Positions 1 through 64,000 of a DNA stretch of 64,000 bases are shown piece after piece (positions within the stretch are counted from its first letter, which is position 1; each line of letters starts with the position of its first letter). Source of the DNA: Heterorhizobium halophytocola (GTDB taxonomy: Bacteria > Pseudomonadota > Alphaproteobacteria > Rhizobiales > Rhizobiaceae). The stretch covers positions 124,001 through 188,000 of the forward strand of contig NZ_JAGGJU010000011.1 in assembly GCF_017873095.1 (NCBI RefSeq), in the 5' to 3' direction. The position numbers were made by a program, and so were the translations under genes. The notes beneath the pieces are model-generated. The model was not told where the DNA came from, made no database searches, and saw only the letters and a list, made by a program, of their open reading frames with translations.

Positions 1-965
1 AGCGTCAGCATCGGCACGAAGGCGCCGCATGCGGTCGCATTGTTGGCCGCCTCGGGGGCTGCCAGACCGCGTACATCGCCCTTGCCGAACGTGTCGTCGG
101 TATCGGAGATGCGCTTGGCGGTGGTGTAGGCGATGGCGCTCGAGACCGATGCGCCGGTGCCCGGCAGAACGCCGACGACGAAGCCGATCACGGCACTGCG
201 CAGCGCCGTGCCCCAGCACTTCACGATATCGCTCCAGCGTGCGGTCATCCGGCCGAGTTCGCGGATGATGGTCATGCCGCGGCCCTGGTTTTCGAGGATG
301 ATCAGCGCTTCCGAGATCGAGAACAGGCCGATGACCAGGGTGACGAACTCGATGCCGTCGCCAAGTTCCGGCTGATCGAAGGTGAAGCGATAGGCGCCCG
401 AGGTGGCGTCCAGACCGACGGTTGCCAGCATCAGGCCAAGCGTACAGCCCATCAGCGTCTTGACCGGCTGGCTGCCGACCATCGAGCCGAGCGTTGCAAA
501 GGCAAACACCATCAGCACGAAATATTCGGCCGGACCGAAACCGGTGGTCAGCGACGACAGGATCGGCGCGAACAGGGCAAGCCCTATCGACCCGAGAATA
601 CCGCCAAGGAAGGACGAAAGACCCGAAAGTGCCAGCGCCTCACCCGCCCGGCCCTGCTGGGCCATGGGATAACCGTCCATCGCCGTCATCACCGCACCGG
701 CATCGCCGGGAACGTTGAGCAGGATCGAGGAGATACGGCCGCCATATTCGGCGCCGCAATAGATCGCGGCCAGCAGGATCATCGTGCTCTCGGCCGGAAG
801 GCCCATCGTATAGGCGATGGGCAGCAGCAGGGCGATGCCGTTGATCGGGCCGATGGCGGGCAGTGCACCGACAAGTGTGCCGATGAAACAGCCGATGAAG
901 CCGATAAGCAGGTTCTGCCAGGTCAGCGCGACCTCAAAACCCTGCCAGAGATAATGGAAATCCAT
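1..965 (-). CDS. tctA: Tripartite tricarboxylate transporter large permease TctA (C-terminal part missing)
   Basis: Large membrane subunit of a tripartite tricarboxylate transporter (TTT). It moves a carboxylate across the inner membrane using an ion gradient and is loaded by the periplasmic protein TctC. Translating the complement from the ATG at 965 gives a hydrophobic protein whose N-terminal region carries the TctA signature IGCFIGTLVGALPAIGP, followed by a glycine-rich stretch with LLNVPGDAGAV. About 321 codons are present; family members are about 500 residues, so the C-terminal third lies before position 1. It starts 29 bases after the tctB stop and is the last visible gene of tctC-tctB-tctA. 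The family call is secure; the substrate (citrate or another carboxylate) cannot be told from sequence. Confidence 0.93.
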   Translation of the reverse strand, partial: MDFHYLWQGFEVALTWQNLLIGFIGCFIGTLVGALPAIGPINGIALLLPIAYTMGLPAESTMILLAAIYCGAEYGGRISSILLNVPGDAGAVMTAMDGYPMAQQGRAGEALALSGLSSFLGGILGSIGLALFAPILSSLTTGFGPAEYFVLMVFAFATLGSMVGSQPVKTLMGCTLGLMLATVGLDATSGAYRFTFDQPELGDGIEFVTLVIGLFSISEALIILENQGRGMTIIRELGRMTARWSDIVKCWGTALRSAVIGFVVGVLPGTGASVSSAIAYTTAKRISDTDDTFGKGDVRGLAAPEAANNATACGAFVPMLT

Positions 966-994
966 GGATTAAGCCTTTCCGGTGCCTAAAGCCT

Positions 995-1465
995 TCAGCC
1001 GAACATGTCGCCGACGGGCAGATAAACTTCCAGAAGATAGGAGAAGATGAACCACCAGAGGGCGGCATGGCAGACGGCGCCGATAGCAGCCTTGATGGGC
1101 GATGCACCGAAGACGATGCCGCAACCCAGCGTCAGCACGAAGATCGAGGCGGCGAAGCCGGCCGGTTCCAGCAGCAGGACGGCGACGATCATGATCACCG
1201 GGATGGACAGCACGCGCAGCAGCAGTCGGCCGGTCGGGAAACCTTCGGCCGAACCCGGCGAGAAGAAATACCAGGCGCAGAACAGGCAGAGCGCGATCGC
1301 CAGCGCGATCGGAAACACCGTCGGGCCGAGCGGGTCGGACGAGAACGAATATTCGATCTGCGTGCCGCCGATGCCGTAGATGACGGCGAAGACGAAAAGA
1401 ATGGCGGCAAAGACGCGGCCGATAAGAGCCTGCGTCCTTGCCGAAGGTGCGTGTTGTTCGGACAT
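995..1465 (-). CDS. tctB: Tripartite tricarboxylate transporter small permease TctB
   Basis: Small membrane subunit of the TTT transporter, 156 residues with about four hydrophobic segments (near residues 15-35, 45-65, 80-110 and 120-145), as usual for TctB. I chose the ATG at 1465 because GGGGAGG lies six bases upstream on the minus strand. An in-frame start 18 bases earlier would put six extra residues over this ribosome site. It lies between tctC and tctA in the normal gene order. TctB sequences diverge strongly, so the call rests on size, hydrophobicity and position as much as on sequence. Confidence 0.88.
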   Translation of the reverse strand: MSEQHAPSARTQALIGRVFAAILFVFAVIYGIGGTQIEYSFSSDPLGPTVFPIALAIALCLFCAWYFFSPGSAEGFPTGRLLLRVLSIPVIMIVAVLLLEPAGFAASIFVLTLGCGIVFGASPIKAAIGAVCHAALWWFIFSYLLEVYLPVGDMFG

Positions 1466-1528
1466 GATGCCTCCCCAACCCAAATGGGAGCGCCGTGCGA
1501 GCGACGCCTGTTCTTATTTCTGACTGGA

Positions 1529-1603
1529 GCCGGCAGGGTGCCTGCCGGCCGGGTTTCATGAAAGCCCCCGGCCTTTCGCCGCCAGCATGACCAGCGGCGA
1601 AAG
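1529..1603 (-). promoter_or_regulatory. Two stem-loops between tctC and tctB
   Basis: Two perfect inverted repeats lie in the 190-base gap after the tctC stop. One has arms GCCGGCAGG/CCTGCCGGC (1529-1537 and 1541-1549, loop GTG). The other has arms CTTTCGCCGC/GCGGCGAAAG (1573-1582 and 1594-1603). Hairpins at this place, after the binding-protein gene and before the permease genes, commonly protect the upstream mRNA or cause partial termination, so that the binding protein is made in excess. Neither has a clear U-tract on the minus strand, so stabilisation seems more likely than termination; that is inference. Confidence 0.6.
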
Positions 1604-1655
1604 GTGGTCCACCTCGAGTCTTGGGAGGACTTTTTTGCGCGAGGGGCCTCGGAGA

Positions 1656-2630
1656 TTACATGCCGGCTTCTTTGGCGAGAACCTTGAAGCGAGCCACGTC
1701 GGAGTCGACGCGATCCTGGAAATCCTTGCCGAACAGCGAGAATTCGAACAGGCCGCGCTCTTCGCGTTCCTTCTGGAATTCCGGTGTCGCCATGGCCGTC
1801 TTGAAGGCGTTGACCCACCAGTTGTAGTCTTCCTCGGAAACGTCCTTGCCAACGTAGAAACCGCGCCAGATCGGCCAGTCGATGTCGAAGCCCTGTTCAC
1901 GGGCCGTCGGTACGTCCTTCAGGGCGCCGGGCAGACGCTCGGGCGACATGACGGCGAGAATGCGGACCTTGCCGGCTTCGTAATGCTTGACCATTTCGGC
2001 AGCGTCACCGGCGCCGACCTGGATGTGGCCGCCTTCGAGAGCGGTCAGAACGGCACCGCCGCCTTCAAGCGCGACGTAGCGCATCTTCTTCGGATCCTGG
2101 TCGGCAGCCTTGGCCAGCAGCGAACCCTTCATCCAATCCTGCGAACCGACGGCACCACCGCCACCGATCGGGAACTTGGTCGGGTCTTCCTTGTAGGCCG
2201 CGACCAGATCCTTGAGGGTCTTGTAGGGGGAATCGGCGGAAACGACGAGAACGCCGTAGTCGGCACCGATGGCGCCGAGCCAGTGAACGGCGGTTTCGTC
2301 GTATTTGCCGAACTTGCCCTGGGCCAGCAGGAGCGCCGAACCGGACGAAGCGGCCGTGATGACGTTGCCGTCCTTGGCGCGCTTGGCGATAACGTGGTTA
2401 TAGGCAACCGCACCGACGCCACCTTCCATGTAGGTGACAGCCATCGGCTCCTTGATCTGCTTAGCCGCAAGCAGGCCATTGGCGGCCAGTCGGCAGGTCA
2501 GGTCGAAGCCGCCGCCAGGCTTGGCGCCGGCAATGCATTCCGGCTTCGTCGGCTCGGCCTGTGCGGCTGCTGCGACGGCGAATACCGCGAATGCGGCACC
2601 GGCCAGAGTCTTGCTGAAATTGTTAAACAT
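1656..2630 (-). CDS. tctC: Tripartite tricarboxylate transporter substrate-binding protein TctC
   Basis: Periplasmic binding protein of the TTT transporter, 324 residues. The N-terminus is a clear Sec signal peptide with probable cleavage after AQA at residue 25. The mature part has the Bug/TctC-type opening CIAGAKPGGGFDLTCR and the later GSQDWMKGSLLAKA and EGGGAVLTALEGGHIQ regions typical of the family. The ATG at 2630 was chosen because GGGAGAC lies just upstream and the signal peptide begins there; the longer open frame to 2804 has no such features. It is the first gene of tctCBA and is divergent from the two-component operon at 2882. The two cysteines of the mature protein could form a disulfide. 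Confidence 0.93.
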   Translation of the reverse strand: MFNNFSKTLAGAAFAVFAVAAAAQAEPTKPECIAGAKPGGGFDLTCRLAANGLLAAKQIKEPMAVTYMEGGVGAVAYNHVIAKRAKDGNVITAASSGSALLLAQGKFGKYDETAVHWLGAIGADYGVLVVSADSPYKTLKDLVAAYKEDPTKFPIGGGGAVGSQDWMKGSLLAKAADQDPKKMRYVALEGGGAVLTALEGGHIQVGAGDAAEMVKHYEAGKVRILAVMSPERLPGALKDVPTAREQGFDIDWPIWRGFYVGKDVSEEDYNWWVNAFKTAMATPEFQKEREERGLFEFSLFGKDFQDRVDSDVARFKVLAKEAGM

Positions 2631-2791
2631 GATGTCTCCCATCAAACCTGTTGAAATCCGGATGACAGGTGCCGAAGCGACAGACGCTGATATCAGCGAC
2701 CGCGATCCTCTGGACGGGCGTCCATGGCAGGCTACCTCCCGGTCCGTCCTCTCGTTCTCCCACGGGGACGGTCGGCGAACTCTAGGGCGCA

Positions 2792-2811
2792 ATCCTGTCA
2801 CCATCCTGTCA
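2792..2811. promoter_or_regulatory. Tandem direct repeat, candidate OmpR-family operator
   Basis: ATCCTGTCA occurs at 2792-2800 and again at 2803-2811, an 11-base period. A third related half-site, TGACAGG, lies in the opposite orientation at 2663-2669. Direct repeats one helical turn apart are the usual binding architecture of OmpR/PhoB-type regulators. The site lies between tctC and the regulator gene at 2882, so it could control both. The repeat is seen; its use by this regulator is inferred. Confidence 0.45.
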
Positions 2812-2881
2812 AACCACGACCACAGGCCCTAACGCATCCTTAACCCGTGCCGCGCGAACAGCTTGAACCCTTTCGGGAGCC

Positions 2882-3574
2882 ATGCCAAGAAGTGCCGTGC
2901 GTATTCTCTTGGTTGAAGACACTCTCGATGTGGGCGAGGCAATCTGCCGGCGCTTCCAGCAAACCGGCCATATGGTCGACTGGGAGACGGATGGCGCCGT
3001 CGCGTCCGACATCATGTCCTTCACCGAATATGATCTGGTCATCCTCGACGTCATGCTGCCCGGCCTCGACGGCTTCTCGATCCTGCGCCGTCTGCGGCAA
3101 TCGAAGAACGGTGTTCCGGTGCTGGTGCTGACGGCGCGCTCGGAAGTCGACGACCGCGTGAGCGCGCTCGATCTCGGTGCCGACGACTATCTCGTCAAGC
3201 CCTTCGACTTTCGCGAACTCGAGGCCCGCGCCCGCGTGCTGCTGCGCCGGCGCAGCGGCGGCGAATCCACCAATGTCATCGTCTGCGGCGATGTCAGCCT
3301 CGACCGGACCAATCGCAGCGTCACCGTCGGCAAGCGCGAGGTGCAGCTGAAGCGCCGCGAGATGACACTGCTCGAAATCCTCGCCACACGCCCCGGCAAG
3401 GTGTTCAGCAAGGAAGAGCTGCTCGACCAGCTGTTCGGCTTCGACGAGGCGGCGGGCCCGAATGCGATCGAACTGTATGTCGGGCGCCTGCGCAAGAAAC
3501 TGGAGGGCGCCAAGGCCCGGATCGTCACGCTGCGCGGCGTCGGTTATCAGCTGGTGTCCGATGACGACGCATAG
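2882..3574 (+). CDS. tctD: OmpR/PhoB-family response regulator, TctD-like
   Basis: DNA-binding response regulator, 230 residues. The receiver domain spans about residues 6-120, with the acidic pair E12/D13, phosphoacceptor D56 (in VILDVMLPG) and the conserved lysine in DYLVKPF near residue 106. A winged-helix domain covers about 130-225 and ends in the usual RLRKKLEG and TLRGVGYQL segments. It overlaps the next gene, a sensor kinase, by 14 bases, so the two are probably translationally coupled. Being divergent from tctCBA, it most likely activates that transporter, as TctD does in Salmonella. The symbol is by analogy; orthology has not been tested. Confidence 0.88.
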   Translation: MPRSAVRILLVEDTLDVGEAICRRFQQTGHMVDWETDGAVASDIMSFTEYDLVILDVMLPGLDGFSILRRLRQSKNGVPVLVLTARSEVDDRVSALDLGADDYLVKPFDFRELEARARVLLRRRSGGESTNVIVCGDVSLDRTNRSVTVGKREVQLKRREMTLLEILATRPGKVFSKEELLDQLFGFDEAAGPNAIELYVGRLRKKLEGAKARIVTLRGVGYQLVSDDDA

Positions 3575-4952
3575 AAGCTCGCTCTTTGCCCGGCTGATGC
3601 GGCGCATGGCCTTCGTGCTGTGCCTCGGCGCCGGCATCATGATTACCGGCGCCTGGTTCTACGCCCGGGCGGCGGCCGATGTCGCCTATGACCGGCTGCT
3701 GCTCGGCGCGGCGATCCAGATGTCGGAAAGCCTTGTGATCACCGACGGCGCCTTGCACTTCACCCTCCCCCCGTCGGCCTTCGAGCTTCTGGGACTGGCG
3801 CAACGCGACCGGATCTTCTACCGCATCGTCGATACCGACGGCCAGACGGTCACCGGCTACGGCGATCTCGAGCCGCCCGGCAATCTGCGCGCCAGCCGCA
3901 AGGGCCCCGTCTTTGCCAATGCCGTCTACCGCAAGACGCCGGTGCGCACGGTCACCGTCAGCCATGCGCTCAGTCTCGCCGGCACGCCGGGCTTTGCCTA
4001 TGTCGTCATTGCCCAGACGACCGAGGCGCGCCGGTCGCTGGCCTCGGAACTGACCACCCGCGCTACCTTGCTCGTGGCTATGATGAGCCTGCTCGCCATC
4101 CTCGGCATCGCACTGGCCGTGCGCTATTCCCTGCGTCCGGTCGCCGATCTCGGCGATGCGCTGTTGCAGCGCGATCCCAAGGACCTGACGCCGATGACCG
4201 TGGCCGTGCCGCGCGAGCTCTATCCCTTCGTCACCTCGATCAATTCATTCATCACCAGGCTCGACGAACGCGTGGTGCTGTTGCAGCGCTATATCGCCGA
4301 TAGCGCCCACCAGATCCGTACGCCGCTGACCGCGCTGACCGCCCAGGTCAGCCTGATCAACGACGACGCCATGCGGCCGGAAGACCGCCGCCATCTGGAA
4401 CGCGTGCGCAACCGCACCGGCGAACTCGCCCGGCTGACCAACCAGCTGCTCAATCATGCCATGGTGATCCACCGCTTCGATTCCACGCAGTTGCAGCCCG
4501 TCGGCCTGAACGAGGTCGCCCGCAAGGCCTTCCGCGCCGCGATCCCGATCACCATCGACCCCGACATGGTCGTCTCCTTCGAGGCGGCGGAGGAAGAGCT
4601 CTTCGTGCTCGGCGATGCGCTCAGCCTGCGCGAGGCCATCATCAACCTGATCGACAATGCGCTGCGCCACGGCGCCGTCTCCAGGCTCGAGGTCAAGGTC
4701 AACCGCCAGGGCGATCTCGGCCTGGTCGAGGTCTCCGACGACGGCCCGGGCATCCCGCCGGCCGAGTGGGACAACGTCATCCGCCGCTTCTATTCCAGCC
4801 GCACCGACGGCGAGGCGTCCGGCCTCGGCTTTGCCATCGCCTCGGAGGTCGCAAGCGCGCTGCGCGGCCGGCTGCAGTTCCGCCGCAAGACGCAGACCTC
4901 CCCCTTCTCGGTCTATATCGAGCTTCCTCTCTGCCGGGAGAGACCCGTATGA
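3561..4952 (+). CDS. tctE: Sensor histidine kinase, TctE-like
   Basis: Membrane sensor kinase of 463 residues. A first membrane segment lies at about residues 14-38, a periplasmic region of about 135 residues follows as in the TctE N-terminal domain, and a second membrane segment lies near 175-195. The dimerisation/phosphotransfer domain has IADSAHQIRTPLTAL with the phosphoacceptor His250. The ATPase domain shows NLIDNALRHG (N box), VSDDGPGIP (G1) and SGLGFAIASEV (G2). The ATG at 3561 overlaps the regulator gene. The last codons overlap the next start as ATGA, so kinase and binding protein are coupled. It probably senses a carboxylate, directly or through the neighbouring periplasmic protein. 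Confidence 0.88.
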   Translation: MTTHRSSLFARLMRRMAFVLCLGAGIMITGAWFYARAAADVAYDRLLLGAAIQMSESLVITDGALHFTLPPSAFELLGLAQRDRIFYRIVDTDGQTVTGYGDLEPPGNLRASRKGPVFANAVYRKTPVRTVTVSHALSLAGTPGFAYVVIAQTTEARRSLASELTTRATLLVAMMSLLAILGIALAVRYSLRPVADLGDALLQRDPKDLTPMTVAVPRELYPFVTSINSFITRLDERVVLLQRYIADSAHQIRTPLTALTAQVSLINDDAMRPEDRRHLERVRNRTGELARLTNQLLNHAMVIHRFDSTQLQPVGLNEVARKAFRAAIPITIDPDMVVSFEAAEEELFVLGDALSLREAIINLIDNALRHGAVSRLEVKVNRQGDLGLVEVSDDGPGIPPAEWDNVIRRFYSSRTDGEASGLGFAIASEVASALRGRLQFRRKTQTSPFSVYIELPLCRERPV

Positions 4953-6031
4953 AAGCCCGCCTTGCCCTTCTCGCCCTCGCTCTTGGCCTGATGCCGCACC
5001 TTGCTTTCGCCGTCGAGGGCGAACGGGCGCTGTTTCCGGCCGTCAGCCAGGAGACCGAGCGGCTGTCGATCCACGGCGCGACCGACCTTGCCGCCATGCG
5101 GCCGCTGATCCTCGACTTCCAGAAGCAGGCACCGAATACCGCGGTCGAATTCGTCGACTACGTGACCAACGATCTCTTTCGCGAGGCGGTGGACGCCTGC
5201 AGCGGCAAGGACATTGGCAACGGCGGCGACCTGCTGCTGTCGTCGTCGGTCGACCAGCTGGTGCGGCTTGCCAATGACGGCTGCGCCCAGTCCTACAGTT
5301 CACGGATGACCGAAGCTATCCCTGCCTGGGCCAACTGGCGCGAAGAGATCTTCGGCTTCACCTTCGAGCCGGTGGTCTTCGTCTACGACAAGAGCAAGGT
5401 GCCGCCCGAAGACGTGCCGCGCAGCCATGACGCGCTGGCCGACCTGTTGCGGCGCAAGGCCGACGTCTATTCCGGCCGCATCGGTACCTATGACATCGAG
5501 GCCTCGGGCGTCGGCTACCTGCTCGCCTATAACGATTCCCGCCAGGCACCGACCACCTATGGCCGGATCGTCGAAAGCTTGAGCCGCACCAGGACCGTGA
5601 TCCGCTGCTGCAACAACGAGGTGCTGGGCGAGATCGCCAGGGGCAATGTGCGGCTCGCCTATAATGTGCTGGGCTCCTACGCCTATGCCGCCGCCCGCAC
5701 CAATCCCAATCTCGGCATCGTGCTGCCGAACGATTACACCCTGGTGCTGTCGCGCGGCGCCATGGTGCCGTCCACCGCCCAACATCCGGCGCTCGCCAAG
5801 CGGTTCATCGACTATCTGCTGTCGCCGCGCGGGCGCGAGGTGGCGCGGCAGAAATCCTTCTTCTTCTCCGAAAACGGCCCCCTGCCCGAGGGTGTCGAAG
5901 GCCCGCCCGACCTGATGGTGTCGGGCATCGGCCGCCCGATCCGCATCGGCCCGGCGCTGCTGGCGGCCCAGGACACCATGCAGCGCCAGACCTTCATCTC
6001 CGACTGGAAGGAACTGCTGTCGCTGCATTGA
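4949..6031 (+). CDS. Periplasmic substrate-binding protein linked to the TctDE-like kinase
   Basis: Secreted binding protein of 360 residues with a signal peptide (hydrophobic core at residues 5-20, cleavage likely after AFA at 21). The mature part resembles the iron(III)/small-anion class of ABC binding proteins: early segment SIHGATDLAAMRPLILDFQ and a late segment KRFIDYLLSPRGREVARQ, where this class has its last helix. It starts within the kinase stop (ATGA at 4949) and no ABC permease or ATPase follows; the next gene is convergent. It may therefore be a periplasmic ligand sensor for the kinase rather than a transport component. That role is inferred from gene order only. Confidence 0.75.
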   Translation: MKARLALLALALGLMPHLAFAVEGERALFPAVSQETERLSIHGATDLAAMRPLILDFQKQAPNTAVEFVDYVTNDLFREAVDACSGKDIGNGGDLLLSSSVDQLVRLANDGCAQSYSSRMTEAIPAWANWREEIFGFTFEPVVFVYDKSKVPPEDVPRSHDALADLLRRKADVYSGRIGTYDIEASGVGYLLAYNDSRQAPTTYGRIVESLSRTRTVIRCCNNEVLGEIARGNVRLAYNVLGSYAYAAARTNPNLGIVLPNDYTLVLSRGAMVPSTAQHPALAKRFIDYLLSPRGREVARQKSFFFSENGPLPEGVEGPPDLMVSGIGRPIRIGPALLAAQDTMQRQTFISDWKELLSLH

Positions 6032-6060
6032 CGGGGGCGGCCAAACCCCGCAACGCAAAA

Positions 6061-6086
6061 GAGGGCAGCGCCGCAGCGCCGCCCTC
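6061..6086. terminator. Bidirectional hairpin between convergent genes
   Basis: Arms GAGGGC-A-GCGC and GCGC-C-GCCCTC (6061-6071 and 6076-6086, one mismatch, loop CGCA) sit between the end of the binding-protein gene (6031) and the end of dctM (6119). AAAA just before the left arm gives a short U-tract for minus-strand transcripts. It fits a shared Rho-independent terminator of moderate strength. Confidence 0.6.
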
Positions 6087-6118
6087 CTCTTATGTGCCGT
6101 GATTGCGGCCCGTTCGCC

Positions 6119-7444
6119 TCAGTTCATGCCGAGGAAATGCGGCAGGAACAGCGAAATTTCCGGGATATAGGTGATCGCCACCAGGAAGGCGAGCATGGTC
6201 AAAAGCCATGGCAGCACCGCCACCGTCAGTTCGGTGATCCCCATCTTGGTGATTCCCGAGGCCACATAGAGATTGAGGCCGACCGGGGGATGGCACATGC
6301 CGACCTCCATGTTGACGACGATCATGATGCCGAAATGCACCGGATCGATGCCGAGCCGGACAGCGACCGGGAACAGGATCGGCGCCATGATCAGCACGAT
6401 CGACGACGGTTCCATGAAGTTGCCGGCAGCCAGCAGCATGATGTTGACGGCGACCAGGAACATCCACCAGTTCAGCCCCGAATCGACCATCCACTGACCG
6501 AGCGCCTGCGGAATGTTCTCGTGCGTCATCAGGAAGGAGAACAGCACCGCATTGGTGATGATGTAGAGCAGCATCGCCGACATGTTGGCAGAGGCCAGCA
6601 GCACCCGCGGCAGGTCCTTCAGCCGCAGATCCTTGTAGACGAAGGTGGCGATGATGAAGGCATAGACCGCGCTCATCGCTGCAGCCTCCGTCGGCGTGAA
6701 GGTGCCGGTGTAGATACCGCCGATGACGATGATGATCAGCAGCAGGCCCCAGATCGCCTCGCGGAACGAGCGCCAGCGCTCGCCCCAGCCTGCCTTTGGC
6801 AGCCGCGGATAGTTGTTCTTCCAGGCGCGGTACCAGGTGGTGACGCCGAGCAGCGTCGCCAGGATGATGCCCGGGATCACGCCGGCGATGAACAGTTCGC
6901 CGACCGAGGCCGCATCGACGATATTGCCGTCCGGACCGACCGCCTGCATGCCGGATGTCGCGACCGAATACATCACCATGACGATCGACGGCGGGATCAG
7001 GATGCCGAGCGCGCCGGAGGTGGTGATGACGCCCGCCCCGAACTGCTTGGGAAAGCCCTGCGCCACCATGGCCGGCAGGATGACCGAGCCGATCGCGACG
7101 ACGGTCGCCGGCGACGAGCCGGACACGGCGGCAAAGAGCGCGCAGGCAACCACGCCGGCAAGACCAAGCCCGCCATGCAGGTGCCCGACCATCGAGGTCG
7201 CGAACTTGATCATCCGCTTGGCGACCCCGCCATGGGTAAGGAAATTGCCGGCCAGGATGAAGAACGGGATCGCCATGATCTCGAACTTCTCGATGCCGGT
7301 GAACAGTTTCAGCGCCACCGTGTCGATCGGCACCGAGGTCATGGTGAACAGGAAGACGAGAACGGTAAGACCCAGCGCGATCGAGATCGGCATGCCGGTC
7401 AGCATCAGGGCGATCAGCCCGCCGAAGATAAGCGTTGCATTCAT
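6119..7444 (-). CDS. dctM: TRAP dicarboxylate transporter large permease DctM
   Basis: Large membrane subunit (441 residues) of a tripartite ATP-independent periplasmic transporter, which imports a carboxylate with sodium. It is hydrophobic throughout, with 11-12 predicted segments. Family hallmarks are visible: FEIMAIPFFILAGNFLTHGG near residue 55, SGSSPATVVAIGSVILPAM near 110 and TTSGALGILIPPSIVMVMY near 145. The length is usual for DctM. It starts four bases after the dctQ stop, so dctP-dctQ-dctM form one minus-strand operon. The divergent DctS/DctR-like pair suggests C4-dicarboxylates as substrates. Confidence 0.94.
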   Translation of the reverse strand: MNATLIFGGLIALMLTGMPISIALGLTVLVFLFTMTSVPIDTVALKLFTGIEKFEIMAIPFFILAGNFLTHGGVAKRMIKFATSMVGHLHGGLGLAGVVACALFAAVSGSSPATVVAIGSVILPAMVAQGFPKQFGAGVITTSGALGILIPPSIVMVMYSVATSGMQAVGPDGNIVDAASVGELFIAGVIPGIILATLLGVTTWYRAWKNNYPRLPKAGWGERWRSFREAIWGLLLIIIVIGGIYTGTFTPTEAAAMSAVYAFIIATFVYKDLRLKDLPRVLLASANMSAMLLYIITNAVLFSFLMTHENIPQALGQWMVDSGLNWWMFLVAVNIMLLAAGNFMEPSSIVLIMAPILFPVAVRLGIDPVHFGIMIVVNMEVGMCHPPVGLNLYVASGITKMGITELTVAVLPWLLTMLAFLVAITYIPEISLFLPHFLGMN

Positions 7445-7448
7445 GGTA

Positions 7449-8090
7449 TCAGCGCTCCTTCGGCGTCAGCGGGCTGTCGGCGATCGCCTCGGCCTCTTCG
7501 TCCATGCCCTCGACATGGCCGTGGTCGATATGCGGAAGCTCGCCGGTCCTGGAGAAGCTGAAGGCGACCTGCAGGAAGCGGAAGCACATCAGGCCGGAGC
7601 CGAGCGGCACCGCCAGGTAGACGATCCACATCGGAAGTTCGAGATCCGGCGAAATCGAGCTCGTGCGGTACATGTGGAGGACGAAATTGGCGCCGAGCAC
7701 GGCGATGATGCCGGTAAACAGCGCGCCGCAGCCGAGCCCGAACAGCACCATCAGCTTGCGGTTCTTCGGCTGCAGCCGGTTGATCAGCACGTCGATGCCG
7801 ACATGGATGCCGGTGCGCACGCCATAGGCGGCACCGAACTTGGCCATCCAGACGAACAGGATGATGCAGAGTTCCTGCGCCCAGACGAGATTGACCGATC
7901 GGAGGCCGAAATAGGCGCTGCGCGCGATCGGCATCAGCCAGGGCAAGTCATGGGCCCGCGAAAAGCCGATCATCCCGGCGAACAGTCCGAGACTGTAGCG
8001 CTGGATGACGGCCACGAAGATGATCACGGTGGCCGCCGCTATCAGCGTGGCGATCAGGATCTCTTCCAGGCGGTCGAGAATGCGGAGCAT
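7449..8090 (-). CDS. dctQ: TRAP dicarboxylate transporter small permease DctQ
   Basis: Small membrane subunit of the TRAP transporter, 213 residues with four hydrophobic segments (about 12-32, 62-85, 110-135 and 150-175). The second contains WAQELCIILFVWMAKFGAAYG, the conserved DctQ core with the WxxE motif. The acidic tail after residue 185 is cytoplasmic. Its ribosome site GGGAGG lies near the ATG at 8090. It is followed at once by dctM, and preceded by dctP with a 157-base gap holding a strong hairpin. Confidence 0.92.
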   Translation of the reverse strand: MLRILDRLEEILIATLIAAATVIIFVAVIQRYSLGLFAGMIGFSRAHDLPWLMPIARSAYFGLRSVNLVWAQELCIILFVWMAKFGAAYGVRTGIHVGIDVLINRLQPKNRKLMVLFGLGCGALFTGIIAVLGANFVLHMYRTSSISPDLELPMWIVYLAVPLGSGLMCFRFLQVAFSFSRTGELPHIDHGHVEGMDEEAEAIADSPLTPKER

Positions 8091-8188
8091 GAAATGGGAC
8101 CTCCCCTGGTCACGTTCAGTCAGTCGGGGTCACGGGTCGCGCGGGCATGCGGGGGGTGGTGTCGCGATCAGGGGCATGCCGGCAGAGG

Positions 8189-8218
8189 CGCCGCATCGCC
8201 GGGAAGGACGATGCGGCG
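8189..8218 (-). promoter_or_regulatory. Stem-loop between dctP and dctQ
   Basis: Perfect 10-bp stem CGCCGCATCG/CGATGCGGCG (8189-8198 and 8209-8218) with a 10-base loop, about 30 bases after the dctP stop. It has no U-tract on the minus strand. Placed between the binding-protein gene and the permease genes, it probably protects the dctP message or lowers read-through into dctQM. Confidence 0.6.
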
Positions 8219-8247
8219 GTATGGGTGTCAGCGAAAGGCGGGACGGC

Positions 8248-9267
8248 TCAGTTGGAGGCCGCGCCGGTTTCTGCCTGCACCTGCTTGATCAGGTCTTCGC
8301 CGATGCGGCTTGCCATCTCTTCGTGCACCGGCAGCAGAACCTTCTTCCACTGGGCCCGCTCGTCGTCGGTCAGCTCGTGGAACTCGGTGGTGCCGGCATC
8401 CTTCATCGCCTGCAGCGCCTTCTCGTTCTCTTCCTTGGCGATCGAGTTGGCGTATTCGGTCGATTCCTTCATCGCCTTGTCGAGATTGCCGCGCACGTCG
8501 TCGGGCAGTTCGTCCCAGAACTTCTTGTTCACGATCACCGCATAGCCGAGATAGCCGTGGTTGGAGAGCGTGGCGAACTTCTGCACCTCGTGCATCTTCT
8601 GGGTATACATGTTGGACGGCGGGTTCTCGGTGCCGTCGACGACGCCGGTCTGCAGGCCCTGGTAGACTTCCGAGAAGGCCATGACCTGCGGCACCGCGCC
8701 AAGCGCGTTCATTTCGGCTTCCAGCACCTTGGACGACTGGATGCGCATCTTCAGGCCGAGGAAATCGTCCGGCGTGTAGAGCTTGCTGTTGGCGCTCATG
8801 ATCTTGAAGCCGTTGTCCCAGAAAGCCAGGCCCTGGATGCCCTTGGAGCCGAGCTTGTCGAGCAGTTCCTTGCCGATCGGGCCGTAGGTCACCTTGTGCA
8901 GGGCATCATAGCTCGGGAACATGAAGGGCAGGTCGAAGACCTCGAAATCCTTGATGCCGAGCGGGCCGAACTTGGCGAGCGACGGGGCCAGCATCTGCAC
9001 CGCGCCGAGCTGCAGCGCTTCCAGCTCTTCCTTGTCCTTGTAGAGCTGCGAGTTCGGGTAGACGTCGACCTTGACCGCGCCATTGGTGTATTTTTCGGCA
9101 AGTTCCTTGAACTTGTCGGCACCCTTGCCCTTCGGCGTGTCGGGCGCGACCACATGGCTGAAGCGGATCAGGATCGGGTCGGCGGCAGCGGCCGGCGATC
9201 CGGCAAGAGCCGAAAAGGCAAGCGCGCACGCGGCAACGCTGCCGAGAAAATGACGGCGGTCGAACAT
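8248..9267 (-). CDS. dctP: TRAP dicarboxylate transporter substrate-binding protein DctP
   Basis: Periplasmic binding protein of the TRAP system, 339 residues. The leader MFDRRHFLGS resembles a twin-arginine motif, followed by a hydrophobic core and an alanine-rich cleavage region near residue 29. The mature protein opens with IRFSHVVAPDTPKGKGADKF and contains MRIQSSKVLEAEMNALGA, whose arginine corresponds to the carboxylate-binding residue of DctP proteins, then AFSEVYQGLQTGVVDGTENP. The ATG at 9267 has GGAGACA upstream; the longer open frame to 10182 runs through a divergent gene and is not used. It is the first gene of dctPQM. Confidence 0.94.
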   Translation of the reverse strand: MFDRRHFLGSVAACALAFSALAGSPAAAADPILIRFSHVVAPDTPKGKGADKFKELAEKYTNGAVKVDVYPNSQLYKDKEELEALQLGAVQMLAPSLAKFGPLGIKDFEVFDLPFMFPSYDALHKVTYGPIGKELLDKLGSKGIQGLAFWDNGFKIMSANSKLYTPDDFLGLKMRIQSSKVLEAEMNALGAVPQVMAFSEVYQGLQTGVVDGTENPPSNMYTQKMHEVQKFATLSNHGYLGYAVIVNKKFWDELPDDVRGNLDKAMKESTEYANSIAKEENEKALQAMKDAGTTEFHELTDDERAQWKKVLLPVHEEMASRIGEDLIKQVQAETGAASN

Positions 9268-9357
9268 GGATTGTCTCCTCCTGTTGATGGCTGCCGGAAT
9301 CCCTCCCCTGACAGCCGGATGGCTACGGTGATAGGCCCTCGAAAAATATGGCGCTAT

Positions 9358-9371
9358 TGTGGATTTCCACA
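9358..9371. promoter_or_regulatory. Inverted repeat between dctP and dctS
   Basis: TGTGGA-TT-TCCACA is a perfect six-base inverted repeat between the divergent dctP and kinase genes, about 90 bases upstream of dctP. It is a candidate operator for the DctR-like regulator. Short repeats can arise by chance, so this is tentative. Confidence 0.3.
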
Positions 9372-9492
9372 TTTTCGCCGCCTTGCGTGGCGCGCGGCGC
9401 ATTCGCCCGTTAAGAGTGGTGCCGAGGAGAAATGTCTGCGCCCTGATCAAGGATAGCGGGCAATCGAGGAGCAGGGAGGAGAGCGGACAGCC

Positions 9493-11481
9493 GTGCGAAC
9501 GTGGCGTCGACAGCAACCATCGGGGACCGCGCCGGGCGGCGAGGTCGAGCGCGGCCGCGACCTGCTTGCCATCGTGCCGCTGGTCGCCATCCTGGTGCTC
9601 ACCATCATGGTGTCGCTGCTGCTGTGGCTGCTCGACCGCAACGAGAAGGAACGCCTGCGCACCACGCTGATCTCCGACGCGCTCTGGGTCGAGCAGACGC
9701 TGCGCTTCCAGCTGTCGATCGACGAGGACGCGATCGTCCGGCTCGCCCTCGATGACGGCCAGCACGGGATCGACCGCAGCGCGCTCGGCGACCGGGCCCG
9801 CCTGCATCTGCAGAACAACCCGGAAGTGCTGCGCATCATCCTGTTCGACGCCCGTGGCGAGCCGGTGTTCTCCGTGCCGCACAGCCTGGAACTGCAAAGC
9901 GAATATGCCAGCCGCAGTCGCAGCCTTGCCGCTGCCGCGGCCACCGTGCGCCCGGTCTATTCGCCGCTCTATACGTCGCCCAGCGGCGACCTGTTGACCG
10001 ACCTTGCGATCAGCACCACCAATGGCGGCGTATTGCTTGCCACCGTGTCGATCCGCACGCTGATCGCCCGCCAGATCCCCTGGTGGATCACCGAGAAATA
10101 CGCCGTCCAGCTGGTCGATCTCGACAATCACGTGATGGCGGAAAAGGCGCGCGTCGAACCGCCGGATGCCGAGCTCACCCACAAGATCAGCTTCGATCCG
10201 CCGCTGAGCGGTGCCTGGCTGCTGATCTCGCGCTACCGCCTGAGCAGCGATTTCTCCAACAACCTCCTGATGGGCGGCGTCTTTGGGCTGGCGCTCTTTG
10301 CCGTCTTCTCGCTACTGGTTCTCTACCGCAACGGGCTGAAGCGCCAGACGGCGGAAACGCGCCTGCGGGGCGAGATGGCCTTTCGCCGGGCGATGGAGGA
10401 AAGCCTGACGGTGGGCCTGCGCGCCCGCGACCACGAGGGCCGCATCCTCTACGTCAACAATGCCTTCTGCCAGATGACCGGCTTTAAAGCCGACCACCTG
10501 ACCGGCCACATGCCGCCCATGCCCTATTGGCGCGAGGACCGGATCGCCGAGACGCTCGCCCGCCACGATGCCCTGAACAGGAGCGGGCTGACCGTCCAGA
10601 GCTTCGAGACCAGCTTTCGTCGCAGCGACGGCAGCGAACTCGACGTGCAGGTGTTCGAGGCGCCGCTGATCGATGCCCATGGCCGCCATCGCGGCTGGAT
10701 GGGCTCGGTGATCGACATCTCCGACCAGAAGAAGGCGGCCGAGCTGTCGCGCCTGCAGGCCCAGCACATGCAGCGCACCGGACGCCTGATCACGCTCGGC
10801 GAAATGGCCTCATCGCTCGCCCACGAGCTGAACCAGCCGCTTGCCGCCATTGCCAGCTATGCCGCCGGGTCGCTCAACATCCTGCGCAATGACGGCAACC
10901 CGGCAACCGTGATCCCGGCGATCGAGAAGCTGTCGGCGCAGACCGAACGCGCCGGCCAGATCATCCGCCGCATCCAGGATTTCGTCCGCAAGCGCGATCC
11001 GAAATTCGAGGAGGTCGATCTGGCAAGCGTGATCGCCGAAACGGCCGCCTTTCTGGCCACCGACACCAGCGCGGCCAAGGCGCTGGTCACGGTCGATGCC
11101 GGCGGCGAGATGGCCCCGGTGCGCGCCGACCGCATCCTGCTGGAGCAGTTGATGCTCAATCTGATGCGCAACGGCATCGAGGCGATGACGGGTACCGGTA
11201 CCGGCCAGCCGCAGCTGGAGGTGGAACTGCGCAGCCTGCCCGGCGTTCAGGTGATCGAAATCCGGGATCGCGGCACCGGCATTTCCGACACCGTGGCCGA
11301 GCGGCTGTTCCAGCCCTTCGTCACCAGCAAGGCCGAGGGCATGGGCATGGGTCTCTCCATCTGCCGCACCATCGTCGAACTGCATCGCGGGCGGCTGGAG
11401 CACCGGCCCAATCCGGGCGGCGGCACGATCTTCTCGGTCATCCTTCCCGAACCCGAGGCGGAAAGGCCGGCAGCCGAATGA
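9493..11481 (+). CDS. dctS: PAS-containing sensor histidine kinase, DctS-like
   Basis: Membrane sensor kinase of 662 residues, translated from GTG at 9493 with GGAGGAG about ten bases upstream. A membrane segment lies at residues 22-42, a large periplasmic sensor domain at about 43-255, and a second membrane segment at 256-278. A PAS domain (about 295-415, with GRILYVNNAFCQMTGF) follows. The phosphotransfer domain has SSLAHELNQPLAAIASYA with His444. The ATPase domain shows NLMRNGIEAM and GMGMGLSICRTIVE. This architecture matches DctS of Rhodobacter capsulatus, which controls DctPQM, and the divergent dctPQM supports the same job here. It overlaps the regulator gene by four bases. Confidence 0.87.
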   Translation: MRTWRRQQPSGTAPGGEVERGRDLLAIVPLVAILVLTIMVSLLLWLLDRNEKERLRTTLISDALWVEQTLRFQLSIDEDAIVRLALDDGQHGIDRSALGDRARLHLQNNPEVLRIILFDARGEPVFSVPHSLELQSEYASRSRSLAAAAATVRPVYSPLYTSPSGDLLTDLAISTTNGGVLLATVSIRTLIARQIPWWITEKYAVQLVDLDNHVMAEKARVEPPDAELTHKISFDPPLSGAWLLISRYRLSSDFSNNLLMGGVFGLALFAVFSLLVLYRNGLKRQTAETRLRGEMAFRRAMEESLTVGLRARDHEGRILYVNNAFCQMTGFKADHLTGHMPPMPYWREDRIAETLARHDALNRSGLTVQSFETSFRRSDGSELDVQVFEAPLIDAHGRHRGWMGSVIDISDQKKAAELSRLQAQHMQRTGRLITLGEMASSLAHELNQPLAAIASYAAGSLNILRNDGNPATVIPAIEKLSAQTERAGQIIRRIQDFVRKRDPKFEEVDLASVIAETAAFLATDTSAAKALVTVDAGGEMAPVRADRILLEQLMLNLMRNGIEAMTGTGTGQPQLEVELRSLPGVQVIEIRDRGTGISDTVAERLFQPFVTSKAEGMGMGLSICRTIVELHRGRLEHRPNPGGGTIFSVILPEPEAERPAAE

Positions 11482-12113
11482 GCGAAAGACCCGACTTCCT
11501 GAAGAAGGCCACCGTCTATCTCGTCGACGACGAACCGGTGATCCGCGACGCCTTGAGCTTCCTGTTCATGTCGCGCGGCCTGAAGGTGACGGCGCTCGAC
11601 AGCGGCGAGGCCCTGCTCGACGCCGTGCCGCTCGATCCGCTCGCCTGCGTCATTCTCGACATGCGCATGGAGGGGCTTTCGGGGCTGGAGACCTTCTACC
11701 GGCTGAAATCGACGGAAACCGAGGTGCCGGTAATCTTCCTGACGGGCCATGGCGACGTGCCGATCGCCGTCGAGGCATTGAAATCCGGCGCCACCGACTT
11801 CATCGAAAAACCGTTCAACGACAACCAGTTGGTCAATACCGTTCTGAAATGCCTCGAACTGCGTGACAGCGAACTCGACGTCTCCCGCGACAAGGCCGCG
11901 ATCGAGAAGCAGTACCGCGAACTGTCTGCCCGCGAACTCGACGTTTTGCGCCTGCTACTGGCCGGCCGGCTGAACAAGCAGATCGCCGACGAACTGGCGA
12001 TCTCGATGCGCACCGTCGAGGTCCACCGCGCGCGGATCCTCGCCAAGATGGGCGTGCGCAACGCCATCGAACTCGCCGCCACCTTGGCCTCCCACGGCAT
12101 CACGGTCGGTTAG
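11478..12113 (+). CDS. dctR: FixJ/NarL-type response regulator, DctR-like
   Basis: Response regulator of 211 residues. The receiver domain has the acidic pair D17/D18, phosphoacceptor D61 (in CVILDMRMEG), a conserved threonine in FLTGHGD and a lysine in FIEKPF. A LuxR-type helix-turn-helix covers about residues 145-205, with LSARELDVLRLLLAG, NKQIADELAIS and RTVEVHRARILAKM. The start overlaps the kinase stop as ATGA. It is most likely the partner of the kinase and activator of the divergent dctPQM. Rhodobacter DctR also belongs to this FixJ-like subgroup, unlike the sigma-54-dependent DctD of the rhizobial DctA system. Confidence 0.88.
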   Translation: MSERPDFLKKATVYLVDDEPVIRDALSFLFMSRGLKVTALDSGEALLDAVPLDPLACVILDMRMEGLSGLETFYRLKSTETEVPVIFLTGHGDVPIAVEALKSGATDFIEKPFNDNQLVNTVLKCLELRDSELDVSRDKAAIEKQYRELSARELDVLRLLLAGRLNKQIADELAISMRTVEVHRARILAKMGVRNAIELAATLASHGITVG

Positions 12114-12155
12114 GCAAGCGGCAGCACGCCGCTGCCCCCGTCTCCTAAACACAGA

Positions 12156-12186
12156 CATCCCCGCACGACGCCGTCGCACGGGGATG
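12156..12186. terminator. Hairpin between convergent dctR and tautomerase gene
   Basis: Outer arms CATCCCCG (12156-12163) and CGGGGATG (12179-12186), with further pairing inside, lie 43 bases after the dctR stop and 24 bases before the end of the convergent tautomerase gene. There is no long U-tract, so it is a possible shared terminator only. Confidence 0.4.
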
Positions 12187-12209
12187 CCGTCATTGCCGCA
12201 GACTGCGGT

Positions 12210-12422
12210 TCAGTCCTTCGCCCGATACTCTTGCGGGATGGTGAACACTTCGTCGGCGCGGGTGTAGCCGCCGTCCTTCACCTCCTCGATCAGCACCATG
12301 GTGTGCGGCCGGGCAGCCTCGGTGAAATACTCGACCAGCATCTCGGTCGTGCGATGGGCGATCTCGGCCTTCTGGCCTTGGCTCAGCGCGCCTTCCGGCG
12401 TCTTGATATTGACGAATGGCAT
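12210..12422 (-). CDS. 4-oxalocrotonate tautomerase family protein
   Basis: Small enzyme of 70 residues in the tautomerase superfamily. The mature N-terminal proline, the catalytic base of the family, is present directly after the initiator methionine (MPFVNIKTPEGALSQGQK). The following pattern of QKAEIAHRTTEMLVEYF and a central VLIEEV strand matches 4-OT subunits of 60-76 residues. It lies 24 bases after an SDR gene and ends a three-gene minus-strand operon (SDR, SDR, tautomerase), which suggests a role in processing a small carbonyl or enol compound. The actual substrate cannot be inferred. Confidence 0.83.
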   Translation of the reverse strand: MPFVNIKTPEGALSQGQKAEIAHRTTEMLVEYFTEAARPHTMVLIEEVKDGGYTRADEVFTIPQEYRAKD

Positions 12423-12446
12423 GTGATGTCTCCTTTGTCTGTTCTT

Positions 12447-13349
12447 TCAGGGTTTCGAGGGATGGAGGAGGTCGGCAAGGCCGATCCGTTCCTGCAATTG
12501 CGCACGCATGCGGTCGGCGACCGCATTGACCACGTCCGCCCCGTCTTCGGACGGATCGACATGGACGCGAAACGGCCTTTTCCCATGCGGCAGGGCGACG
12601 ACGGCGGCCACCGCCCGGGCCACCTCTTGCGGGTCGGCATCCGCGGGCTCGAGCTTCGCCAGCCCCTCCAGCGCCACCGTGTCGGTGCCGGCATAGGGAC
12701 CATCGAAGTAGGCCGCAGCCACAGCCGCGTCTGCCGGCTGCATGGCATGGGCGAAATGCTGCGTGCCTTGCGTGAAGGCACCGGGCACCACGATCACCGT
12801 TTCGATGTCGAAGCGGGCAAGCTCGAGCGCAGAGGACTGCGCCAGCGCGTCCATGCCCGCCTTGGCGGCGAAATAGGGCGCGAGGAAGGGCGGCGTGCCG
12901 CCCCTTGTGCTCGACGAGCCGATCCACACCATCAGCCCCTCGCCGGTCTCGCGCATCCAGGGCAGCAGCGCGCGGTTCAGCCGGTGGGCACCCACGACAT
13001 TGACGTCATAGAGCTGCAGCAGCTGCTCGGGCGAGAACGCCTCGGCCGGGCCGAAACCCATATGGCCGGCATTGTGGATCACCACGTCCAGCCGCGGCGT
13101 GCGGTTGGCGATGAACTCGACGGCGGCCGAGACCGACGTCTCGGAGGTGATGTCGAGCGCCACCGGCACGATCGAAAGCCCCTCGGCCGCGTTCAGCGCG
13201 TCGATCTCGGCGACCGGCCGGCCCTCATGCGCATCGAGATCGCGCATCGAGGCGAACACGGTATGGCCGGCCCTGGCCAGCGCCCGGGCGATCATCGCGC
13301 CGAAGCCGCTCGACGCGCCGGTCACGAGGATGGTCTTGCTGTCCGTCAT
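12447..13349 (-). CDS. SDR-family oxidoreductase
   Basis: Short-chain dehydrogenase/reductase of 300 residues. The nucleotide-binding motif TGASSGFG lies near residue 12, NAG in VVIHNAGHMGFG near 90, and the catalytic YxxxK in APYFAAKAGMDAL near 160, with serines of IGSSSTRGG just upstream. The C-terminal extension after about residue 240 is longer than in classical 250-residue members. I chose the ATG at 13349, preceded by GAGGGGGG on the minus strand, rather than the in-frame start at 13376 inside the upstream gene. It is the second gene of the SDR-SDR-tautomerase operon, ten bases after the first SDR. Substrate unknown. Confidence 0.85.
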   Translation of the reverse strand: MTDSKTILVTGASSGFGAMIARALARAGHTVFASMRDLDAHEGRPVAEIDALNAAEGLSIVPVALDITSETSVSAAVEFIANRTPRLDVVIHNAGHMGFGPAEAFSPEQLLQLYDVNVVGAHRLNRALLPWMRETGEGLMVWIGSSSTRGGTPPFLAPYFAAKAGMDALAQSSALELARFDIETVIVVPGAFTQGTQHFAHAMQPADAAVAAAYFDGPYAGTDTVALEGLAKLEPADADPQEVARAVAAVVALPHGKRPFRVHVDPSEDGADVVNAVADRMRAQLQERIGLADLLHPSKP

Positions 13350-13359
13350 GACGCCCCCC

Positions 13360-14103
13360 TCAGACCACGCCGCCATTGGCGCGGATCACCTGGCCGCTCA
13401 CCCACTGGCCGTCGGGACCGGCGAGGAACGAGACCACGCGGGCGATGTCGTCCGGCTGGCCGAAGCGCTTCTGCGGGTTCTGGCCGCGCAGCTGCGCCAG
13501 CAGTTCCTCCGACTTGCCGTTGAGGAAGAGCTCGGTCTCGACCGGCCCCGGCGCCACGGCATTCACCGTGATCTTCCGCCCGCCGAGTTCCTTGGCGAGG
13601 ATATGCGTCATCGTCTCGACCGCCGCCTTGGTCGCGGCATAGACGCCGTAGCCCGGCAGCTTCATGCCGACGACCGAGGTCGAAAAACTGATGATCCGGC
13701 CGCCGTCGGCAAGCCGGTTCGCCGCCTCGCGCATGCCGCGGAACACGCCGCCGACATTGATTGCCATGTGCTGCTCGAAATCGGCGTCGCTGACGTTTGC
13801 GAGCGGCGAAAGCTTCATGATGCCGGCATTGTTGACGAGGATGCCGACCGGGCCGAAAGCCTTTTCGGCCGCGTCGAACAGGCGCGTGATCCCGTCGGCA
13901 ACGCCGATATCGGCTTGAACCGCAACCGCCCGGCCGCCGGCAGCCTCGATCTCGGCCACGACGCCCGCCGCTTCTTCCGCACCGCGGGCATAGTTGACGA
14001 CAACCGCATGGCCGTCCCTGGCGAGACGCCTGGCGATCGCAGCACCGATCCCCTTGGACGAACCGGTGACGATGGCGGTGGTGGGGTGAACTGTCTCGGT
14101 CAT
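13360..14103 (-). CDS. SDR-family oxidoreductase (3-oxoacyl-ACP-reductase-like)
   Basis: Classical SDR of 247 residues. The cofactor motif TGSSKGIG lies near residue 13, LVNNAGIMKLS near 88, and the catalytic serine in SFSTSVVG and YxxxK in GVYAATKAAVETM near 155-160. The C-terminal SGQVIRANGGVV is typical of the FabG-like group. The ATG at 14103 was preferred over the longer frame to 14148 because the Rossmann strand begins directly after it. It heads the SDR-SDR-tautomerase operon and is divergent from a LysR-type gene 109 bases away, its probable regulator. The substrate is unknown. Confidence 0.87.
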   Translation of the reverse strand: MTETVHPTTAIVTGSSKGIGAAIARRLARDGHAVVVNYARGAEEAAGVVAEIEAAGGRAVAVQADIGVADGITRLFDAAEKAFGPVGILVNNAGIMKLSPLANVSDADFEQHMAINVGGVFRGMREAANRLADGGRIISFSTSVVGMKLPGYGVYAATKAAVETMTHILAKELGGRKITVNAVAPGPVETELFLNGKSEELLAQLRGQNPQKRFGQPDDIARVVSFLAGPDGQWVSGQVIRANGGVV

Positions 14104-14212
14104 GGAAAAATCTCCTGTGCTTGGTGTCTGGCAACAGAGATATTCCACCGGAGATCAAAAACAATCACCCGGCAATTGACATATGAATTCGTCTGTGGCG
14201 AACAATATCGGG

Positions 14213-15148
14213 ATGGACCGTCTCGACCGCATGCAGCTCTTCACCCGCGTCGTCGAACGCCGCAGCTTTTCCGCCGCGGCCGCAGACCTTTCGCTTGCCC
14301 GCTCCACCGCCACCGAGGCGATCAAGCAGCTGGAGGCCGATATCGGCGTGCGCCTGCTGGAGCGCACCACCCGCCATGTCACGCCGACGCTCGACGGCGA
14401 GGCCTATTACCGCCGCTGCCTGCAGATCCTGGCCGACATCGAGGATGCCGACAGCGCCTTTCGCGATGCAAAGCCCCGCGGCCTGCTGCGCATCGACGCC
14501 CATCCGCTCCTGACCCGCACCTTCCTGTTGCCGGAGCTCGGCAGCTTCCTCGCCCGCTATCCCGACCTCGACCTGCATATCGGCCAGGGTGACCGGCTGG
14601 TCGATCTGGTGCGCGAAGGCGTCGACTGCGTGCTGCGCGCCGGCGAACTCACCGACAGCGGCCTGATCGCAAGGCGTCTTGCAACGATCACCGAGGTCAC
14701 CTGCGCCAGCCCCGATTATCTCGCCCGCCACGGCACGCCCGAGAGCCTGAAGGACCTGGAGGGCCATCTCTGCGTCGGCTTCCAGTCCTCGCGCACCGGC
14801 GAGATCCTGCCGCTCGAATTCCTGGAAATGCCGCAGAACGCCCGGACACCGTCGCCCGCCCCGGCCTATGCGGGAAAAATCCGTGATGTGCGCTTGCCAA
14901 GCCGGGTCAGCGTCAACAATTCCGACACGATGACGGATCTGGCGCTGCTCGGCTTCGGCCTTTTCCAGGCGCCGCGCTACCGGCTGGACGAACACCTGAA
15001 GGCGGGCCGCCTCGTCGAGGTGCTGCCCCGGCATCCGCCCTCGCCCACCCCGCTCTCGGCGCTCTACCCGCAGAACCGCCACACCGCCGCCCGCGTGCGC
15101 GTCTTCCTCGACTGGGCCGCCGGCATTTTTGCCAACGCCGCGATCTGA
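14213..15148 (+). CDS. LysR-family transcriptional regulator
   Basis: LysR-type regulator, 311 residues from the ATG at 14213, where the common opening MDRLDRMQLFTRVVERRSF begins. The helix-turn-helix occupies about residues 5-65 (SFSAAAADLSLARSTATEAI, RLLERTTRHVTPT), and the effector-binding domain about 85-295. An ATG ten codons upstream (14183) is possible, but TTGACA at 14176-14181 with AACAAT some 19 bases later could be a promoter lying over it, which would favour the shorter protein. It is divergent from the SDR-SDR-tautomerase operon and, by LysR habit, probably regulates it. No ligand can be named. Confidence 0.86.
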   Translation: MDRLDRMQLFTRVVERRSFSAAAADLSLARSTATEAIKQLEADIGVRLLERTTRHVTPTLDGEAYYRRCLQILADIEDADSAFRDAKPRGLLRIDAHPLLTRTFLLPELGSFLARYPDLDLHIGQGDRLVDLVREGVDCVLRAGELTDSGLIARRLATITEVTCASPDYLARHGTPESLKDLEGHLCVGFQSSRTGEILPLEFLEMPQNARTPSPAPAYAGKIRDVRLPSRVSVNNSDTMTDLALLGFGLFQAPRYRLDEHLKAGRLVEVLPRHPPSPTPLSALYPQNRHTAARVRVFLDWAAGIFANAAI

Positions 15149-15218
15149 AGCCCGGGCAAGCTTTCGGCCCGGTCCCGCGAGGCCCGCCCCCCGTGCGCCC
15201 CCGCGAAAAACCGCCGCC

Positions 15219-15635
15219 TCAGTCGGCCGGTTCGAACCGCAGAATGCCGGCGATCCGCGAGCGTCCGGTGTCGTTCGGATGCGCCACCCCGTCGGTCACC
15301 TCGACGGCTTGAAAGTCGAAGGGGCTGACGCCTGCAAGGCAGGCCACGTTGATGCCGAACTGGCTCGGATCGGAGCGCCGCTGGTGGTGGGTATAGATGC
15401 CGCAGACCGAGCAGAAATAGTGCTTCGCCGTGCCGGTATTGAACTGGTAGAGCGTCAGGTGCTCCTTACCCTCGACGATCTCGAAATCCTCAAGCCGCGC
15501 CGACACCGCGATCGCGCCGCGCATGCGGCAATAGGAACAGGTGCAGCGGCGAATGGTATTGAACCCGTCCGCCAGCCGCACCCGAAACCGGATAGCCCCG
15601 CAATGACACGCGCCGTTGTGTGGATCCGTGGTCAT
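15219..15635 (-). CDS. GFA-family (CENP-V/GFA fold) zinc protein
   Basis: Protein of 138 residues in the GFA superfamily, beta-fold proteins with structural zinc sites. The cysteine pattern is clear: GACHCGAIRFRV near residue 9, CTCSYCRMRG near 32-37 and HYFCSVCGIYTHH near 72-78. The family was named after glutathione-dependent formaldehyde-activating enzyme, but most members have no proven activity. It stands alone, convergent with the LysR gene, and its 5' end borders the AT-rich insert that begins about 20 bases upstream of its start. It appears intact. Confidence 0.84.
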   Translation of the reverse strand: MTTDPHNGACHCGAIRFRVRLADGFNTIRRCTCSYCRMRGAIAVSARLEDFEIVEGKEHLTLYQFNTGTAKHYFCSVCGIYTHHQRRSDPSQFGINVACLAGVSPFDFQAVEVTDGVAHPNDTGRSRIAGILRFEPAD

Positions 15636-15930
15636 GTGATGTCTCCTCGTGGTGGGTGCGGCAAGGCTAGCAACATCTTAGCCCTTCAATCAAATGCCTT
15701 TGACACCCATCCGTTGAAGATATCGCGAAGACGAACGATGATTATATAATTACAACCCCCGACAGCATGCTAAAATTACGTACATTTACTTATTTAATTC
15801 ACTGGATGATTTATTTTAATTGCCTTACACATAAAGCTCAATAATGTGACATTGAAGAACACAGTGTCGAACATAAGAGAGACCGTATCCCAAGCCGCTG
15901 GACTAGTTAAAAGATCGCTGGAGAAAAAAC
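15636..15930. other. AT-rich left flank of the foreign insert
   Basis: Base composition changes abruptly to AT-rich at about 15,665-15,740. No gene is assigned. A GTG-initiated frame from 15846 overlaps the next gene in another phase and runs through A-runs of six and seven bases; I see no ribosome site for it. No integrase, tRNA end or clear direct repeat shared with the right flank was found by eye. Confidence 0.6.
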
Positions 15931-16956
15931 ATGGCTGCAAAAAAAGGATTGGCTTTTGTACCTTTGGGACACGAACTAATCGCCGAGATGAAGTTAACAG
16001 CGATAGAGAGCAACATAAAGGAAATAATAAGCGAAATTGAGCGAAAAACAAGAAAGCCCGACAAGCAATTTACAATAAAACTGAGTTCACACTCGAATAA
16101 AAATAGACCAAATAGCCGCGTATTGCAATCCTTACTCGAAGGAGACACGAACGAATCGATAAAGCTTATCTATAGCGATAAAGAAATAGACAACAATTCC
16201 ATATCTCTATATTTTTCAAATAACACATTGATAACAATTATACAAGAAGTCGACACATACACGACAATAACGCCGGTTGAAAACGCAACAGGATGTAAAA
16301 TATTTGTTCAAAAAGAGGATTCGAAAAGAATAATTGAAGATATATTTATTGATATTTACCTATTATATCTATCCATACAGAATTCTGACGCAATATCGGC
16401 ACTGATGACAGAAAGGCAAGGACTAGCCAACTTATTCGGCGAGGAGAAGGGATTTTTTCTCAAAAACGCCAATAGAAGCTACATCTCCAACGTCGCGAAA
16501 GATGCCGGCTATGCGCCAATTTCCGCACTAAACAAATACCCCCACGAGGACAAGGAAGGACGGGCTGATTCCGCAATTAAGATCTGGTCTGAATTTCAAG
16601 AATCACTAACATATTCCGATATACTCAGATATGAAAATGGCCAAACTTACTTAAGTAACATTGAGATGCTTAAGTCCATCCCCGGCATTGGTGGTCAACT
16701 ATCTATAAATAAAATAAAAAATGCCACAAAGGGGCTACCCGAAGGTAAATATGTATTTTTGTTATTGGTTAGAGCGGGCGCTATAAGAACAAACCCAAAA
16801 ATCAGAAATAAAATAGAATTTATTTTCGGAAAAAATGCCAAAAGAAACAAATTCATAATACGTCCCATTGACGCATATTCTGCAGAAAGGCATGTAATAC
16901 GTGATTTAATCAGCAGTGGTCATATTTTTGCGCAAGAGATTCAGATAACGTCCTAG
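15931..16956 (+). CDS. Unrecognised protein, first gene of the AT-rich insert
   Basis: Predicted protein of 341 residues that I do not recognise. It has no signal peptide or membrane segment and looks soluble, rich in lysine, asparagine and isoleucine as expected from its AT-rich codons. A beta-rich part covers roughly residues 90-135 (SISLYFSNNTLITIIQEVDTY onward), a helical part 135-235, and KSIPGIGGQLSINKIKNATK lies near 250. The start at 15931 is supported by GGAG eight bases upstream. The next gene begins 37 bases after the stop on the same strand with its own ribosome site, so the two are probably co-transcribed. Codon use differs sharply from both flanks, which indicates acquisition by transfer. 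Confidence 0.72.
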   Translation: MAAKKGLAFVPLGHELIAEMKLTAIESNIKEIISEIERKTRKPDKQFTIKLSSHSNKNRPNSRVLQSLLEGDTNESIKLIYSDKEIDNNSISLYFSNNTLITIIQEVDTYTTITPVENATGCKIFVQKEDSKRIIEDIFIDIYLLYLSIQNSDAISALMTERQGLANLFGEEKGFFLKNANRSYISNVAKDAGYAPISALNKYPHEDKEGRADSAIKIWSEFQESLTYSDILRYENGQTYLSNIEMLKSIPGIGGQLSINKIKNATKGLPEGKYVFLLLVRAGAIRTNPKIRNKIEFIFGKNAKRNKFIIRPIDAYSAERHVIRDLISSGHIFAQEIQITS

Positions 16957-16993
16957 CGGATTAAAATTTCCGCACAAGATAAACGAGGTCGTC

Positions 16994-18007
16994 ATGAGTT
17001 ATTGTGGGTACATAGATATACTCGGAACCAAGGCGCTAGCAGACCATGCAATAGATGAATTGCGCGAACATATGGATTATTTTCACAGCTCACTTCATGA
17101 TAATTTCGAATATTATAAAAATGGAACATGCATAGCGGCAAGTGACGGCGCATTTTACGAAAATATAGATAAAGATGAATTTTATCCTTACTACAGAAGA
17201 GTCAGAAATTTTTTATTCGACAAAGGAGTTTTTTTTAAGTGCTCCTATATGCCCGGAAAAATTGGCCCGATACTTGAGCCCCAGGGCGGCCCAATCGACC
17301 TAGCAGCGCCCGCATTTTTGTCGATAAATTTCTCAGATCAATCGTCGAAAGCATACAGAGCGGAGGCGAGACTCAGAGGCATTGGCTGCACTATAGAAGA
17401 ATTTGGAAAATCTAGTGAAGAAAAGCCATCTAATACAATATTAAACTTCTATATGCAGAAACAGGGAGGTAAATTTGTTCCCGTTGCCTTTATTGACTTT
17501 AACTTTTCTATTTTTGAGGTTTCAGAAAACGGAGAGCACTGTGCCGAATGGGAAGGACAACAAAGGCTCCTAGATAGAATATTATTCTACACGAGCATCT
17601 CCACGATAAATTCCGATGATATAGCGCTAAAATTTATACCACTGCTAGTAAATGCTGTGAGATCCTCTAGTTACAGCGGCATATACGCAGAGGGTAACAA
17701 GTGGATAAGAGCACCTTATATTATAAGAAGGCTAATAACCTCAAATTCACCCATAACACAAATATCGAGAATTCCCGGAATTAATTTAATTCTACTATCT
17801 ATATATGATAAGATTTATTCCGATAATCTAGGCGAAATCCAAGAAAAAGCAGAAGAAAAAATTCTTAGATTTATTTCAAGGCGAAGGGATTGCCAAAAAA
17901 ATCTTGGCGACACACCTAATTTCGTTATAAAGCCACCGGCAAAAAAGAAATTGCTTCGAAAGCTTGCTGAATATCGCGGGATAAATCCGCCAAAAGACAC
18001 AGAATGA
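16994..18007 (+). CDS. Unrecognised protein with nucleotide-cyclase-like motif pattern
   Basis: Predicted protein of 337 residues; start at 16994 with GAGG upstream. The first 130 residues follow the layout of class III nucleotide cyclase domains: YIDILG with Asp8, AASDGAFY with Asp51, a strand pair around VFFKCSYMPGKIG (79-91), and SSKAYRAEARLRG (117-129), where cyclases have GxxxxxAYxLE. The two aspartates are 43 residues apart; the metal-binding pair of mammalian adenylyl cyclase (Asp396/Asp440) is 44 apart. The rest (130-337) is not recognised, has no membrane segment, and ends in a lysine-rich tail. The cyclase relation is inferred from pattern only and may be non-catalytic. It is the second gene of the insert. 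Confidence 0.7.
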   Translation: MSYCGYIDILGTKALADHAIDELREHMDYFHSSLHDNFEYYKNGTCIAASDGAFYENIDKDEFYPYYRRVRNFLFDKGVFFKCSYMPGKIGPILEPQGGPIDLAAPAFLSINFSDQSSKAYRAEARLRGIGCTIEEFGKSSEEKPSNTILNFYMQKQGGKFVPVAFIDFNFSIFEVSENGEHCAEWEGQQRLLDRILFYTSISTINSDDIALKFIPLLVNAVRSSSYSGIYAEGNKWIRAPYIIRRLITSNSPITQISRIPGINLILLSIYDKIYSDNLGEIQEKAEEKILRFISRRRDCQKNLGDTPNFVIKPPAKKKLLRKLAEYRGINPPKDTE

Positions 18008-18191
18008 TATATATTAAAATAAAAAAATATATTTTATACGATAATTAAATAAATATAAGAATATTTTACAACAAATTTATTGTTATACGCTATATCCGCA
18101 ACGATAATTCTATGTTTCGGCACAAAGATTCGCAAGGAAGTTGCGATTAATATCATCGAGTAAGCCAGCCAGCTTGATGTCGTTCTTCTTT
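18008..18191. other. AT-rich right flank of the foreign insert
   Basis: Strongly AT-rich non-coding DNA follows the second insert gene, with runs of A and T from 18010 to 18080. Composition returns to the GC-rich host type at about 18,190, exactly where the remnant gene at 18192 ends. I see no gene in it. Confidence 0.65.
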
Positions 18192-18386
18192 CTAAAACTT
18201 CACATCCTCGAACCCGCGCTCGCCGATCCGCTGGCGGTTGTCGCCGACGGCATTGAGGCCGTTTGCCGTCTGCGAGGCCGTATCGCCGATCCAGTGCTTG
18301 ATCACGTTGTCCAGATTTACGCCGCGCGATTTCAGCTCCTTCAGCACTTGTTCGACATAGTCGATCGAGGTCTGGTAATGGCCCCC
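18192..18386 (-). pseudogene. 3' stump of a GC-rich gene at the insert boundary
   Basis: An open frame of 64 codons on the minus strand ends with TAG at 18192-18194. Its translation looks like real coding sequence, for example HYQTSIDYVEQVLKELKSRG and IGDTASQTANGLNAVGDNRQ, with GC-rich third positions. Upstream it is closed by TGA at 18387-18389, with no ATG in between, so it cannot be an intact gene. It is best read as the C-terminal remnant of a host or prophage gene whose front part was lost. I do not recognise the family. Confidence 0.5.
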
Positions 18387-19150
18387 TCACGCTGATGATC
18401 CTCATCAGCCGACCCCGCGCCAATATCCCGTCGCCGCCCTCCCCCGAAAAAATTCTCCGAAAAATTTTCCACCCCCATTTCCCCTGCCCTTATCCTTGTC
18501 GGCGTCTCCCTCGCCGGAGTGTTTCGCGAGACGGTCGCGGGCAGAGGGAGACCGGCGCCCGGCGCCTGGTCCGTAACGTGCGGGCAAGGTGTCGGGGGAT
18601 GCATGCTCTGACGCCGTGGGCCCGGACTTCCCGGGCGCGCGACGGCAAAAGCCCTCCCCGGGCCGCCAGGCCCGGTTCGGTTGAGCCGTGCAGGCAGGGG
18701 GTGCCGGATTTTCCCTCGAAAACATGAACCGGTTTTCGCGGCGGGTCCGGCAAATACCTCTTGCGCAGTGGGGCGAGGCATTGCGTCCGTCGGGTCTGGA
18801 ACGCCCGGCAGAAATCGCCGAAGGCCACGCGAAGGCGGAGCCATGTCTTTATTATCATTGTGAGGTTGCGCTTTCGCGTGGTCCTCCACTTCCCGTCCGG
18901 TCAGCCGGGCGGACATTGCCGGAAAGACCAGACGCCGCGGACCGGCAGAAAAACCGGCCGTGCGAACGCCGCCCGCTGTCCGTCCCCCATTGTCGGCCGC
19001 CCCCGTCATGGTCCGGCCCGGCTCGCGACACAGGCATGACACGCCGGGGCCACATGAACGGCAGATGAACCGGGGGCTCAGAGGACATTCAGGCAGGCAC
19101 GGCTAGAACAGGTCCCATAACCGCAGCACGGGTTTTGGGGGATAAACAAT
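18387..19150. other. GC-rich stretch without a supported gene
   Basis: No convincing gene in 764 bases. Several frames are open on both strands, but their translations are arginine/proline-rich and lack ribosome sites, as happens by chance in GC-rich DNA. Two hairpins are visible: GCTGATGA/TCATCAGC at 18391-18409, and CGAAAAC/GTTTTCG at about 18717-18738. A non-coding RNA is possible but not recognised. Confidence 0.5.
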
Positions 19151-19312
19151 ATGGGCAAGCTGGCGCGTCGCTTTGTCATTCTGACGCTGATGATCGTCAT
19201 CTTCGCCCTGGCCGTCGTCGGGCTCGTCAACCATCCGCGCCGGCCGGGCTTGATGGGCGCGAGCCTGACCTGCCCGACGACGGCCACCTGGCCCTGCACC
19301 CGCATACTGTAG
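19151..19312 (+). CDS. Small single-pass membrane protein (53 residues)
   Basis: Short open frame of 53 residues, MGKLARRF followed by a strongly hydrophobic segment at residues 8-26 and a short tail with two cysteines (41 and 49). Positive residues before and after the segment suit a membrane anchor or an uncleaved signal. The ribosome site is weak (GGGGG 14 bases upstream). It ends 41 bases before a second small exported protein on the same strand, so they may be co-transcribed. No family recognised; the hydrophobic segment after a basic N-terminus is the main argument that it is real. Confidence 0.5.
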   Translation: MGKLARRFVILTLMIVIFALAVVGLVNHPRRPGLMGASLTCPTTATWPCTRIL

Positions 19313-19353
19313 CCCCGCAACCCGATCTGAAACACCGGAAAGGAGAACGAGAC

Positions 19354-19530
19354 ATGACCCGGACGATTTCCACAAGCGCCCGCCTCACCCTGCGCCTCGC
19401 CATCCTGGCGACGCTGCTGATCGGCCCGCTGGCAGCCTTGGGCGTCGCCAAGGCCGAGCACCCGGCCGTCGGAAAGCAGGGCGCGGGCTTCGTGCTCTTC
19501 GTCAGCCTGCAGCGCGCGTCGATGAGCTGA
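19354..19530 (+). CDS. Small secreted protein (58 residues, 24 mature)
   Basis: Short open frame with an excellent ribosome site (AAGGAGA, eight bases before the ATG at 19354). The first 34 residues form a textbook signal peptide: basic start MTRTISTSARLTLR, hydrophobic core, and cleavage expected after AKA. The mature peptide of about 24 residues begins EHPAVGKQGAG. It is second in a tandem with the 53-residue membrane protein. Function unknown; a secreted peptide or small envelope factor is possible. I prefer the short form over the longer in-frame extension, which runs through the neighbour in another phase. Confidence 0.6.
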   Translation: MTRTISTSARLTLRLAILATLLIGPLAALGVAKAEHPAVGKQGAGFVLFVSLQRASMS

Positions 19531-19684
19531 CCGGTAGGCGGCCCGCCGCCCCCGCCGCGCGCCATGCGGTTGCGCCCTTGGCTACGGGGTCTGCGACAGG
19601 CGCGCATGGGGAAAAGCGCCGCACTGCCGGCATGCTTTATCCCTGTGTCATTTGCCCGTCAGACAGCTTTCGATATAATGGCGC

Positions 19685-21184
19685 ATGAACACACGAATCT
19701 CTCCGCTTTCGCCGCTCGCCTTCCTCTCGCCCGAGCCCTATGCGCCACGCGTTTTCAACGATGCGGTGGAGGCCGTCGATGCGCTGACGGCGCTCTACGA
19801 TCGCAATAGCGGCTTCATCGTCGACACCTTCGAGGCGCTGGCCGCCGGCGGGCCGGTCACCGGTCGCTGCCGCGCCTTCTACCCGCAGGTGAGCCTCGAG
19901 ACGACGAGCTTCGGCCATATCGACAGCCGCCTCTCCTACGGCCATGTGACGGCGCCCGGCGTCTATACCACGACGATCACCCGGCCCGCCCTCTTCCGCG
20001 ACTATCTCATCGAGCAACTGCAGCTTCTGATGCGCCATCACCAGGTGCCGGTCACCGTCTCCCAGTCGGAGACGCCGATCCCGTTGCATTTCGCCTTCGG
20101 CGAAGGCGCCCATGTGGAGGCGTCCGCCGCAACCCTGTCCGACCTGCAGCTGCGCGATATCTTCGACACGCCGGATCTGACCAATACCGACGACCAGATC
20201 GCCAATGGCGAGTTCGAGCCGGATCCGGGCCAGCCGCTGCCGCTCGCACCGTTCACCGCCCAGCGCATCGACTATTCGCTGGCCCGCCTGTCGCATTACA
20301 CCGCGACCGGGGCCGAGCATTTCCAGAACTTCGTGCTGTTCACCAACTACCAGTTCTACGTCGACGAATTCTGCCAATATGCCCGCAAGCTGATGGCCGA
20401 TGGCGGCGGCGGCTACGAGGAATTCGTCGAGCCCGGCAATATCGTCACGCCTGCCGGCGCTGCAGCCCCCGAGCGCGGCGATCCGCCCCGCCTGCCGCAG
20501 ATGCCGGCCTATCACCTGAAGATGCCCGGCAATGCCGGGATCACCATGGTCAATATCGGCGTCGGCCCGTCCAATGCCAAGACCATCACCGACCATATCG
20601 CGGTGCTGCGCCCGCATGCCTGGCTGATGCTCGGCCACTGCGCCGGGCTTCGCAACAGCCAGCGCCTCGGCGACTATGTGCTGGCCCATGCCTATATGCG
20701 CGAGGACCATGTGCTCGACGACGACCTGCCGGTCTGGGTGCCGATCCCGGCGCTCGCCGAAGTGCAGCTGGCGCTCGAAGACGCTGTCGAGGAGATCACC
20801 GGTTACGAAGGTTTCGAGCTGAAGCGGATCATGCGCACCGGCACCGTTGCCACGATCGACAACCGCAACTGGGAACTGCGCGACATGCGCGGCCCGGTCA
20901 AGCGTCTCTCCCAGGCGCGCGCCATCGCGCTCGACATGGAATCGGCCACGATTGCCGCCAACGGCTTCCGCTTCCGGGTGCCCTACGGCACCCTGCTCTG
21001 CGTCTCCGACAAGCCGCTGCATGGCGAGCTGAAACTGCCGGGCATGGCGACCGCCTTTTATCGCACCCAGGTCAACCAGCACCTGCAGATCGGCATCCGC
21101 GCCCTGCAAAAGCTCGGCGCCATGCCGAAGGAAACCTTGCATTCCCGCAAGCTCAGAAGCTTCTACGAGACGGCATTCCAGTAA
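19685..21184 (+). CDS. amn: AMP nucleosidase
   Basis: Enzyme of 499 residues that hydrolyses AMP to adenine and ribose 5-phosphate in purine turnover. The N-terminal AMP-nucleosidase domain covers about residues 15-190 (VDALTALYDRNSGFIVDTFE). The phosphorylase-like catalytic domain lies at about 280-475, with INIGVGPSNAKTITDH-type sequence near 290, MLGHCAGLRNSQRLGDYVLA near 320, and the substrate-binding ALDMESATIAANGF near 420, whose ME pair binds ribose in this superfamily. The length matches bacterial Amn. It stands alone, preceded by a 154-base gap after the small secreted protein. Confidence 0.94.
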   Translation: MNTRISPLSPLAFLSPEPYAPRVFNDAVEAVDALTALYDRNSGFIVDTFEALAAGGPVTGRCRAFYPQVSLETTSFGHIDSRLSYGHVTAPGVYTTTITRPALFRDYLIEQLQLLMRHHQVPVTVSQSETPIPLHFAFGEGAHVEASAATLSDLQLRDIFDTPDLTNTDDQIANGEFEPDPGQPLPLAPFTAQRIDYSLARLSHYTATGAEHFQNFVLFTNYQFYVDEFCQYARKLMADGGGGYEEFVEPGNIVTPAGAAAPERGDPPRLPQMPAYHLKMPGNAGITMVNIGVGPSNAKTITDHIAVLRPHAWLMLGHCAGLRNSQRLGDYVLAHAYMREDHVLDDDLPVWVPIPALAEVQLALEDAVEEITGYEGFELKRIMRTGTVATIDNRNWELRDMRGPVKRLSQARAIALDMESATIAANGFRFRVPYGTLLCVSDKPLHGELKLPGMATAFYRTQVNQHLQIGIRALQKLGAMPKETLHSRKLRSFYETAFQ

Positions 21185-21265
21185 GGAGGCGGCAGCATCG
21201 AAGAAGCCGGCGCTCGCCGGCCCCTTCCCGTTCGGCGCTGGCGACGAACCGTCACCGCCGCGCGG

Positions 21266-22369
21266 TCAGCGGTCGTGCCAGGCCGTGACGCTGGGGCTGC
21301 CGAACCGGATCTGCGCCGGCAGCGTGAAGATGAAATAGGGATTGATCACCGGCGGCCGGCTGGCAGCCTCCAGCCGCGCCTGCTGGTCATCCGACAGGAC
21401 CAGATCGAGTGACGCCAGGTTCTGCGCCAGTTGCTCCGGCCGGCTGGCGCCGATCAGGACGGAGGAGATGCCCGGTCTCGAGGCGACCCATGCCAGCGCG
21501 ACCTCCGCCATCGACCGCCCGGCCTCCGCCGCGACGGTGCGGACCACGTCGACGATGTCGAAATTCTGCTCGGTAAACAGCATGCCGCCAAACGGATTGT
21601 CGCCGTTCAACCGGCCCTCCTGCCGCTTTTCGCCCTCATCCGCCGCCGTGCCGGGTAGGCCGGAGGGCCGGCCGGCATCGGCGATCTTGTCCCGGGCGTA
21701 TTTACCGGTCAGCAATCCAGCTGCGAGCGGGCTCCACGGAACCAGGCCAAGGCCCAGCGCATCGCCGGCCGGCAGCAGTTCGAGTTCGACGCCGCGATCG
21801 ATCAGTGAATAGGCGTATTGCAGCCCGATCGGCCTTGGCAGTCCATGGGCCTTTGCCAGCGTCGCGATCTTCGCCACATACCAGGCCGGCGTGTTGGAAA
21901 AGCCGTAATGCAGGATCTTGCCCGACCGCACGGCATCGGCAAGCGTCTGCAACACCTCTTCCGCCGGTGTCGTCCTGTCCCAGACATGCATCCAGTACAT
22001 GTCGATGTAATCGGTGCGCAGCCGCTTCAGCGACTGCTCCATCGAAACGCGGATATTCTTGGCGCCATTGCCACCCAGATGCGGCGTGCCCTGGCCGCGG
22101 GCGAACCCTGATTTGGTCGCCACCACCAGCCGGTCCCGCAGCCCGCTTTCGGCAAGGAACGTGCCGAGCATCCCCTCGCTGCGCCCCGCGGAATAGAGGT
22201 CCGCCGTATCGAGGAAATTGCCGCCTGCATCGGTATAGGCATCAAACAGCGCGCGCGATGTCTGTTCATCGGCGCCCCAGCCGGCCGCGCCGAAGGTCAT
22301 CGTCCCCAGCGCCAGCGGGCTGACGATCAGCCCCGAGTTTCCGAGTGTGCGATAATCGTTCAGGGTCAT
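21266..22369 (-). CDS. Aldo/keto reductase
   Basis: NADPH-dependent oxidoreductase of the aldo/keto reductase family, 367 residues. The catalytic set is visible: D and Y in NFLDTADLYSAGRSEGMLG near residue 52-57, K in VVATKSGFARG near 85 and H in DMYWMHVWDRTTP near 128. Cofactor-binding segments near the C-terminus include SSVLIGASRPEQLAQNL. It belongs to the YajO/AKR13-like group by general form. It is divergent from a LysR gene 112 bases away, which probably controls it. The substrate is unknown. Confidence 0.9.
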   Translation of the reverse strand: MTLNDYRTLGNSGLIVSPLALGTMTFGAAGWGADEQTSRALFDAYTDAGGNFLDTADLYSAGRSEGMLGTFLAESGLRDRLVVATKSGFARGQGTPHLGGNGAKNIRVSMEQSLKRLRTDYIDMYWMHVWDRTTPAEEVLQTLADAVRSGKILHYGFSNTPAWYVAKIATLAKAHGLPRPIGLQYAYSLIDRGVELELLPAGDALGLGLVPWSPLAAGLLTGKYARDKIADAGRPSGLPGTAADEGEKRQEGRLNGDNPFGGMLFTEQNFDIVDVVRTVAAEAGRSMAEVALAWVASRPGISSVLIGASRPEQLAQNLASLDLVLSDDQQARLEAASRPPVINPYFIFTLPAQIRFGSPSVTAWHDR

Positions 22370-22481
22370 GATATCTTGGCTCCATCGATCCTTTGTCCGA
22401 ACATGTCGAAGCAGGATAGGCGGTCCGGCGCCCCCGGATTAGCGCTTGTCGCCCGCAAGAGCTTGTGAGTATTTTGCAGGA

Positions 22482-23366
22482 ATGGAACGCAGCGAACTCA
22501 ACGATCTCATGGCATTCGCGACGGCGGCGGCGGAGCGGAGCTTTACCCGCGCCGCCGCCCGGCTCGGCATTTCGCCGTCTGCACTCAGCCACGCGATGCG
22601 CGGTCTGGAGGCGCGCCTCGACGTGCGCCTGCTGGCCCGCACGACCCGCAGCGTCGCCCCAACTGTGGCGGGCGAGCAGCTCTTATTGTCCCTCACGCCG
22701 GCGCTCGCGCAGATCGAGCAGGGACTGGACGCCCTGGCGCAATGGCGCGACAGCCTGTCCGGCACGGTGAGGATCACCGCCTCCTCCTATGCCGCGCAGA
22801 CGGTGCTGTCGGAAAAGCTGCCGGCCTTCCTGCTCGACCATCCGCATGTGCGGGTCGAGGTCAATGTCGAGGACCGCCTGACGGACATCGTCGCCGAGGG
22901 CTTCGATGCCGGCATCCGCTTTCATGTCTCGGTCGAAAAGGACATGATCGCGATACCGGTCGGGCCGCCCTTGCGCACCGTCGTGGTTGGAACGCCGGCC
23001 TATTTCGCGCGGTATCCGCGTCCCGAAACGCCGGACGATCTGAAGAACCACCTCTGCATCAACTACCGGATGAAGAGCGGCGCGGTGATGGCCTGGGAAT
23101 TCGATCACGATGAGCGGGAATTCGCCGTCCGCACCGGCGGGCAGTTCATCGCCAATGACGGGAACTTGATGGCCGCCGCGGTCCGGGCCGGCGCCGGGCT
23201 CGGCTTCATCATGGAGCAGGATGTGGCGGACGATCTCGCTGCGGGACGACTGATTCAGGTGCTCGACGACTGGTGCCTGCCGTTTCCCGGATGTCATCTC
23301 TACCATTCGAGCCGCCGCCAGTCGCCACCGGCCCTGCGCGCCTTGATCGCAGCATTGCGCGTCTAG
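22482..23366 (+). CDS. LysR-family transcriptional regulator
   Basis: LysR-type regulator of 294 residues starting at the ATG at 22482 (CAGGA upstream); a TTG-initiated longer frame from 22446 is less likely. The helix-turn-helix lies at about residues 5-62 (RSFTRAAARLGISPSALSHA, RLLARTTRSVAPT). The effector domain covers 85-290, with DVRVEVNVEDRL-like and AGAGLGFIMEQDVADDLAAG segments typical of the AaeR/CrgA-like group. It is divergent from the aldo/keto reductase gene, the likely target. No ligand can be assigned. Confidence 0.88.
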   Translation: MERSELNDLMAFATAAAERSFTRAAARLGISPSALSHAMRGLEARLDVRLLARTTRSVAPTVAGEQLLLSLTPALAQIEQGLDALAQWRDSLSGTVRITASSYAAQTVLSEKLPAFLLDHPHVRVEVNVEDRLTDIVAEGFDAGIRFHVSVEKDMIAIPVGPPLRTVVVGTPAYFARYPRPETPDDLKNHLCINYRMKSGAVMAWEFDHDEREFAVRTGGQFIANDGNLMAAAVRAGAGLGFIMEQDVADDLAAGRLIQVLDDWCLPFPGCHLYHSSRRQSPPALRALIAALRV

Positions 23367-23396
23367 GCTCGGCCAGAAGAGCGCTCCGGCGAGCGC

Positions 23397-24368
23397 TCAG
23401 CCCTTGGCCAGCCTGCGGATTTCGTTCAGTCCCAGCGACAGCCCCGCCCCCAGCAGCGCCGAAAGCACGATCAGCAGATGCAGGTTGATGCTGGCCCTGG
23501 CAAGGCTTGCCATTGCCGCCTGTCCGCGCTCGGCGCCGAGTGCCACGGCACCGGCAACGATGCCGGCCGGATAGGTGCCGACCCCGCCCGGCGCGTGGAA
23601 CGGCAGGACGGAGGCAAGTTCGCCGCCGATCGCGCCGCCGAAGGTTGCCGACAGTGGCGCCACACCCATCAGCCCGAGCACCCAGGCAAAGACGAGCATC
23701 TTGGTGCCCCAGTTGACCACCGTCACCAGCCAGGCCGCCACCAGGCCGCCAAGGCTTTTCGGCAGACCATCCTCGATGCCCGCCAGGATGCGCCCGAGCT
23801 TGCCGGACAATCGGGGCCGCAGAAGCCCCAGAACGGGCTCCTTGGCCAGAAAGGCCGGGATCGGAGCGACGAGAAACAGCAGCCAGAGGGCGACGGCCCA
23901 AGGTGCCAGATCGGCCTGCGCGACGAGGCCGAGGCCGCCGGCGGCCAGCAGCGCATGCAGGTCGAGCAACCGCATGACCAGCAGCGCCGACGTCCCGTGC
24001 AGCAACGGCACGCCGAATTCCGAGCGCATCAACAGCGGAAAACTGGTCTCGCCGCTTCGAAACGGCAGCATGATGTTCAGCACATTATGGACCTGCGCCA
24101 GATGAAACAGCGCGATGAAGCGCCCGCGCGTTTCCCTTGGAAAATAGTGATAAAGCCGCCATGTGCGAACGAAATAGGTGGCCACAAGCAGGGCCAGCGC
24201 GGCCAGCACGGTCGGCAGGCCGATCGCCTCCCATTCGGAGACGATGCTGCCCCATCCCCAGACATATTGGACGAAGACGGCATAGGCGATGATGACGAGG
24301 GCGGCGATCAGCGACAGGCGGTGACGCCGGAAAGCCGCAGCCCTCTGGTTATTCTGAGCGAGCGACAT
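23397..24368 (-). CDS. Lysylphosphatidylglycerol synthase transmembrane (YbhN/UPF0104) family protein
   Basis: Integral membrane protein of 323 residues with about eight hydrophobic segments, resembling the flippase-like membrane domain shared by MprF and YbhN proteins. It contains RTWRLYHYFPRETRGRFIALF near residue 70 and MLPFRSGETSFPLLMR near 105, characteristic of the family, and FHAPGGVGTYPAGIVAGAV near 270. The ATG at 24368 was chosen over a TTG three codons earlier. It is divergent, by 87 bases, from a glycosyltransferase pair, so it may move a lipid-linked intermediate made by them; this is inference. Confidence 0.8.
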   Translation of the reverse strand: MSLAQNNQRAAAFRRHRLSLIAALVIIAYAVFVQYVWGWGSIVSEWEAIGLPTVLAALALLVATYFVRTWRLYHYFPRETRGRFIALFHLAQVHNVLNIMLPFRSGETSFPLLMRSEFGVPLLHGTSALLVMRLLDLHALLAAGGLGLVAQADLAPWAVALWLLFLVAPIPAFLAKEPVLGLLRPRLSGKLGRILAGIEDGLPKSLGGLVAAWLVTVVNWGTKMLVFAWVLGLMGVAPLSATFGGAIGGELASVLPFHAPGGVGTYPAGIVAGAVALGAERGQAAMASLARASINLHLLIVLSALLGAGLSLGLNEIRRLAKG

Positions 24369-24455
24369 CGTGTGCAAGAGTTCCGAATTGCGCTTGATGT
24401 CTGGTTCCTATAACAACCGCGCCATTCAAGGCCAGAGATTTCGGAGTACACCAGC

Positions 24456-25457
24456 TTGTCGTTCGAGCACCTTTCTTCCCCCATCGAGACGGATCGGACT
24501 TACGAAATCGATCTGTCGCTCGTCATCCCGATCATGAACGAGGAAGAGAGCCTCGGGCCGCTTATGGACCGCATCTGCGACGCCATGGCCGCCTTTCCGA
24601 AGCGCTGGGAGCTGATCCTGATCGACGACGGTTCGACCGACCGCACCCTTGCCTATGCCCGCAACTATCTCGACCGCGAAGGCCTCGATCTCCGGATCAT
24701 CGAATTCCAGCGCAATTTCGGCAAGGCGTCGGGCCTGCAGGCCGGCTTCGATGCCGCCCGCGGCCGACTGATCGCGACGCTCGACGGCGACCTTCAGAAC
24801 GACCCCTACGACATTCCGAAAATGGTCGAGGAACTGGACGCCCGCGATCTCGACCTCTTGTGCGGCTGGCGCAAGGCAAGACAGGACGCGCTGGTGCTGC
24901 GCAAGATCCCGTCCTGGTGCGCCAACTGGCTGATCGGCAAGGCGACCGGCGTGCATATCCACGACAATGGCTGCGGCCTGAAGCTTTACCGCTCGGTCGT
25001 CATCCGCCAGGTGCGCATTCTGGGCGGCATGCACCGCTTCATCCCCGCCTGGGTCGCCTCCGTTGTGCCCAGCGCGCGGATCGGCGAATGCGTGGTGACC
25101 CATCACGCACGCCAGTTCGGGGAATCGAAATACGGAATTTCCCGCACCATCCGCGTCTTTCTCGACCTGTTGTCGATGATCTTCTTCATGCGGTTTCGCC
25201 AGCGGCCCGGCCATTTCTTCGGCACGCTCGGCCTCGGCGTCGGGGCGTTGAGCGCGCTCATCCTGCTCTATCTGTTCTGCGTGAAATTCATCGGCGGCGA
25301 AGATATCGGCACACGGCCGCTGCTGCAGGTCGGCGTCATGCTGTTTCTGGCCTCGATCCAGCTGATCACCACCGGCATTCTGGCCGAAATGCTGACCCGT
25401 GCCGATGATACGCGCAAGAACTACGTGGTGCGCAAGACCTACGCCCGGGATGCCTGA
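24456..25457 (+). CDS. Family 2 glycosyltransferase, polyprenyl-phosphate sugar synthase type
   Basis: Glycosyltransferase of 333 residues. The GT-A domain covers residues 18-245, with IDDGSTDRTLAYA near 62, DGDLQNDP (metal-binding D-x-D) near 110, GCGLKLYR near 172 and HARQFGESKYGISRT near 215. Two membrane segments follow (about 255-280 and 288-312). This is the architecture of ArnC/DPM-like enzymes that attach a sugar to undecaprenyl phosphate on the cytoplasmic face. It appears to start with TTG at 24456, with GGAG nine bases upstream. It overlaps the GT39-type gene, its probable partner. Confidence 0.88.
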   Translation: MSFEHLSSPIETDRTYEIDLSLVIPIMNEEESLGPLMDRICDAMAAFPKRWELILIDDGSTDRTLAYARNYLDREGLDLRIIEFQRNFGKASGLQAGFDAARGRLIATLDGDLQNDPYDIPKMVEELDARDLDLLCGWRKARQDALVLRKIPSWCANWLIGKATGVHIHDNGCGLKLYRSVVIRQVRILGGMHRFIPAWVASVVPSARIGECVVTHHARQFGESKYGISRTIRVFLDLLSMIFFMRFRQRPGHFFGTLGLGVGALSALILLYLFCVKFIGGEDIGTRPLLQVGVMLFLASIQLITTGILAEMLTRADDTRKNYVVRKTYARDA

Positions 25458-25458
25458 C

Positions 25459-26973
25459 ATGCTCGAGGCTGTCCGGACCCGCTCCAGCACAGGCCTGGCG
25501 GTGGTGGCCCTCTGGGTGGCGGCCTATGTCGTCGCCCGCCTGGCCCTGCCGCATGCAATGGAGCTGGACGAGGCAGAGCAGATCTTCTTCTCTCAATGGC
25601 TGCGGCTCGGCTATGGGCCGCAGCCGCCGCTGTTCAACTGGCTTCAGCAGGGCATCTTCCTGCTGACAGGCGGCCCTTCCCTTGCCGGTATCGTCGTGTT
25701 GAAGGCCATTCTGCTGTTTGGCTGCTTCGCCTTCATGCTGGGTGCGGCACGCCAGGTCAGTGCACAGCAGATACACCAGTCCGCCCTGCTGATCGGCCTC
25801 ATGCTGCTGCCGCAGGTCGTCTACATGCCGCTGCAGGATCTGACCCATACCGTGCTGCTGCTGGCGGCCACCGCTCTCTTCTACTATGCCCTTCTGCGGG
25901 TGCTGGAGCGTCCGAGCCTGGCACGCTATGCGCTGCTCGGGCTTGCCTGCGCCATCGGGTTTCTGGCGAAATACAATTTTGCGCTGCTGCCGGTCGCCGC
26001 CGTCATCGCTGCGCTACCGGACGCCAGTCTTCGCCAACGCGTCCTCGACAAGCGCATCATCGTCACCATCGTCATCGGGGCGTTGCTGGTGGCACCGCAT
26101 CTGGCCTGGCTCGCCACCCATCTGGACGCCGCCACCGAAGGCACGCTGAGCAAGATGGGCGCGCTGTCCGATAATCGCTCGGCCCTTGCCAAGGCAGCGA
26201 GCGGCCTTGGCTCGCTGGTCGGCGCCATGGCGGCCTTTGCTGCCCTTCTGCTGATCGTCTTCGCACTCTGCTTCCGCAGCCGTCTCCGCGACATCGCACG
26301 ATCGCATGATCGGATGACCGGCTTTCTCGGCCGCATCCTGATAGTCGTGACCCTGGCACTGGTTGTCGTCATACTCGGGACCAAGGCGACCAATATCCAC
26401 GAGCGCTGGCTTGACCCTTTCTATCTGGTGCTCCCGCTCTACCTCGTCGCCAAGCTGCGTGTAGCCTCGATCGGGGAAGCCGGGAACGTCCGGGCCTATC
26501 GCGCCTTCACCCTGACGGGGCTGATCCTGCTGCCGGTGGCAATCGCGATCCTGATCGCGCGGGTGGTGGCAGCGCCGGTGATCGGCGACTACACCAAGGT
26601 GAATATCCCGTTTGCCGCCTTTGCCGATGAGGTCAGGGCGCGCGGTCTTCAGCCGAGCGCGATCCTGGCACCCAACTGGCACTATGCCGGAAATCTGAAG
26701 CTGCAGAGGCCCGCAAAACCGGTGCTGAGTGCTGCCCAGCCGAACTTCACGCTGCCCTTCGCAGTGACCGCTGAACATCCGCTGCTGGCCGTCTGGCCGA
26801 GCCGTGCCGGTGCGTCAACGCCCATGCCGGGAAGCATGGTGGCGTGGCTGAAGGGACGGGACGATCTCGTCATCGCCGAAGAAGACACCGTGTCGCGGCC
26901 TTACACCCTCGGCAAATCCGGCGATCTCTACAGCTTCTCCTATGCCGTCATCGCACCGAAAAGCAGCCGCTAG
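25459..26973 (+). CDS. GT39/ArnT-like membrane glycosyltransferase
   Basis: Polytopic membrane protein of about 504 residues with around 10-12 hydrophobic segments in the first 370 residues and a soluble C-terminal domain. ELDEAEQIFFSQWL near residue 35 holds the acidic pair that acts as the catalytic site in the first periplasmic loop of GT39/GT-C enzymes, followed by GYGPQPPLFNWLQ. Such enzymes use a polyprenyl-phosphate sugar donor, which the preceding GT2 would supply. The ATG at 25459 has GGGA at good spacing; another at 25450 overlaps the GT2 stop. The acceptor (lipid A, other lipid or protein) is unknown. Confidence 0.85.
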   Translation: MLEAVRTRSSTGLAVVALWVAAYVVARLALPHAMELDEAEQIFFSQWLRLGYGPQPPLFNWLQQGIFLLTGGPSLAGIVVLKAILLFGCFAFMLGAARQVSAQQIHQSALLIGLMLLPQVVYMPLQDLTHTVLLLAATALFYYALLRVLERPSLARYALLGLACAIGFLAKYNFALLPVAAVIAALPDASLRQRVLDKRIIVTIVIGALLVAPHLAWLATHLDAATEGTLSKMGALSDNRSALAKAASGLGSLVGAMAAFAALLLIVFALCFRSRLRDIARSHDRMTGFLGRILIVVTLALVVVILGTKATNIHERWLDPFYLVLPLYLVAKLRVASIGEAGNVRAYRAFTLTGLILLPVAIAILIARVVAAPVIGDYTKVNIPFAAFADEVRARGLQPSAILAPNWHYAGNLKLQRPAKPVLSAAQPNFTLPFAVTAEHPLLAVWPSRAGASTPMPGSMVAWLKGRDDLVIAEEDTVSRPYTLGKSGDLYSFSYAVIAPKSSR

Positions 26974-27002
26974 GGCTCAGGGGCCACGCCGACCGGGGGC
27001 CC

Positions 27003-27476
27003 TCACCCCTCGATGATCTCCGGCTCGCAGGTCACGGGGAAGTTGACCGAATTGGCGATGAAGCATTTTTCGTGGGCGTCGTTGTGGAGATCGCGGGCGA
27101 CGTCGGGAAAGGTGCCGGCCTTTATCGTGACGCGCGGGCGCAGCACGACGCTGGTGAAGCGGCCTATCCCGTCCTCGTCCATGTCCATCACGCCCTCGGC
27201 TGCATCCTCGTAAGCCGTGACGATGACGCCCGACACCGAGCAGAAATGCAGGTACCAGAGCTTGTGACAGGCCGATAGCGACGCGACCAGCAGGTCCTCG
27301 GGGTTCCAGCGCGCCGCATCGCCGCGAAAGGCCGGATCGGACGATCCCGGTATATCCGGCTTGCCGTCGGCCTCCATGACATATTGGCGCCCATAGGCAC
27401 GATAGCTCGACGTGCCCTCCCCCAGATCGCCCGTCCAGCGGACTGTCACCTGATACTGATGGCGGTGCTTGCTCAT
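27003..27476 (-). CDS. OsmC-family peroxiredoxin-like protein
   Basis: Protein of 157 residues in the OsmC/Ohr family, which reduces organic hydroperoxides with thiols. Two conserved cysteines are in place: Cys70 in LVASLSACHKLWYLHFC and Cys138 in HEKCFIANS. The N-terminal strand HQYQVTVRWTG and the RWNPEDLLVASLSACH segment place it nearer the YhfA/OsmC-like branch than Ohr. The ATG at 27476 gives better spacing to GGGGG than the one six bases upstream. It is a single gene, convergent with the GT39 gene and divergent from padR. Confidence 0.87.
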   Translation of the reverse strand: MSKHRHQYQVTVRWTGDLGEGTSSYRAYGRQYVMEADGKPDIPGSSDPAFRGDAARWNPEDLLVASLSACHKLWYLHFCSVSGVIVTAYEDAAEGVMDMDEDGIGRFTSVVLRPRVTIKAGTFPDVARDLHNDAHEKCFIANSVNFPVTCEPEIIEG

Positions 27477-27589
27477 CGACATCCCCCGGTTTTCGCATAC
27501 TGCAGGGTTTCGACCATAGGCGAAGCGCCGTCCGCCTCCAAGCAAGGCGGGTACAAAATTTTTGCAAGTCCCCTCTTGCGAAGTTCGCA

Positions 27590-27605
27590 CTAAGATATAT
27601 CTTAG
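27590..27605. promoter_or_regulatory. Perfect 16-bp palindrome upstream of padR
   Basis: CTAAGATATATCTTAG is a perfect palindrome 29 bases before the padR start, in the gap divergent from osmC. PadR-type regulators bind AT-rich dyads of this kind in their own promoters and repress themselves. Position and symmetry strongly suggest the operator of the neighbouring regulator; binding is not shown. Confidence 0.65.
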
Positions 27606-27634
27606 ATGCAATTCGAAACACACAGGAGCGAACG

Positions 27635-28240
27635 ATGAGACATTGCAACGAACACGATGGAGACCATCATCACGACCGCGGCCGCTGGGCCCGCCACATG
27701 ATGCGCCATGCCATGCGCCGCGGCTTTCGTGGCGGCCCCCTCGAGGAAGCCTTCGAAGGGCGCGGACCGCGCGGCGGACGGCGGCGGATGTTCGAGGGCG
27801 GCGAGCTCAAGCTCGTCCTCCTGAAGCTGCTCGCCGACAAGCCGCGCCATGGCTATGACCTGATCCGCGAGATCGAGGATCTGTCGGGCGGCGCCTATGC
27901 CCCGAGCCCCGGCGTCGTCTATCCGACGCTGACGCTGCTCGGCGACATGGGCCTGGTCGAGGATCAGCAGAGCGAAGGTGCCCGCAAGGTGCTGGCCATC
28001 ACCGAGGCCGGCCAGGAACATCTGGCCGAGAACGCCGAAGAGGCCGACCGCGCCATGGCACGGCTGGCAGCCTTGGCGGAGGTCAGCGAGCGCACCGATT
28101 CCGCCCCGATCCGCCGCGCCATGGGCAATCTGAAGGCGGCGCTGAAGGACCGGCTGTCGCAGAAGAACGCCGACCGCGACGTGCAGCTGGAAGTCGCCCG
28201 CCTGCTCGACGAAGCCGCCAGCAAGATCGAAAGGCTTTGA
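27635..28240 (+). CDS. PadR-family transcriptional regulator with histidine-rich N-terminus
   Basis: Regulator of 201 residues. Residues 1-50 are unusually rich in histidine and arginine (HCNEHDGDHHHDRG and HMMRHAMRRG), suggesting metal binding. The PadR winged helix covers about 55-130: ELKLVLLKLLADKPRHGYDL, PSPGVVYPTLTLLGDMGLVE and RKVLAITEAGQEHL. A helical dimerisation part follows. AGGAG precedes the ATG at 27635. The perfect palindrome 29 bases upstream is its probable operator. It is followed two bases later by a DUF2218 gene. PadR/DUF2218 neighbours are often found with siderophore-interacting reductases, so an iron or metal role is plausible, but no such gene is here. Confidence 0.88.
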   Translation: MRHCNEHDGDHHHDRGRWARHMMRHAMRRGFRGGPLEEAFEGRGPRGGRRRMFEGGELKLVLLKLLADKPRHGYDLIREIEDLSGGAYAPSPGVVYPTLTLLGDMGLVEDQQSEGARKVLAITEAGQEHLAENAEEADRAMARLAALAEVSERTDSAPIRRAMGNLKAALKDRLSQKNADRDVQLEVARLLDEAASKIERL

Positions 28241-28242
28241 GC

Positions 28243-28539
28243 ATGACGAAGGCAACCGCAACGGTTCCAACCGAAAATGGCTGGAAATATGTGCAGCAGC
28301 TCTGCAAGCACTGGGCACACAAGCTCGACGTCGACGTGACCGAGAGCGCGCAGAAGGGCGTGGTGATATTCGCCGAGGCGACCGCCGTGATGACCTCGAC
28401 ATCCGACGCTCTCACGGTGGAGCTGGATGCGAATTCCGAGGAAGTTCTGGAGCGGATGAAAGGAGTGGTTTCGAGCCATCTCGACCGCTTCGCCTTTCGC
28501 GAGGCGCCGCTGCCCTTCGACTGGAAGGCTGTCGCCTGA
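28243..28539 (+). CDS. DUF2218 domain protein
   Basis: Small protein of 98 residues matching DUF2218 in size and form: KYVQQLCKHWAHKLDVDV at the start and SHLDRFAFREAPLPFDWKA at the end. The start at 28243 follows the padR stop by two bases, with AAAGG within the padR coding end, so the genes are co-transcribed and probably both under the palindromic operator. The biochemical role of the family is unknown; members are often located near siderophore or iron genes. Confidence 0.82.
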   Translation: MTKATATVPTENGWKYVQQLCKHWAHKLDVDVTESAQKGVVIFAEATAVMTSTSDALTVELDANSEEVLERMKGVVSSHLDRFAFREAPLPFDWKAVA

Positions 28540-28674
28540 CGGCCGGCCGGCAAGGCGGGCGGGCACCCTGCCCCCTCGCCCGCCTTGCGGCAATCCCGGC
28601 CAGCTGCCGGCCACCCCTTGAAACCCCTGCCGGTCCGACCTCTATTGGAGAGCGACACCCAGGAGGAGTTTCGA

Positions 28675-29451
28675 ATGTCCGACCATCCCACATTTCCCGA
28701 TCTCGCCGGCAAGGCCGTGCTGATCACCGGCGCATCGAGCGGCATCGGCGCGGCGCTCGCCTATGGCTTTGCCGCGCAGGGCGCGCTGGTCGGGCTGCAC
28801 TATAATGCCAATGCGGAAGCCGCCCATGCGATCGCCCGCGACATCGAGGAGACCGGCGGCAGCGTGATGCTGGTCCAGGCGGACGCCGCTGAATCGGACG
28901 CGATGCGGCAGGCGGTCGACAAGATCGCAAAGACTTTCGGCCGTCTCGACGGCCTGATCAACAATGCCGGCAGCATGATCGCCCGCGTGCTTTACGGGGA
29001 GATGACCGACGATCACTATGACCGGGTGATGGACGTCAATGCGCGTTCGGTGGTCTCGACCACCCAGGCGGCGTTGCCGCATCTGAAGAAGCAGGGCGGC
29101 TTCGTCATCAACACCACCTCGGTCGCGGCCCGTAGCGGTGGCACGGCCGGCTCCGGCCTCTACGGCTCCTCGAAGGCTTTCGTCGGCGCCGTCACCAAGG
29201 GCATGGCGCTGGAATTCGCCCAATACGGCATCCGCGTCAACGCGGTGGCCCCCGGCGTCATCGAAACGCCGTTCCAGGAAAAATATGCGCTGCCCGGCCA
29301 GCTCGACCAGATCGCCGCATCGGTGCCGCTGAAGCGCACCGGCACGCCGGCGGACTGCCTCGGCGCCTATCTGTTTCTCGCCTCACAAGCGATGTCCGGC
29401 TACATCACCGGCCAGACGATCGACGTCAATGGCGGGCAACTGATGCCCTGA
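28675..29451 (+). CDS. SDR-family oxidoreductase
   Basis: Classical short-chain dehydrogenase of 258 residues. The cofactor motif TGASSGIG is at about 19-26, NNAGSMIAR near 100, the catalytic serine in VINTTSVAARSGG near 150, YxxxK in LYGSSKAFVGAV near 163-167, and the C-terminal GQTIDVNGGQLMP. AGGAGGAG precedes the ATG at 28675, which settles the start. It is a single gene, convergent with the aminotransferase at 29465; only 13 bases separate their ends. Its substrate cannot be predicted. Confidence 0.88.
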   Translation: MSDHPTFPDLAGKAVLITGASSGIGAALAYGFAAQGALVGLHYNANAEAAHAIARDIEETGGSVMLVQADAAESDAMRQAVDKIAKTFGRLDGLINNAGSMIARVLYGEMTDDHYDRVMDVNARSVVSTTQAALPHLKKQGGFVINTTSVAARSGGTAGSGLYGSSKAFVGAVTKGMALEFAQYGIRVNAVAPGVIETPFQEKYALPGQLDQIAASVPLKRTGTPADCLGAYLFLASQAMSGYITGQTIDVNGGQLMP

Positions 29452-29464
29452 GGCGCGGCAGCGC

Positions 29465-30829
29465 TCAAACGGTCCGGCTGTCGCGCAGGGCGTCGAGTGC
29501 ATGTCTCAGCGTCTCGACGGTCTGGTCGATCTCGCTGCGGGAAATGATAAGCGGCGGCGAAAACAGCATGCGGTCGCCGGTGGCGCGCAGGATGAGACCG
29601 TTGTCGAGGCAGTGGTTGCGCACCTGCGTGCCGATGTCGTCGGGCTTGTCGAAGCGGCGGCGCGTCGCCTTGTCGGCGGTGATCTGCACGGCGCCCATCA
29701 GGCCGACGCTCGGCGTCTCGCCGACGAGTTCGTGGTCACGGAGCGAGGCAAGCGCTTGCACCAGATAAGGACCGACATCGTCGCGCACCCGCTCGACCAG
29801 TCCCTCCTCCTCGATGATCCGCAGGTTTTCGAGTGCCGCTACCGCGGCCGCCGGATGGCCGGAATAGGTAAAGCCGTGGTGGAAGTCGCCGACCTCCTCG
29901 ATCAGCACCTTCGCCACGCGCTCGGAGATCATCACCCCGCCGATCGGCAGATAGCCTGACGACAGGCCCTTGGCGATCGGCGCCAGATCGGGCTCGAAAC
30001 CGAAATGCTGATGACCGAACCAGCTGCCGAGCCGGCCGAAGCCGGTGATCACCTCGTCGGCGACGAGCAGGATGTTGTATTTCTCCGTGATCCGCCGGAT
30101 CTCCGGCCAGTAGGTCGACGGCGGCACGATCACGCCGCCGGCGCCCTGGATCGGTTCGGCGACGAAGGCTGCGACATTCTCCGCGCCGAGATCGAGGATC
30201 TTCGCCTCCAGTTCCTGCGCCACCTTGAGGCCGAACGCCTCCGGCGTGAGGTCGCCGCCCTCGGCATACCAGTAGGGCTGGCCGATATGCTGGACACCGG
30301 CGATCGGCAGGTTGCCCTGTTCGTGCATCCATTTCATGCCGCCAAGCGAGGCGCCGGCGACCGTCGAGCCGTGATAGCCATTGGTGCGGGCAATCACCAT
30401 GGTCTTCAGCGGATGGCCGACCGCCTTCCAGTAGACCCGGGCCATGCGAAACCAGGTGTCGGTCGCCTCGGAGCCGGAATTGGTGAAGAACACATGGCTG
30501 AGCCTGCCTCCGGTATGGCTGGCGATCTTCTGGGCAAGCAGCGTCGCCGGCGGCGTCGTCGTGCCGAAAAAGCTGTTGTAATAGGGCAGTTCCTGCATCT
30601 GCCGGAAGGCGGCCTCGGCGATCGAGGTGCGGCCATAGCCGACATTGACGCACCAGAGACCGGCAAAGGCGTCGAGATATTTCTTGCCCGTGCTGTCCCA
30701 GATATGGACGCCCTCGCCGCGGCTGATGAACCGCGTGCCCGACGCGTTCAGCTTGTGCATGTCGGAGAACGGATGGATGTGATGCGCCGCATCGATCGCA
30801 GCGAGATTGGAGGGCGCAAATTCGGTCAT
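29465..30829 (-). CDS. spuC: Class III aminotransferase, probable putrescine/omega-amino acid-pyruvate type
   Basis: PLP-dependent aminotransferase of 454 residues. Seen are NSGSEATDTWFRMARVYW near residue 120, NGYHGSTVAGASLGG near 155, FVAEPIQGAGGVIVPP near 220, the PLP aspartate in LLVADEVITGFGRLG near 255 and the Schiff-base lysine in LAPIAKGLSSGYLPIGG near 285. The form fits the putrescine-pyruvate (SpuC) and omega-amino acid-pyruvate group. It is divergent from a gamma-glutamylputrescine-synthetase-like gene, which supports polyamine catabolism. The exact amine is uncertain and the symbol is by analogy. Confidence 0.82.
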   Translation of the reverse strand: MTEFAPSNLAAIDAAHHIHPFSDMHKLNASGTRFISRGEGVHIWDSTGKKYLDAFAGLWCVNVGYGRTSIAEAAFRQMQELPYYNSFFGTTTPPATLLAQKIASHTGGRLSHVFFTNSGSEATDTWFRMARVYWKAVGHPLKTMVIARTNGYHGSTVAGASLGGMKWMHEQGNLPIAGVQHIGQPYWYAEGGDLTPEAFGLKVAQELEAKILDLGAENVAAFVAEPIQGAGGVIVPPSTYWPEIRRITEKYNILLVADEVITGFGRLGSWFGHQHFGFEPDLAPIAKGLSSGYLPIGGVMISERVAKVLIEEVGDFHHGFTYSGHPAAAVAALENLRIIEEEGLVERVRDDVGPYLVQALASLRDHELVGETPSVGLMGAVQITADKATRRRFDKPDDIGTQVRNHCLDNGLILRATGDRMLFSPPLIISRSEIDQTVETLRHALDALRDSRTV

Positions 30830-30982
30830 CTCGTTTCCTTCAGCCTCAGGCCCCGCCCGATTGTAAGGCGGGTTTTAATCGGCTACGAACATGGCCGTCC
30901 GATCGGCGTTTGGCAAGGGACCGCGCATGGGTCAGGTTGCGACAAATTACCGAGGAATTTCAAGGCCGGAGCTGCAGTTCAC

Positions 30983-32341
30983 ATGAATGAGACAGAGAAG
31001 TCTGCAGACGCGCAGACACACGATCCGTCCGCCCGCATCGAGGTGCTGCTGGTCGGCATGAACGGCGACCTGCGCGGCAAGATGATCCCACTGAAGGCCG
31101 AGGAAAAGGTGTGGAAGAACCAGGTGCGCCTGCCCGCCTCCACCCAGTCGCTCGACATCTGGGGCGACGACAATGACGACCTGACGGGGATTTCGCTGAC
31201 GCTTGGCGATCCGGACGGACTCTGCATGGCCGACCGCAAGTCCCTGATGCCGATGCCCTGGGGGCCGAAGGGCTCGATGCAGGTGCTCGCCACCATGCAT
31301 ACGCTGGAGGGCGAACCGCATTTCATCTGTCCGCGCGCGATCCTGGCCAGCGTGCTGCAGCGCTACGCCGACCGTGGACTGACCCCGGTGGTGGCGACCG
31401 AGCTTGAATTCTATGTCATCGAGCCGGATTTCCGCGACACTGGAAAGCCAATGCCGCCGAAGGGGCTGGTGATGGACGGCGAGGTCGAGGGATTCCAGCT
31501 CTACGACATGCGCGCCACCGATGCGCTGGCAGCCTTTCTGTCGACCGTCCGCCGCTACTGTGACGCGATGGGCCTGCCGGCCGATGCGGTTACCGCCGAG
31601 TTCGGGCCGGGACAGTTCGAGGTCAACCTGCTGCACAAGCCGGACGCGCTGTCTGCCGCCGACGACAGCATCTACCTGAAGCGGGTCGTCGATCACGCCG
31701 CCAGGACCCACGGGTTGAAATCCACCTGCATGGCCAAGCCCTATAGCGACCATGCCGGCTCCGGCATGCATGTGCATGCGAGCATTCTCGACGCCAAGGG
31801 GGTCAATATCCTCGATGCCGGCGGCTGCGAGCCAACAAAACTGAAATCCGTCGTTGCCGGCATGCTCTCCACCATGCAGGAGGCGCAACTGATCTTCGCC
31901 CCCTTTGCCAATTCCTATCGCCGCTTCCAGCCGGGATCCTTTGCCCCCGACAAGATCGACTGGGGATGCGGCCATCGCGGCACCGCGATCCGCATTCCCG
32001 AAAAGGACGGTCCGGCCGCCCGGATCGAACACCGCGTCGCCGGCGCCGACGCCAATCCGCATCTGCTGCTGGCCGCCATTCTGGGCGGCATGCTGCGCGG
32101 CCTCGACGAGACGCTCGACCCCGGCCCGGAGACGACGCCGACAAGCGCACCGGACGACACGGCGCTGTTGACCCATGACTTCCTGACAGCCGTCGACCGC
32201 TTCCGCGCCTCGGATTTCATCGCCGACGTGTTCGGGGAGGAGTATCGCCGGATCTACGGTGACACCAAGCGCAAGGAGGCGATCGCCTATCTGCGCACGG
32301 TGTCGAGCTTCGACTACCAGACGTATCTGCCGCGGATCTAA
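30983..32341 (+). CDS. puuA: Glutamine synthetase family protein, gamma-glutamylputrescine synthetase-like
   Basis: Ligase of 452 residues with the glutamine synthetase fold. Visible are VATELEFYVIEPDF (metal-site glutamates) near residue 138, EFGPGQFEVNL near 210, the ATP-loop region KSTCMAKPYSDHAGSGMHVH near 250 and NSYRRFQPGSFAPDKIDWG near 310. The N-terminus lacks the full GlnA lead, as in PuuA-type enzymes that join glutamate to putrescine or other amines. It is divergent from a SpuC-like aminotransferase (153-base gap), which supports polyamine use. The true substrate could be another amine such as ethanolamine or isopropylamine. Confidence 0.84.
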   Translation: MNETEKSADAQTHDPSARIEVLLVGMNGDLRGKMIPLKAEEKVWKNQVRLPASTQSLDIWGDDNDDLTGISLTLGDPDGLCMADRKSLMPMPWGPKGSMQVLATMHTLEGEPHFICPRAILASVLQRYADRGLTPVVATELEFYVIEPDFRDTGKPMPPKGLVMDGEVEGFQLYDMRATDALAAFLSTVRRYCDAMGLPADAVTAEFGPGQFEVNLLHKPDALSAADDSIYLKRVVDHAARTHGLKSTCMAKPYSDHAGSGMHVHASILDAKGVNILDAGGCEPTKLKSVVAGMLSTMQEAQLIFAPFANSYRRFQPGSFAPDKIDWGCGHRGTAIRIPEKDGPAARIEHRVAGADANPHLLLAAILGGMLRGLDETLDPGPETTPTSAPDDTALLTHDFLTAVDRFRASDFIADVFGEEYRRIYGDTKRKEAIAYLRTVSSFDYQTYLPRI

Positions 32342-32380
32342 TGGGTGGAGTTGGTAGCCGGGGTATCCCATCAGAACAGT

Positions 32381-32570
32381 CCCCCTCTGGCCTGCCGGCC
32401 ATCTCCCCCCACAAGGGGGAGAATACCTGTTGCGACCGCTCACCGATCTTTACGATAAATAGAATTGTCCGAAACGCAGGCGATTGTGCGCATGGCCGCA
32501 GTTTTCAATCAACGGGTAAGGCAAGGTTAAGCTCTCCCCCTTTTTTGGGGAGGGCTGGGAGGGGACTTTG
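32381..32570. repeat. Rhizobial intergenic mosaic-type repeat
   Basis: The gap after puuA holds GC-rich palindromic units: CCCCCTCTGGCCTGCCGGCC with the following CTCCCCC-CACAA-GGGGGAG hairpin (to about 32,422), and a second unit CTCCCC-TTTTTT-GGGGAG followed by GGGCTGGGAGGGG (about 32,532-32,565). Such strings recur in many intergenic regions of Rhizobiaceae (RIME-type elements). Whether other copies exist on this chromosome cannot be seen here. The hairpins could also stop transcription between the convergent puuA and frcK. Confidence 0.6.
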
Positions 32571-32596
32571 CCTGGGCGATTGCCCATGCCGGCAAT

Positions 32597-33220
32597 TCAC
32601 ACGGTGTCGATAACGATGTCTGCGGCTCTGCTGTTCTCGATCACCAGCCGGCCGTTCGGCAGGTCGTTGCCGTTGAGCTTCCAGTCGATGCCGGCGGCGT
32701 CGAGCTTGTAGCCGGTCCAGCGCTCGGTGAGCCGGCGGGTCAGTTCCTCGATGCCGGGATTGATCAGGATCGTATAGTCGAACAGCGGCGCAAGCCCGTT
32801 CCAGGGTGCCTGGTCGAGCAGAAGATAATTGCCCTCTGCAATGATGATCCGGTCCACGGGCGCAATTACCCGCGCGGCATTGATGGCAATTTCGCGGTCG
32901 CGGTCGAAGACCGGCACCAGCACCTCGCCGCCCGCCTTCACCGCTTTCACAATGTCGATGAACCCACGAACGTCGAAGGTTTCCGGCGCACCCTTGCGCG
33001 GCAGCAGGCCACGCGCTTCGAGGATGCCGTTGTCGAGGTGGTAGCCGTCCATCGGCAGAATGGCCGCCTTCTCGCCCCGGCCCGCCATCCCGGTGACCAA
33101 CCGCTCGGACAGGGTCGACTTGCCCGCCCCCGGCGGACCGGCGAGCGCCACGATTGTGCGGCCCGGATTGCCGGCCGCCCGGCCGGCAATCTCGTCGATG
33201 ATCGCGTCGAATGACGTCAT
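32597..33220 (-). CDS. frcK: FrcK-like P-loop kinase of the fructose transport operon
   Basis: P-loop kinase of 207 residues related to uridine kinase/phosphoribulokinase. Walker A is AGPPGAGKSTL near residue 28, the substrate region PMDGYHLDNGIL is near 56, and IIIAEGNYLLL (Walker-B-like) is near 125. It is the last gene of frcB-frcC-frcA-frcK; its ATG overlaps the frcA stop. Sinorhizobium meliloti has the same order with a kinase-like frcK whose substrate is not settled. Phosphorylation of fructose or another sugar is likely but unproven. Confidence 0.85.
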   Translation of the reverse strand: MTSFDAIIDEIAGRAAGNPGRTIVALAGPPGAGKSTLSERLVTGMAGRGEKAAILPMDGYHLDNGILEARGLLPRKGAPETFDVRGFIDIVKAVKAGGEVLVPVFDRDREIAINAARVIAPVDRIIIAEGNYLLLDQAPWNGLAPLFDYTILINPGIEELTRRLTERWTGYKLDAAGIDWKLNGNDLPNGRLVIENSRAADIVIDTV

Positions 33221-34002
33221 GCGGCCTCCGCGGCATCGGGGGCCGGCCGGGCGCCGGTCATGAAGGCGACCGCATCCGACATCGAGTAGTCCTTCGGATT
33301 GATGACGCAGAGCCGCTTGCCGAGGCGGTGGATGTGGATCCGGTCGGCGACTTCGAAGACATGCGGCATATTGTGGCTGATCAGCACGATCGGCATGCCG
33401 CGCGAACGCACGTCGAGGATCAGTTCCAGCACCTTGCGGGATTCCTTGACGCCCAGCGCCGCTGTCGGTTCATCGAGGATGATCATCTTCGAGCCGAAGG
33501 CGGCCGCCCTTGCGACCGCAACGCCCTGACGCTGGCCGCCGGACAGCGTTTCCACCGCCTGATTGATGTTCTGGATGGTCATCAGGCCGAGCTCGGAGAG
33601 CTTGTCGCGGGAGATCTGTTGCATCTTCTTATGGTCGAGCATGCGCAGGATCGAGCCGAGTGGCCCGGGCTTGCGGATCTCGCGGCCGAGAAACATGTTG
33701 TCGGCGATCGACAGCGCCGGCGACAGCGCCAGGTTCTGGTAGACGGTCTCGATGCCGGCTTCCCGCGCCTCCTGCGGCGAATGGAAACGCACCGGCTTGC
33801 CGTCCAGCAGGATCTCGCCGGCATCCGGTACCACCGCACCGGAAATCGCCTTGATCAGGGACGACTTGCCGGCGCCGTTGTCGCCGATCACGGCGAGGAT
33901 CTCGCCGGGATAGAGGTCGAAATCGGCCTGGTCCAGAGCGGTCACGCGGCCATAGCGCTTGACCAGATTGCGCGCGGTGAGCAGGGGTGCTGGAGCTGTC
34001 AT
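33217..34002 (-). CDS. frcA: Fructose ABC transporter ATP-binding protein FrcA
   Basis: ABC ATPase of 261 residues energising sugar import. Walker A GDNGAGKSS lies near residue 39, the Q-loop in ETVYQNLAL near 89, the signature LSGGQRQGVAVARA near 148 and Walker B MIILDEPTAALG near 172, with a switch histidine in LISHNMPH. It is a single nucleotide-binding domain, about half the length of RbsA/AraG-type sugar ATPases, as known for FrcA. The ATG at 34002 overlaps the frcC stop (ATGA); the open frame upstream to 34077 is not needed. Confidence 0.92.
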   Translation of the reverse strand: MTAPAPLLTARNLVKRYGRVTALDQADFDLYPGEILAVIGDNGAGKSSLIKAISGAVVPDAGEILLDGKPVRFHSPQEAREAGIETVYQNLALSPALSIADNMFLGREIRKPGPLGSILRMLDHKKMQQISRDKLSELGLMTIQNINQAVETLSGGQRQGVAVARAAAFGSKMIILDEPTAALGVKESRKVLELILDVRSRGMPIVLISHNMPHVFEVADRIHIHRLGKRLCVINPKDYSMSDAVAFMTGARPAPDAAEAA

Positions 34003-35057
34003 GCCGATACCTTTCTGATCCACTGGTCGACGGTGACCGCCGCGATGATGAGAACGCCGGTCAGGAAGACCTTCCATTGCGGATCGGCGCCGAGCATGTT
34101 GAGCCCCATGGACACGACACCGACGATCATGGCGCCGATCAGCGTGCCGACGATCGATCCCCGCCCGCCGAACAGCGAGATGCCGCCGATCACCGCAGCC
34201 GTGATCGACTGCAGATTATATTCGGTGACGGCAGCGGACGGCGAGATCGAGCCGTTGCGGCCGATCGCCACCCAGGCGGCCAGTGCGGCGATGACGCCGG
34301 CCAGCACATAGGTGGTCAAGAGCACGCGGTTGACGCGGATACCCGACAGCTGCGCCGCCTCCGGATCATCGCCGACCGCATAGAGATGCCGTCCCCAAGC
34401 CGTGTGGTTCAGCGCGTACCAGAGGGCGAAGACCAGCGCGACCATCAGCACGACTCCAAGGGTCAGCACGGCGCCGCCGAGCTTGAAGCTGATGCCGAAG
34501 AAATGCAGGAATTCGGCATTGGCCGTGATGTCGGCATCGCGGATGGTGGCATTGTCCGAGTAGATGAAATTGGTCGCCATCACGATATACCAGGTCCCGA
34601 GCGTGACGATGAAGGGCGGCAATCGCATGATCGCCACCAGAAATCCGTTAAGCAGGCCGCACACTGCGCCGACACCAAGGCCGATCAGGATGGCGATCGG
34701 GCTCGGCAGTCCATAGACCACGGCGCAATTGCCCATCACTACGGTCGAGATCACCATGACGACGCCGATCGACAGGTCGATGCCGGCCACCAGGATGACC
34801 AGCGTCTGGCCGGTCGCCAGGATGCCGACAATGGCGATCTGCTGCAGGATGAGGGTGAGCGTATAGGCGGAGAAGAAGCGGTCGCCCTTCAGCACGCCGA
34901 AAATGATGATCGCCGCCACCAGCACGATCGCCGGCACGGCAGCCGGGGTGGAGTGGAGGAAATGCTGAAGTTTCTGCAGCGGGGTATGATGCACGAAAGC
35001 CACGACATTTCTGTCGCTCTTGTCGAGATCCTTTTCGAACTCCTGCATGCTGGCCAT
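33999..35057 (-). CDS. frcC: Fructose ABC transporter permease FrcC
   Basis: Membrane permease of 352 residues (ribose/xylose/fructose branched permease family, BPD_transp_2) with 8-10 hydrophobic segments. Family segments include IDLSIGVVMVISTVVMGN near residue 110 and SGIRVNRVLLTTYVLAGVIA near 245, and GGISLFGGRGSIVGTLIGA near 295. GGGAGGAG precedes the ATG at 35057. It is the second gene of the operon, separated from frcB by about 100 bases that hold a strong hairpin. The N-terminal 30 residues are charged and cytoplasmic. Confidence 0.93.
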   Translation of the reverse strand: MASMQEFEKDLDKSDRNVVAFVHHTPLQKLQHFLHSTPAAVPAIVLVAAIIIFGVLKGDRFFSAYTLTLILQQIAIVGILATGQTLVILVAGIDLSIGVVMVISTVVMGNCAVVYGLPSPIAILIGLGVGAVCGLLNGFLVAIMRLPPFIVTLGTWYIVMATNFIYSDNATIRDADITANAEFLHFFGISFKLGGAVLTLGVVLMVALVFALWYALNHTAWGRHLYAVGDDPEAAQLSGIRVNRVLLTTYVLAGVIAALAAWVAIGRNGSISPSAAVTEYNLQSITAAVIGGISLFGGRGSIVGTLIGAMIVGVVSMGLNMLGADPQWKVFLTGVLIIAAVTVDQWIRKVSA

Positions 35058-35096
35058 GAAATTGAACTCCTCCCGAGCATTGCGGATTGGCCACGG

Positions 35097-35130
35097 ATCG
35101 GGAGGGGCAGCGCAGGCCGCCCCTCCCGAT
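35097..35130 (-). promoter_or_regulatory. Strong stem-loop between frcB and frcC
   Basis: Perfect 12-bp stem ATCGGGAGGGGC/GCCCCTCCCGAT (35097-35108 and 35119-35130) with a 10-base loop, 28 bases after the frcB stop on the minus strand. It has no U-tract. It probably blocks 3' decay of the frcB message so that the binding protein is made in excess over FrcC and FrcA. Confidence 0.7.
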
Positions 35131-35158
35131 GCCTGTTCAGGTCACCGACAAAAGTCGA

Positions 35159-36184
35159 TCAGCCCCAGCACTTGTCCAGGCCGTCCTTGACGCTGATCGA
35201 ATCCAGACCGTCGACCGGCTTGTCGGTCACCAGGCTGACGCCGGTGTCGAAGAAGTTCTTGCCTTCCGTCGGCGTCGGCTTGGTGCCGTCCTTGGCAAAG
35301 GCGGCAATCGCCTCGATGCCCTTCGACGCCATCAGCAGCGGATATTGCTGCGAGGTCGCGCCGATCTGACCGTCCTCCACGGCCTTGACGCCCGGGCAAC
35401 CGCCGTCGACCGAGACGATCAGCACGTCGCCTTCCTTGCCGACCGCCTTCAGCGCCTGATAGGCACCGACGGCTGCCGGTTCGTTGATGGTGTGGATGAC
35501 GTTGATATCGGGATCCTTCTGCAGAAGGTTTTCCATCGCCGTGCGGCCGCCTTCCTCGTTGCCGTTGGTCACGTCATGGCCGACGATGCGCGGATCGTCC
35601 TCGTCGCCGATCTTGGCCGGATCCTTCGGGTCGATGCCGAAGCCGATCATGAAGCCCTGGTCGCGCAACACGTCGACGGTCGGCTGCGACGGGGTGAGAT
35701 CGAGGAAGCCGACCTTGGCGTCCTTCGCCTTGTCACCCAGCGTCTTCTGCGCCCATTCGCCGATCAGCTTGCCGGCGAGAAGATTGTCCGTGGCAAAAGT
35801 GGCGTCGGCGGCATCGATCGGATCGAGCGGCGTGTCGAGCGCGATCACCAGCATGCCTGCGGCCTGTGCCTTCTTCACCAGCGGCACGATCGCCTTGGTG
35901 TCGGAGGCGGTGATCAGGATCCCCTTGGCGCCGTCGGCGATGCAGGATTCGATCGCCGCCACCTGGCTTTCCGAATCGCCGTCGACCTTGCCCGCATAGG
36001 TCTTCAGATTAATGCCGAGTTCCTTGGCTTTTTCCGTCGCACCTTCCTTCATCTTGACGAAGAAGGGATTGGTGTCGGTCTTGGTGATCAGGCAGGCCGA
36101 GGTGTCGGCGGCACTGGCGGGTGCGGCGAATACGCAGCCGAGCGCGAGCGCGCCCAGAGATGCGGTAAGCAGGGTTGTCTTCAT
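35159..36184 (-). CDS. frcB: Fructose ABC transporter substrate-binding protein FrcB
   Basis: Periplasmic sugar-binding protein of 341 residues in the ribose-binding (Peripla_BP_4) family. The signal peptide ends near ASA at residue 25. The mature part starts with [20 protein letters not shown] and contains [35 protein letters not shown] and [20 protein letters not shown], all typical of this family. GGGAGGAA precedes the ATG at 36184. First gene of frcBCAK; divergent from the ROK regulator frcR. The similarity of the whole locus to the fructose system of S. meliloti is the reason for naming fructose. Confidence 0.92.
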
Positions 36185-36302
36185 GATTTCCTCCCGAGAG
36201 ACAATGATCCTTTGGTGGATCGCGACCGCACGGGCCCCTGTTCAGGCCCGACGACCGCTGCAGGCGAACTTCTCCTCAATTCGCCCCTCCTCCGGCTTGC
36301 AG

Positions 36303-36319
36303 TTTGAACACCGGTCAAA
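36303..36319. promoter_or_regulatory. Inverted repeat in the frcB-frcR gap
   Basis: TTTGA-ACACCGG-TCAAA (36303-36319) lies between frcB and frcR. It overlaps a possible frcB promoter: on the minus strand TTGACT and TTGACC stand just upstream. It is a candidate FrcR operator. Short arms make this tentative. Confidence 0.33.
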
Positions 36320-36413
36320 TCCCAAGTCAATAAATAAATCCGATTGAATTATTAATTACCCGGTGGCATTCTCCCGGTGTGGGGCCGCGCTTGCGTCCCC
36401 GAGGGAGGGTGCC

Positions 36414-37667
36414 ATGCCGCAGTCCGGGAACGGGTCGTCCGCGGACGATCAGGAAACCGTCGTCAGTGCCGGCGGCGGTGCCAACCAGGTGCGTGTGCGG
36501 GCCTATAACGAGCGGCTGGTATTGTCCGTGGTCCGCCGGCAGCCGGGCATTTCCAAGGCCGAGATCGCGCGCGCCACCGGGCTATCGGCGCAAACCGTGT
36601 CGGTGATCATGCGCTCTCTGGAGCAGGACGGCATCCTGTTGCGCGGCGAGCCGCTACGCGGCCGGGTCGGCCAGCCGTCGGTGCCGATGTATCTAAACCC
36701 GGACGCCGTCTTTTCCTTTGGCCTGAAGATCGGCCGGCGCAGCGCCGACCTCGTGCTGATGGATTTCATCGGCAAGATCCGCTACGCCAAGCATTATACC
36801 TATGCCTATCCGGAACCCCGCCGCATCCTGTCGATCGCAACCGGCGGGATTGCAGCGCTGGAAGCCGAGCTGAACGCGGGCCAGCAGGCGGCCATTGCCG
36901 GCCTCGGGATCGCCGCCCCATTCGAATTGTGGAACTGGGCCGGCGAAGTCGGGGCGCCGGATGGCGTCATGGATGCGTGGCGCAGTTTCGACCTGCAGGC
37001 GGAGGTCTCGGCCCGGCTCTCCTACCCGGTTTTCCTGCAGAACGACGCGACCAGTGCCTGCGGCGCCGAACTGGTTTTCGGGCTCGGGCCCCGCTATTCC
37101 GATTTCGTCTATTTCTATATCGGCTCGTTCATCGGCGGCGGCATCGTGCTCAACTCGTCGATCTTTTTCGGCCGCACCGGGACGGCCGGCGCGATCGCGC
37201 CGCTGCCGGTGCGCAACAAGCATGGTGAGACGAAGCAGCTGCTGGAGATCGCCTCGATCTTCGTGCTGGAAAAGCTGCTGCGCGAGCGCGGCATCGATCC
37301 TCAGCCGCTGTGGTATGCGGCAGACGAATGGATCGATTTCGGCAAACCGCTCGACATCTGGATTGCCGACTGCGCGGCAGCGCTTGCCCAGGCGATTGTC
37401 GCCGCCTGCGCGATCATCGACTTTTCCGCAGCCGTGATCGATGGCGGCTTTCCCGAATGGGTGCGCCGCCGGCTGGTGGCCGCCACGATCAACGAACTGG
37501 GACGGCTCGACCTGCAGGGCATCGTCATGCCCTATATCGTCGAGGGCAAGGTCGGCCCGCAGGCCCGCGCCATCGGCGGCGCCAACCTGCCGATCTTCGC
37601 CCGCTATCACACGGACCAGACGGTGGTGTTCAAGGACATCAACGCCGACGAGGATCGCCGGGTATGA
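36414..37667 (+). CDS. frcR: ROK-family transcriptional regulator FrcR
   Basis: Regulator of 417 residues. A winged helix-turn-helix lies at about residues 30-90 (ERLVLSVVRRQPGISKAEIA, TGLSAQTVSVIMRSLEQDG). The ROK sugar-kinase-like domain follows, with FLQNDATSACGAELVFG near 220 and YIGSFIGGGIVLN near 240. The CxCGxxGC zinc motif of most ROK proteins is absent; that place reads VRNKHGETKQLLEIAS, without cysteine. GGGAGGG precedes the ATG at 36414. It is divergent from frcBCAK and most likely represses it in the absence of sugar. Confidence 0.86.
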   Translation: MPQSGNGSSADDQETVVSAGGGANQVRVRAYNERLVLSVVRRQPGISKAEIARATGLSAQTVSVIMRSLEQDGILLRGEPLRGRVGQPSVPMYLNPDAVFSFGLKIGRRSADLVLMDFIGKIRYAKHYTYAYPEPRRILSIATGGIAALEAELNAGQQAAIAGLGIAAPFELWNWAGEVGAPDGVMDAWRSFDLQAEVSARLSYPVFLQNDATSACGAELVFGLGPRYSDFVYFYIGSFIGGGIVLNSSIFFGRTGTAGAIAPLPVRNKHGETKQLLEIASIFVLEKLLRERGIDPQPLWYAADEWIDFGKPLDIWIADCAAALAQAIVAACAIIDFSAAVIDGGFPEWVRRRLVAATINELGRLDLQGIVMPYIVEGKVGPQARAIGGANLPIFARYHTDQTVVFKDINADEDRRV

Positions 37668-38014
37668 GCCACTGACGAGGCGCGCTGGTCTTGCTCAATT
37701 GCGCAGCATTTTTGCCGGCTGACCAAATTTTATCCACAGGCGGCACAAGAAGTTGTGGACGAGCGACAGCCTGTGCAGTGCCGCAAATTCGCTCGTCAAA
37801 AGCCCGTCTGCGACAAAAAACATCACCAGAAGCCACCAGTTTTGTTTTTTTGGGGAAGACGGCGCGGGAAAACGCGATAGATTGCATCCTGCCATGCGCC
37901 GGGCCACCTTATCCAAGCGGAAAAAGATATAAAGAAGAGAACAGGACGCCTCTTGAGTTTGGCGCGGATTTCCAATCTCTACCGGCGCGTCATCCAGCCA
38001 TAATGGGGATACTA
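37668..38014. other. Long gap upstream of the peptide transporter operon
   Basis: 347 bases without a gene, moderately AT-rich for this genome. It presumably holds the oppA promoter and a long 5' leader. A T-rich run (TTTTGTTTTTTT) lies at about 37,840-37,851. No clear terminator for frcR was found. A longer in-frame extension of oppA through this region has no ribosome site. Confidence 0.6.
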
Positions 38015-39610
38015 ATGTACAAATCAACGAAAATAGCACGCATCGCCCTGCTCATGGGTTCGCTCATGGCCGCCGCCAGCCCGGCCCTTGCAGAAGCCGT
38101 TCTCCACCGCGGCAATTCCGGCGAACCGACCTCGCTCGATCCGGCCCATATCTCGATCAACATCGAGGGCTTCATCATCTATGACCTGCTCGAAGGCCTG
38201 ACGATCTTCGGCCCCGACGGCACGATCAAGCCGGGTGCAGCCGAAAAATGGGACGTTTCGGAAGATGGTACGGTCTACACCTTCCACATTCGCGAGAACG
38301 CCAAGTGGTCCGACGGCTCGCCGCTGACGGCAGGAGACTTCGTCTTCGCCATGCAGCGCGAGGAAGACCCCAAGACGGCCGCGGAATACGCGACCCTGCT
38401 CTACCCGATCAAGAACGCAGAAGAGGTCAACACCGGCAAGGCTCCGGTCGACCAGCTCGGCGTCAAGGCGATCGACGACAAGACGCTCGAGATCACCCTC
38501 AAGCAGTCGACCCCCTTCTTCCTGCAGCTGATGGCGCACTACACCGCGCTGCCGATCAGCAAGGCCAACTACGAGAAATACGGCAACGACTTCGTCAAGC
38601 CTGGCAACATGCTGTCCAACGGCGCGTTCACGCTGCAGGCCCACGTGCCGAACGACAGCCTGACGACCGTCAAGAACGACAACTACTGGGACGCTGCCAA
38701 CGTCAAGCTCGACAAGGTGATCTTCTACCCGATCGAGGATGACGCGGCTGCGATCCGCCGCTTCGAAGCCGGCGAACTCGACACCGTCTACAACTTCTCC
38801 GCCGAACAGCTGAAGCGCCTGCGCGAGAAGTACAAGGACCAGGTCCATGTCAGCCCGTCGCTGTCGACCTACTACTACACCTTCGACATGACGAACCCGC
38901 CCTATGACGACGTCAAGGTGCGCACCGCCCTGTCGATGGCCGTCGACCGCGACTTCCTGACCGACGAAATCTTCAACGGCGCCTATCTGCCGACCTATTC
39001 GATGGTGCCTCCGGGCATGGAAGGCTACACGCTGGCCAAGCCGGACTGGGCCGACATGTCGCAGATCGACCGCGAGGACAAGGCCGTCGAACTGCTGAAG
39101 GAAGCCGGCTACGGCGAAGGCGGCAAGCCGCTCAACCTGACGATCCGCTACAACACCAACACCAACCACGAGCGTGTTGCGACCGCCGTTGCCGACATGT
39201 GGAAGACCACGCTCGGCGTCAACGTGCAGCTGCAGAACCTCGACGTGGCCTCGCACTACGCCTACCTGAAGCAGGGCGGCAAGTATGATGTGGCCCGTGC
39301 CGGCTGGGCGGCGGACTACGCCGATCCGGAGAACTTCCTCTATCTGCTGCTCTCCTTCAACAAGACCTTCAACTACTCGCACTACGTCAACCCGAAGTTC
39401 GACGAGCTGATGAAGAAGTCCTACACGCAGCAGGATCAGGCCGAGCGCATGAAGACCATGAACGAAGCCGAACAGCTGGTGGTCAACGATCAGCCGATCG
39501 CGCCGCTGATGAACCAGGCAGAGCTCTGGATGATCTCGTCTCGTGTGAAGGGCTGGCAGGACAATGCGGTGAACGACCACCGCTCGAAGTTCCTGAGCCT
39601 GTCCGAATAA
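38015..39610 (+). CDS. oppA: Oligopeptide ABC transporter substrate-binding protein OppA
   Basis: Periplasmic peptide-binding protein of 531 residues (SBP_bac_5 family). The signal peptide is cleaved probably after ALA at residue 26. The mature part has HRGNSGEPTSLDPAHISIN, KWSDGSPLTAGDFVFAMQR and YYYTFDMTNPPYDDVKVRTA, the standard landmarks of OppA. The ATG at 38015 is preceded by GGGGAT; the ATG twelve bases upstream lacks a ribosome site. Codon use is strongly biased, as for a highly expressed gene. First gene of an oppA-B-C-DF operon, with a stem-loop after it. Confidence 0.93.
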   Translation: MYKSTKIARIALLMGSLMAAASPALAEAVLHRGNSGEPTSLDPAHISINIEGFIIYDLLEGLTIFGPDGTIKPGAAEKWDVSEDGTVYTFHIRENAKWSDGSPLTAGDFVFAMQREEDPKTAAEYATLLYPIKNAEEVNTGKAPVDQLGVKAIDDKTLEITLKQSTPFFLQLMAHYTALPISKANYEKYGNDFVKPGNMLSNGAFTLQAHVPNDSLTTVKNDNYWDAANVKLDKVIFYPIEDDAAAIRRFEAGELDTVYNFSAEQLKRLREKYKDQVHVSPSLSTYYYTFDMTNPPYDDVKVRTALSMAVDRDFLTDEIFNGAYLPTYSMVPPGMEGYTLAKPDWADMSQIDREDKAVELLKEAGYGEGGKPLNLTIRYNTNTNHERVATAVADMWKTTLGVNVQLQNLDVASHYAYLKQGGKYDVARAGWAADYADPENFLYLLLSFNKTFNYSHYVNPKFDELMKKSYTQQDQAERMKTMNEAEQLVVNDQPIAPLMNQAELWMISSRVKGWQDNAVNDHRSKFLSLSE

Positions 39611-39629
39611 CCACACCAAGAAACGGGAG

Positions 39630-39665
39630 ATGGACGCGCGGTGGCGGTGCTGGTCGCGCGTCCAT
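39630..39665 (+). promoter_or_regulatory. Stem-loop between oppA and oppB
   Basis: Perfect 11-bp stem ATGGACGCGCG/CGCGCGTCCAT (39630-39640 and 39655-39665), 14-base loop, 20 bases after the oppA stop and 10 bases before oppB. TTGTTA follows, so partial termination is possible as well as mRNA protection. It would raise OppA over the membrane subunits. Confidence 0.68.
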
Positions 39666-39674
39666 TGTTAGACC

Positions 39675-40598
39675 ATGCTGAGCTTCGTCCTTAGACGGTT
39701 GATGAGTGCAATTCCGACATTGTTCGTCGTCATCACGATCTCCTTCTTCCTGATCCGGGTCGCGCCCGGCGGGCCCTTCGACCTCGAACGGCCGCTTCCG
39801 CCCCAGACGATGGAACTTCTCAACAAGACCTATCATCTGAACGAGCCGCTCTGGCGCCAATATGTCAGCTATATCGGCAACGCGCTGCGCGGCGATTTCG
39901 GCCCGAGCTTCGTCTACAAGGACAATACGGTCGCCGAACTGATCGGCAAGGCCCTGCCCTATTCGCTGGAAGTCGGCTCGATCGCCATCCTGCTGGCACT
40001 GATCGGCGGCATCATTCTCGGCACGATCGCAGCCCTTCGCCAGAACGGCGCCATCGATTTCGGCCTGATGAGCTTTGCCACCATCGGCGTGACCATCCCC
40101 AATTTCGTCATGGGTCCGGTGCTGACCCTGCTCTTCGCGCTGATGCTGTCCTGGCTGCCGGCCGGTGGCTGGGGCACGGGCTCGCCCTATTATCTGGCTC
40201 TGCCGATCACCGTGCTGGCGCTGCCGCAGCTGGCGGTGTTCGCCCGGCTGACCCGCGGCTCGATGATCGAATCGCTCAACACCGACCATATCCGCACGGT
40301 CAGGGCCTATGGCCTGCCGCCGCGCGTCGTGGTGCTGACCCATGCGCTGCGCGGCGCCATGCTGCCGGTGATCTCCTATCTCGGGCCGGCGGCTGCGGCG
40401 CTCCTGACCGGCTCGGCCGTGGTCGAGACCATCTTCACCATTCCCGGCATCGGCCGGTTTTTCGTAATCGGCGCATTGAACCGCGACTACCCGCTCGTCA
40501 TGGCGACGGTGGTGCTCGTTGCCGTGTTCGTGATCGTCTTCAACCTACTGGTCGATATCGCCTACGGCCTGCTCGACCCGAGGGTCCGTCATGACTAA
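39675..40598 (+). CDS. oppB: Oligopeptide ABC transporter permease OppB
   Basis: Membrane permease of 307 residues with six hydrophobic segments. The N-terminal segment FVLRRLMSAIPTLFVVITIS and the RVAPGGPFDLERPLPP loop are typical of OppB/DppB. The coupling helix region TDHIRTVRAYGLPPRVVVLT near residue 205 is the EAA loop that contacts the ATPase. It overlaps oppC by eight bases. Length and form are usual for the family. Confidence 0.93.
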   Translation: MLSFVLRRLMSAIPTLFVVITISFFLIRVAPGGPFDLERPLPPQTMELLNKTYHLNEPLWRQYVSYIGNALRGDFGPSFVYKDNTVAELIGKALPYSLEVGSIAILLALIGGIILGTIAALRQNGAIDFGLMSFATIGVTIPNFVMGPVLTLLFALMLSWLPAGGWGTGSPYYLALPITVLALPQLAVFARLTRGSMIESLNTDHIRTVRAYGLPPRVVVLTHALRGAMLPVISYLGPAAAALLTGSAVVETIFTIPGIGRFFVIGALNRDYPLVMATVVLVAVFVIVFNLLVDIAYGLLDPRVRHD

Positions 40599-41712
40599 TC
40601 CCACCGTCCTCGTCAAAGACGTTCAGGGCCGCAGCCTCGGACAACTGGCCTGGCTGCGCTTCCGCCGCAACAGGCCGGCCATGGCCGGCACCATCATGTT
40701 GGCGCTGATTGCCCTGTTTTCCTATCTCGGCCCGTTCTTCGTGCCGCACAATTACGACCAGGTGTTCTCGTCCTACGTGACAGAGCCGCCGAGCCTGTCG
40801 CCGCGGCCCGATCCGGCAAGCCTGGAAGACGTGGCGACCAGCGCCGCAAAGCGGGCCCGCGTCGATCTCGAAAGCTTCAAGGTCGAAAAGGGGGCGTTCA
40901 CCGCCACCATCACCTCGAAGCGGCCGATCGACGAGCGGACGATCCGCTATTTCAACCGGGTCAACGAGTTCCGCAATACCGAGATCAAGGAGACCGCACC
41001 CGACCAGCTGTCGATGGTGCTGACCGGCCATGTCGATCAGGAATATTTCCCCTTCGGCACCGACACCAATGGCCGCGACCTCCTGGTCCGCGTCATGCTC
41101 GGCGGGCAGATCTCGATCGCCGTCGGGATCGCCGCCTCGCTCGTCTCGCTCGGCATCGGCGTCATCTACGGCGCGACCTCGGGCTATCTCGGCGGGCGCG
41201 TCGACAACATCATGATGCGCATCGTCGAGATCCTCTATTCGCTGCCCTTCGTCTTCCTCGTCGTGGTGATGGTGGTCTTCTTCGGCCGATCGATCGTGCT
41301 GATCTTCATTGTCATCGGCGCGGTGCAATGGCTGGAAATGGCCCGCATCGTGCGCGGCCAGACCCTGTCGCTGAAACGCCGCGAATTCGTCGGCGCCGCC
41401 CAGGCGCTCGGACTGACCGACTGGCAGATCATCCGCCGGCACATCATTCCGAACACCATCGGCCCGGTGATCGTCTTCGTCACCGTCGTGGTGCCGCACG
41501 TGATCCTGACGGAGAGCTTTCTCTCCTTCCTCGGTCTCGGCGTCCAGGCGCCGCTCGCCAGCTGGGGTTCGCTGATCTCGGAAGGCGCCGCCAATATCCA
41601 GGGCGCGCCCTGGCTGTTGATCTTCCCGTCGATCTTCTTCGTGCTGACGCTGTTCTCCTTGAACTTCGTCGGCGACGGCCTGCGCGACGCGCTCGACCCG
41701 AAGGACCGGTAA
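40591..41712 (+). CDS. oppC: Oligopeptide ABC transporter permease OppC with extended periplasmic region
   Basis: Membrane permease of 373 residues, about 70 longer than OppC of enteric bacteria. The extra length is a hydrophilic insert at about residues 55-155, between the first membrane segment and the permease core, and is probably periplasmic. The core has TDTNGRDLLVRVMLGGQISI, RGQTLSLKRREFVGAAQALG (EAA loop) and LTESFLSFLGLGVQAPLASWG. YejE-type permeases have a comparable insert. It ends three bases before the ATPase gene, in the same operon. Confidence 0.9.
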   Translation: MTNPTVLVKDVQGRSLGQLAWLRFRRNRPAMAGTIMLALIALFSYLGPFFVPHNYDQVFSSYVTEPPSLSPRPDPASLEDVATSAAKRARVDLESFKVEKGAFTATITSKRPIDERTIRYFNRVNEFRNTEIKETAPDQLSMVLTGHVDQEYFPFGTDTNGRDLLVRVMLGGQISIAVGIAASLVSLGIGVIYGATSGYLGGRVDNIMMRIVEILYSLPFVFLVVVMVVFFGRSIVLIFIVIGAVQWLEMARIVRGQTLSLKRREFVGAAQALGLTDWQIIRRHIIPNTIGPVIVFVTVVVPHVILTESFLSFLGLGVQAPLASWGSLISEGAANIQGAPWLLIFPSIFFVLTLFSLNFVGDGLRDALDPKDR

Positions 41713-41715
41713 GCC

Positions 41716-43320
41716 ATGGATAATCACGACAACAACACCGTGCTTTCGGTCCAGGACCTGAAGGTCAATTTCGAAACCCCGGATGGCGAGGTCAACGCCG
41801 TCAAGGGCGTCTCCTTCGACGTCAAGAAGGGCGAAACGCTGGCGATCGTCGGCGAGAGCGGTTCCGGCAAGAGCCAGACCATGATGGCGATCATGGGCCT
41901 GCTGGCCAAGAACGGCGCGACCACCGGCTCGGCGCGCTACGGCGAGACGGAAATGGTCGGCGCGAGCCTCTCGACGCTGAACGGGGTGCGCGGCTCGCGC
42001 ATCACGATGATCTTCCAGGAGCCGATGACCTCGCTCGATCCGCTCTACACGATCGGCAAGCAGATCTCCGAACCGCTGATCTACCACCGTGGCCTGTCGA
42101 AGGCGAAGGCGCGCGAGCGGGTGCTGGAACTGCTGAACCTCGTCGGCATCCCCGATCCCGAACGGCGCATCGACAGCTATCCGCACGAGATGTCCGGCGG
42201 CCAGCGCCAGCGCGTGATGATCGCCATGTCGCTCGCCAACGAGCCGGACCTGTTGATCGCCGACGAACCGACCACCGCGCTCGACGTCACCATCCAGGCG
42301 CAGATCCTCGAGCTACTGGCCGACCTGCAGAAGCGGTTCGGCATGGCGATCGTGCTGATCACCCACGACCTCGGCGTCGTCAAGCACGTGGCCGACCGCG
42401 TCGTGGTGATGCGCAAGGGCGAGATCGTCGAACAGGGCAGCCGCGACGACATCTTCGAGCGGCCGACCGCCGACTATACCAAGATGCTGCTGGCGGCCGA
42501 GCCGACCGGCACCAAGGCCCCGCCCCTGCCCGACGCACCGGTGGTGCTCGAGGGCCGGGAGATGACGGTCGATTTCGACATCTCCACCGGCATCTTCTTC
42601 AAGTCGACCCGCGCCTTCCGCGCCGTCGATCATGTCAATGTCACGCTCCGGCGCGGCCAGACGATCGGCATCGTCGGCGAATCCGGCTCGGGCAAGTCGA
42701 CGCTTGGCCGGGCGCTGCTGAAGCTGCTCGATGCGGACGGGCACATCCGCTTCGACCGCAGCGAGATCACCAATCTCGACCGCTCGGCCATGCGCCCCTT
42801 CCGCCGCAAGATGCAGCTCGTCTTCCAGGATCCCTATGGCTCGCTGTCGCCGCGCCAGACGGTCGGCGAGATCATCACCGAGGGCCTCTATGTGCACGAG
42901 CCCGACCTGTCGAAGGGGGAGCGCGACATCCGCGCCATCGCAGCACTGAAGGAAGTCGGGCTCGATCCCGATGCCCGCAACCGCTATCCGCACGAGTTCT
43001 CCGGCGGCCAGCGGCAGCGCATCGCGATCGCCCGCTCGATGATCCTGAAGCCGGAAGTGGTGATCCTCGACGAGCCGACCTCGGCGCTCGACCGGTCGGT
43101 GCAGCGCCAGGTGATCGAGCTGTTGCGCGACCTGCAGAACGCACATGGACTGTCCTATGTGTTCATCAGTCACGACCTGTCGGTGATCCGTGCGATTTCC
43201 GACCATGTGATCGTGATGAAGAACGGCAAGATCGTCGAGCAGGGTTCGACCGAGCAGATCTTCGCCGATCCGCAGGAAGCCTATACGCGAGACCTGATCG
43301 CCGCCGCGTTCACCAACTGA
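41716..43320 (+). CDS. oppDF: Peptide ABC transporter ATP-binding protein, fused OppD-OppF
   Basis: Double ABC ATPase of 534 residues in place of separate OppD and OppF. The first domain (about 8-260) has Walker [10 protein letters not shown], signature [13 protein letters not shown] and Walker [13 protein letters not shown]. The second (about 275-525) has [29 protein letters not shown] and [12 protein letters not shown]. Both sites look intact. Fused proteins of this size occur in YejF and GsiA. It is the last gene of the operon, followed by a strong terminator at 43341. Confidence 0.93.
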
Positions 43321-43340
43321 GACCGCGATCACGGCGCCAA

Positions 43341-43376
43341 CCCAAAACGCCCGGGAGCAATCCCGGGCGTTTTGGG
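43341..43376. terminator. Strong bidirectional terminator after oppDF
   Basis: Perfect 16-bp stem CCCAAAACGCCCGGGA/TCCCGGGCGTTTTGGG with loop GCAA. The stem contains AAAA on one side and TTTT on the other, so it can act as a Rho-independent terminator for oppDF (plus) and for the lipid kinase (minus, stop at 43409). Confidence 0.85.
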
Positions 43377-43408
43377 TCAGGTCCGTCAGGCGGCTACTGT
43401 CGCCAAGG

Positions 43409-44362
43409 TCAAAGGCCGGCGGCGCGCGGAAATTCGTCGGTCTGGCCGACCGCGACCTGCGGCGAGAACACCTTCAGCTCGCCGGGATGCTGGAGGATTT
43501 CGAGTTCCGGCGGCATGTCGAGCAATTCACCGTCGATAACGCAGGTGACCGACTTGCGGTGCTTTGGAAATTCAAGCTCCACCCGGCTTGCCGTGCCGTG
43601 ATGCACCGCCTCGTTTTCCTTCAGCTTGCCGCGCATCAGGTCAAAGGCCAGATGCAGGGCGCCGGCGGTATCCAGGGGCTCGGTGATATAGATGCCGAGT
43701 TGGCCGCCAGCCGGATCGTCGGTGAACATCAGCGCGTTTTCACCGAACGGATTGTTGGAGATCGAGACCGCGGAGACCTTGTGCGCATCGCGACTTAGAT
43801 CGCCGGCGATCTGCGCGTCGAAACGCACTTCCAGCCGCGGCGGATTGGCGATTACGCCGAGAATGGCCTGCAGGCTGGCGCGCATCTTGCCGAGGCGCGA
43901 GGCAAATTCCATCTTGTCGCGGGTCTGCACCATGCGGGCATGCATGCCGGCGGAAAACTGGTGGACGAAGGGGCGGCCATTGGCGGTGGCGATATCGACA
44001 TTGCGCACCGGGCTGCCGGCCAGCGTCTCCAGCACCGCCTCGATGTCGAGCGGCAGGGCGAGCGCGCGGGCAAACAGGTTCATCGTACCGGCCGGCACGA
44101 CGCCGAGCGGAATGCCGCTCTTCCAGGCAAGACCGGCAGCGGCCGAAATCGTGCCATCTCCGCCGCCGGCAATCACGCCCTCGATGCTGTTGTCGGCAAA
44201 GGCCTGTTCCAGAGCGGAAATGATATCCTTGCCCTCGACGATATGGCAATCAAGCCGATGCCCGGCGCCCTCGAAGACCGCATGCACGCGCTGGCAATAG
44301 GCCTCCATGTCGGTGGTCCGGAAGGTTCCGCCATCGCGGTTGAATACGGCTTTGAATTTCAT
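43409..44362 (-). CDS. Diacylglycerol/lipid kinase family protein
   Basis: Kinase of 317 residues of the DAGK catalytic family (DgkB/YegS-like), which phosphorylates diacylglycerol or related lipids. The nucleotide motif GVIAGGGDGTISAA lies near residue 65, followed by PLGVVPAGTMNLFARAL near 85. The C-terminal part is a beta-rich domain. The ATG at 44362 starts directly with the first strand KFKAVFNRDGG; an upstream GTG at 44407 is in frame, with CCGGAGG lying between the two. It is convergent with oppDF across the shared terminator. Confidence 0.86.
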   Translation of the reverse strand: MKFKAVFNRDGGTFRTTDMEAYCQRVHAVFEGAGHRLDCHIVEGKDIISALEQAFADNSIEGVIAGGGDGTISAAAGLAWKSGIPLGVVPAGTMNLFARALALPLDIEAVLETLAGSPVRNVDIATANGRPFVHQFSAGMHARMVQTRDKMEFASRLGKMRASLQAILGVIANPPRLEVRFDAQIAGDLSRDAHKVSAVSISNNPFGENALMFTDDPAGGQLGIYITEPLDTAGALHLAFDLMRGKLKENEAVHHGTASRVELEFPKHRKSVTCVIDGELLDMPPELEILQHPGELKVFSPQVAVGQTDEFPRAAGL

Positions 44363-44623
44363 GGCGGCTGTCTGCGACCTCCGGTTAAGATATGTGTCCC
44401 CGGGCACACCGATCCGCCGGACCGGCGGTGACGCCCTCGATGAAACGCCTCATCGCCCGGTTGGTTGCGGCCTGCCTGCATCAGAGCATGGAAATTACGC
44501 AAGGGGAATTGTTTGCCGATGACGCAGCGCAGCATAACATGCTAAAGTCCGCGCCAGACGCACCGGATCAGATACGTCTCCGGCATCCCTAAGGGTAATC
44601 CGCCCACCTTCCAGGACAGGTTC

Positions 44624-45853
44624 ATGACCGACACCGCATTCGACCCGGCGAACGAGATCGCCCAGACTGACACGCGCGCGCAAATCACCCCAACGCTCGC
44701 GCTTCTGGTATCCTTGGCGCTGGCCGCCGGCGGTTTCGGTATCGGCACCGGCGAATTTGCAATCATGGGCCTCCTGCCGAACGTCGCCGATACCTACCGC
44801 GTCAGCGTGCCGGATGCCGGCTGGGTCATCACGGCCTATGCGATCGGTGTCGTGGTCGGCGCGCCGGTGATTGCGGTGCTGGCCGCCAAGCTCAGCCGCA
44901 AGACGCTGCTGCTGATGCTGATGGGAACCTTTGCCGGCGGCAATCTTCTCTCCGCCATGGCGCCGGATTTCGCCACCTTCACCGCGCTGCGCTTCATCAC
45001 CGGCCTGCCGCATGGCGCCTATTTCGGCGTGGCAGCCCTGGTGGTCGCCTCCATGGTACCGCCGAACCGGCGCGCCCGTGCGGTCGGCCGCATGATGCTC
45101 GGTCTCACCATCGCAACCCTCGTCGGCACGCCGCTCGCCACCCTGCTCGGCCAGTGGATGAGCTGGCGCGCAGCCTTCACCCTGGTCGGTGCGATTGCGG
45201 CACTCACCGTGCTGCTGATCGCACTGTATCTGCCCCGGGACCGGGTGGCAGAAGGCGCATCGGTGCGTCGTGAACTCGGTGCCTTCGGCCGTCCGCAAGT
45301 CTGGCTGACGCTGGCCGTCGCCTCGATCGGCTTTGGCGGCATGTTCTCGATCTTCAGCTATATCGCCAAGACCACCACCGACACGGCCGGTCTGCCGGAA
45401 AGCACCGTTGCCATCGTGCTGGCGCTGTTCGGCGTCGGCATGAATGTCGGCAATGTGCTCGGCAGCCGCATGGCGGATTATTCGCTGAAGGGCACCATCG
45501 GCACCATGCTCGCCTTTAACGTGGTGATGATGACGATTTTCTCGCTGACGGCGTCCAATCCGGTCATGCTGTTCATCTGCGTCTTTCTGACCGGCTGCGG
45601 CTTTGCCGCCTGCCCGGCCGTGCAGACCCGGCTGATGGATGTGGCAGCCGATGCGCAGACGCTTGCCGCCGCTTCCAACCATTCGGCCTTCAACATTGCC
45701 AATGCGCTCGGCGCCTGGCTCGGCGGCGTGGTGATCACCTGGGGCTACGGCTATGGCGCAACCGGGTTCGTCGGTGCCGCCTGCTCGGCCCTCGGCCTGG
45801 CCGTCTTCCTGATTTCGGTCCTGGTCGAGCGGCGCGAGACGGCGGCGGCCTGA
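44624..45853 (+). CDS. MFS transporter, DHA1/AraJ-like exporter
   Basis: Major facilitator of 409 residues with 12 predicted membrane segments. Family marks: GIGTGEFAIMGLLPNVADTY in the first segment, the motif GxxxxRxxRR-like LAAKLSRKTLLLMLM after segment 2, and GLPHGAYFGVAALVVASMVP in segment 5, which are typical of the DHA1 group of sugar and drug effluxers. Substrate not predictable. Single gene; it ends six bases before the end of a convergent Lrp-type gene. Confidence 0.89.
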   Translation: MTDTAFDPANEIAQTDTRAQITPTLALLVSLALAAGGFGIGTGEFAIMGLLPNVADTYRVSVPDAGWVITAYAIGVVVGAPVIAVLAAKLSRKTLLLMLMGTFAGGNLLSAMAPDFATFTALRFITGLPHGAYFGVAALVVASMVPPNRRARAVGRMMLGLTIATLVGTPLATLLGQWMSWRAAFTLVGAIAALTVLLIALYLPRDRVAEGASVRRELGAFGRPQVWLTLAVASIGFGGMFSIFSYIAKTTTDTAGLPESTVAIVLALFGVGMNVGNVLGSRMADYSLKGTIGTMLAFNVVMMTIFSLTASNPVMLFICVFLTGCGFAACPAVQTRLMDVAADAQTLAAASNHSAFNIANALGAWLGGVVITWGYGYGATGFVGAACSALGLAVFLISVLVERRETAAA

Positions 45854-45858
45854 GCCGC

Positions 45859-46338
45859 TCAACCGGCCGCCGGCCGGGGCAGTTTCAGCGCCCCGCCGGT
45901 CTTCACCGAGCGTATCGCAAAGCTCGAACGGATGTCGGTAACCTGCTGCAGGACAAGAAGCTTTTCGGTCAGAAGGTGCTCGTAGGCAGCCAGGTTCTCG
46001 ACCACCAGTTCGGCCAGGAAATCGGCCTCGCCGGAAATCATGTGAATGGCGACGACCTCGGGAATACGGGCCAGCGCGTCCTGGAATTCCTGCGCCGTGT
46101 CGCGACTGTGGCGGATGACCCTGAACGACACGAAGACGGTCAGTTCCAGCCCGACCGCCTGACGGTCCAGCTCGGCCCGGTAACCGCGGATCAGGCCAGC
46201 CTCTTCCAACAGCCTGATGCGCCGCAGACAGGGCGACTGCGACAGGTTCACCTTCTCGGCGATCTCGACATTGGTCGCCCGTGCATTGGCCTGCAGCAGA
46301 TCGAGGATGGCGATATCGTATTCGTCCAGTTTTGGCAT
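45859..46338 (-). CDS. Lrp/AsnC-family transcriptional regulator
   Basis: Regulator of 159 residues. The helix-turn-helix lies at about residues 5-60 (LDEYDIAILDLLQANARATN, VNLSQSPCLRRIRLLEEAGLI), followed by an AsnC-type ligand-binding domain (about 70-150, with VIRHSRDTAQEFQDAL and HMISGEADFLAELVVENL). Family members sense amino acids. It is divergent from an EamA transporter gene 124 bases away; by the common pattern it regulates that amino acid or metabolite exporter. The ligand is unknown. Confidence 0.92.
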   Translation of the reverse strand: MPKLDEYDIAILDLLQANARATNVEIAEKVNLSQSPCLRRIRLLEEAGLIRGYRAELDRQAVGLELTVFVSFRVIRHSRDTAQEFQDALARIPEVVAIHMISGEADFLAELVVENLAAYEHLLTEKLLVLQQVTDIRSSFAIRSVKTGGALKLPRPAAG

Positions 46339-46462
46339 ATTATCTCCTCAATGCCCCATCGAAAGCGTCATTCTGCCAAAAACAGATACGCAGACAACAG
46401 AAATAGCAAGGACATGCCAGGGCGGCTCGGATAAATTCCTGGCAATCCAAAAGAGAGCCGAA

Positions 46463-47386
46463 ATGACCGTTGCCGACATCAATCCATCCCGCCCGACCCT
46501 CAGTCCCGGCCTCGGTGCCGCCGCCGCGCTATCCGTCGTGCTGATCTGGGCTGCCTGGCTGATCTCGACCCGCCACAGCGTCGGCACGGCGCTGCATCCG
46601 CTCGACCTCAGCCTTCTGCGCTACGGCATTCCGGCCCTTGCGCTCTCCCCTGTCCTGCTGAAGATCGGCATCTGGCCGAAAGGCGTGAAGAAATTGCCGC
46701 TGATTCTGATGATCTGCGGATCGGGTGCGCCCTTCTTCCAGGTCGTGGCCTTCGGTATGCATTCGACGCCGGCCTCGGCCGCCGGCGTGCTGCTGCCCGG
46801 CACGATGCCGCTGATGACGGCGCTCTTGGGGATCGCGGTGCTGGGCGAGCGGCCGGACCGCATGCGCCGGCTGGGCATGGTCGCCATTCTGGGCGGCGGA
46901 CTTCTGCTGCTTGCCGGCAATCTGGGCGATGCGGGCCTTACCTGGCGGTCCTATGTCATCCTGCCGATCGGCGCGACGCTCTGGGCGGTCTATACCCATG
47001 CCTTCCGCCATTCCGGGCTTTCCGCCTTCGAGGGCGGCGCGCTTTTGTGCTTCTGGTCGACCATGCTCAATCTGGCGCTGCTGCCCTTTCTCGGCTTTCA
47101 CATGACCGAGGCGCCGCTGTCGGAAATCGGCCTGCAGGTCGTCACCCAGGGGCTGATGTCGGGCCTCCTGGCCACCGTGCTTTACGGGGCTGCGGTGCGC
47201 ACGCTGGGGGGCACGCAGGCGGCGGCCTATACGGCGATCACGCCGGTGGCGGCCGCCCTTGGCGGCGCCATGCTGCTGGGCGAACCCGTCGGTTGGACTA
47301 GCTATGCGGCAGCGATCCTGACCGGGCTTGGGGTGCTGCTGTCCACCGGCCTGCTGTCGCGCCGGTCACGATTGCCGGCTTCCTGA
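46463..47386 (+). CDS. EamA-type DMT transporter
   Basis: Drug/metabolite transporter of 307 residues with ten hydrophobic segments in two EamA repeats (about residues 20-150 and 160-300). The second ends each half with TPVAAALGGAMLLGEPVGW, a usual landmark. The ATG at 46463 follows AGAGAG; a longer frame reaching 46217 overlaps the divergent lrp gene and is unlikely. It probably exports an amino acid or metabolite and is controlled by the divergent Lrp-type regulator. Confidence 0.88.
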   Translation: MTVADINPSRPTLSPGLGAAAALSVVLIWAAWLISTRHSVGTALHPLDLSLLRYGIPALALSPVLLKIGIWPKGVKKLPLILMICGSGAPFFQVVAFGMHSTPASAAGVLLPGTMPLMTALLGIAVLGERPDRMRRLGMVAILGGGLLLLAGNLGDAGLTWRSYVILPIGATLWAVYTHAFRHSGLSAFEGGALLCFWSTMLNLALLPFLGFHMTEAPLSEIGLQVVTQGLMSGLLATVLYGAAVRTLGGTQAAAYTAITPVAAALGGAMLLGEPVGWTSYAAAILTGLGVLLSTGLLSRRSRLPAS

Positions 47387-47405
47387 CCAGCACGCGGGAC
47401 GGCAA

Positions 47406-47437
47406 AAAGCCCCTCTGCCACAGGACAAAGGGGCTTT
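47406..47437. terminator. Bidirectional terminator between eamA and the transpeptidase gene
   Basis: Arms AAAGCCCCT (47406-47414) and AGGGGCTTT (47429-47437) with a 14-base loop, 20 bases after the eamA stop and 24 bases before the end of the convergent gene. The A/T ends give short U-tracts in both directions. Confidence 0.7.
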
Positions 47438-47461
47438 GAAAACGGGCGACCTTAGGCTCTG

Positions 47462-48070
47462 TCAGGCCTGGTGGACGACCACCTTGGCGCCGACATCGAC
47501 GCGGTTGTAGAGGTCGATGACGTCGTGGTTCATCATGCGGATGCAGCCGGACGACATGGCCTGCCCGATCGACCAGGGCTGGTTTGTGCCGTGGATGCGG
47601 AACATGATGTCGTGACCGTCGCGGTAGAGATACATGGCGCGTGCGCCGAGCGGATTGCTCGGGCCACCCGGCAGGCCACCGGCATATTGACGGTTGCGGG
47701 CGTCGCGGTTGATCATGTTCTGGGTCGGGGTCCAGGTCGGCCATTCGGCCTTGCGACCGACATAGGCATTGCCGCGCAGCTGACGGCCTTCCTTGCCGAC
47801 GCCGACGCCGTAGCGGATCGCCCGACCATTGCCGAGGACATAGTAGAGACGTTTGGCGGGGGTATCGACAACGACGGTGCCCGGCTTCTCGGTCGTTTCG
47901 TAAGCGACTTCCTGGCGCCGAAGGTCCGGCTTGAACTTGTCGAGCGGGATGCGCTTCAGCTCATACGGGCCATCCTTGACCGGTCCGTAGTTTGCAAAGT
48001 CGTTGCTCGTCTGGCAGCCGGCGACAAAAAGCGGCAAGCCGATCAGCAAGCCGCGGCGCGTAATTGTCAT
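47462..48070 (-). CDS. L,D-transpeptidase (YkuD family), lipoprotein
   Basis: Cell-wall enzyme of 202 residues. The leader MTITRRGLLIGLPLFVAGC ends in a lipobox with Cys19, so the protein is probably a lipoprotein. The YkuD domain covers about 65-200; the catalytic motif HGTNQPWSIGQAMSSGCIRM holds the conserved histidine and the active cysteine. Such enzymes form 3-3 crosslinks in peptidoglycan or attach proteins to it; the outer-membrane anchoring type is common in Rhizobiales. Single gene, convergent with eamA across a shared terminator. Confidence 0.92.
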   Translation of the reverse strand: MTITRRGLLIGLPLFVAGCQTSNDFANYGPVKDGPYELKRIPLDKFKPDLRRQEVAYETTEKPGTVVVDTPAKRLYYVLGNGRAIRYGVGVGKEGRQLRGNAYVGRKAEWPTWTPTQNMINRDARNRQYAGGLPGGPSNPLGARAMYLYRDGHDIMFRIHGTNQPWSIGQAMSSGCIRMMNHDVIDLYNRVDVGAKVVVHQA

Positions 48071-48230
48071 TTCCCAAAGTCCCTTGATTGATTCAAACCC
48101 AAGGGAAACCTAATGTTTTTATGGTTAACCAGGAGTTAAATGACGCAAATACGATGGACGTATCGGCAAAAAAGACAGCATGCTGCGCGCGATCCGACGG
48201 CGTGTCGGTTCGCGCGCAAAAATGTCTGTT

Positions 48231-49334
48231 TCAGAGGCCTGGGACGGGCTGGACCCAGCCATAGCGATCGTTCGACCGGCCGCGCTGGATATTGACGAGG
48301 AGATCGCGAAGCCGCGTCGTGGTCTGGCCGGTCTGGCCATCGGCGATCGTGAACTCGCCGCCCGGGAACTTGACCTTGCCGATGGCGGCGACGACCGCCG
48401 CCGTGCCGCAGGCAAAGGCTTCCTTAAGCTTGCCGCTCGCCGCGTCGGCCTGCCACTCGCTGAAGGAATAGGCGCGCTCCTCGACCGTCATGCCCTCGTC
48501 GCGCGCCAGCTGGATCAGCGACTTGCGGGTGATGCCCGGCAGAATGTTGCCGTTCAGCGGCGGGGTGATGAGCGTACCATCCTGCATGACGAAGAAGACG
48601 TTCATGCCGCCGAGTTCCTCGACCCATTTATGTTCGGCAGCATCGAGGAAGACCACCTGGTCGCAGCCCTGCTCGGCCGCTTCCGCCTGGGCGATCAGGC
48701 TTGCGGCATAATTACCGCCGCATTTGACCGCACCGGTGCCGCCATTGGCAGCGCGGGTGAAATTCTGCGAGGTCCAGATCGTCACCGGCTTGGCGCCGCC
48801 CTTGAAATAGGGACCGACCGAGGAGGCGATGACGCAGAAGATGAATTCGCGCGACGGGCGCACGCCCAGAAACGGCTCGTTGGCGAACATGAAGGGCCGC
48901 AGGTAGAGGCTGCCCTCGCCTTCCGGGATCCACTTCGCATCGGTCGCCACCAGCTTCTGGACCGCTTCGACGAACAGGGCTTCGGGAATTTCAGGCATGC
49001 CCATGCGCTTGGCCGACTGGTTGAAGCGCTCGGCATTCTGGTCGGGGCGGAAGAGCACGGCCTGGCCATCCGCCGTGCGGTAGGCCTTCATCCCCTCGAA
49101 GATCTCCTGGGCGTAGTGCAGCACCGCCGAGGCCGGATCCATCGGGAAGGGCGCGCGCGCGGTCACTTCCGCAGAATGCCAGCCGCGATCCGCACTCCAG
49201 CGCACCACCGTCATGTGATCCGAAAACAGCGTGCCGAAGCCGAGAGCCTTGAACGCCTCGAGGCGATCGGCCTCGGCCATGGGCTGGGCATTGCTGGTGA
49301 TATCGAAGGTGAGCGTCTGCTGTTCGGTGCGCAT
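48231..49334 (-). CDS. ilvE: Branched-chain amino acid aminotransferase
   Basis: PLP class IV aminotransferase of 367 residues for the last step of leucine, isoleucine and valine synthesis. Visible are HYAQEIFEGMKAYRTADGQ near residue 90, the lysine region GGTGAVKCGGNYAASLIAQA near 198, GGMNVFFVMQDG near 240 and FACGTAAVVAAIGKV near 320. The length and form match the eukaryote-like BCAT group (about 360 residues) rather than the 310-residue enteric IlvE. Single gene on the minus strand with a 308-base gap to the next divergent gene. Confidence 0.93.
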   Translation of the reverse strand: MRTEQQTLTFDITSNAQPMAEADRLEAFKALGFGTLFSDHMTVVRWSADRGWHSAEVTARAPFPMDPASAVLHYAQEIFEGMKAYRTADGQAVLFRPDQNAERFNQSAKRMGMPEIPEALFVEAVQKLVATDAKWIPEGEGSLYLRPFMFANEPFLGVRPSREFIFCVIASSVGPYFKGGAKPVTIWTSQNFTRAANGGTGAVKCGGNYAASLIAQAEAAEQGCDQVVFLDAAEHKWVEELGGMNVFFVMQDGTLITPPLNGNILPGITRKSLIQLARDEGMTVEERAYSFSEWQADAASGKLKEAFACGTAAVVAAIGKVKFPGGEFTIADGQTGQTTTRLRDLLVNIQRGRSNDRYGWVQPVPGL

Positions 49335-49642
49335 GGGAATGTCGTCTTTCGGCTCGTTTCGGTCGGTCAGCCTTACTGACCTTTTATAGAGAGAAACCGC
49401 TTAGACCTCCAAATCTTGCGTGGCAAGTGCCTTTCGCGCAGTTTTTGGTACAGCGGCGGAGATTTCTGATCACATTGCTTTCCGTAGCGTCACGCGGCGC
49501 GAGCACTGCCTAAGGTCTGCATTCACGATTACTCGCGCTCCGTCCGGTCGGAAATCACTATTAAGTTGCGGCTTTTTCACGGGCGCGCGCTAACCGCTCA
49601 TCCCCCGCCGTCTTATCATGGGCGATCAATAAACCAAGGGGA
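49335..49642. other. Divergent promoter region between ilvE and the next gene
   Basis: 308 bases without a gene. Contains a small hairpin GGTCAG/CTGACC (49365-49370 and 49376-49381) followed by TTTT, in the ilvE leader region. Open frames here are short and lack ribosome sites. I see nothing else definite. Confidence 0.5.
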
Positions 49643-50722
49643 ATGACCATGCTCAGACAAGACAGAATTTCTGCAGTCCAGACCATGACCCGGCGCATCG
49701 AACCGGCCCAGAGCGGGGACGAACTGCTCGGTCCGCTGATGAACCTGCCGGGGGTGTGGAGCAATGAAGGCCGCTTTCCCGGCAGGGGCTGGAACATGAT
49801 CGCCCTGCCCTTTAGCGGTGGCCCGCCCGGCACGGCGCCCTATCGCCTGCTGGTCAACCAGTACAACGAGACGCTGACCGTCAGCCTTGCCGACAAGGGC
49901 GTGCCCAATCGCGGTCTCGGCATCAGGCCGGACCCGGTCAACGGCGACCAGACGCTGGTGGCGCTCGATTACGAGCAGGCGATCTCGCAGATCGCCATCG
50001 ACGACTTTCCGAATTCCGGGCTGACGCGCACCGTGCCGAAACCGATCCACCATGAGCCCGGGCTGTTTCTCAACATGCTGAACATGGTGACCAACGACCT
50101 GACGGTCGCCCGTCTCGGCACCATTCCGCATGGCGATTCCGTGCTGGCACTCGGTCGCACTTCGAAAATCGAGGGGCCGCCGGACATTCCGGTCTTCGGC
50201 GGGCTGCCGATCGGGCTCGGGCCGCAGGACGAGGTCATGACCCCGGTCGATCCGGCCAACCCCGCCTATCTCGACCCCTACAAGCATTTCCACCACAACC
50301 TGTTCGAAGGGCTGTTCGATCCGGTCGATCCGACCAAGCTGCTGCGCGATGCGGCAGCGGCCCTGCCGATCCTGAGGACGACGGTGCTGGATTTCGACTC
50401 GACGCTGGAAAGCGGCGGGGTGTTGAACATCCCGTTCATCACGAGGACGGCCAATGCCTCGCAGTTGCGCTCGATCTTCTGGATCCACGAACTGGACGAA
50501 AAGGACGAGAACGGCGAGACCGTGCTGGTCATCCAGTATGCCCAGGTCGTGATGCTCGACTTCTTCCGTCGCCGCGATGGGATGCCGGGCCTGATCCAGT
50601 GGCCGCATGTGAGCATCAACACCATGCAGCGCACGATCAACAAGCCGGTCCCGATGGCCGAGATCGCCCGCTACGACCAGTATCTCACGACCCCGGCGGC
50701 CTCGATGAAGGGCGTCGAGTAA
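49643..50722 (+). CDS. Conserved protein, probable heme-binding/peroxidase-like family
   Basis: Protein of 359 residues with no signal peptide or membrane segment. It matches, from memory, a family often annotated as heme-binding protein: GPLMNLPGVWSNEGRFPGRG and WNMIALPF near residues 30-55, YRLLVNQYNETLTVSLADKG near 70, HHEPGLFLNMLNMVTNDL near 133, and GLIQWPHVSINTMQRTINKP near the end. The role is not established, and no single heme ligand can be named. GGGGA precedes the ATG at 49643. It stands alone, convergent with the ETF dehydrogenase gene across a hairpin at 50750. Confidence 0.65.
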   Translation: MTMLRQDRISAVQTMTRRIEPAQSGDELLGPLMNLPGVWSNEGRFPGRGWNMIALPFSGGPPGTAPYRLLVNQYNETLTVSLADKGVPNRGLGIRPDPVNGDQTLVALDYEQAISQIAIDDFPNSGLTRTVPKPIHHEPGLFLNMLNMVTNDLTVARLGTIPHGDSVLALGRTSKIEGPPDIPVFGGLPIGLGPQDEVMTPVDPANPAYLDPYKHFHHNLFEGLFDPVDPTKLLRDAAAALPILRTTVLDFDSTLESGGVLNIPFITRTANASQLRSIFWIHELDEKDENGETVLVIQYAQVVMLDFFRRRDGMPGLIQWPHVSINTMQRTINKPVPMAEIARYDQYLTTPAASMKGVE

Positions 50723-50749
50723 CAGCCCCCAATGGCGGACCATAACGAG

Positions 50750-50774
50750 GAAGGCGGCCCCAGGGGCCGCCTTC
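50750..50774. terminator. Palindromic terminator between convergent genes
   Basis: GAAGGCGGCCCC-A-GGGGCCGCCTTC is a perfect dyad (effective stem 10-11 bp) 27 bases after the stop at 50722. CTTTTT follows six bases later on the plus strand. It probably ends transcription of the plus-strand gene and may serve the convergent one too. Confidence 0.7.
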
Positions 50775-50844
50775 GAACGCTTTTTCGGGAAGAACGGCCC
50801 TTCGCCGGCGATACAGGTCCGGCAGTCGGGACGGTCATTCGCCG

Positions 50845-52509
50845 TTACATGTTCGGATAGACCGGCCCCTCGCCGCCCTGCGGCGGCACCCAGTTGATGT
50901 TCTGGTTCGGGTCCTTGATGTCGCAGGTCTTGCAGTGGACGCAGTTCTGCGCGTTGATCACGTAGACCTCCTCGCCATCCTTCTCCATCCATTCATAGAC
51001 ACCGGCCGGACAGTAGCGCGTCGACGGACCGGCATAGACGCCGAGTTCCGACTGCTTCTGCAGCGCCATGTCCTTGACGTGCAGGTGCACCGGCTCGTTT
51101 TCCTCGTGATTGGTGTTCGACAGGAACACCGAGGACAGGCGGTCGAAGGTCAGCACGCCGTCGGGCTTGGGATAGTCGATCTTCTTGTGGTTGGCGGCCG
51201 GTTCCAGGCTCGCCGCATCGGTCTTGCCGTGGCCGAGCGTGCCGAACAGCGACAGACCGAACAGCTGGTTGGTCCACATGTCGATGCCGCCGAGAGCGAT
51301 ACCGATCGCCGTGCCGAATTTCGACCAGAGCGGCTTGACGTTCCGGACCCGCTTCAGGTCCTTGCCGATTGCGGTTGCGCGCCATTCGGCCTCGATTGCA
51401 ACCGGCTCATCATTGGCGCGGCCGGCGGCGATGGCGTCCGCCAGCTTGTCGGCCGCCAGCATGCCCGAGAGCACGGCGTTGTGGCTGCCCTTGATCCGCG
51501 GCACGTTGACGAAACCGGCGGAACAGCCGATCAGCGCGCCGCCCGGGAAGGACAGCTTCGGCACCGACTGGTAGCCGCCTTCGGTGATCGCGCGGGCGCC
51601 ATAGGAGATGCGCTTGCCGCCCTCGAAAGTCTTCGCAATCGCCGGATGGGTCTTGAACCGCTGGAACTCCTCGAACGGGAAGAGATAGGGATTCTTGTAG
51701 TTGAGATGCATGACGAAGCCGACGGCGACGAGATTGTCCTCGAGGTGATAGAGGAAGGAGCCGCCACCGGTCTTCATGTCGAGCGGCCAGCCGAAGGAAT
51801 GCTGTACCAGGCCCGGCTTGTGGTGCTCGGGCTTCACTTCCCAGAGTTCCTTCAGGCCGATGCCGTATTTCTGCGGCTCGCGGTCCTTGGAGAGGTCGAA
51901 GCGGGCGATCAGCTGCTTGGCCAGCGAGCCGCGCACGCCCTCGCCGATCAACGTGTACTTGCCGTGCAGTTCCATGCCGCGGGTAAAGTTCGGGCCGGGC
52001 GTGCCGTCCTTCTCGATGCCCATGTCGCCGGTGGCGACACCCATGACGGCACCGGCCTCGTTGTAGAGCAGCTCCGTTGCGGCAAAGCCCGGATAAATCT
52101 CGACGCCGAGTTCCTCCGCCTTGATCGCCAGCCAGCGACAGACATTGCCGAGCGACACGATGTAATTGCCGTGATTGTTCATCAGGGGCGGCATGAAGGC
52201 GTTGGGAAGGCGGATCGACCCGGCCGGGCCGAGGAACAGGAAATGATCGGCCGTGACCGCCGTCTTGAACGGATGATCGGTGTCATCACGCCAGTCGGGC
52301 AAGAGCTTGTCGATCCCGATCGGATCGACCACCGCGCCGGAGAGAATGTGCGCACCGACCTCTGCGCCCTTTTCCAGCACGACCACGGAGAAGTCCGGAT
52401 TGATCTGCTTCAGCCGGATGGCCGCCGACAGGCCGGCAGGTCCCGCACCGACGATCACCACGTCGAATTCCATGCTTTCGCGCTCGGGCAATTCCATGTC
52501 TTCAGTCAT
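50845..52509 (-). CDS. etfD: Electron transfer flavoprotein-ubiquinone oxidoreductase
   Basis: Inner-membrane-associated FAD/4Fe-4S enzyme of 554 residues that passes electrons from ETF (fatty and amino acid oxidation) to ubiquinone. The N-terminal FAD motif VVIVGAGPAGLSAAIRLKQ starts near residue 16, KGAEVGAHILSGAVVDP follows near 50, and the C-terminal cluster domain has YCPAGVYEW and NAQNCVHCKTCDIKDP with four cysteines. The ATG at 52509 gives the usual length; the frame upstream to 52584 adds an arginine-rich stretch without support. No etfAB genes are in the window. Confidence 0.93.
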   Translation of the reverse strand: MTEDMELPERESMEFDVVIVGAGPAGLSAAIRLKQINPDFSVVVLEKGAEVGAHILSGAVVDPIGIDKLLPDWRDDTDHPFKTAVTADHFLFLGPAGSIRLPNAFMPPLMNNHGNYIVSLGNVCRWLAIKAEELGVEIYPGFAATELLYNEAGAVMGVATGDMGIEKDGTPGPNFTRGMELHGKYTLIGEGVRGSLAKQLIARFDLSKDREPQKYGIGLKELWEVKPEHHKPGLVQHSFGWPLDMKTGGGSFLYHLEDNLVAVGFVMHLNYKNPYLFPFEEFQRFKTHPAIAKTFEGGKRISYGARAITEGGYQSVPKLSFPGGALIGCSAGFVNVPRIKGSHNAVLSGMLAADKLADAIAAGRANDEPVAIEAEWRATAIGKDLKRVRNVKPLWSKFGTAIGIALGGIDMWTNQLFGLSLFGTLGHGKTDAASLEPAANHKKIDYPKPDGVLTFDRLSSVFLSNTNHEENEPVHLHVKDMALQKQSELGVYAGPSTRYCPAGVYEWMEKDGEEVYVINAQNCVHCKTCDIKDPNQNINWVPPQGGEGPVYPNM

Positions 52510-52809
52510 TTCCGCTCTCCGCTCGGCCGAACCCCTAATCGTCGGCTCCCTCCTTGGCAAAACCCGGGCCACTTGTCGAGCCACACGGCGACACCCGCTG
52601 TCTTGAAATTTCCAAGGCCACCTATTCCGGCAGAGAATATTTTCCGTTTACGTTCACGTCAATGCGACTTGCAGCGAAGTCGCTATCCGGGCTCCGGGTC
52701 CCGCGCCCGCCCTGCCGGCACGGCAGGGTTCCCGAGCGGCCGATGAACCTTTTTGTCCGCTGCAGGCCCCCAGAAGCGATCAGATTCACGCAAGACAGGA
52801 GCATGGCAA

Positions 52810-53583
52810 ATGGCAATGATCGGCCAATGGAAAGCGGAATGGGAATCGAAGAAGACGTATTTCGAACAGCAGAGCGGCAAGAAGAAGCCCTCTGAAAAAT
52901 ATTATGGCGTCTTCCGCAAGGGCAGCGGCGTGTCCACCGCCTTCGACAAGATGGACAAGGCCTATGCAAAGATAAGCTCCGCACAGGGCGCCAAGCGGCT
53001 CCAGGCCATCAAGGAGTTCGAAGCGGCCATCAATGCCGCAACCAAAAGCGGTGCAGACTACGTCAAGCTGCTCAAGGCCGAGGCGGCAAAAGAAACCACC
53101 AAGAAGGAACTGGTATCGCTTCTCGACATCCTGGCGAAGGACATCGAGGCCTGTATCACGACCGCCGAGGGTCAACTGGAAGCAAACAAGGATCTGGCGG
53201 GAGACGACGGGATCGTCACCATGGCCAAGGGAATGAAGCAGATCAGCGACCCCAAGCAATACAAGGCTTATATGCCGGGTGCGGCAAAGAAGGCCCTGAT
53301 GTGGGTCGCCATCCAGGAGCGCAAACCCGATGTGACGGAATTCAACAAGGGCATCGAGACCGCCGCACGCGACATCACGCAAAACCTGGCCAACCTGCAG
53401 AAATGCTTTCCTGACAGGTCCCCGCAGTGGAAGGCGGTACGCATCGCGCTCGAACCGCTCCTGCCATGGGCCAATCTCGGCAAGCGGCTGCCCGCCGACG
53501 CCGGTGGAGACAATGTCATCAATGCCCTTGCGGACCTGAAGAAACTCGTGGTGCAGGCCAGCAAGATCGCCGCGAAGGTCTGA
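52810..53583 (+). CDS. Unrecognised soluble helical protein
   Basis: Protein of 257 residues that I do not recognise. It is rich in lysine and alanine, with no signal peptide or membrane segment, and looks almost wholly helical, for example DKMDKAYAKISSAQGAKRLQ near residue 45 and ADLKKLVVQASKIAAKV at the end. The ATG at 52810 is set by AGGAG eight bases upstream; a nearer ATG at 52803 is in another phase. It is divergent from the ETF dehydrogenase and is followed by a gap of about 250 bases before an ABC exporter on the same strand. Confidence 0.7.
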   Translation: MAMIGQWKAEWESKKTYFEQQSGKKKPSEKYYGVFRKGSGVSTAFDKMDKAYAKISSAQGAKRLQAIKEFEAAINAATKSGADYVKLLKAEAAKETTKKELVSLLDILAKDIEACITTAEGQLEANKDLAGDDGIVTMAKGMKQISDPKQYKAYMPGAAKKALMWVAIQERKPDVTEFNKGIETAARDITQNLANLQKCFPDRSPQWKAVRIALEPLLPWANLGKRLPADAGGDNVINALADLKKLVVQASKIAAKV

Positions 53584-53777
53584 CATGCGTTGCAGGATGG
53601 CGGTCACCACCACGACAGCGGCGGCCGCCATTCACCGCGATCCGGACGGACACGCCTGACCGATCCGCCGAGATCATCATACTCGATAGCCTGAGGCGCG
53701 GAATACCGTGCCTCTTGCCAAGGACAACCGATGCGCTAATCTGGCCCGACAGCATTTCGAAAAACGGGAGAGTACCG

Positions 53778-53909
53778 ATGAAAAGCTTCATATCCGCGCA
53801 AAACCTCTCCTTTGAAATCATGGATATGAAGCATCATGTCGTCCATTCAGATGCAGACGCTCGGCTACGCCGAACGCGTGGCGCCGGCACGGCGTCTTTC
53901 AAACCTTAG
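53778..53909 (+). CDS. Possible small leader ORF before the ABC exporter
   Basis: 43-codon frame with GGGAGAG six bases before its ATG. It begins MKSFISAQNLSFEIMDMKHH and overlaps the first 74 bases of the ABC exporter in another phase. The exporter start at 53836 has only a weak ribosome site, so translation of this ORF could feed ribosomes to it. The sequence resembles nothing I know, and it may be accidental. Confidence 0.3.
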   Translation: MKSFISAQNLSFEIMDMKHHVVHSDADARLRRTRGAGTASFKP

Positions 53910-55632
53910 GGCCTTTCTCGGCTATTACCGCTTTCACCTGCCGATGGTCGCAGCCGATATCGGGGCTGCGATCCTGATCGCACTGACGGCGCTCGGCCTG
54001 CCGTTGACGGTCAATCACGTCACCAGCCATCTCGGCGAATGGCAGGCGTCGTCCGAACTTGTCCGCCATATCGTCACCGCCGGGCTCGTCATGCTCGGGC
54101 TTGTCGTCGTCCAGTCCGGTGCCGGCATGGTGGTAGACTATCAGGGACACTGGCTCGGCGCGCGCCTCGAAACGCGCGTGCGTCAGGAACTGTTCGACCA
54201 TTGCCAGTCGCTGTCCTTCGGTTTCTACGATCGCAACCGCACCGGCCAGTTGATGAGCCGCATCACCACCGACACGTTCTGGCTGGGCGAACTGTTCCAC
54301 CACGGACCGGAAGACCTGCTGATCATCGCGCTCAAGCTTGTCGGGGCAAGCGCCATCCTGATCTATCTCGACTGGCCGCTCGGCCTTCTGGTGACCGCCA
54401 CCCTGCCCTTCGCCATCGCCTACACCCTTTATTGCAACGGCCTGATCCATCGCGCGCTGTCGAAGAGCAAGCGGCAGGCAGGCGAACTGAACGAACGGCT
54501 GGAGGACACGCTGGGCGGCATCCGGGTGGTCCAGTCCTATACCGCCGAGGCGATGGAGCGGGACAGCTTCGCGCGCGAGAACGACCGGTTCCTGCAAAGC
54601 CGGCGCGACGGCTACTGGGCGGACATGCTGTTCTACACCGGTAGCGAAGGTTTTGCCCAGTTCGTCACCATCGCCGTCGTCTCGCTCGGTGCCTGGCGCA
54701 TCGCCATCGGTGCCCTGACCCTTTCAGACATGCTGACCTTCCTGCTCTGCGTCGGCGTGCTGGTCGACCCGATCAAGCGCATGGCGAATGTCACCCGGGT
54801 GATCCAGGAGGGCTGGACCGGTTTCGTGCGGGCGCAGGAGATTCTGGCCGTCAGGCCGGAGATTGTCGAGCGACCGGATGCGACCGCCCTTGACGTACAG
54901 CGCGGGGCGATCGCCTTTCGCGATGTCGGCTTTGTCTATGGGGCAGGACATGCACCTGTCTTTAACCGGCTGAACCTGACCATCGCGCCTGGCGAATTCG
55001 TGGCACTTGTCGGCGCGTCCGGCGTCGGCAAAAGCACGCTCGCGGCCCTTCTGCCGCGCTTCTATGATGTCACCGCAGGGGCAATCGAGATCGACGGGCG
55101 GGATATCCGTGACGTGACCTTGCCCTCGCTGCGCCGGGCGGTCGGCATCGTTCAGCAGGATGTCTACCTGTTTGCCGGCACGGTTGCGGAAAACCTGCGC
55201 TATGGACGTCCGGGGGCCACGGATGCTGAAGTCGTCGCAGCGGCCCGGGCTGCCAACGCCCACGACTTCATCATGAGACTGCCCGATCGTTACGAGACCG
55301 ATATCGGACAACGCGGCGTCAAGCTTTCGGGCGGGCAAAAGCAGCGACTGACGATTGCCCGCGCCTTCCTCAAGGACCCGCCGATCCTGATCTTCGACGA
55401 GGCAACCAGCGCCCTCGACAACGAAAGCGAGGAGGCGGTGCAGACGGCCGTGCTCGATCTGGCAAGCGGACGCACGACCCTGGTCATCGCCCACCGCCTG
55501 TCGACCGTGCGCCGGGCCGATCGGATCGTGGTGCTGACGGCCGACGGCATCGCCGAAGAGGGACGCCACGACGACCTGCTGCAGGCGGGCGGTCCCTATG
55601 CCGCACTCTATGCGGCGCAGGCCCGGATCTAA
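53836..55632 (+). CDS. ABC exporter (fused membrane and ATPase domains)
   Basis: Half-size ABC exporter of 598 residues; two copies would form the transporter. The six-segment membrane domain covers about residues 35-330, with coupling-helix features such as YDRNRTGQLMSRITTDTFW near 135. The ATPase domain spans 355-595: Walker A VGASGVGKSTLAALLP, Q-loop GIVQQDVYLF, signature KLSGGQKQRLTIARA, Walker B ILIFDEATSALD, switch histidine in VIAHRLSTV. MsbA/lipid or drug export is the usual role; the substrate is unknown. It is followed by a good terminator at 55637. Confidence 0.9.
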   Translation: MSSIQMQTLGYAERVAPARRLSNLRAFLGYYRFHLPMVAADIGAAILIALTALGLPLTVNHVTSHLGEWQASSELVRHIVTAGLVMLGLVVVQSGAGMVVDYQGHWLGARLETRVRQELFDHCQSLSFGFYDRNRTGQLMSRITTDTFWLGELFHHGPEDLLIIALKLVGASAILIYLDWPLGLLVTATLPFAIAYTLYCNGLIHRALSKSKRQAGELNERLEDTLGGIRVVQSYTAEAMERDSFARENDRFLQSRRDGYWADMLFYTGSEGFAQFVTIAVVSLGAWRIAIGALTLSDMLTFLLCVGVLVDPIKRMANVTRVIQEGWTGFVRAQEILAVRPEIVERPDATALDVQRGAIAFRDVGFVYGAGHAPVFNRLNLTIAPGEFVALVGASGVGKSTLAALLPRFYDVTAGAIEIDGRDIRDVTLPSLRRAVGIVQQDVYLFAGTVAENLRYGRPGATDAEVVAAARAANAHDFIMRLPDRYETDIGQRGVKLSGGQKQRLTIARAFLKDPPILIFDEATSALDNESEEAVQTAVLDLASGRTTLVIAHRLSTVRRADRIVVLTADGIAEEGRHDDLLQAGGPYAALYAAQARI

Positions 55633-55636
55633 GCGG

Positions 55637-55672
55637 AAAGGCCCACGGCGGATGATCGCCGCGGGCCTTTTT
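55637..55672 (+). terminator. Rho-independent terminator after the ABC exporter
   Basis: AAAGGCCC-A-CGGCG paired with CGCCG-C-GGGCCTTT around loop GATGAT, then a T-run to 55672. It starts four bases after the exporter stop and may also serve the convergent SDR gene. Confidence 0.82.
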
Positions 55673-55689
55673 CACCGGCCCTCGATTTG

Positions 55690-56460
55690 CTAGCGGATCA
55701 GCCCCTGCGCACCATCGACCCAGATCGGTGTGCCGCTGATATGGCGGGCCTGATCGGATAAGAGAAAGGCGATGGCGTCTGCCACGTCGACCGACCGTCC
55801 CGGCTGCTTTCCGGTCAGGGGAATGGAGCCCTTTGGATAGGTCACCGGAATTTCCGCCTGCTCGCGATTGCGGATGTCGGTATTGTCGTCGATTTCGGTG
55901 TCGATGGCACCGGGGCAGACCGCATTGATGCGGATATGGTACGGCCCAAGCTCCACCGCCAGCTGCTGGACCAACGCATATTGCGCCGCCTTGCTGGCGC
56001 TATAGGCGGTCGCCCCCGGATTGGAAAAGGTGCGCGTGCCGTTGATCGAGGCGACGACCGCGATCGCCCCGCCGCCGGCGCGTTTCAGATAGGGGACGGT
56101 GAGATGCAGCGTCAGGTAGGTCCCGCGCAGGTTGACGGCGATAGTCTTGTCGAACTTCTCGGGCTTCAGGTCGTCGATCGGCGCCCAGACACCGTTGATC
56201 CCGGCATTGGCAACGACGGCATCGATACCGCCGAACTGCCGGGCCAGCGTCTCGCAGGCCGCGCGCATCGCCGTCTCGTCGGTAACGTCCGCATCCAGCG
56301 CCAGCGCCTGCCCGCCGGCCTTTTCTATCGCCTCGACCACGGAGTCCAGTTCGGATTTCGTATGCCCGAGCGCGCCGACGGCATAGCCTTGCTCGGCCAG
56401 AAGCCGCGCCGTTGCCTCGCCGATACCGGACCCGGCCCCGGTTACCAAAACAGTCTTCAT
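55690..56460 (-). CDS. SDR-family oxidoreductase
   Basis: Classical short-chain dehydrogenase of 256 residues. TGAGSGIG lies near residue 7, NAGINGVW near 88, the serine in VVASINGTRTF near 137, YxxxK in ATAYSASKAAQYALV near 150 and the C-terminal PIWVDGAQGLIR. The ATG at 56460 has AAGGA nine bases upstream; a start 27 bases earlier is possible. Single gene, convergent with the ABC exporter. Substrate unknown. Confidence 0.88.
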   Translation of the reverse strand: MKTVLVTGAGSGIGEATARLLAEQGYAVGALGHTKSELDSVVEAIEKAGGQALALDADVTDETAMRAACETLARQFGGIDAVVANAGINGVWAPIDDLKPEKFDKTIAVNLRGTYLTLHLTVPYLKRAGGGAIAVVASINGTRTFSNPGATAYSASKAAQYALVQQLAVELGPYHIRINAVCPGAIDTEIDDNTDIRNREQAEIPVTYPKGSIPLTGKQPGRSVDVADAIAFLLSDQARHISGTPIWVDGAQGLIR

Positions 56461-56710
56461 CCCATCTGTCCTTCTCGAAACTTGCATTGTCCGAGACCAA
56501 ACAGCCGGGCCTTCCGTTCAGTTCCAATGGCGTGTGCCAGGCGTATTGCCGAAGCAATGCGGGTTTCAAACTCTAATCCGGAGGGATTGAAGGGGCTTTC
56601 CCGCGCAAAGATGCGTGAGACAGCCTTGCGCAATCAACATTAATTAAGGTGTTCATGATATATCTTGTACCGGGAGACACTGGATAGACTTGGTGGTGGT
56701 GGAGGAAGCC

Positions 56711-56929
56711 ATGACGACGATAGAAACCTGGATATGGATCTGCGCCTTTGTGGTGCTTGTGGCGCTGTTGACGCTGGCCGCCGCCATGGCGCTTGCGGTC
56801 TACCGCATAGCAATCGCGCGACGCGACGAATTCACCTTGAACATGCAGGCAAGCCGTCGCGCCTTGACACTCGCCGCGAAGCGCGCGCCGCCTGCCAGAC
56901 GCCGCAGGAAGACCGCCCTCGTCGCCTGA
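56711..56929 (+). CDS. Small single-pass membrane protein (72 residues)
   Basis: Open frame of 72 residues with GGAGGA five bases before the ATG at 56711. One hydrophobic segment covers about residues 8-32 (TWIWICAFVVLVALLTLAAA onward), followed by a basic tail ending in PPARRRRKTALVA. No family recognised. It lies alone between the divergent SDR gene and the end of the convergent deaminase-like gene, 24 bases away. Confidence 0.6.
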   Translation: MTTIETWIWICAFVVLVALLTLAAAMALAVYRIAIARRDEFTLNMQASRRALTLAAKRAPPARRRRKTALVA

Positions 56930-56953
56930 GGCGAGCGACCGTCCGGGTAAGAC

Positions 56954-58183
56954 TCACGAAGGGTGAAGGAGCGTGCGCCGGCCGTTGTCGAAGGACTTGC
57001 GCCCCCGCTTGAAGCCGCAGAGCACCGGCGCCACCTCGCGCACCGCCGACAGCGGCCCCTCGCAATCCAGCAGCACGATATCCGCCGCTGCCCCGACCGA
57101 CAGACCGTGGGGAGCGCCGACAAGCCGCGCGGCGGCGGCCGTCACCATGTCGAACACCGCTGCGATATCCGCGTCGCGCGAAAGCTGCGCCACATTCGCA
57201 TAGAGGTTCGCCATGCGCACCAGCGACGCATCGCCGAAGGGCGTGAACGGGTTGAGGACGTTGTTGGTGGCGATCGTCGCGGTAACGCCGGCAGCCGCCA
57301 GAAGATGGGCGGGCGCCACCCCGCGCGGCACCAGACGATCATGGCCGCGTCCATTGAGAAACAGATCGGTGGCCGGCAGCACGGTGAGCGCGATGCCTGC
57401 CGCGGCAAGCGCCACGGCGGCCTCGTTCAGCGCCTGCGGCGTCATCGCAGAGAGATTGGTGACATGGCCGATGGAAACCCGACCGGCATAGCCGTGCCTG
57501 CGGGTCGCGGCGATCACCGCCGGCAGGTCGGTGTGGGCGGGATCGAGGTCGAAATCCAGATGGAAGTCGACCGGAACATCGTGCCGAACCGCAAGTTCGA
57601 AGATCAGGTCGACATGCCGTGTCGGGTCGGCATCGGTATAGGGGCAACCACCGACAAGATCGGCGCCCTCGGCCAGCGCCCGGTCGAGCATGGCGAACGT
57701 CTCCATCTCCCCCGTCAGGCCTTCCTGGGCGAAGGCGCAGATCTCGATGTCGATGGCAAACGCATAGTCGGCCCGCAGGCGCTTGATCGCCTCGAATGAC
57801 CGGAAGCCGGCCCGCGGATCGATCTCGACGAATGTCCGCATCCGCGTGGTGCCGTGACCGATTGCCTTTTCCACCACCTTGGCGGCGCGCAGATAGACGT
57901 CCTCCGCGGTGAAACCGGCCTTTGCCGCAGCCGTCTCCTTTACCGCTTCGGCAAGCGTGCCCTCGCAGATCCGGCAGCGGCCGAGAATGCAGGCCTTGTC
58001 GAGATGCACATGGGTATCGACGAAACCGGCGCAGGCAAAGGCGCCCTGCCCGTTCACTTCCTCGACGGCTTCGCAGACAAGCCTTGGGCCGATCGCCGCG
58101 ATCAGGCCATCGGCAACGGCGATATCCTGCAAGGGCCCGCCTTCGCACAGACGCAGACTGCGGAGCACCAGATCGGCGCGCAT
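56954..58183 (-). CDS. Amidohydrolase, cytosine-deaminase-like
   Basis: Metal-dependent hydrolase of 409 residues. The TIM-barrel metal motif FVDTHVHLDKACILG (HxH) is near residue 57, further metal-site histidines are in VDFHLDFDLD near 205 and SIGHVTNLSAM near 237, and NNVLNPFTPFGDASLVRMA near 300 is typical of the CodA/atrazine-hydrolase-like group. The probable substrate is a cyclic amide or a cytosine-like base. It is preceded on the same strand by a flavin reductase gene, 57 bases upstream; a shared operon is likely. Confidence 0.83.
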   Translation of the reverse strand: MRADLVLRSLRLCEGGPLQDIAVADGLIAAIGPRLVCEAVEEVNGQGAFACAGFVDTHVHLDKACILGRCRICEGTLAEAVKETAAAKAGFTAEDVYLRAAKVVEKAIGHGTTRMRTFVEIDPRAGFRSFEAIKRLRADYAFAIDIEICAFAQEGLTGEMETFAMLDRALAEGADLVGGCPYTDADPTRHVDLIFELAVRHDVPVDFHLDFDLDPAHTDLPAVIAATRRHGYAGRVSIGHVTNLSAMTPQALNEAAVALAAAGIALTVLPATDLFLNGRGHDRLVPRGVAPAHLLAAAGVTATIATNNVLNPFTPFGDASLVRMANLYANVAQLSRDADIAAVFDMVTAAAARLVGAPHGLSVGAAADIVLLDCEGPLSAVREVAPVLCGFKRGRKSFDNGRRTLLHPS

Positions 58184-58240
58184 CGCTCTAGCGTCCCTTG
58201 CCGCTAGGGCAGCGGACGAGCAGCACGGCAGTTGCGGCCA

Positions 58241-58942
58241 TCATTCGGCCGGCTCCCCGGCTTTCAGCGTCGAGGCCAGCGCCTGCCAGTCGGCGACGGA
58301 CGGCGTCGCAAGGTCGAAGGTCTCGTCGCTGCGACAATAGCCCTGCCCGCCCATGCGCCCGAGCGCACTCAGTCCCTTGGGGTCGACATGCAGCCGCTCG
58401 TTGACGATGTCGGAGCGGATATGCAGGGCCAGAACCTCGCCCAGCACGATTTCGCGCGACGCCCCGACCTCCAGCGTCACATGCCGGCGGCATTCGAAGG
58501 CGGCCGGCGCCTCGGCGATATAGGGAGACTTCACATGGGTACCCGGGATCGCCGTCAGACCTGCCGCCGCCAGCTCGTCGACATCGCTCGGGAAAGCCAC
58601 CGCCGTGGTGTTCATCGCGGCCAGATTGTCGGCGCCGACGATGTTGACCGTGAACTCACCGGTGGCCCGGATGTTGTGGCCGGTGTCCTTGAAGGTCAGG
58701 TCGGCATGGTTCTCGACGCCGACCGCCAGCAGCGGCGGATCGGCCGACAGCACGCCGAAGAAGCTGAAAGGTGCCGCATTGACCCGGCCATCGCGGTCGA
58801 CGGTGGTGATCCAGGCGATCGGCCGCGGCACCACGGTGCCGATCAGCAGCTTGTAGCAGTCGCGAGGGCTGAGCGTGCGAAAATCGAAGCGGGTGAAGCG
58901 CCCGTCGTCCGACGGGTGGGATGGGGGCTGGCTGTCGGACAT
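58241..58942 (-). CDS. Flavin reductase family protein (FMN-binding split barrel)
   Basis: FMN-binding protein of 233 residues of the flavin reductase/DIM6-NTAB family. Visible are LIGTVVPRPIAWITTVDRDG near residue 33, NAAPFSFFGVLSADPPLLAV near 55 and KDTGHNIRATGEFTVNIVG near 85. The ATG at 58942 was preferred over a start 33 bases earlier. It could supply reduced flavin to an oxygenase, or be an oxidoreductase itself. It is probably transcribed with the deaminase-like gene; together they may act in catabolism of a cyclic nitrogen compound, which is inference. Confidence 0.84.
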   Translation of the reverse strand: MSDSQPPSHPSDDGRFTRFDFRTLSPRDCYKLLIGTVVPRPIAWITTVDRDGRVNAAPFSFFGVLSADPPLLAVGVENHADLTFKDTGHNIRATGEFTVNIVGADNLAAMNTTAVAFPSDVDELAAAGLTAIPGTHVKSPYIAEAPAAFECRRHVTLEVGASREIVLGEVLALHIRSDIVNERLHVDPKGLSALGRMGGQGYCRSDETFDLATPSVADWQALASTLKAGEPAE

Positions 58943-59245
58943 GATCTCGCAATTTTTTCGAGGCGGAGGGAACAAACCGCATCATGGAGCGATTGTGCAG
59001 TGCAATCAATGTCCCGGACCCAAGATATCGCGTCCACGCAACGCCATCCTGTATTCGTCAGATATCGGAGCCGACCTCATGAACATCCGGCCAGCCTCAT
59101 CCAATATCCGCCTGAATTTGAAATCTACGGTTGGCTGGGCTACATAGAATTTGAAGCGAGGCGTGGACATCTCCACGCCTTTTTCCATTTGCATTCACCG
59201 GTACGTCGAACATTGCCGGGTCAGAAGAAGGATATACTCACCGAT
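58943..59245. other. Leader and promoter region of asnO
   Basis: 303 bases without a firm gene. It contains a terminator-like hairpin at 59159-59184. A minus-strand frame of about 54-62 codons (59006-59194) has protein-like composition (TVDFKFRRILDEAGRMFMRS) but no good ribosome site and is not called. The asnO promoter should lie here; no clear -35/-10 pair was identified. Confidence 0.5.
59159..59184 (+). terminator. Terminator-like hairpin in the asnO leader
   Basis: Perfect 9-bp stem AGGCGTGGA/TCCACGCCT (59159-59167 and 59172-59180), loop CATC, then a T-run to 59184. It lies 62 bases before the asnO start on the same strand. Either it ends an unidentified upstream transcript or it is an attenuator of asnO-ngg. 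No leader peptide or anti-terminator partner was found by eye. Confidence 0.55.
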
Positions 59246-61021
59246 ATGTGTGGAATTGCCGGAGAGATCCGTTTTGATGGTTCGTTTGCCGATACCTCTG
59301 CTGTCGACAAGATGGCTTGTGTTCTTGCACCGCGCGGCCCCGACGGTAGCGGCGTTCTGGCACGCGGGCCGGTCGCCTTCGGACACCGGCGCCTGAAGAT
59401 CATCGACCTCTCCGAAAACGCTGCCCAGCCGATGGCCGATCCGGCGCTCGGCCTGACGATCGTGTTCAACGGCTGCATCTACAACTATCCGGAGCTTCGA
59501 CAGGAACTGCAGGCCAAAGGCTATACCTTCTTCTCCGATGGCGACACCGAGGTGATCCTGAAAGCCTTTCACGCCTGGGGCGAGGATTGCGTCAACCGCT
59601 TTCACGGCATGTTCGCCTTTGCCATCCATGAGCGCGACACGGGCGCGGTGACGCTCGCCCGCGACCGGTTCGGCATCAAGCCCTTCTATCTCGCCGAAAA
59701 CGGCAAGCGCCTGCGCTTCGCCTCCAGCCTGCCGGCCCTGCTCGCCGCCGGCGACATCGACACCGACGTCGACAAGGCGGCCCTGCACAACTACATGAGC
59801 TTCCACGCCGTCGTGCCGCCGCCGCGCACCATCCTGAAGGGCGTGCGCAAGCTTCCCCCAGCCACCATTCGCCGGATCGAGAGTGACGGCACCAGCCGCG
59901 AGCGCCGATACTGGAACCCCTCCTATCTGCGGCGTGCCGAAGATGCCGGTCTCACCCGCAACGACTGGCGCGACCGGGTACTGGAAAGCCTGCGCACCGC
60001 CGTACGGCGCCGCATGGTCGCCGACGTGCCGGTCGGCGTGCTGCTGTCGGGCGGCGTCGATTCCAGCCTGATCGTCGGCCTGCTCGCCGAAGAAGGCCAG
60101 AAGGGCCTGATGACCTTCTCGATCGGCTTTGAAGAAGCAAACGGCGAAAAGGGCGACGAATTCGTCTATTCCGACCTGATCGCCAAGCGCTTCGAGACCG
60201 ATCACCGCAAGATCTTCGTGCCGGCGAGCGACCTGATGAGCCACCTGCCCGACACGATCCGCGCGCAGTCCGAGCCGATGGTCTCCTACGACAATATCGG
60301 CTTCTACCTGCTGTCGCGCGAGGTCTCCAAGCACATCAAGGTGGTGCAGTCCGGCCAAGGCGCCGACGAGGTGTTTGCCGGCTATCACTGGTATCCGCCG
60401 CTGCTGAGCTCGACCGACGTCGTCAGCGACTATGCCAAGGTGTTCTTCGACCGCAGCCACGCGACGCTTGCCACCCAGATTTCGCCGGAATGGATGGCGG
60501 AAGAAGACGAGAGCCTGGAGCTGGTGCGGGCCCACCTGATGGGACCGAATGCCGAGACGCCGGTCGACCGCGCGCTGCGGCTCGATTCCGAAGTGATGCT
60601 GGTCGACGACCCGGTCAAGCGGGTCGACAACATGACCATGGCCTGGGGCCTGGAGGCGCGCGTGCCCTTCCTCGACCACGAACTGGTCGAACTGGCGGCC
60701 ACCATCCCGCCGGAATTCAAGCTTGCCGACAACGGCAAGGGTGTATTGAAGGATGCAGCACGGCTGGTCGTGCCGAGCGAGGTGATCGACCGCAAGAAGG
60801 GCTATTTCCCGGTGCCGCAGCTCAAATATATCCAAGGCCCCTTTCTCGACATGGTCCGCGATGCGCTGACCTCGCAGAAGGCGCGCGAACGCGGCCTGTT
60901 CCAGACCAAGTGGCTCGATCAGCTGTTTGCCGATCCGGCTGCCCATATCACCCCGCTGCGTGGCTCCGAACTCTGGCAGGCCGCGCTTCTCGAAATGTGG
61001 TTGCAAGAGCATCAGATCTGA
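59246..61021 (+). CDS. asnO: N-acetylglutaminylglutamine amidotransferase
   Basis: Asparagine-synthase-like amidotransferase of 591 residues. The glutaminase domain (about 2-190) starts with MCGIAGEIRFDGS, with Cys2 the catalytic nucleophile. The synthetase domain (about 235-580) has the PP-loop SGGVDSS at about 268-274, QGADEVFAGYHWYPPL near 375 and LEARVPFLDHELVELAATIP near 470. With the following ngg gene it makes the osmolyte N-acetylglutaminylglutamine amide, as in S. meliloti. The ATG at 59246 is fixed because cysteine must be residue 2. It precedes ngg by nine bases. Confidence 0.9.
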   Translation: MCGIAGEIRFDGSFADTSAVDKMACVLAPRGPDGSGVLARGPVAFGHRRLKIIDLSENAAQPMADPALGLTIVFNGCIYNYPELRQELQAKGYTFFSDGDTEVILKAFHAWGEDCVNRFHGMFAFAIHERDTGAVTLARDRFGIKPFYLAENGKRLRFASSLPALLAAGDIDTDVDKAALHNYMSFHAVVPPPRTILKGVRKLPPATIRRIESDGTSRERRYWNPSYLRRAEDAGLTRNDWRDRVLESLRTAVRRRMVADVPVGVLLSGGVDSSLIVGLLAEEGQKGLMTFSIGFEEANGEKGDEFVYSDLIAKRFETDHRKIFVPASDLMSHLPDTIRAQSEPMVSYDNIGFYLLSREVSKHIKVVQSGQGADEVFAGYHWYPPLLSSTDVVSDYAKVFFDRSHATLATQISPEWMAEEDESLELVRAHLMGPNAETPVDRALRLDSEVMLVDDPVKRVDNMTMAWGLEARVPFLDHELVELAATIPPEFKLADNGKGVLKDAARLVVPSEVIDRKKGYFPVPQLKYIQGPFLDMVRDALTSQKARERGLFQTKWLDQLFADPAAHITPLRGSELWQAALLEMWLQEHQI

Positions 61022-61030
61022 GGCCTGCCC

Positions 61031-62860
61031 ATGTCGGATTCGAAGAAACAGCCTCCGGCCGCCTCACGCGGTCGTGACGTCGATGGCCAGCGCCTGAAGC
61101 GCATGCGCGAGACCGGTGCGAAACCGCCGATCAGCCAGCCCAACCAGAAGTCCGAGGGATGGAAGCCGGACTTCACGCTCGATTGCGGTTGGGGACGGCT
61201 GGTGTTCGCCCAGACCTTCGATCAGCTTTCCGACGTGGCCGGCGCGCTGCGCGAGGAAAAGGCCGACCGGCGCGACATCGCGGTTTATGTGCGCGATCCG
61301 CATGTGCTGCTGGCCAGCGCCCCGCTGGAAGTCTTTCTCGACCCCTCGCACACCTATCGGCTGAACCTGTCGAGCTACCGACCGTCGAAGAAGACGCCGA
61401 AAGGCTATTTCATCCGCCGGCTGACCTCCCGCGCGGACGCGGTGGCGATCAACCGCATCTATGCCTCGCGCGGCATGGTGCAGGTACCGCCGGACTTCTT
61501 CTGGTCGCAGCGTGATGCCCGCTCGATGATCTATTTCGTCGCCGAAGACGAGCGCACCGGCGAGATCCTGGGCACGGCGACCGGGGTCGACCATGCCCAG
61601 GCGTTCGGCGATCCCGAGCGCGGCTACTCGCTCTGGTGCCTGGCCGTCGATCCGCAGGCGCGCCATCCCGGCATCGGCGAAGCCCTGGTGCGGCGCCTGG
61701 CCGAATATGCCGAGGCACGGGGCTCTGCCTTTCTCGATCTTTCAGTACTGCACGACAATGTGCAGGCGACAGCGCTTTACGAGAAGCTCGGTTTCCAGCG
61801 GGTGCAGTTCTTCTCCGTCAAGCGGCGCAACTCGATCAACGAGCGGCTCTATACCGGACCGGAGACCGACGACGGGCTGAACCCCTATGCCACGATCATC
61901 GTGCGCGAGGCGCGCCGCCGCGGCATTCAGGTGGAGATCCTGGATGCACCCGGCGGCTTTTTCCGGCTGACCCAGGGCGGCGTGTCCGTACGCTGCCGCG
62001 AAAGCCTCTCCGAGCATACCTCCGCCGTCGCCATGTCGATCTGCGACGACAAGGCGACCACGCGACGGGTGGTCGAACAGGCCGGCGTCAAGGTCCCGCC
62101 GCAGATCAGCGCCGATGCGGACGAGGACAGGATCGCCGCGTTCCTCGAGGAACACGGCCGGCTCGTGGTCAAGCCTGCACGGGGCGAACAGGGCCGCGGC
62201 ATATCGATCGGCCTGACCAGCATGGAAGAAATCGCCGACGCGATCGAGGTCGCCAAGCAGACCTCGAACGACGTGCTGATCGAGGCCATGGTCGAAGGGC
62301 ATGACCTGCGTCTCGTGGTCATCAACTACAAGCTGGTCGCGGCCGCGATCCGCCGTCCACCCTTCATCATCGGCGACGGCCAGAGCACGGTTGCCGAACT
62401 AATTGCCGCCCAGAGCCGGCGCCGGGAAGCCGCCACCGGCGGGGAATCGAAGATCCCGATCGACGGCGAGACCCAGCGCACCATCGCCGCGGCCGGCAAG
62501 AGCCTCGACAGCGTGCTCGCGCTCAACGAGGAACTGACGGTGCGCAAGGCCGCCAACCTGCACACCGGGGGCACCATTCACGATGTCACCGGCGAGGTGC
62601 ATCCGGCGCTGGTCGAAGCGGCTACCAAGGCCGCCCGGGCAATCGACATTCCGGTCGTCGGCATAGACTTCATGACGAAGTCGCCGCGCGAGCCGGACTA
62701 TGCCTTCATCGAGGCAAACGAACGCCCGGGGCTTGCCAACCACGAACCGCAACCGACCGTCGAACGCTTCATCGATCTGTTGTTTCCGCTCTCCATGCCC
62801 GAGCCGACGCGGCAGGCCTTGCGCAAGGGCAGCCGGGCCGGTGAAAAGACCAAGGGCTGA
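61031..62860 (+). CDS. ngg: N-acetylglutaminylglutamine synthetase (GNAT plus ATP-grasp)
   Basis: Two-domain enzyme of 609 residues. An acetyltransferase (GNAT) domain covers about 120-275 with ARHPGIGEALVRRLAEYAEA, the acetyl-CoA loop. An ATP-grasp ligase domain covers about 300-590 with VVKPARGEQGRGISIGL and DFMTKSPREPDYAFIEANE. It acetylates glutamine and joins a second glutamine; AsnO then amidates it. It is directly downstream of asnO. The M42-type peptidase often found third in this set is not the next gene here. Confidence 0.91.
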   Translation: MSDSKKQPPAASRGRDVDGQRLKRMRETGAKPPISQPNQKSEGWKPDFTLDCGWGRLVFAQTFDQLSDVAGALREEKADRRDIAVYVRDPHVLLASAPLEVFLDPSHTYRLNLSSYRPSKKTPKGYFIRRLTSRADAVAINRIYASRGMVQVPPDFFWSQRDARSMIYFVAEDERTGEILGTATGVDHAQAFGDPERGYSLWCLAVDPQARHPGIGEALVRRLAEYAEARGSAFLDLSVLHDNVQATALYEKLGFQRVQFFSVKRRNSINERLYTGPETDDGLNPYATIIVREARRRGIQVEILDAPGGFFRLTQGGVSVRCRESLSEHTSAVAMSICDDKATTRRVVEQAGVKVPPQISADADEDRIAAFLEEHGRLVVKPARGEQGRGISIGLTSMEEIADAIEVAKQTSNDVLIEAMVEGHDLRLVVINYKLVAAAIRRPPFIIGDGQSTVAELIAAQSRRREAATGGESKIPIDGETQRTIAAAGKSLDSVLALNEELTVRKAANLHTGGTIHDVTGEVHPALVEAATKAARAIDIPVVGIDFMTKSPREPDYAFIEANERPGLANHEPQPTVERFIDLLFPLSMPEPTRQALRKGSRAGEKTKG

Positions 62861-63017
62861 GCGCAGGCGAACACCCTGAGGTTTTCGAGGGCTGTCAGCC
62901 ACAGCGCGGACGGCCCTCCTCCTTCCGGATGCTATCGGCGCGGGGGCGAATCCGGCTAAGGCTCTCTTGGGAACGGCTGTCGCGTCCAGCGCAGCCGAAG
63001 CTTTGGAGGGAGCGAGG

Positions 63018-64000
63018 ATGGCAAGAACACGCGTGGGGATCATCGGGCTCGGCATGGCCGCCGGCCATCATGCCCGTAGCCTGATCGATCTGAAAGACGA
63101 GGTGGAGGTCGTGGCCGCCTTCAGCCCGACCGAGGCGCGACGCAGCCGCTTCTGCGAACAATACGGCCTGCCGGTCACCGGCAATGTGGACGACATCTTC
63201 GACGCCGATACGGTCGATGCCGTGCTGATCCTGACACCGCCGAACACCCATCTCGAACTGGTCGAGCGCGCCGCGGCGGTTGGCCAGCATATCCTGCTGG
63301 AGAAACCGCTGGATGTGTCGCTCGAGCGGGCTAAGGCGATCGTCTCGGCGGCCGACGAAGCCGGCGTGTTGTTGTCCATCGTCTTCCAGAACCGCTTCCG
63401 CTCGTCCTACAGGACGCTGGAGGCATTGCTGCGATCGGGCGAGCTCGGCACCATCCTCGAGGCCTCCGCCAGCATCCGCAACTGGCGGCCTCAGAGCTAT
63501 TACGACGAGCCGGGTCGCGGCACGCTTGCCCGCGACGGCGGCGGGGTGCTGTTGACGCAGGGCATTCACACGATCGACCTGCTCCTCAATCTGGCGGGAC
63601 AACCGCAGGATATCGCAGCCTTTGCCCGCACCACACCGGTCCACACGATGGAGACGGAGGATCTTGTCAGCGGGGCCTTCGCGTTCGAAAACGGCGCCAG
63701 CGGCACCCTGATGGCGACCACCTGCGCCTATCCGGGCTATCCCGAGCGGATTGAACTGATCTGCACCAGGGGCACGGCCGTGCTGACCGGTGACAGTCTG
63801 GAGGCGCATCTGCGGGATGGACGCGCGATCGTCGAAAGCGCCACGGGCTCTGCCGGCTTCAAGGCCGACCCTATGGCCTTCGGTCATGAGCTGCACCGCG
63901 CGCTGATTGCCGACTTCCTCGCCGCCGTGCGCGGGCAGCGCCCGCCGATGGTCTCCGGCAACGACGCCCTGCGGGCTCACACCTTCATCGACGCCATACT
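63018..64000 (+). CDS. Gfo/Idh/MocA-family oxidoreductase (3' end cut by window)
   Basis: NAD(P)-dependent sugar or inositol oxidoreductase, 327 codons visible. The Rossmann motif VGIIGLGMAAGHHARSL starts at residue 6, and HILLEKPLDVSLERAKAIV near 94 holds the conserved EKP lysine. A C-terminal domain follows with GGGVLLTQGIHTIDLLLNL near 175, whose histidine is the usual catalytic one. GGAGGGAGCGAGG precedes the ATG at 63018. It begins 157 bases after ngg on the same strand and may start a new unit. Truncated at 64000; family length is about 340-390. Confidence 0.9.
   Translation, partial: MARTRVGIIGLGMAAGHHARSLIDLKDEVEVVAAFSPTEARRSRFCEQYGLPVTGNVDDIFDADTVDAVLILTPPNTHLELVERAAAVGQHILLEKPLDVSLERAKAIVSAADEAGVLLSIVFQNRFRSSYRTLEALLRSGELGTILEASASIRNWRPQSYYDEPGRGTLARDGGGVLLTQGIHTIDLLLNLAGQPQDIAAFARTTPVHTMETEDLVSGAFAFENGASGTLMATTCAYPGYPERIELICTRGTAVLTGDSLEAHLRDGRAIVESATGSAGFKADPMAFGHELHRALIADFLAAVRGQRPPMVSGNDALRAHTFIDAI

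Follow-up and report, generated by a model that had tools for sequence, protein, structure and literature searches.

In the window, the 64,000-nucleotide stretch of the Heterorhizobium halophytocola genome that was analysed, an ABC-family solute-binding protein (SBP) was found to be encoded in one operon with a response regulator and a sensor histidine kinase, divergent to the TTT-type transporter genes tctCBA. The SBP is very probably a co-sensor of the adjoining kinase, and together the genes probably encode a TctDE-type three-component system in which the SBP reports citrate, or Mg-citrate, to the kinase. The initial annotation had proposed that an orphan ABC-type SBP serves the kinase and thereby tctCBA; at the sequence level this was supported by the recurrence of such SBPs behind 2CSK_N kinases and by kinase-SBP fusions, and further by the SBP, and not TctC, co-varying with the kinase, by a citrate-binder fold in which most ligand residues are kept and by a conserved, operator-like repeat that is accompanied on the tctC strand by a -10 element.

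From these data we infer the following scheme, including its ligand, its SBP-kinase and regulator-DNA contacts and its sign of regulation. The exported SBP, which is of the kind of the metal-citrate binder MctA, would bind a periplasmic tricarboxylate, most likely citrate or Mg-citrate, and in its liganded form would dock on the kinase's 2CSK_N domain. Phosphorylation of the OmpR/TctD-type regulator by the kinase would follow, and the regulator would bind the direct repeat CTGTCA-N5-CTGTCA and activate the divergent tctCBA promoter. As the SBP would signal to the kinase in this scheme, it would feed no ABC importer, and import would proceed through TctC-TctB-TctA.

Organisation of the locus

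The reverse strand of the window encoded tctA (1 bp–965 bp), the TTT large membrane subunit, which runs past the window start and has a full length of 505 amino acids; this tctA (L116, 8448 bp–9965 bp) was the TctA reference sequence in the genome comparison. It also encoded tctB (995 bp–1483 bp), the small membrane subunit (PF07331; profile E 1.2e-14), and tctC (1656 bp–2630 bp), the transporter's own binding protein (PF03401; profile E 1.9e-20), the start of which was picked by eye ahead of the signal peptide. A consensus scan revealed neither an intrinsic terminator nor a sigma-70-type tctC promoter. Encoded on the forward strand were the OmpR-type response regulator (2882 bp–3574 bp; Response_reg and Trans_reg_C), the kinase (3561 bp–4952 bp; 2CSK_N, HisKA and HATPase_c) and the 360 amino acid SBP (4949 bp–6031 bp), the putative citrate co-sensor. 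The kinase was read from the ATG at 3561 bp to the TGA ending at 4952 bp (its mechanical ORF opened at 3462 bp) and had two hydrophobic segments and a periplasmic 2CSK_N domain at approximately 3621 bp–4052 bp (Pfam E 2.5e-36). The SBP, for which the start at 4949 bp was chosen within a mechanical ORF opening at 4766 bp, had a Sec-type signal peptide (residues ~1–21) and, in Pfam, matched SBP_bac_11/6/1/8 and not the TctC family PF03401. The best NCBIfam match of the regulator was TctD (NF012023) with 206.4 bits, below the cut-off of 337, so that it is a TctD-like relative that misses the equivalog cut-off for TctD itself. With a 2CSK_N kinase and an OmpR-type regulator beside divergent tctCBA, the pair has the layout of the TctDE family.

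The genes for the regulator, kinase and SBP overlapped by 14 and 4 bases, as first annotated and as read directly from the sequence, and the SBP start sat in the ATGA that closes the kinase gene. The binding protein had also been described as lacking an ABC permease and ATPase, and a profile search of the 13 kb surrounding its gene (L151) found neither.

Recurrence of the trio and kinase-SBP fusions

Conservation of the trio, which the initial annotation had proposed to check, proved to be wide. In a survey of 398 genomes of the phylum, relatives of the SBP were found at 67 places in 60 genomes, and the order regulator, kinase, SBP was present at 42 of these places (39 genomes), the window included. 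The SBP gene lay directly behind the kinase gene in those 42, every kinase (42/42) carried 2CSK_N as counted with a profile built from cropped domains, and tctA was within approximately 6 kb in 31. The ATGA overlap of the SBP start with the kinase stop was possible in 87 of 108 trio loci; the remainder had a 1-base overlap (9/108) or another start codon within 60 bases (12/108). Chance adjacency of the SBP and kinase was ruled out by this recurrence together with the overlaps, since overlapping or close starts recur in the 108 trio loci. As a caveat, PMC11113362 describes two Pseudomonas aeruginosa pairs in which SBP and kinase genes are adjacent without interaction. The trio SBPs did not form a single clade; the tree showed seven label changes, of which at least four were forced.

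The kinase and SBP were encoded as a single ORF, in the order 2CSK_N-HisKA-HATPase-SBP, in 11 of 80 named loci. Pfam confirmed this domain order for L104 and L111, and an annotated Azospirillum brasilense record contained the fusion as one CDS of 2544 bases. One classic kinase with SBP_bac_1 is tabulated in three of four Azospirillum genomes in PMC4618731, and these kinases would be the fusion found here. A hydropathy scan of the fused linker detected an above-threshold segment in only 6 of the 11 proteins, and a small-x-Ala motif, read by eye, was present ahead of the SBP domain in all 11. AlphaFold modelled a fused protein with low confidence (mean pLDDT 63.9, with 31–39 in the linker), so that the model speaks neither for nor against a third membrane helix. 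There is perhaps an even chance that a sublineage comprising Azospirillaceae and others encodes a single polypeptide of 2CSK_N kinase, HATPase, internal export segment (formerly the SBP's signal peptide) and periplasmic citrate-binding domain. Either the C-terminus of such a kinase would pass through the membrane for a third time, giving the kinase a ligand-capture domain of its own, or signal peptidase would cut the protein, freeing one SBP per kinase. With the same even chance, the split trio and the fusion would be one portable citrate-sensing cassette, with the output swapped between TTT and ABC and the operator repeat retained.

Fold and predicted ligand of the SBP

The nearest solved relative of the SBP AlphaFold model (pLDDT 92.9) was the Agrobacterium structure 3c9h (Z 42.8, 33% identity). 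MctA with Mg-citrate aligned over ~312 residues (Z 40.9, 29–30% identity), and phmmer matched the SBP and MctA with an E-value of about 1e-37 to 1e-36. The next fold group was that of AfuA (Z 29.6), and a further neighbour, at Z 25.1, was 6lkg, titled 'two-component system protein mediate signal transduction', which we take to be HptA. According to the PDB titles, four MctA mutants (S79, S164, T199 and Y221) were solved in the apo state. Mapped by hand, MctA S79, S164 and Y221 corresponded to S99, S186 and Y244 of the SBP, the columns of which were conserved in 114, 118 and 119, respectively, of the 119 rows from trios or fusions. MctA T199 corresponded to N222, in a column that was S or T in 94/119 rows and N in 21/119, and S26 corresponded to A44.

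These comparisons point to citrate or a near tricarboxylate as the ligand, which we consider quite probable. Another ligand of the fold, whether a different tricarboxylate, a sugar phosphate (as for AfuA and HptA) or an iron chelate, is a less likely possibility; hexose phosphates and ferric ions are ligands of related folds, and SBP positions 44 and 222 depart from MctA, but MctA and 3c9h are far nearer in sequence and fold (Z 38–43 versus <30) and TTT-type transporters are the linked targets in most trios.

Co-variation of the kinase and SBP

Across 78 trio loci, with the regulator, TctA and kinase core as controls, the partial correlation between 2CSK_N and the SBP was 0.374 (the largest of 300 permutations was 0.12) and that between 2CSK_N and TctC was -0.007. 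The kinase core correlated with the SBP at 0.394, so that the co-variation is not interface-specific and would also be explained by co-inheritance as a single cassette.

The co-variation disfavoured TctC as the sensor partner. An arrangement in which the kinase is partnered by citrate-loaded TctC, leaving the SBP to tune or buffer the signal or to fill another periplasmic role, would resemble BctC, which is reported to be needed for signalling and to contact BctE (PMC5812351). TctC is present at the locus, and the second 2CSK_N system of the same genome has tctC and tctA and no such SBP. This arrangement is nevertheless rather improbable, given that it was the SBP and not TctC that co-varied with the kinase, that neither TctC nor TctA was found in the stretch around 30 of the 119 loci with a trio or fusion (these stretches were limited, and in some cases the genes may be elsewhere) and that three trios and one fusion had an ABC importer as their neighbour.

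Putative operator repeat and predicted tctC promoter

The repeat CTGTCA-N5-CTGTCA was on the forward strand between 2795 bp and 2811 bp, and the predicted -10 element of tctC, TAGAGT (2779 bp–2784 bp, reverse strand), was 10 bases 3′ of it on the tctC strand. A repeat scoring at least 11/12 was present in 65 of 100 divergent regions between regulator and target compared with 1 of 1680 random stretches of the same length. Alignment of 59 distinct regions showed a TANNNT -10 on the transporter strand at a fixed distance from the repeat, with T and A each at 90%. In seven rearranged loci the repeat was ahead of the transporter operon, which encoded an ABC importer in L046, L050, L066 and L111 and a TTT in L108, L112 and L196. 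At 11/12 it was absent from 17 of 79 trio tctC/regulator regions and from all 7 SBP-tctCBA (TTTop), 7 'other' and 4 ABC regions scored, the 4 ABC regions bearing CTTTCA-N5-CTTTCA instead. L076 and the second TTT of L160 also lacked the repeat, L055 had it ahead of the regulator with none ahead of tctC, and by eye none was present between the regulator and TctC-like gene of L117, the second TctDE-type region of the same genome. Regulators linked to different repeat variants had different recognition-helix residues (N versus D/E, and G/S versus H/Y, in the four CTTTCA loci, which are few and related).

It is highly likely, on these patterns, that the linked regulator binds the repeat. The repeat also fits the Pho box consensus, and of its three exact copies in the genome, one lies before an ORF identified by eye as a Pit-like transporter. 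Control of tctCBA by PhoB in place of the linked regulator is, however, doubtful, as the repeat adjoins that regulator in so many of the divergent regions, precedes whichever transporter adjoins the trio in the rearranged loci and varies with the regulator's recognition-helix residues.

Relatives in ABC operons

SBP relatives were inside SBP-permease-ATPase operons at 11 of the 67 places. On the tree, the ABC-operon SBPs (15 rows) fell on one side of a branch with a support of 96 and the window SBP on the opposite side, and no second copy (paralogue) of the SBP was found in the genome. A partner ABC permease elsewhere, which had been named as grounds for abandoning the co-sensor proposal, did not emerge from the best of 17 permease matches in the genome, which was 28% identical and lay in an operon with its own SBP and ATPase. 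An orphan transport protein for a remote ABC permease, its kinase adjacency mere co-regulation, is very unlikely, for even with 17 matches, the 11 operons and a fold family consisting mostly of ABC SBPs, it is disfavoured by the tree, the lack of a paralogue and the existing partners of the best permease match, while L046, L050, L066 and L111 have a trio or fused SBP plus a second, ABC-operon SBP and fusion to a kinase is a poor fit to transport.

Comparison with known systems

The putative kinase-SBP partnership recurs in many Proteobacteria, with the SBP drawn from a transporter family other than that of the importer. If the co-sensor reading is correct, these loci would be a widespread natural set of one kinase class and one SBP family in split and fused forms, with two unrelated transporter classes as targets of one operator. 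It would explain citrate sensing by some 2CSK_N kinases, provide a direct system for studying the switching of a kinase by a ligand-loaded SBP and require these SBPs, now labelled 'ABC transporter substrate-binding protein', to be relabelled 'co-sensor'. According to one review, only about ten cases in which an SBP activates a sensor kinase have been characterised (PMC9602780), and our literature search, which had most subscription papers outside its coverage, found no title or abstract with an ABC-type SBP as the partner of a TctDE kinase.

The SBP shares its fold and most citrate-pocket positions with Thermus MctA (PDB 7f6e and related), which differs in being titled an ABC transporter SBP, whereas no ABC partner was found for the window SBP, which has T199 and S26 replaced. 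The 3c9h protein is very close (597 bits) to the SBP of L165, which is encoded first in an SBP-tctCBA operon divergent to a 2CSK_N kinase and regulator; judging by this close relative, its gene would lie with the transporter and not behind the kinase. An SBP is required for two-component signalling in AatJ-AauS-AauR of Pseudomonas syringae (PMC7386598) and with CuaD of Ruminiclostridium (PMC10384115). AatJ, however, belongs to its own ABC transporter, and the ligands and kinase classes of AatJ and CuaD differ from those here.

In HptA-HptS-HptR of Staphylococcus aureus, a secreted ABC-type SBP signals the presence of a metabolite to a kinase and its regulator, and PMC8774646 describes, as here, an SBP without its own ABC importer and a divergent non-ABC transporter gene (uhpT). 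In the window the SBP gene is also directly coupled to the kinase and regulator genes, with no ABC partner found. The ligand class differs, being glucose-6-phosphate in HptASR, the target here is a TTT and the SBPs are distant fold relatives only. The kinase and regulator families of HptS and HptR also differ from 2CSK_N and OmpR.

In BctCBA-BctDE of Bordetella pertussis and TctCBA-TctD(E) of Salmonella, a TctDE-type pair controls an adjacent citrate TTT, as proposed for the window, and SBP-dependent signalling has been demonstrated for BctC-BctE (PMC5812351, PMC9602780). In those systems, it is the transporter's own TctC-family protein that signals, whereas here that role would fall to a second SBP, which belongs to a different Pfam group and has its gene in the sensor operon. 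The signalling logic is therefore already known from HptA-HptS-HptR and BctC-BctE, and the arrangement is not unprecedented.

Genetic organisation of the trio

The response regulator (RR; 2882–3574; Pfam Response_reg and Trans_reg_C), histidine kinase (HK; 3561–4952, from an ATG at 3561 to a TGA ending at 4952; 2CSK_N, HisKA and HATPase_c) and solute-binding protein (SBP; 4949–6031; SBP_bac_11/6/1/8) genes were all encoded on the plus strand. Direct reading of these coordinates confirmed the overlaps described in the initial annotation and placed the SBP start codon within the ATGA that closes the kinase gene. The SBP N-terminus has a short hydrophobic stretch up to AFA (1.88 in a hydropathy scan), typical of a Sec signal peptide. 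TctC and TctB were encoded divergently from the trio (Pfam), and the TctA gene was just outside the window start.

The SBP was present as a single copy in its own genome (search at E up to 0.01), which gave seven TctC-family matches and three 2CSK_N kinases. A second 2CSK_N system, on contig 2, has TctC-like and TctA-like genes nearby and no such SBP, and provides a natural contrast to the trio. An ABC permease query from a relative's MctA-like operon gave 17 weak matches in this genome, of which the best (28% identity), the one inspected, belonged to an operon complete with its own SBP and ATPase.

Convergent with the trio, in the region 6119–12113, were TRAP genes on the minus strand, namely dctM (6119–7444), dctQ (7449–8090) and dctP (ending at 8248), and beyond them a PAS-type histidine kinase (9493–11481) followed by a LuxR/FixJ-type regulator (11478–12113). 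These genes are probably a second, separate set for organic-acid uptake and sensing.

Conservation of the trio and kinase-SBP fusions

SBP relatives turned up in 24 of the 289 genomes searched class-wide (E 1e-10). A profile search across the phylum (E 1e-30) located them at 67 places in 60 of 398 genomes, and flanks were fetched for all 67. The trio, whose conservation had been raised in the initial annotation, occurred at 42 of these 67 places (39 genomes, window included), the SBP gene immediately following that of the kinase. SBP-permease-ATPase operons accounted for 11 places and SBP-tctC operons for seven, the latter with regulator and 2CSK_N kinase genes on the opposite strand. Seven places had 'other' arrangements, each with a 2CSK_N kinase and a regulator encoded within the stretch; no kinase-SBP fusions were classed among the 67. 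A scan of named contigs, which leans to near kin because only the best 80 of 595 confirmed relatives were kept, gave 66 trios, 11 fusions, one SBP-tctC operon and two others. TctA and TctC were absent from the fetched stretch in 30 of the 119 trio or fused loci of both sets (42 + 66 + 11). In loci L164–L169 and L177 the SBP-tctC-containing operon begins with a related SBP gene and lies opposite genes for a regulator and a 2CSK_N kinase. In L042 and L045 the trio SBP is followed directly, on the opposite strand, by a further TTT that has a different kinase and regulator.

The 11 fusions (L070, L071, L072, L074, L082, L086, L092, L104, L108, L111 and L112) encode 2CSK_N, HisKA, HATPase and SBP in that order in a single ORF, an order confirmed by Pfam for two of them; an annotated plasmid record has such a fusion as a single 2544-base CDS. 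The hosts were Azospirillaceae, a Rhodovibrionaceae MAG, a Roseomonas record, two Rhodobacteraceae MAGs and Bordetella genomosp. 5. The HATPase-SBP linker has basic residues followed by a hydrophobic run, above threshold in 6/11 proteins, and a small-x-Ala motif in 11/11 (by eye), so that it looks like a former signal peptide. It would take the SBP domain to the periplasm, where the domain would stay tethered or might be cut free by signal peptidase. A structure model of a fused protein was of insufficient quality to bear on this.

In a tree of 98 SBPs, built by a quick method and with several long terminal branches, a branch with support 96 separated all 15 ABC-operon SBPs from the window's SBP, which was placed among trio SBPs. 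The trio label needed seven changes, at least four of them forced, so the arrangement was gained or lost more than once; fusions needed three changes, one forced. Among 78 trios with all parts, after correction of distances for RR, TctA and the kinase core, the distance correlation of 2CSK_N was 0.374 with the SBP (permutation maximum 0.12) and −0.007 with TctC. The kinase core also co-varied with the SBP (0.394); the correlation therefore shows co-inheritance of kinase and SBP and not an interface.

A repeat in the tctC-RR gap

Alignment of the window with 14 near relatives revealed CTGTCA-N5-CTGTCA to be the sole fully conserved feature of the tctC-RR gap. At 2795–2811, it was the only window match with at most one mismatch; a match of this quality occurred in 13 of 100 shuffles. 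A best score of at least 11/12 was found in 65 of 100 divergent RR/target regions, in which related species are not independent, versus 1 of 1680 random same-length stretches from the same loci. These comprised 62/79 trio tctC/RR, 2/2 trio ABC-SBP/RR and 1/1 fused regions; none of the seven SBP-tctC, seven 'other' or four ABC regions reached this score, the four ABC regions carrying CTTTCA-N5-CTTTCA instead. Among 59 distinct repeat-anchored regions, TANNNT followed ten bases downstream on the transporter strand (T and A 90% each), which is how an activator site immediately ahead of a −10 element is laid out.

Among 50 hand-picked, mainly non-divergent loci, the repeat preceded an ABC importer operon in L046, L050, L066 and L111, a TTT operon in L108, L112 and L196, and the RR in L055; L076, the second TTT of L160 and many others were without it. 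Three tandem CTGTCA half-sites with 11-base spacing precede tctC downstream of the fused gene in L108 (8109–8136) and L112 (8092–8119).

The sequence also fits the Pho box consensus. Of the three exact copies that the genome contains, one (G000 contig 4, 362830–362846; L218) precedes an ORF that by eye resembled a Pit phosphate transporter, and this copy is probably a true Pho box. Repeat variants accompany different recognition-helix residues in the linked regulators (few, related loci), which leans towards the linked regulator as the repeat's binder.

Structure and putative ligand of the SBP

The SBP model (pLDDT 92.9) was nearest to Agrobacterium structure 3c9h (Z 42.8) and entries for MctA, the Mg-citrate-binding protein of Thermus (Z 38.5–40.9), several titled as Mg-citrate- or citrate-bound; AfuA followed (Z 29.6). 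By their PDB titles, MctA mutants S79A, S164A, T199A and Y221A/F are apo and S26A and D28A still hold citrate. Hand mapping through the alignment placed S79, S164, T199, Y221, S26 and D28 at S99, S186, N222, Y244, A44 and D46. Across the 119 trio or fused rows, S99 was kept in 114, S186 in 118, Y244 in 119 and D46 in 116. At the T199 column, 94 rows had S or T and 21 had N. In L165, the gene for a near-identical family member of 3c9h (597 bits) heads an SBP-tctCBA operon, from which a 2CSK_N system is encoded divergently. On these grounds citrate is the best guess for the ligand.

A vicinal Cys-Cys (220–221; about 5606–5611) adjoins the T199 position, beside the expected citrate pocket. It was present in 83/108 trio and 8/11 fused SBPs (91/119 together), 1/9 'other', 0/15 ABC-operon and 0/8 SBP-tctC SBPs (0/23 for the last two), a class distribution by which it appears to mark sensor-class SBPs. 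It may form a vicinal disulfide or serve as a redox input.

Anatomy, linkage and the DNA element were observed, and we infer the ligand, contacts and sign of regulation: most likely, the SBP, loaded by citrate or Mg-citrate, would engage the 2CSK_N domain, and the phosphorylated regulator would bind the repeat and activate tctCBA.

Comparison with known systems

HptA-HptS-HptR uses an ABC-type SBP in its control of uhpT (PMC8774646), and BctE senses citrate via the transporter's own TctC-family protein (PMC5812351, PMC9602780); as a caution, PMC11113362 describes two neighbouring SBP-kinase pairs in Pseudomonas aeruginosa with no interaction. The novelty lies in the pairing of a TctDE-type kinase with a dedicated SBP drawn from another superfamily branch, in the occurrence of this pair in split and fused forms, and in one operator apparently common to TTT or ABC targets; searches of an open-access library turned up no description of these features.
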